A stretch of 15,539 bases of DNA from Desulfobacterales bacterium HSG17 (GTDB lineage: Bacteria; Desulfobacterota; Desulfobacteria; Desulfobacterales; Desulfococcaceae), in contig JAUCGD010000065.1 of assembly GCA_030377945.1 (NCBI GenBank), forward strand, positions 1-15,539, in the 5' to 3' direction. The notes under the pieces were generated by a model that was not told the origin of the DNA, did no database searches, and saw only the letters and a list, made by a program, of their open reading frames with translations. The position numbers and the translations under genes were made by a program. Of the stretch, positions 1 to 15,539 are shown in pieces. The number at the start of each line of letters is the position of its first letter. Positions within the stretch are counted from its first letter, which is position 1.

Positions 1-21
1 TACTATCAATTTTGAAAAATT

Positions 22-27
22 AAGGAG
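22..27 (+). promoter_or_regulatory. Ribosome binding site of argG
   Basis: The hexamer AAGGAG lies five bases before the ATG at 33. This is a canonical Shine-Dalgarno sequence at good spacing, and it fixes the start of argG. The argG promoter, or an upstream co-transcribed gene, lies outside the window. Confidence 0.85.
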
Positions 28-32
28 ATTCA

Positions 33-1256
33 ATGTCTAATAAAAAAGTTGTTCTTGCCTATTCAGGTGGGCTTGACACCTCTGTTATATTAAAATGGCT
101 GTTGGAACAAGGCTATGAAGTATTTGCATATATGGCTGATATAGGTCAGAAAGAAGATTTTAAAGCAGCTGAGAAAAAAGCATTGAAAATCGGTGCTTCC
201 AAAGTATTTATAGAAGATATGAAAAAGGAATTTGTCACTGATTTCATATTTCCCGTTTATAAAGCCAATACAATATATGAAGGCCGATATCTTCTTGGAA
301 CTGCCATTGCCCGCCCCATTATTTCAAAAAAACAGATAGAAATTGCAAACAGGGTTGGTGCCCAGTATGTATCCCATGGTGCAACAGGCAAAGGCAATGA
401 TCAAGTCAGATTTGAACTGGCATATTATGCTCTTAATCCTGCAATCAAAGTCATTGCACCATGGAAGAATAAAAAATTCCTGGATGCTTTTAAGGGAAGA
501 ACCGATCTTCTTGATTATGCTAAAAAGCATGGGATTCCTACAAAACAGAGTGCTTCAAAGCCATACAGCGAAGATGACAACCTGCTGCATATTTCCCATG
601 AAGCTGGTGTCCTGGAAGATCCGGGCTATGAGTGTGAAGAGAGTATTTATTCCCATACTGTCTCCCCGGAACAGGCCCCTGACAAACCGACAAAAATCAA
701 AATTGAATTTAAAGACGGCATTCCTGTTAAGGTAACCAATCTTGAAAACAATACTGTTAAGACTGATGCCCTTGAATTATTTGAATACCTTAATACTCTT
801 GGAAGAGAAAATGGAATAGGTCGTCTTGATATGGTAGAAAACCGCTTTGTGGGGATCAAATCAAGGGGTGTATATGAAACTCCTGGCGGAACAATTTTAC
901 ACGAAGCCCACAAAGATATTGAAGGCGTAGCCATGGACAGGGAAGTTATGCGCCTTCGTGATATGCTGGCAACAAGGCTTGCAGAGTTGGTTTATAATGG
1001 TTTCTGGTTCAGTCCTGAAATGGAATTTATCATGGCAGCCATTGATAAAAGCCAAGAAGTAATTGATGGAGAAGTTACTTTAAAACTATATAAAGGCACA
1101 GCTTATCCTGTTGCAAGAACAAGTCCTTCATCCCTCTATAACAAGGATCTGTCTTCCATGGATATTGAAGGCGGTTACAACCAGGAGGATGCGGAAGGTT
1201 TTATTAAAATCAACGCCATAAGGTTAATGGCACACAAAAGTATCATAGACAAGTAG
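33..1256 (+). CDS. argG: Argininosuccinate synthase
   Basis: Joins citrulline and aspartate at the expense of ATP to give argininosuccinate, the penultimate step of arginine biosynthesis; cytosolic. The 407-residue length is normal for the family. The N-terminal ATP-pyrophosphatase loop AYSGGLDTS is at residues 9-17. The citrulline/aspartate-binding segment with [13 protein letters not shown] lies at about 116-128. Motifs such as [10 protein letters not shown] in the C-terminal half also fit the family. The ATG is preceded by AAGGAG. The protein looks complete and undamaged. The TAG stop coincides with the first bases of the palindromic element at 1254-1344, so the native 3' end may have been altered there. 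The next gene (gpt) is convergent, so any operon partners lie to the left of the window. Identification is secure. Confidence 0.97.
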
Positions 1257-1344
1257 TGCCGGTCACAAACTGCTAATTTGCCCAATTACGGCGTTGGGGG
1301 AAATTATTACTTGAACAAATTATCAGATTTTTGGTCGGACACTA
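1254..1344. repeat. 91-bp imperfect palindrome, MITE-like element
   Basis: The stretch between argG and gpt is a long imperfect inverted repeat. The left end reads TAGTGCCGGTCACAAA. The reverse complement of the right end reads TAGTGTCCGACCAAAA. The arms continue inwards with CTGCTAATTTG on the left against CTGATAATTTG on the right, 10 of 11 identical. The unpaired centre holds CGGCGTTGGGGG. Both ends start with TA, as expected for a TA target duplication, though this is only two bases. Size, lack of coding capacity and terminal repeats resemble a miniature inverted-repeat transposable element. As RNA it would fold into a long hairpin and could serve as a bidirectional transcription barrier. 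No transposase is in the window, so the mobile nature is inferred. Confidence 0.5.
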
Positions 1345-1350
1345 AGCAAA

Positions 1351-1833
1351 TTATTTGCCTGCAATGGGTTCTACAAATTGAGATTCTGAATCCCAGGGAA
1401 AGAGAATCCAGGTGTCCTGACTGACTTCTGTCACATAAAGATCCACAAGAGGCTTGCCTTCAGGTTTAGCATAGACAGTAGCAAAATATGCATTTGGAAG
1501 CATATCTTTTACAACTTTTGCTGTTTTTCCTGTATCCACAAGATCATCAATGATTAAAAGATCTTCACCTGAGTCATCAATTTTTTTCAAGATCTGCATC
1601 TCACCTTGTTCTTTAAAATCATAGCTTTTGACACATACTGTATCAATATAGTGGATCCCAAGCTCTCTTGCTATGACAGCAGCAGGAACAAGGCCACCCC
1701 TTGTAACTGCAACAATACCTTTCCATGTTTTGTTTAAATCATGGAGCCTCCATGATAAAGCTTTGGTATCCCTGTGGAGCTGATCCCAGGAAACAGGATA
1801 ATTTCGTTTATATCTTTCATATTTGTCATTCAT
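1351..1833 (-). CDS. gpt: Xanthine-guanine phosphoribosyltransferase
   Basis: Purine salvage enzyme that transfers the phosphoribosyl group of PRPP to xanthine or guanine, giving XMP or GMP; cytosolic or membrane-peripheral. At 160 residues it is slightly longer than the Escherichia coli enzyme (152). It has the same architecture: [23 protein letters not shown] at about residues 37-59 (the PRPP-pyrophosphate loop region), the type I PRPP-binding motif [13 protein letters not shown] at about 92-104, and the C-terminal [10 protein letters not shown] segment at about 140-149 that is typical of Gpt. The start ATG at 1833 follows AGGAGT, which lies about 11 bases upstream, a long but usable spacing. 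It is convergent with argG and divergent from the selenoprotein/mltD transcript. A generic hypoxanthine phosphoribosyltransferase is less likely because of the Gpt-type C-terminus. Confidence 0.93.
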
Positions 1834-1880
1834 TATTCAATAGGACTCCTGTCAAATTTACAAAATTTTTATTGTTCTTT

Positions 1881-1909
1881 TTGACTTTTAACATATTTAG
1901 CTCTATTTT
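1881..1909 (+). promoter_or_regulatory. Sigma70-type promoter for the selenoprotein-mltD transcript
   Basis: TTGACT at 1881-1886 (five of six matches to the -35 consensus) is separated by exactly 17 bases from TATTTT at 1904-1909 (four of six to the -10 consensus). Transcription would begin near 1916, giving a leader of about 45 bases before the GTG at 1961. No other good rightward promoter was noticed between gpt and mltD, so the small gene and mltD probably share this start. The prediction is by eye and has not been scored. Confidence 0.5.
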
Positions 1910-1960
1910 ATCCACAAGATAAAAAAATATAAAGGGTAAAAACCTGAAAGAGATAAAAGT

Positions 1961-2161
1961 GTGAAAGATATCAATACCCCGGGAGAAATAAAAGCAAGAT
2001 GCCTGAATTGCGGCGGGAAATTATATATTAAAAGAACCTGAGTAAAAATCTATTTTTGCTGCAGGTCATGCGCAACAGAGTATCCTGACGAGAGATATAA
2101 AGACCTTATGGATGAATATCTTGAAGAAAAACTCGCCAATATACCCATAAACAGATTATAG
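1961..2161 (+). CDS. Probable small selenoprotein with TRASH/YHS-like cysteine motif (in-frame TGA read as selenocysteine)
   Basis: Translated from GTG at 1961, the frame runs 26 codons, meets a single TGA at 2039-2041, then continues open for 39 codons to TAG at 2159-2161, giving 66 residues. An AAAGAG stretch about eight bases upstream can act as ribosome binding site. GTG is the only start after an in-frame TAA at 1937. The halves form one coherent protein: C14-x2-C17-G-G, then Sec27, then Y31-F32-C33-C34-x2-C37 and a charged helical tail containing YPDERYKDLMDEYLEE. The pattern CxxCG ... YFCCxxC followed by an aromatic residue resembles TRASH/YHS-type metal-binding modules, so metal or redox handling is plausible but unproven. 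A bacterial SECIS-like hairpin follows the TGA. I do not recognise this as a known selenoprotein family. The alternative is a pseudogene with a nonsense mutation; the hairpin and intact downstream frame argue against it. Confidence 0.72.
2039..2075 (+). promoter_or_regulatory. Bacterial SECIS element with its UGA codon
   Basis: After the TGA (2039-2041) the transcript can fold as TTGC (2056-2059), one bulged T (2060), GC (2061-2062), a seven-base loop AGGTCAT (2063-2069), then GC (2070-2071) and GCAA (2072-2075). All six pairs are Watson-Crick. The design matches the minimal SelB-binding hairpin of Escherichia coli fdhF: a bulged U in the 5' arm two base pairs below a loop that starts AGGUC. 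The GGT of the loop begins 22 bases after the TGA, compared with 18 in fdhF. The hairpin lies within the coding frame, as bacterial SECIS elements must. The fold was drawn by hand and no energy was calculated. Confidence 0.7.
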
Positions 2162-2208
2162 TATGCAACCAGAATTATTGTACTGCCGTGCTGCGGCAAA
2201 AGGATCAT

Positions 2209-4245
2209 ATGAGATTACATTATTGGAATAAATTAAAGAACATCCTTATTTATATTTCTTTGTCTGCTTTTTTTACCCTGTCCTTTAATTTTGTATGTTT
2301 AACACATTTATCTGCTGCAACCAGCTCTCCAGGCTCCCCACCTTTAACTTCAAACTCTGATTTTCCTATTTACCCAACAATTAAACCAAATGTTGACTTC
2401 TGGATAGAGATATTTACAAAATATTCAAAATCCCAGGGTGTTATCCATGACAACCGCAATCTTGAAATTGTTTATGAAGTTATTAAACTTGATGATTCAA
2501 ATACTTTAAGAGCACGCCGGAAAAATAAAAAAAAAATAAAAGCTGTAATTCAAAAATATAAAAATATACTTTTAAATCTCTCAAAAGGGAACAAATCTTT
2601 ATCAAACCAATTTTTATCAAATCCAGAGACAAAAAAAGTTACAGCACTTTTTGGTGTTAATGCAACACAAAAGGATTATAAGAGTGCTGCCTATAACATA
2701 CGATGCCAGACCGGATTAAACAGACAATTCAAGAAGGGCCTTCAACGCTCAGGAGCAGTCATTGATGAATTCAGGCGTATTTTTCTATCCCATGGACTTC
2801 CTGTAGATCTTGTTTATCTTCCATGTGTTGAATCCTCCTTTAATTTCAAGGCTTACTCCAAATTTGGGGCTGCCGGTATATGGCAGTTTACCCGCTCTAC
2901 AGGCAGACGATATATGAAAATTGGATATGTTGTAGACGAAAGAAGAGACCCGTATATTTCCACTGATGCTGCTGCCCGTTTGCTGAAAAAAAATTATGCG
3001 GCATTGGGAGAGTGGCCCATGGCAATTACAGCCTATAACCATGGGCTGGCTGGTATGCAGCGGGCAAAACGCAAAAAAGGAACCTATGAAAACATTGTAG
3101 AATCCCATAGCAGTCGTTCATTTAAATTTGCATCAAGAAATTTTTATTCTGAATTTCTCGCAGCAAAAATTGTAGCAAAAAATCCTGAAAAATATTTTGA
3201 TAATGTCCAATATAATAAACCTGTCAGCTTTCAGATTATCAAGACAAAGGGATTTCTATCTGTAAGAAATCTAACTGACATGTTAAACTGCTCAATCCAG
3301 GATATTAAAACCCTGAACCCTGCACTGCGAAAACCTGTTTTTGACGGACAAAAATATATTCCCAAAGGCTATAATCTAAAACTGCCTGAAAATCTACCAG
3401 TTCAAAATCTCAACAATAAACTGGCAGCACTATATAAAAGCAGACAAAAACCCAGCCGATTCCATAGGGTTCAAAAAGGAGATACAGCCGGTTCAATTGC
3501 CAGAATTCATTCTGTAACACTGAAGGATCTTATTCTTGCAAACAGGCTAAATCACAGAGCAACCATTTATATTGGACAAAACTTGAGGATTCCTGTTATG
3601 CGTGACCTCTATGTTAAAAACGAAATTACTCTAACCAAGGTTAAACAAAAAAGTATCAAAAAAGATATCAAGCCTGAAAAAAACATGGATAAAAAACCTG
3701 AGAACCCCATTGACGGTGCTGCCGAGCTGCCTGTGGAATTCCCTGCAATACCTGTAAAAGATAAAATTGTTATAAACCCAAATATTGTTACCGCCAATCT
3801 TAAAATTCTTAATACGTTTTTAAAGGGCAATGTTTTGATCGGAGTCATCAAGGTTGAGACAGAAGAGACCCTGGGACATTATGCAGAGTGGCTGCAAATA
3901 CCAACACAAAAAATTAGATCTTTGAATAAATTTGCTTACGGACAGCCCATAACTGTTGACCAGAAAATCAAAATTTCTTTAACTGCCACAACTGCTCAGA
4001 AATTTGAAGAACAGCGATATGAATTCCATAAGGAGATGGAAGAAGACTTTTTTGAGTCCTTTGTTATCCAGAGCACTGATACCTATGAGGTTAAAAATGG
4101 AGATAATATCTGGAATTTATGTTTAAACAGACTGGAAATTCCTTTCTGGCTTTTAAAAAAATATAATCCAAAAACCGATTTTGCTTCTCTTCAAGCAGGA
4201 CGGAAAATAAAATATCCCATTGTGGCTGCCCTAAGAACAGATTAA
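2209..4245 (+). CDS. mltD: MltD-type membrane-bound lytic murein transglycosylase with LysM-like repeats
   Basis: Predicted to cleave the glycan strands of peptidoglycan between MurNAc and GlcNAc, forming 1,6-anhydro ends, in the periplasm. I chose ATG 2209 (678 residues) over GTG 2188 because AAGGA precedes the ATG at close spacing and the GTG has no ribosome binding site. Residues 1 to about 37 form a basic N-terminus and hydrophobic segment ending in SAA, a signal peptide or anchor; no convincing lipobox is seen, unlike E. coli MltD. The SLT catalytic domain spans about 190-330, with the presumed catalytic Glu208 in ESSF, then the family motifs AAGIWQFTRSTGRRY and ITAYNHGLAGM. C-terminal LysM or LysM-like units lie at about 348-395 (degenerate), 418-463 (clear), 542-590 (degenerate) and 626-674, linked by a Lys/Pro-rich region. 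It starts 47 bases after the selenoprotein stop and is probably co-transcribed. Confidence 0.87.
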   Translation: MRLHYWNKLKNILIYISLSAFFTLSFNFVCLTHLSAATSSPGSPPLTSNSDFPIYPTIKPNVDFWIEIFTKYSKSQGVIHDNRNLEIVYEVIKLDDSNTLRARRKNKKKIKAVIQKYKNILLNLSKGNKSLSNQFLSNPETKKVTALFGVNATQKDYKSAAYNIRCQTGLNRQFKKGLQRSGAVIDEFRRIFLSHGLPVDLVYLPCVESSFNFKAYSKFGAAGIWQFTRSTGRRYMKIGYVVDERRDPYISTDAAARLLKKNYAALGEWPMAITAYNHGLAGMQRAKRKKGTYENIVESHSSRSFKFASRNFYSEFLAAKIVAKNPEKYFDNVQYNKPVSFQIIKTKGFLSVRNLTDMLNCSIQDIKTLNPALRKPVFDGQKYIPKGYNLKLPENLPVQNLNNKLAALYKSRQKPSRFHRVQKGDTAGSIARIHSVTLKDLILANRLNHRATIYIGQNLRIPVMRDLYVKNEITLTKVKQKSIKKDIKPEKNMDKKPENPIDGAAELPVEFPAIPVKDKIVINPNIVTANLKILNTFLKGNVLIGVIKVETEETLGHYAEWLQIPTQKIRSLNKFAYGQPITVDQKIKISLTATTAQKFEEQRYEFHKEMEEDFFESFVIQSTDTYEVKNGDNIWNLCLNRLEIPFWLLKKYNPKTDFASLQAGRKIKYPIVAALRTD

Positions 4246-4254
4246 TTAAACCGA

Positions 4255-5169
4255 TTAAATTTGTTTAACCTTTTTTGCTGCCTGTGTGAGCAGATATTCC
4301 TTAAAAGTGCCTGCAACAGGAGAGAGTTCCCGATTTTTGCGCTGGATTAAATAAAAAGGACGCTGTAATTTAAGTCCTGTTACCTGCACTGCAACCAGTG
4401 TACCACTCTTGATATCGTCCACAAGAGCGCGCTGGGGAATAATCGAAACCCCTGCCCCTGCTTTGACAAGCTCCTTGACTGCCACGGTAGAGCCAATTTC
4501 AGCCACTTCGAGCAAATCTGTCTCTTTGTATCCATTAGATTCTAAAAACTGGGCTATTACCTTTCGTGTTCCTGAGCCTGGTTCCCTGAAAATAAAAGGT
4601 TGTGTAATCATATCTTTCAAAAAAATTTTCTGTTTTTTTTGTGCCCATGGATGTTTCGAATGAACAGTTAAAACAAGTTCATCAGTAAACACAGCTGTCC
4701 AGTGCAAGCTGTTTTCTTTCCATCGGGCACCTATCACTCCTAGTTCAAGCTCTCTTTGCAATACCTTATCCGCAATTATGCGGGAGCTGTTAATAGTCAG
4801 AGTGGTCTTGATGGCTGGGTGCTTCCGGTTAAACATGCCAATCATCTTTGGCAGAATGTAAGTTCCCGGGATAGTACCACTGCCAATGGTGACTCTGCCA
4901 ATCAGGTTGCCGCTGTATTGTTCTACAGCTTGTACAGCCTCTATCTGTATTTTAAGAATCCTGTCTGCATATTTGTATAGAATGCGCCCGACAGGAGTAG
5001 GCTCCACTTCATGTCCCAGCCTATCAAGCAGTTTTTGATTCAACTCATTCTCTAAATCACGGATATGTGACGTAACCGTGGGCTGGGTTAAAAAGACAGC
5101 TTGAGCTGCCCTGGTAAAACTTTTTAGTTCCACAACCTTACAGAATGCTTCAAGTTTCCTGATTTCCAT
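4255..5169 (-). CDS. LysR-family transcriptional regulator, resembling the selenium-metabolism-associated group
   Basis: DNA-binding regulator of 304 residues, the usual LysR length. The N-terminal winged helix-turn-helix is at residues 4-60, with the recognition region SFTRAAQAVFLTQPTVTSHI at about 17-36. The effector-binding domain covers about 90-295, including the REPGSGTR segment often seen in CysB/CbbR-like members. The opening MEIRKLEAFCKVVELKSF and the general sequence remind me of regulators annotated in sulfate reducers as selenium-metabolism-associated LysR proteins. This is recollection of the family, not a search result. It diverges from pstS across 170 bases with two palindromes, the classical arrangement for a LysR protein controlling the neighbouring operon and itself. 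The start ATG 5169 has a weak AAAGG about ten bases upstream. It converges on mltD with a gap of nine bases. Confidence 0.9.
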   Translation of the reverse strand: MEIRKLEAFCKVVELKSFTRAAQAVFLTQPTVTSHIRDLENELNQKLLDRLGHEVEPTPVGRILYKYADRILKIQIEAVQAVEQYSGNLIGRVTIGSGTIPGTYILPKMIGMFNRKHPAIKTTLTINSSRIIADKVLQRELELGVIGARWKENSLHWTAVFTDELVLTVHSKHPWAQKKQKIFLKDMITQPFIFREPGSGTRKVIAQFLESNGYKETDLLEVAEIGSTVAVKELVKAGAGVSIIPQRALVDDIKSGTLVAVQVTGLKLQRPFYLIQRKNRELSPVAGTFKEYLLTQAAKKVKQI

Positions 5170-5232
5170 GGATTATATACCTTTACAAAAATTGTTTTTC
5201 CAAGTTCAGGTAATGAATTTTTCAATGAATTC

Positions 5233-5251
5233 AATATTTATCATAGATATT
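5233..5251. promoter_or_regulatory. Palindrome in the lysR-pstS gap, candidate LysR site
   Basis: AATAT, nine bases, then ATATT forms a perfect five-base-pair inverted repeat. It lies 64 bases from the lysR start and 89 bases from the pstS start. Placement between divergent genes fits a LysR-type recognition site. The exact T-N11-A spacing is not met at this symmetry axis, so this is only a candidate. Confidence 0.3.
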
Positions 5252-5257
5252 TTCAAT

Positions 5258-5286
5258 TTGCAATATCGAGAATATGCATATATCTT
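5258..5286 (+). promoter_or_regulatory. Possible sigma70 promoter of pstSCAB, with overlapping palindrome
   Basis: TTGCAA at 5258-5263 is followed after 17 bases by TATCTT at 5281-5286, a weak match to the -35 and -10 consensus. The self-complementary decamer ATATGCATAT (5272-5281) lies between them and touches the -10 box, a position from which a bound regulator would affect transcription. I see no clear Pho box (two CTGTCAT-like repeats) in this gap. The region is very AT-rich, so chance matches are likely. Confidence 0.3.
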
Positions 5287-5339
5287 ATCAAAAAAAATAG
5301 TTCATAATTGATAATTTACAAAAAAAGAGAGACTCTAAT

Positions 5340-6170
5340 ATGAAAACAAAAAAAATCTTTATTGCCTGTGTTGCTGTAATCACTTTGACCATGAGTATTA
5401 ATAGTTTTGCAGGTTCCATGGATATGTTTACCAATGCAAAAGGAACAATCAGAATCGCCGGTGGCACAGCGCATATACCAGTAATGAAAGAAGCTGCTGC
5501 CCGTATCATGACCCATAATCCAGATATTCATATAAGCATTGCAGGAGGAGGTTCTGGAGTGGGAATCAAACAGGTGGGAGAAGGTCTGGTTGATATCGGC
5601 AATTCCGGCAGAAAAGCAAAAGATACAGAAATTACTCTCTTTGGCCTTAAAATGTTTAAGTGGGCTGTTGATGGAGTTGGCATTGTGGTGAATCCAACAA
5701 ATAAAGTCAGAGATCTTAGCCAAGTTCAGGTTAAAGCAATTTTCAGTGGAGATATTACCAACTGGCAGGAAGTAGGAGGAGATGACAGAAAAATTAATCT
5801 TTACACCAGGGATAATGCAAGCGGAACCAGAGCAGTTTTCTGGAAAAAAGCACTTAATAAAGGAACAATAGCCAAAAATGCTAATTTTGTTGTTTCAAAC
5901 GGTGCCATGAAAGCTGTAATTTCCCAGGATCCCTACGCAATCGGTTATGTTTCAGTGGGTCATATAGACAGATCCATTGCAGCAGTTGCCTTTAACGGTA
6001 TTCAACCAACTCTTGCCAATGTTCAATCTGGTAAATACACCATTGCCCGGGGATTATACAGTAATACAAAAGGAGAACCCACAGGTCTTGTAAAAAAAAT
6101 TATTGATTACCTTTTTACTGAAGATGGTCAGGAAATTGTAGTTCAAAAAGGATTTGTTCCGGTAAAATAA
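5340..6170 (+). CDS. pstS: Phosphate-type ABC transporter, periplasmic substrate-binding protein
   Basis: Periplasmic receptor that delivers its oxyanion ligand, normally phosphate, to the PstCA channel. It has 276 residues, typical of the shorter PstS class rather than the roughly 340-residue E. coli type. Residues 1-24 are a signal peptide with likely cleavage at SFA/G. Ligand-loop motifs are present: AGGTAH at about 40-45, GGGSGVG at 69-75, DIGNSGR at 85-91 and NASGTR at 159-164, the last matching the serine and arginine that bind phosphate. The C-terminal GQEIVVQKGFVPV is typical of the family. The start ATG 5340 has AGAGAG eight bases upstream. It is first of four tightly spaced genes, pstSCAB. 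Phosphate is the family expectation; another tetrahedral oxyanion cannot be excluded from sequence. Confidence 0.9.
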   Translation: MKTKKIFIACVAVITLTMSINSFAGSMDMFTNAKGTIRIAGGTAHIPVMKEAAARIMTHNPDIHISIAGGGSGVGIKQVGEGLVDIGNSGRKAKDTEITLFGLKMFKWAVDGVGIVVNPTNKVRDLSQVQVKAIFSGDITNWQEVGGDDRKINLYTRDNASGTRAVFWKKALNKGTIAKNANFVVSNGAMKAVISQDPYAIGYVSVGHIDRSIAAVAFNGIQPTLANVQSGKYTIARGLYSNTKGEPTGLVKKIIDYLFTEDGQEIVVQKGFVPVK

Positions 6171-6175
6171 TTTTA

Positions 6176-7018
6176 ATGAGACATGAAAAAATCATTGAAA
6201 CATTATTTTTTCTTTCAGCTTTCCTTAGTTGTGTGATAACTTTTTCCATCCTTGGATTCCTGCTGATCCCGGGACTGCCGCTTTTTTGGGAAGGTCATTT
6301 TTTTGCCATTCTTACCACACCATGGGCACCTGATTACAACCAATTTGGCATTTACCCCATGGTGGCAGGAAGTATTGCTATTTCTCTTCTCACCATCATA
6401 TTTGCTTTTCCATTAAGCCTTGGCTGTGCTGCTTTTATAAGCTTAGAGGACAAAAATAAACCAGGCAGATTTATGCGCAAAATAGTAGAGATAATGACAG
6501 GTGTTCCCACGGTTATCTATGGATTTGTAGGTATCTTTTTATTGGTTCCCCTGATGCGTGATTTCTTTCATGCAGGTTCTGGAATGTGTGTACTGACAGC
6601 GGCATTAATGCTGACTCTACTTGTCTCTCCAACCATGATTCTTCTGTTTTGTGACAGTTTTGCACAAGTTCCAAAGTCATATGGTGATGCAATCATGGCA
6701 ATGGGTGGTACACAGATCCAAAAATTTCTTTATATTACCCTGCCCAATTCAAAGTCAGGAATTATCACTGGAATAACACTTGCTCTTGGCAGAGTCATGG
6801 GGGACACCCTTATCGCCCTGATGATAGCTGGTAATGCCGTTCAAGTTCCAGGTTCTCCATTAGATTCTGCAAGAGCTCTGACATCCCATATTGCTCTTGT
6901 TTTTGCTTCAGATTATAACAGCCCGGAATTTAAAGCTATTTTTGCATGCGGTATCTTCCTCTATCTTTTTTCATCCATAATTGCATTAATTGTAAATTTT
7001 ACCCGCAACAGGGGATGA
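6176..7018 (+). CDS. pstC: Phosphate-type ABC transporter permease PstC
   Basis: One of two membrane subunits forming the inner-membrane channel of the importer. It has 280 residues, shorter than E. coli PstC (319), with about six hydrophobic segments, the first at residues 8-34. The ATPase-coupling EAA loop lies at about 169-191 (SYGDAIMAMGGTQIQKFLYI), and the motif MTGVPTVIYGFVG (107-119) is characteristic of PstC. It starts five bases after the pstS stop with no obvious Shine-Dalgarno sequence, so translation is probably coupled to pstS. Its TGA stop is followed after ten bases by pstA. Confidence 0.9.
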   Translation: MRHEKIIETLFFLSAFLSCVITFSILGFLLIPGLPLFWEGHFFAILTTPWAPDYNQFGIYPMVAGSIAISLLTIIFAFPLSLGCAAFISLEDKNKPGRFMRKIVEIMTGVPTVIYGFVGIFLLVPLMRDFFHAGSGMCVLTAALMLTLLVSPTMILLFCDSFAQVPKSYGDAIMAMGGTQIQKFLYITLPNSKSGIITGITLALGRVMGDTLIALMIAGNAVQVPGSPLDSARALTSHIALVFASDYNSPEFKAIFACGIFLYLFSSIIALIVNFTRNRG

Positions 7019-7028
7019 ACACAAATTT

Positions 7029-7910
7029 ATGAGGATATTTATTGAAAAAAACCTTGCATTGTTTGCCAGTATTTGTACTTTTATTTTGCTTACAGCGTTT
7101 GCCAGTATCCTTGGGTTTTTAATTATCAAAGGCTTTAGAACTCTCAACCTTGAACTTATCTTTGGGACAACACCACCTCTTGAGGCATTGCTGTTCAGAA
7201 GGCAGGTTTTTAACGGACTTTTCCCTGCCATTACTGGTACTTTTTTACTTATTATTTTAAGTATCTGCTGGGCAATTCCCATGGGACTTGGAGCTGGAAT
7301 TTATCTTGCTGAATATGCCACAGGTAAAACAAAAAAAATTCTTAATATATTTTTTGATATTCTGGCAGGGCTTCCTTCAATTGTGGTAGGGCTTTTTGGA
7401 TTTTCAATAACAATTTTGCTAAATAAGAACCTCTCCAACCAAATTTATCCATGCCTGTTGATTTCAAGTCTAGCTCTTGCTTTTCTGGTTCTCCCCTATA
7501 TTATTCGCACCACCCAGGCAGCCCTTGAAGGAGTACCGGTTCTATTGAGGATGACTGCTCCTGCACTTGGGGCAAGCAAACTGCAAAACATAATCAAAAT
7601 TTTGCTTCCCCAATCTCTTTCAGGAATAATAAGCGGGGTTATTCTTGCCACTGGGCGTTGCGCAGAAGATACTGCAGTTATAATGCTGACCGGAGTTGTT
7701 GCTTCAACTGGAATCCCCGGTTCTATATTTTCCAACTATGAAGCTCTGCCATTTTATATATATTATATCTCCTCTCAATACTCAAATCAACAAGAGCTGA
7801 CAACCGCTTACGGAGCAGCTATTATCCTGCTTACAATCTGTTTGATTCTCTTTAGCCTGGCATTTATTATCAAAAAAAGAATAAACCTATATTCAGATAT
7901 CAAAATATAG
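7029..7910 (+). CDS. pstA: Phosphate-type ABC transporter permease PstA
   Basis: Second membrane subunit of the PstSCAB importer. It has 293 residues with about six transmembrane segments, the first at about 8-35. The segment GAGIYLAEYATGKTKK (residues 88-103) and LAGLPSIVVGLFGF (about 112-125) are hallmarks of PstA. The EAA-type coupling loop RMTAPALGASKLQNIIKILL is at about 173-192. The periplasmic/C-terminal region has the usual GIPGSIFSNYEALPFYIYY stretch. AGGGGA at the end of pstC is the nearest possible ribosome binding site but is rather far (about 12 bases) from ATG 7029. It is followed after 21 bases by pstB. Confidence 0.91.
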   Translation: MRIFIEKNLALFASICTFILLTAFASILGFLIIKGFRTLNLELIFGTTPPLEALLFRRQVFNGLFPAITGTFLLIILSICWAIPMGLGAGIYLAEYATGKTKKILNIFFDILAGLPSIVVGLFGFSITILLNKNLSNQIYPCLLISSLALAFLVLPYIIRTTQAALEGVPVLLRMTAPALGASKLQNIIKILLPQSLSGIISGVILATGRCAEDTAVIMLTGVVASTGIPGSIFSNYEALPFYIYYISSQYSNQQELTTAYGAAIILLTICLILFSLAFIIKKRINLYSDIKI

Positions 7911-7931
7911 GATTTCAAAGTTGAAATAATT

Positions 7932-8645
7932 ATGAAACAAGAAATTATAAAAGAAAAGAAAATTAAAATCAGGCAGCTTTCATTCTCCTATAATGACAAA
8001 ACAATCCTGGATAATATTTCCATGGATTTTTTAGATCATAAGATCACAGCGATTACAGGACCATCGGGTTCCGGCAAGTCCACATTTCTAACAATTCTTA
8101 ATCGCTTATGGGAAACAACGCAGGGATGTGCATTGCAAGGGCAGGTAGAAATAAAATTTGGGGACAGCTTCCAGAACATTTACCAGAGGCAATACTCTGC
8201 AACCCGCCTGCGAAGGCAGGTAGGCATGGTATTTCAAACTCCGAACCCTCTTCCCATGAGCATATATAAAAACATTGTCTTTCCCTTAGAACTGTCAGGG
8301 AAAACCGACAAAACCAAGCATAAAATTATGGTTGAGGAGTGTTTAAAATTAACAGGGCTCTGGGATGAAGTTTCTGACAGACTTAACTCTTCTGCCCTTG
8401 AATTGTCCGGGGGCCAGCAGCAAAGGCTTTGCATTGCACGGGCCATGATCCTGCAACCTGAAATACTTCTGCTTGATGAACCCACATCCTCACTTGATCA
8501 TAAAGCTTCCACAGCCATAGAACATCTTTTGGTAAAACTGAAAAAACAGTGTACTATCCTAATCGTTTCCCACTATCTTGATCAGGTACAGAGGATTGCT
8601 GACTGTATTGTTGAATTGCAGAATGGAAAACTCAAGCAGCGCTAA
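7932..8645 (+). CDS. pstB: Phosphate-type ABC transporter ATP-binding protein PstB
   Basis: Cytoplasmic ATPase driving the PstCA channel. It has 237 residues, a little shorter than most PstB (about 250). Walker A GPSGSGKST is at 43-51, and the PstB-typical Q-loop FQTPNPLPMSIYKN at about 98-111. The ABC signature LSGGQQQR is at 158-165. Walker B ends in D182-E183. The H-loop reads VSHY, with the switch histidine present. The C-terminus stops soon after IVELQNGKL. No phoU follows: the next gene is on the other strand, and its last 14 bases overlap the end of pstB. No terminator is visible after the TAA. The absence of phoU means the usual Pho signalling partner, if any, is encoded elsewhere. 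Confidence 0.91.
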   Translation: MKQEIIKEKKIKIRQLSFSYNDKTILDNISMDFLDHKITAITGPSGSGKSTFLTILNRLWETTQGCALQGQVEIKFGDSFQNIYQRQYSATRLRRQVGMVFQTPNPLPMSIYKNIVFPLELSGKTDKTKHKIMVEECLKLTGLWDEVSDRLNSSALELSGGQQQRLCIARAMILQPEILLLDEPTSSLDHKASTAIEHLLVKLKKQCTILIVSHYLDQVQRIADCIVELQNGKLKQR

Positions 8646-8940
8646 ACAAAACAAGATATGTTACAACTACAGAACCTAGTACAGGTATAATAATTCCTCC
8701 CCGCCATAAACCTGCAATCAATGTAAAAATCATACCTGCAATGGCAGCCAGAGGCATATCTGGCGTGGCAGTTAAAACACCGGGGATAATCAAAGCACCA
8801 ATGGCTGTTGCAGGAATACATTTTAAAAAAGCATCCACTCTTGTGTTAATTGTTTTATTGGATAAAAACAGAAAAGGGAGCAACCGGGGAGTATATGTTA
8901 CTACAGCCATGCCAAGAATAAGAGGGATAAGATTACTCAC
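8632..8940 (-). CDS. azlD: AzlD-family branched-chain amino-acid exporter small subunit
   Basis: Small membrane subunit that, with AzlC, exports branched-chain amino acids or analogues. I place the start at GTG 8940 (102 residues, normal for AzlD), not at the upstream ATG 9012, because the extra residues are only the 3' end of azlC read in another frame. The GTG overlaps the azlC TGA in a GTGA junction, and GGGGAG lies a few bases upstream, so translation is coupled. The protein has about four hydrophobic segments and the AzlD signatures TYTPRLLPF and FLKCIPATAIGALIIPG. Its 3' end overlaps the 3' end of pstB by 14 bases in convergent orientation. It is the last gene of the dpp-azl string. Confidence 0.87.
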   Translation of the reverse strand: MSNLIPLILGMAVVTYTPRLLPFLFLSNKTINTRVDAFLKCIPATAIGALIIPGVLTATPDMPLAAIAGMIFTLIAGLWRGGIIIPVLGSVVVTYLVLFSAA

Positions 8941-9638
8941 AGACTCCCCTCTTTTTGATTTGGATGTGGGATTATAAAAAATGATCCTGCAAATGATATC
9001 ACAAGAATACACACAATAATGGTCCAGCCATCGGGCAGAAAATCAAGTTTAATTAAAATTGTATTAAGCACTCCAGAAGCCACCACCAGTAATAATATTT
9101 TCACGGATTTTCTAATTTCAGGCAGTAAAATAGCAAGCAACAGGGAATAGAGGGCAACTGCCATACTTTTTGTTAAAAGTTCTGGCAGAAAACCGCCAAG
9201 GATATAACCTGAAACAGAACCGCTGACCCATGCTGAATAGGCGGCAAACTGCACAATTAAAACAAATGTCTTTGAAAGTCTGCCTCTTTGAAATGATAAA
9301 ACAGAAAATGTCTCGTCTGTAACTCCAAAGGCCATTAAAAACAGATACTTTTTTGCAACTTTATCAATGCGTGTGGATAGATAGGCACTCATTAAAAAAT
9401 GCCTGAAATTAACAAGCAAAGTGGTTAAAATAATACCAACAAACCCCATTCCTGTCATTAACAGATTTAAAGCCATAAACTGGCTTGCACCGGCAAAGAC
9501 TGCTGTTGAAAATAAAAAACATTCAAAAAGTGTTATACCACTGGTTTTTGACAGTACACCAAATGCTATGGCCGGCGGAATATAGCCAATAAAAATCGGG
9601 AATCCTGCCTTAAAAGCTGCTTGAGCCTGCTTTGTCAT
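8937..9638 (-). CDS. azlC: AzlC-family branched-chain amino-acid exporter large subunit
   Basis: Inner-membrane protein that pairs with AzlD to export branched-chain amino acids; the family was named from Bacillus azaleucine resistance and includes E. coli YgaZ. It has 233 residues, the usual length. The N-terminal region AFKAGFPIFIGYIPPAIAFGVL and the segment FAGASQFMALNLL (about residues 49-61) are typical. NFRHFLMSAYLS (about 82-93) and GVTDETFSVLSFQRG (about 105-119) carry the conserved polar residues of the family. Several further hydrophobic helices follow. The ATG at 9638 lies 21 bases after the dppF stop with only a weak ribosome binding site, which suggests co-transcription with the dipeptide importer. 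Substrate assignment is by family; I cannot tell which amino acids are moved. Confidence 0.89.
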   Translation of the reverse strand: MTKQAQAAFKAGFPIFIGYIPPAIAFGVLSKTSGITLFECFLFSTAVFAGASQFMALNLLMTGMGFVGIILTTLLVNFRHFLMSAYLSTRIDKVAKKYLFLMAFGVTDETFSVLSFQRGRLSKTFVLIVQFAAYSAWVSGSVSGYILGGFLPELLTKSMAVALYSLLLAILLPEIRKSVKILLLVVASGVLNTILIKLDFLPDGWTIIVCILVISFAGSFFIIPHPNQKEGSL

Positions 9639-9659
9639 AAGTTAAATAACTTTACAGGT

Positions 9660-10634
9660 TTAAAATTTTTCTGCATGGTGGCAGGCAACCATTCTTTGTC
9701 CAACTTCACGAAGTTCAGGTGCTGTTTGCTTGCACATGTCTGTCATATGAGCACATCTAAGATGGAAAGTACATCCAGGTGGAGGATTCAAAGGAGATGG
9801 AATTTCTCCTGACAACCTGATTCTCTCTCTTCTGGCATTGACATCCACATGGGGAGTTGCAGCAAGCAATGCCATAGTGTAGGGATGAAGCGGGGTGTCA
9901 AAAATAATATCCTTTTTGCCCTGCTCTACTGGTCTTCCAAGATACATCACCATGATCTCATCTGAAATCAGCCGTACTACACTCAAATCATGGGATATGA
10001 ACAGATATGCAAGATTCATTTCATCTTGAAGATCCATGAAAAGATTTAAGGCTTGGGCCTGTACTGAAACATCAAGGGCAGAGACAGGCTCATCTGCCAC
10101 AACCAGAGCAGGATTTAGCATTAAAGCCCTTGCAACAGCAATTCTCTGCCTCTGTCCTCCGGAAAACATGTGGGGATATCGTGAATATTGCTCTGGACTT
10201 AACCCTACTTTCTCCATCATGGCAAGGGATTTTTCTCGTCTCTGGGCTTTTGTAAAACTGGTGTTAATCTTAATGGGTTCTTCAAGAATTGCGCCAACTT
10301 TTTTTCTTGGATTTAAAGAACCGTAAGGATCCTGGAAAACGATTTGAACTTTTTTTCTCAAAGTCTTCATCTCTTCAGGGCTGGAAGTTACCGCATTGAT
10401 TCCATCCACTTCAAAATCACCAAAGGAAGGCTTTTCAATCATGGTAATCACTCTTGCAAGAGTAGATTTTCCGCAGCCGGACTCTCCAACCACAGCAAAA
10501 GTTTTACCAGATTTAATGGTAAAAGATGCTCCATCAAGAGCTTTCAGTGTTGCAGAAGTTTTAAAAAAGGTTCCCTCTTTAACTGTGTAATATTTTTTAA
10601 GATCTCTGGCTGTTATTATAGTTTTTTCATGCAT
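9660..10634 (-). CDS. dppF: Dipeptide ABC transporter ATP-binding protein DppF
   Basis: One of two ATPases powering dipeptide import; cytoplasmic, bound to DppBC. It has 324 residues. Walker [10 protein letters not shown] is at 50-58, Q-loop [11 protein letters not shown] at 100-110, signature FSGGQRQR at 157-164, and Walker B ends in D181-E182. The C-terminal oligopeptide-transporter extension carries four cysteines, C288, C294, C301 and C318, in the spacing seen in DppD/OppD-type proteins, which may bind an iron-sulfur cluster. The ATG at 10634 overlaps the dppD stop by eight bases and has GGAG about nine bases upstream, so translation is coupled. The [20 protein letters not shown] region, with an insertion before Walker A, marks it as DppF/OppF rather than DppD/OppD. 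It is followed by azlC. Confidence 0.93.
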
Positions 10635-11598
10635 ATTGCGGGGCTCCGTCTTTCAAAGGGAAATGACACCTCACTGCACTATCATTGTTTGTGATTAATA
10701 AAGGAGTATTGGTTTTACATTTTTCTCTGGCAAATTTACACCTTGGATGAAAAAGACATCCTGATGGCCTGTCATATTTCCCAGGCACAACACCAGGTAT
10801 TGTGGGAAGCCTTTTTGAATCGGTATTTCTTTCGGGCAGAGAACCCAATAAAGCCTGTGTATATGGATGTACCGGTGATGTAAAAATATTATTGGCACTG
10901 TTTTTTTCAACAACCTGACCTGCATACATGACTACTACATCTTCTACTGTTTCTGCAATCACTGCCATATCATGGGTGATCAGGATTAAAGCCATGTTAT
11001 TCTTTTTTTGCAGATCAAGTAAAAGATCAAGTATCTGAGCTTGAATAGTAACATCAAGAGCGGTTGTAGGTTCATCCGCAATTAGTAAAGTTGGATTACA
11101 TGCAATGGCCATTGCAATCATGACCCTCTGGCTTATTCCACCTGACAATTGGTGGGGAAAACTTTTCAAGCGTTCTTCAGGTGCAGGGATTCCAACCTGT
11201 TTTAACAGTTCAACAGCCCTTTGATGCCGCTTTTTTTTTGATCCTCCCTCATGGATTTTCAAAGCTTCTGTCAACTGGAACTCAACAGTAAAACATGGAT
11301 TAAGACTTGTCATGGGTTCTTGAAAAATCATGGCAATCTCTTTTCCAGTGATTTTTCGTTTCTTCTTTTTTGACATGCTCAATAAATCATAGTTCTTAAA
11401 AGAGAGAATATCGGCTTCAATAATTCCAGGATAAGGAATCAAGCCCATCATTGCAAGTTGGGTTACACTCTTACCTGACCCTGATTCACCAACAATTCCG
11501 AGAACCTTTCCCTCGTCTAAAGTAATATCAACACCATCCACTGCCTTAAACCCGTCAAAATCAACAGAAAGGTTTTTTATTTCTAATATCCGGCTCAT
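10627..11598 (-). CDS. dppD: Dipeptide ABC transporter ATP-binding protein DppD
   Basis: Partner ATPase of DppF. It has 323 residues: Walker A GESGSGKS at 37-44, Q-loop [10 protein letters not shown] at 92-101, signature LSGGISQR at 151-158, and Walker B LLIADEP at 171-177 with catalytic E176. The C-terminal extension has cysteines C281, C287, C294 and C311, the conserved set of the DppD/OppD group that may hold an iron-sulfur cluster. A lysine-rich stretch (KKKKRK, about 77-82) interrupts the helical region before the Q-loop and is a little unusual. The ATG at 11598 is preceded by AAAGGA at good spacing. It starts 28 bases after dppC ends and overlaps dppF by eight bases, consistent with one operon. 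Confidence 0.93.
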
Positions 11599-11626
11599 AA
11601 TTCCTTTCTCAAATGGTAAACAATCA

Positions 11627-12526
11627 TTACCGCTTCATCTTTGGATCAAGGGCATCCCGAAGGCCATCACCTGCAAGGTTAAATGCAAGCACTGTTAAAA
11701 GAATGGCAACCCCTGGAAAAGTCACTACCCACCAGGCTCTCTGAACAAACTGCAAGGCATTGGCAAGCATAGCACCCCACTCAGGAGTTGGCGGCTGGGC
11801 TCCCATACCGAGAAATCCTAATGCTGCAGCATCAAGAATAGCTGTGGAAAACCCTAAAGTTGCCTGGACAATTAAAGGTGCCATACAATTTGGAAGCAAT
11901 ACTGCAAACATCATTCTAAAGGGGCCTGATCCACTAACTCTTGAAGCAGTTACATAATCTTTATTCTTTTCAGCTATAACAGAAGCCCGAGTCAATCGAA
12001 CATAGTGTGGAAGAACAACAATGGCAATGGCAAGTATTGCATTTTGCAGGCTTGGGCCGAGAATTGCAACAATGGCAAGGGCAAGCAAAAGACTTGGCAG
12101 TGCAAGGATTATATCCATGAACCTCATGACAATAATTTCATAAAATCCACCGATATATCCTGAGGTCACACCAAGAATAATTCCAACTGCAAGGGAAAGA
12201 GTTACAACGATAACACCCACAAAAAGGCTTAATCTTGCACCATGGATCAGTCTTGACATTATATCTCTGCCCACGTCATCGGTACCCAGGATAAATTTGC
12301 TGGTTCCGCCATCCATCCAGATAGGTGGCTGCAAAAGAGCATCTCTGTATTGTTCAAAAGGATTGTGCGGTGCGATATAATCGGCAAAAACAGCGACCAT
12401 GATCGCAAATATAATAAAAAACAATCCGATAACTGCGCCCTTATTTTCAGAAAAATATTTCCAGAATTCTTTTAATGGATGGGGTGGAGCTGCATTGTCT
12501 AAGGCTATGATTGTAGTTTCACTCAT
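11627..12526 (-). CDS. dppC: Dipeptide ABC transporter permease DppC
   Basis: Inner-membrane channel subunit for dipeptide import. I chose ATG 12526 (299 residues), which begins [11 protein letters not shown] and has GGAAAG eight bases upstream. The frame is open further into dppB, but the added residues do not look like family sequence. The cytoplasmic N-terminus [19 protein letters not shown] leads to the first membrane helix (about 30-50). The motif [24 protein letters not shown] (about 79-102) is diagnostic of OppC/DppC. The EAA loop, with [18 protein letters not shown], lies at about 194-211, and [17 protein letters not shown] follows. The C-terminus [14 protein letters not shown] is also typical. 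It starts 13 bases after the dppB stop. Confidence 0.94.
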
Positions 12527-12539
12527 CTTAAAAGCTTTC

Positions 12540-13550
12540 CTAACTTGTGTAACGAATACGGGGATTAATAATTCCATACAAAAGATCAACCCCAAGATTT
12601 ACAAAAATGATCAAAGTGGCAATAATTAGAATTCCACCCTGAATAGCAGGATAATCCCGCCTGTTTATGGATTCGAGAATCCATTTCCCAACGCCCGGCC
12701 ATGCAAAAATTGTTTCAGTTAAAATTGCACCGGCAAGAAGAACACCTGTCTGAAGACCAATAACTGTAATTACAGGGATCATTGCATTTCTTAGAGCATG
12801 TACCAAAATTACACGATTGGTGGACAATCCTTTGGCCTTGGCAGTTCTTACATAATCTTCTTTTAAAACCTCAAGCATGGAAGAGCGTGTCATCCTGGCA
12901 AACACTGCCAATGGAATGGTTCCAAGAACAATGGATGGCAGAATCAAATGACTTACAGCAGATTTAAATGCTCCTGGTTCATTGGAGCGGAAGGCATCTA
13001 TCAACATAAAACCTGTATCCGTATCAATCCAGAAAAGAGCTGATATCCTTCCTGAGACAGGTGTCCACCCCAGATGTACAGAAAAAAATAGAATCATTAA
13101 AAGTCCCCACCAGAAAATCGGCATTGAATAGCCAGTCAAAGAGGCTCCCATAACCGTATGATCAAATACGGTTCCTCTTTTGACCCCTGCAATTATGCCT
13201 GCAGGCAGTCCGAATAATACTGCAAAAATCATAGCACATAAAGAGAGCTCAAGCGTTGCCGGGAAAAGAGTAAAAAACTCTTCAAATATAGGTTTTTTGG
13301 TTACAAATGATTTTCCTAAATCCCCCTTAAATACATTTCCGATATACCGGAAATATTGTATATAAAGTGGTTTATCCAAACCCATTTCCGCTTTTATGGC
13401 TGCATGCCTTGCAGGATCAATTCCACGCTCTCCTGCTCGAAGTTCAACTGGATCACCGGGTATTAAATGAATCAAAGAAAAAGTAAGAAGGGTGACACCA
13501 ATAAAAGCTGGGAAAATATGAACAAATCGTCTTAAAAAAAACTGAATCAT
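12540..13550 (-). CDS. dppB: Dipeptide ABC transporter permease DppB
   Basis: Inner-membrane channel subunit pairing with DppC. I chose ATG 13550 (336 residues, begins MIQFFLRRF); a TTG two codons upstream is possible but less likely. The sequence follows E. coli DppB closely: LRRFVHIFPAFIGVTLLTF at the N-terminus, LIHLIPGDPV (about 27-36), AGERGI (about 40-45), the central SLTGYSMPIFWWGLL, the EAA loop with DYVRTAKAKGLSTNRV at about 230-246, and the C-terminal VDLLYGIINPRIR. The ribosome binding site is weak. Immediately upstream lies a perfect 17-bp tandem duplication, and further up a strong hairpin separates it from dppA. These features may set translation or transcript levels. Confidence 0.94.
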   Translation of the reverse strand: MIQFFLRRFVHIFPAFIGVTLLTFSLIHLIPGDPVELRAGERGIDPARHAAIKAEMGLDKPLYIQYFRYIGNVFKGDLGKSFVTKKPIFEEFFTLFPATLELSLCAMIFAVLFGLPAGIIAGVKRGTVFDHTVMGASLTGYSMPIFWWGLLMILFFSVHLGWTPVSGRISALFWIDTDTGFMLIDAFRSNEPGAFKSAVSHLILPSIVLGTIPLAVFARMTRSSMLEVLKEDYVRTAKAKGLSTNRVILVHALRNAMIPVITVIGLQTGVLLAGAILTETIFAWPGVGKWILESINRRDYPAIQGGILIIATLIIFVNLGVDLLYGIINPRIRYTS

Positions 13551-13555
13551 GATCA

Positions 13556-13589
13556 ATCACATTCTTAATAAAATCACATTCTTAATAAA
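13556..13589. repeat. Perfect 17-bp tandem duplication in front of dppB
   Basis: ATCACATTCTTAATAAA occurs twice without a gap or mismatch, at 13556-13572 and 13573-13589. On the coding strand of dppB the copy nearer the gene ends about six bases before the ATG. The duplication therefore includes or displaces the ribosome binding region. A recent slipped-strand or replication duplication is the simplest explanation. Confidence 0.85.
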
Positions 13590-13597
13590 ATTAATGA

Positions 13598-13627
13598 GCG
13601 GTACAGCAAAATGAATTGCCATACCGC
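13598..13627 (-). promoter_or_regulatory. Intercistronic hairpin between dppA and dppB
   Basis: Read on the minus strand, GCGGTA, a two-base mismatch, GCAA, a six-base loop, TTGC, a two-base mismatch and TACCGC form a 30-base hairpin with ten Watson-Crick pairs. It lies 30 bases after the dppA stop, between the genes for binding protein and permease. The sequence after it (TCATTAATTTTATT) is T-rich without being a clean uninterrupted T run. It could act as a partial terminator or RNA-stabilising structure that keeps the binding protein more abundant than the membrane complex, a common arrangement in such operons. Confidence 0.6.
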
Positions 13628-13657
13628 CATTAATCATCAAATTGACTTTTAACTTAA

Positions 13658-15253
13658 CTATTTAAGATCTACACCATAAAAAGCGTGTCCGCCAAAAGGA
13701 TCAATTTTATACCCTACAACATTTTTAGCCATGGGCATATACACAACTGAATGTGCAATGGTTACCCAGGGAGCTTGCTCTTTAAAAACAAGCTGAGCTT
13801 TCTCATAGAGTCTGGTTCTCTCTTTAGGATCTGAAATCTGTTTTGCTTTCATAATCAGATCATTAAATTCTTTGTTACACCATTGAGCTCTGTTTGAGCC
13901 ACCAACTGCATCACAACCCAAGAGCACAGCAAGAAAGTTGTCTGGATCGCCATTATCACCAGTCCAACCGAGAAGAACTGTCTGATGCTCACCATTCTTG
14001 GAACGTTTAAGGTATTCACCCCATTCAAAGGAGACAATCTTAGCTGTCACACCCACTTTTGCCCAGTCTGCCTGGATAATTTCAGCCATTCTTCTTGCAT
14101 TTGGATTATATGGGCGCTGTACAGGCATAGCCCATACATCAGTTTCAAATCCATTAGGGAATCCTGCATCAGCCAACATTTTTTTTGCTGCAGCCACGTC
14201 ATATTCATAATCTTTTACTGCATCATTGTAAGACCACATGGTTGGCGGAATTGGATTTTTAGCAATTTTACCAGATCCCTGGAATACAGCATCCATGATG
14301 GCTTGTTTGTTGATTGCCATACTCAATGCCTGACGAACTTTAACATTATCAAATGGTGCCTTTTTTGTATTAAATGCCAGGTAACCAACATTCAATCCCT
14401 CTTGCTGCATCAACTTAATTTTAGGGTCTTTTGCAATTGCTGCAAGATCAGCAGGATTTGGATAAGGCATTATATGTGCTTCACCTGCCTGGATTTTTGC
14501 ATAACGAACAGCAGGGTCAGGTGTGATGGCGAAAACAAGCTTATCAATTTTTGCACGGCCTTTCCAATATGTGTCATGGGCAACGTATCTGATTTGAGAG
14601 TCTTTCTGGTATGAGACAAATACAAAAGGGCCGGTTCCGATTGGTTTCTGATCAAAATCTTCCGGAGTGCCTGCTTTCATCATATTATCTGCATATTCTG
14701 CAGAGTGAATGGAACCGAGATCCATTGCCAGGTTGGCAATGAATGGAGCTTCAGGCCTGGTTAGATTAAAAACAACTGTGTAATCATCTTTTTTCACAAT
14801 GGATGCAATCAGACTTGGCATACTCATGCCATTGAAATATTCATAAGCTCCACCGGAAACTTTATGGTAGGGATGATTTTTATCATATTGCCGCATAAAA
14901 GAGAACATTATATCATCAGCATTAAACTGACGGGTGGGTTTAAAAAATTTTGTTGAATGAAAATCTACCCCTTTTCTAAGATGAAAAGTATAGGTTTTTC
15001 CATCTGCAGATACATCCCATGATGTTGCAAGTCCTGGTTCAATTGCTGTTGTGCCTGTTTTAAACATAGCCAGTTTGTCAAAAATCTGTCTGGATGATGC
15101 ATCAAAAGTGGTTCCTGCTGTGTAGAATGCAGGTGTAAAACCTTCTGGACTTCCTTCAGAACAATACACCAAAGTTTTGGCCTGCACAGATACTGCAAGC
15201 ATGCAAAAAAGGGCTGCAAAGCCTGCTACTGATAAAAATTTACGCCATTTCAT
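13658..15253 (-). CDS. dppA: Dipeptide ABC transporter periplasmic binding protein DppA
   Basis: Periplasmic receptor for dipeptides (solute-binding protein family 5), delivering ligand to DppBCDF. It has 531 residues, close to the E. coli DppA length. Residues 1-25 are a signal peptide with cleavage likely at VQA/K. The mature protein begins KTLVYCSEGSPEGF, as in E. coli. Other near-identical stretches to E. coli DppA, as I recall it, are PYHKVSGG, the FNLTRPEAPF region, TPDPAVRYAKIQAGE, MPYPNPAD, IPPTMW, WAMPVQRPYNPNARRMAE and WTGDNGDPDNF. These make DppA more likely than OppA, haem-binding or nickel-binding relatives. AGGGGGAG six bases before ATG 15253 is a very strong ribosome binding site, fitting high expression. 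It is first gene of dppABCDF-azlCD. Confidence 0.95.
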   Translation of the reverse strand: MKWRKFLSVAGFAALFCMLAVSVQAKTLVYCSEGSPEGFTPAFYTAGTTFDASSRQIFDKLAMFKTGTTAIEPGLATSWDVSADGKTYTFHLRKGVDFHSTKFFKPTRQFNADDIMFSFMRQYDKNHPYHKVSGGAYEYFNGMSMPSLIASIVKKDDYTVVFNLTRPEAPFIANLAMDLGSIHSAEYADNMMKAGTPEDFDQKPIGTGPFVFVSYQKDSQIRYVAHDTYWKGRAKIDKLVFAITPDPAVRYAKIQAGEAHIMPYPNPADLAAIAKDPKIKLMQQEGLNVGYLAFNTKKAPFDNVKVRQALSMAINKQAIMDAVFQGSGKIAKNPIPPTMWSYNDAVKDYEYDVAAAKKMLADAGFPNGFETDVWAMPVQRPYNPNARRMAEIIQADWAKVGVTAKIVSFEWGEYLKRSKNGEHQTVLLGWTGDNGDPDNFLAVLLGCDAVGGSNRAQWCNKEFNDLIMKAKQISDPKERTRLYEKAQLVFKEQAPWVTIAHSVVYMPMAKNVVGYKIDPFGGHAFYGVDLK

Positions 15254-15539
15254 TTTTTTCTCCCCCTTTAAAATAATTAATATAACAATAATAATCCAGC
15301 ATAGTTTTTCGAATCCTTACTAGACTGAAACAAATTTATGCAGGATTCAAAAATTAACAAAATATTTATTTTTATAAATATCAGGCATACAAGTCAAGCA
15401 AAAAGAATGTTACACGTTCAACAACATGTAGTAATGATTAGGTATGGTGAAAAAAAGACAGATTGGTCATTTTTTCCTGACTTATCTATATCAATTTATT
15501 TAAAATTTGTAAAAATAATTATTGACACATTGAAAATTA
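15254..15539. other. Intergenic region upstream of dppA
   Basis: These 286 bases hold no convincing gene. On the minus strand the dppA leader ends in AGGGGGAG. I could not pick one dppA promoter with confidence. A perfect inverted repeat, ATATTTAT, four T, ATAAATAT, is at 15362-15381 and could be an operator, though it is purely AT. GAATCC and GGATTC form a loosely spaced inverted repeat around 15311-15347. A plus-strand TTGACA at 15522-15527 is a perfect -35 box, but its -10 partner would fall at or past the window edge; it may belong to a rightward gene outside the window. Confidence 0.4.

Follow-up and report, generated by a model that had tools for sequence, protein, structure and literature searches.

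A short frame on the forward strand of the window, by which we mean the whole 15,539-nucleotide stretch of Desulfobacterales bacterium HSG17 DNA analyzed here, is in our view almost surely a genuine selenoprotein gene of the NCBIfam family NF041197, with the UGA at codon 27 decoded as selenocysteine (Sec) through a SECIS loop and a product that most likely forms a single zinc ribbon. The gene occupies positions 1961-2161 (+), from a GTG at 1961 to a TAG at 2159-2161. It specifies 66 residues, and its sole TGA is codon 27 (2039-2041), exactly as the initial annotation had read it. With this TGA taken as Sec, the cysteine pattern described there is recovered as well, with C14-x2-C17 ahead of the site and C33 C34-x2-C37 behind it. 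The first CxxC knuckle (C14, C17) lies at 2000-2011, the SECIS hairpin at 2056-2075, the second knuckle (C34, C37) at 2060-2071 with its codon 35 (AGG) inside the SECIS loop, and a conserved tail with D51, E55, R65 and a terminal R-L/I at 2111-2158. The protein scores 69.7 bits against NF041197 ("dual CXXC motif small (seleno)protein", CxxC_Se_CxxC; cut-off 40) over model positions 1-53 of 53. It also has the two CxxC motifs that flank the Sec/Cys position in this family and the interchange of Sec and Cys at that position.

A hidden selenoprotein gene of 66 residues is thus readable from the raw sequence. The prediction that standard gene callers would miss or split such a frame is borne out by both database relatives found. 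P0003 is annotated as a 37-residue fragment that starts after the TGA. P0002, whose TTG start aligns with the GTG of the window gene, carries Trp at the Sec site in its database entry, and the same sequence read as locus L005 has TGA there. The two entries exemplify how databases mis-call such genes, by a truncated start and by Trp read-through, respectively. The promoter with a 17-base spacer that had been placed upstream (1881-1909, 9/12 matches) is at about chance level, with three promoter-like sites in the scanned region against a shuffle mean of 1.7 (sd 1.2). A promoter and terminator scan of the same region revealed no terminator.

The feature stands above chance because of two comparative observations, the exchange of TGA and Cys at the site and the AGG codon in the loop. 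Among 68 distinct homologous frames, residue 27 is encoded by TGA in 57, is Cys in 10 and is Trp in one. This count leaves out frames with a domain score below 55, frames whose profile match starts after position 3, and identical 60-nt frames. Ordinary codons at this position, which the initial annotation had named as the observation that would speak against Sec, are confined to a single frame, as 67 of the 68 carry TGA or Cys. Nine of the ten Cys forms are alike and probably belong to one clade, hence the ten do not represent ten independent changes; the tenth (L025) differs from the others. In the Trp form (L074, genome G246), TGG replaces the Sec codon and the first Cys has been lost; the AGG loop is kept, and the genome retains selB and tRNA-Sec. 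This locus, perhaps a decaying copy, provides the single result against a strict Sec/Cys rule. At another locus (L021:5468-5625) the frame breaks just after the Sec site, through either a sequencing error or a broken copy; it was dropped from the 68 frames by the filters given above.

Wider searches agree with this picture. A scan of GTDB genomes yielded 21 loci, all 21 with TGA at residue 27, L018 of Desulfospira joergensenii among them, under the titles Desulfobacula, Desulfotignum, Desulfospira, other Desulfobacteraceae, Desulfobacterales or Deltaproteobacteria. With the Desulfospira joergensenii genome (G001) as reference for class and phylum, the class sample of 389 genomes contained the family in 251 (237 over the cut-off), against none of 14 controls, and the phylum sample of 247 genomes contained it in 65 (50 over the cut-off). 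The whole-genome searches read through all stops, and every internal stop among the matches listed is a TGA, TAA and TAG being absent. The locus-by-locus reading of frames splits at TAA and TAG and is blind to those codons at the site. Ten further Cys forms, of two other looks, were found in the phylum (L093-L102). Taken together, the comparative evidence makes Sec at codon 27 nearly certain.

Codon 35 shows a second regularity. In the 57 Sec frames it is AGG in 44, ACG in 8, AAG in 3, GGG in 1 and ATG in 1, so that wherever residue 35 of a Sec form is Arg, the codon is AGG (44/44). At the comparison sites of the same genes, AGG encodes Arg25 in only 4 of 52 cases and Arg65 in 16 of 56; locally, AGG makes up a mean share of 0.17 of the Arg codons (41 loci with at least 20 Arg codons). 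None of the ten Cys forms has AGG or the Arg-Ser pair; residue 35 is Asp in seven of them and residue 36 is Ala in eight. In Sec genes, selection preserves the loop bases. A SECIS that is also coding fixes codon 35 in the Sec forms, while the Cys forms carry other residues, mostly Asp-Ala.

The hairpin itself was found where the initial annotation had located it, with a bulged U and with AGGUC beginning 22 bases after the TGA ends. The lower stem pairs 2056-2059 (TTGC) with 2072-2075 (GCAA), the bulged U is at 2060, and the upper stem pairs 2061-2063 (GCA) with 2069-2071 (TGC) around a loop at 2064-2068 (GGUCA). The stem-loop begins 15 nt after the UGA and the loop 23 nt after it. Bacterial SECIS elements, by the rule used in bSECISearch, are in-frame stem-loops a short way downstream of the UGA whose first two loop positions hold G, and the window loop GGUCA conforms to this type of rule. 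Nothing resembling a SECIS was found in an Rfam scan, whose hits are at chance level and far short of the gathering scores.

The structural measurements are less informative than the codons. The folding check that had been suggested gave a negative answer, as the 47-nt sequence folds no more stably than its shuffles (z = -0.04; 84 of 200 shuffles at least as stable). Hairpin stability alone is no evidence for a SECIS, and the energy was rejected as an argument. Cys homologues need no SECIS. Their apical stem is paired in 81.3% of cells in ten sequences vs 80.1% in the Sec forms, and because these percentages are equal the stem does not discriminate Sec from Cys forms. The two Cys codons (TGC), which lie three codons apart, impose most of this stem. 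Over the family, a register with the U paired accounts for 80.1% of cells vs 65.1% for the bulged-U register seen in the window. The compensatory stem changes that the initial annotation had hoped for exist in a weak form only. Four of eight pairs show two-sided changes; with relatedness ignored, 71 of 500 shuffles attain that number of pairs, 11 of 500 the covariation score, and 7 of 500 the number of cells with two-sided change. Covariation was set aside as main support.

The machinery for Sec insertion is present in the relatives. SelB scores over the cut-off in 38 of 39 relatives tested (9/9 and 29/30, the miss being G095) and in 2 of 14 controls. A tRNA-Sec is over the cut-off in 29 of 31 relatives (misses G008 and G358); this is weaker evidence than selB because 5 of the 14 controls also pass. 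The genomes of all ten Cys forms in the 68-frame set keep selB, though in G358 the match covers model positions 1-270 only, and it follows that Sec and Cys are exchanged gene by gene.

We note that the window also encodes a LysR regulator (4255-5169, -) that matches NCBIfam NF040786, "selenium metabolism-associated", at 290.1 bits vs a cut-off of 250. This regulator was found in 19 of 20 relatives and over the cut-off in 1 of 14 controls. In the window it is divergent from a PstS-like ABC transporter at 5340-8645. A link between the two was considered and dropped: PstS-like genes occur in 15 of 20 genomes and are neighbors of the regulator only in G006, in another orientation.

The product is conserved well beyond the Sec site. 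C14, C17, C34, C37, D51, E55 and R65 are present in 66 of 66 distinct full-length homologues, and R25 in 61 of 66; this set applies the filters of the 68 frames and in addition a profile start at position 1, which excludes L074 with its missing C14. Taken by itself, the window protein stays below the cut-off of every Pfam family. Better results were obtained with a profile of 60 members (the window protein and 59 of 64 references), which matches the zinc ribbon of YfgJ (2jrp) at E = 2.5e-4 and Pol III RPC10 at E = 0.012. Zn_ribbon_RPB9 of Pfam is found at E <= 0.01 in 13 of the 60 members; the window protein is outside those 13 and has no Pfam family at E 0.01. The AlphaFold2 model is of low confidence (mean pLDDT 62) and places strands at residues 20-25 and 30-34 on either side of residue 27, and a helix at 52-59. 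Foldseek gave nothing at E <= 0.001 (best 0.32), with RPB9-type ribbons among the first rows but without significance.

Two further cysteines vary. In 56 Sec forms, only C63 is present in 28, only C33 in 21, both in 4 and neither in 3, so that 53 of 56 have one or both. No one fixed resolving Cys was found, as both positions vary. The two may serve as interchangeable resolving cysteines, a possibility suggested by this distribution, and their near-exclusion may simply reflect clade structure, with two clades.

Three other explanations were weighed against the selenoprotein reading. Were the TGA a real stop, the ORF it closes would be a 26-residue leader, what follows would be either a separate ORF or the remains of a gene, and the Cys codons would have produced the hairpin incidentally. 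The chance-level stability of the hairpin and the equally good pairing in the Cys forms suit this explanation, as does P0003, annotated as an ORF of 37 residues whose start lies beyond the TGA. It is nevertheless highly improbable, since 57 distinct TGA forms preserve the frame both before and after the site and the other homologues have Cys or Trp there, since the matches listed from the read-through genome searches contain no TAA or TAG, and since every Arg35 of the Sec forms is AGG. A reassignment of TGA to Trp in this lineage has hardly any chance of being correct. It would account for the Trp in the database copy P0002 and for the TGG of L074; against it, the residue is Cys in 10 of the 11 non-TGA frames and nearly all relatives tested possess selB. 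TGA terminates 18 of 55 Sec-form genes and therefore is not globally reassigned, and of 15 long genes in the window, 4 use TGA as their stop, where reading through would add 8 to 25 codons.

The third explanation concerns the fold and not the decoding. The initial annotation described the protein as TRASH/YHS-like, and a metal-handling domain of this kind is quite unlikely, if somewhat less so than a real stop. Its CxxC and FCCRSC sequences do resemble such motifs, and there is one TRASH match, to PF24273. That match is far below the cut-off (10.6 vs 27 bits, E = 0.68), and the profiles at family level are those of zinc ribbons.

For the selenoprotein that we favor, the following sequence of events may be envisaged. 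UGA codon 27 would be decoded as Sec when the downstream stem-loop presents its GGUC loop to SelB. The same loop encodes Arg35-Ser36 of the second CxxC knuckle, and the constraints on SECIS and protein are therefore joint. In the protein, C14, C17, C34 and C37 are predicted to bind Zn in a single zinc ribbon, with Sec27 placed between the two knuckles and probably within a β-hairpin turn, beside the conserved Arg25, where it may be an exposed and reactive selenol. A short helix and the invariant Arg65 would follow the ribbon. The tail could dock on a larger partner, and the protein might then act as a small redox finger or one that handles metal or selenium. Such a role fits the anatomy of the protein, and we offer it as a guess from sequence. 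The literature searched gives no function for the NF041197 family, yet it is widespread among the class genomes sampled.

The genomic neighborhoods are of several kinds. Over 61 loci including the window (with the stretches of L018/L059 and L015/L072 counted twice), the opposite strand upstream carries a phosphoribosyltransferase gene in 21 and an ArgJ-like gene in 19, and an argG gene lies upstream in 18. A TruA-like gene is downstream in 16, a pseudouridine-synthase-like gene is nearby in 17, and 17 loci have a LysM transglycosylase-like gene, which is downstream in 15 of them; the ArgJ, TruA and pseudouridine-synthase labels are those that we presume to apply. Two arrangements can be distinguished. 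In the first, which is that of the window, the gene is divergent from a xanthine phosphoribosyltransferase gene that has argG on its far side, and a LysM transglycosylase gene is often found downstream; profiles identify the window neighbors as argininosuccinate synthase, xanthine phosphoribosyltransferase and, below the cut-off, a murein transglycosylase D-like protein. In the second, the gene is divergent from the ArgJ-like gene and is often followed by the TruA-like gene. The Cys-form loci L093-L102 have other neighbors again. No functional coupling follows from this variety, and the neighborhood was discarded as a guide to function.

Among the sub-cut-off matches of the phylum search, which come from 31 genomes, is a paralogous subgroup with a GxU motif. 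All ten of its loci that were read (L103-L112; for example L112:6065-6217 and L106:6022-6153) have one TGA at the corresponding site, and when members were scored as proteins two of three exceeded the NF041197 cut-off. dsrA is present in 30 of the 31 genomes. In five of these 30 the match lies within about 6 kb of dsrA (G418, G565, G588, G454 and G488, the last with a match outside the ten loci read), in five it shares a contig with dsrA at a large distance, and in 20 the contigs differ. Genes that we take to be dsrP/O/K/M-like stand beside the GxU gene in L104 and L109. The proximity to dsrA is a lead only, as the genomes may be close kin and do not then provide independent evidence. Among the papers listed for selenoproteins together with dissimilatory sulfite reductase, none evidently concerns a GxU gene near dsrA. 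This paralogue and the constraint that the SECIS loop places on codon 35 are the additions of the present analysis. A bolder interpretation, which we consider unlikely, would have the selenol-tipped zinc ribbon enter a sulfur or redox partner complex of the sulfate reducer, with the GxU gene near dsrA marking the pathway, the SECIS loop having shaped the knuckle, and Cys33 and Cys63 alternating as the resolving residue.

Several known systems can be compared with the window gene. The initial annotation had the hairpin nearly copying the apical domain of the Escherichia coli fdhF SECIS; the two share sequence there but differ in spacing and loop length. We presume that fdhF, like the window, has a single U below the upper stem. 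The fdhF sequence (NC_000913) reads TGA-CACGGCCCATCGGTTGCAGGTCTGCACC, and the 8-mer TGCAGGTC and the GG of the loop are common to both; in the window, 4 more nucleotides separate TGCAGGTC from the UGA, and the loop has one extra base. On the protein side, the double zinc ribbon of YfgJ (2jrp, 2jne) is likely a fold relative, judging from the profile alignment. It shares the CxxC ribbon, and a YfgJ Cys aligns with the Sec site, but it has two ribbons and no Sec, and the profile E-values are only 2.5e-4 and 0.059.

The closest systems are selenoproteins already on record, and the description of the protein as undescribed does not hold. The protein passes the NF041197 cut-off, and a 2026 review (PMC13188914), in the part available to us, already catalogs the family. 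There NF041197 appears as OS_HP3 with the motif RxU, citing Zhang and Gladyshev 2007, and once more as "Hypothetical protein DW" with the motif GxU, citing deep-Sep 2025 (PMC12013277). The DW entry, as given in that part, is assigned to the same NCBIfam model but differs from the window protein in having GxU in place of RxU; the GxU subgroup near dsrA is perhaps this DW protein. R25-T26-U27 of the window fits the RxU of OS_HP3 as it is listed there, the two CxxC motifs and the Sec/Cys exchange are likewise shared, and nothing essential in the window protein sets it apart. The window gene is a further member of the known selenoprotein family NF041197.
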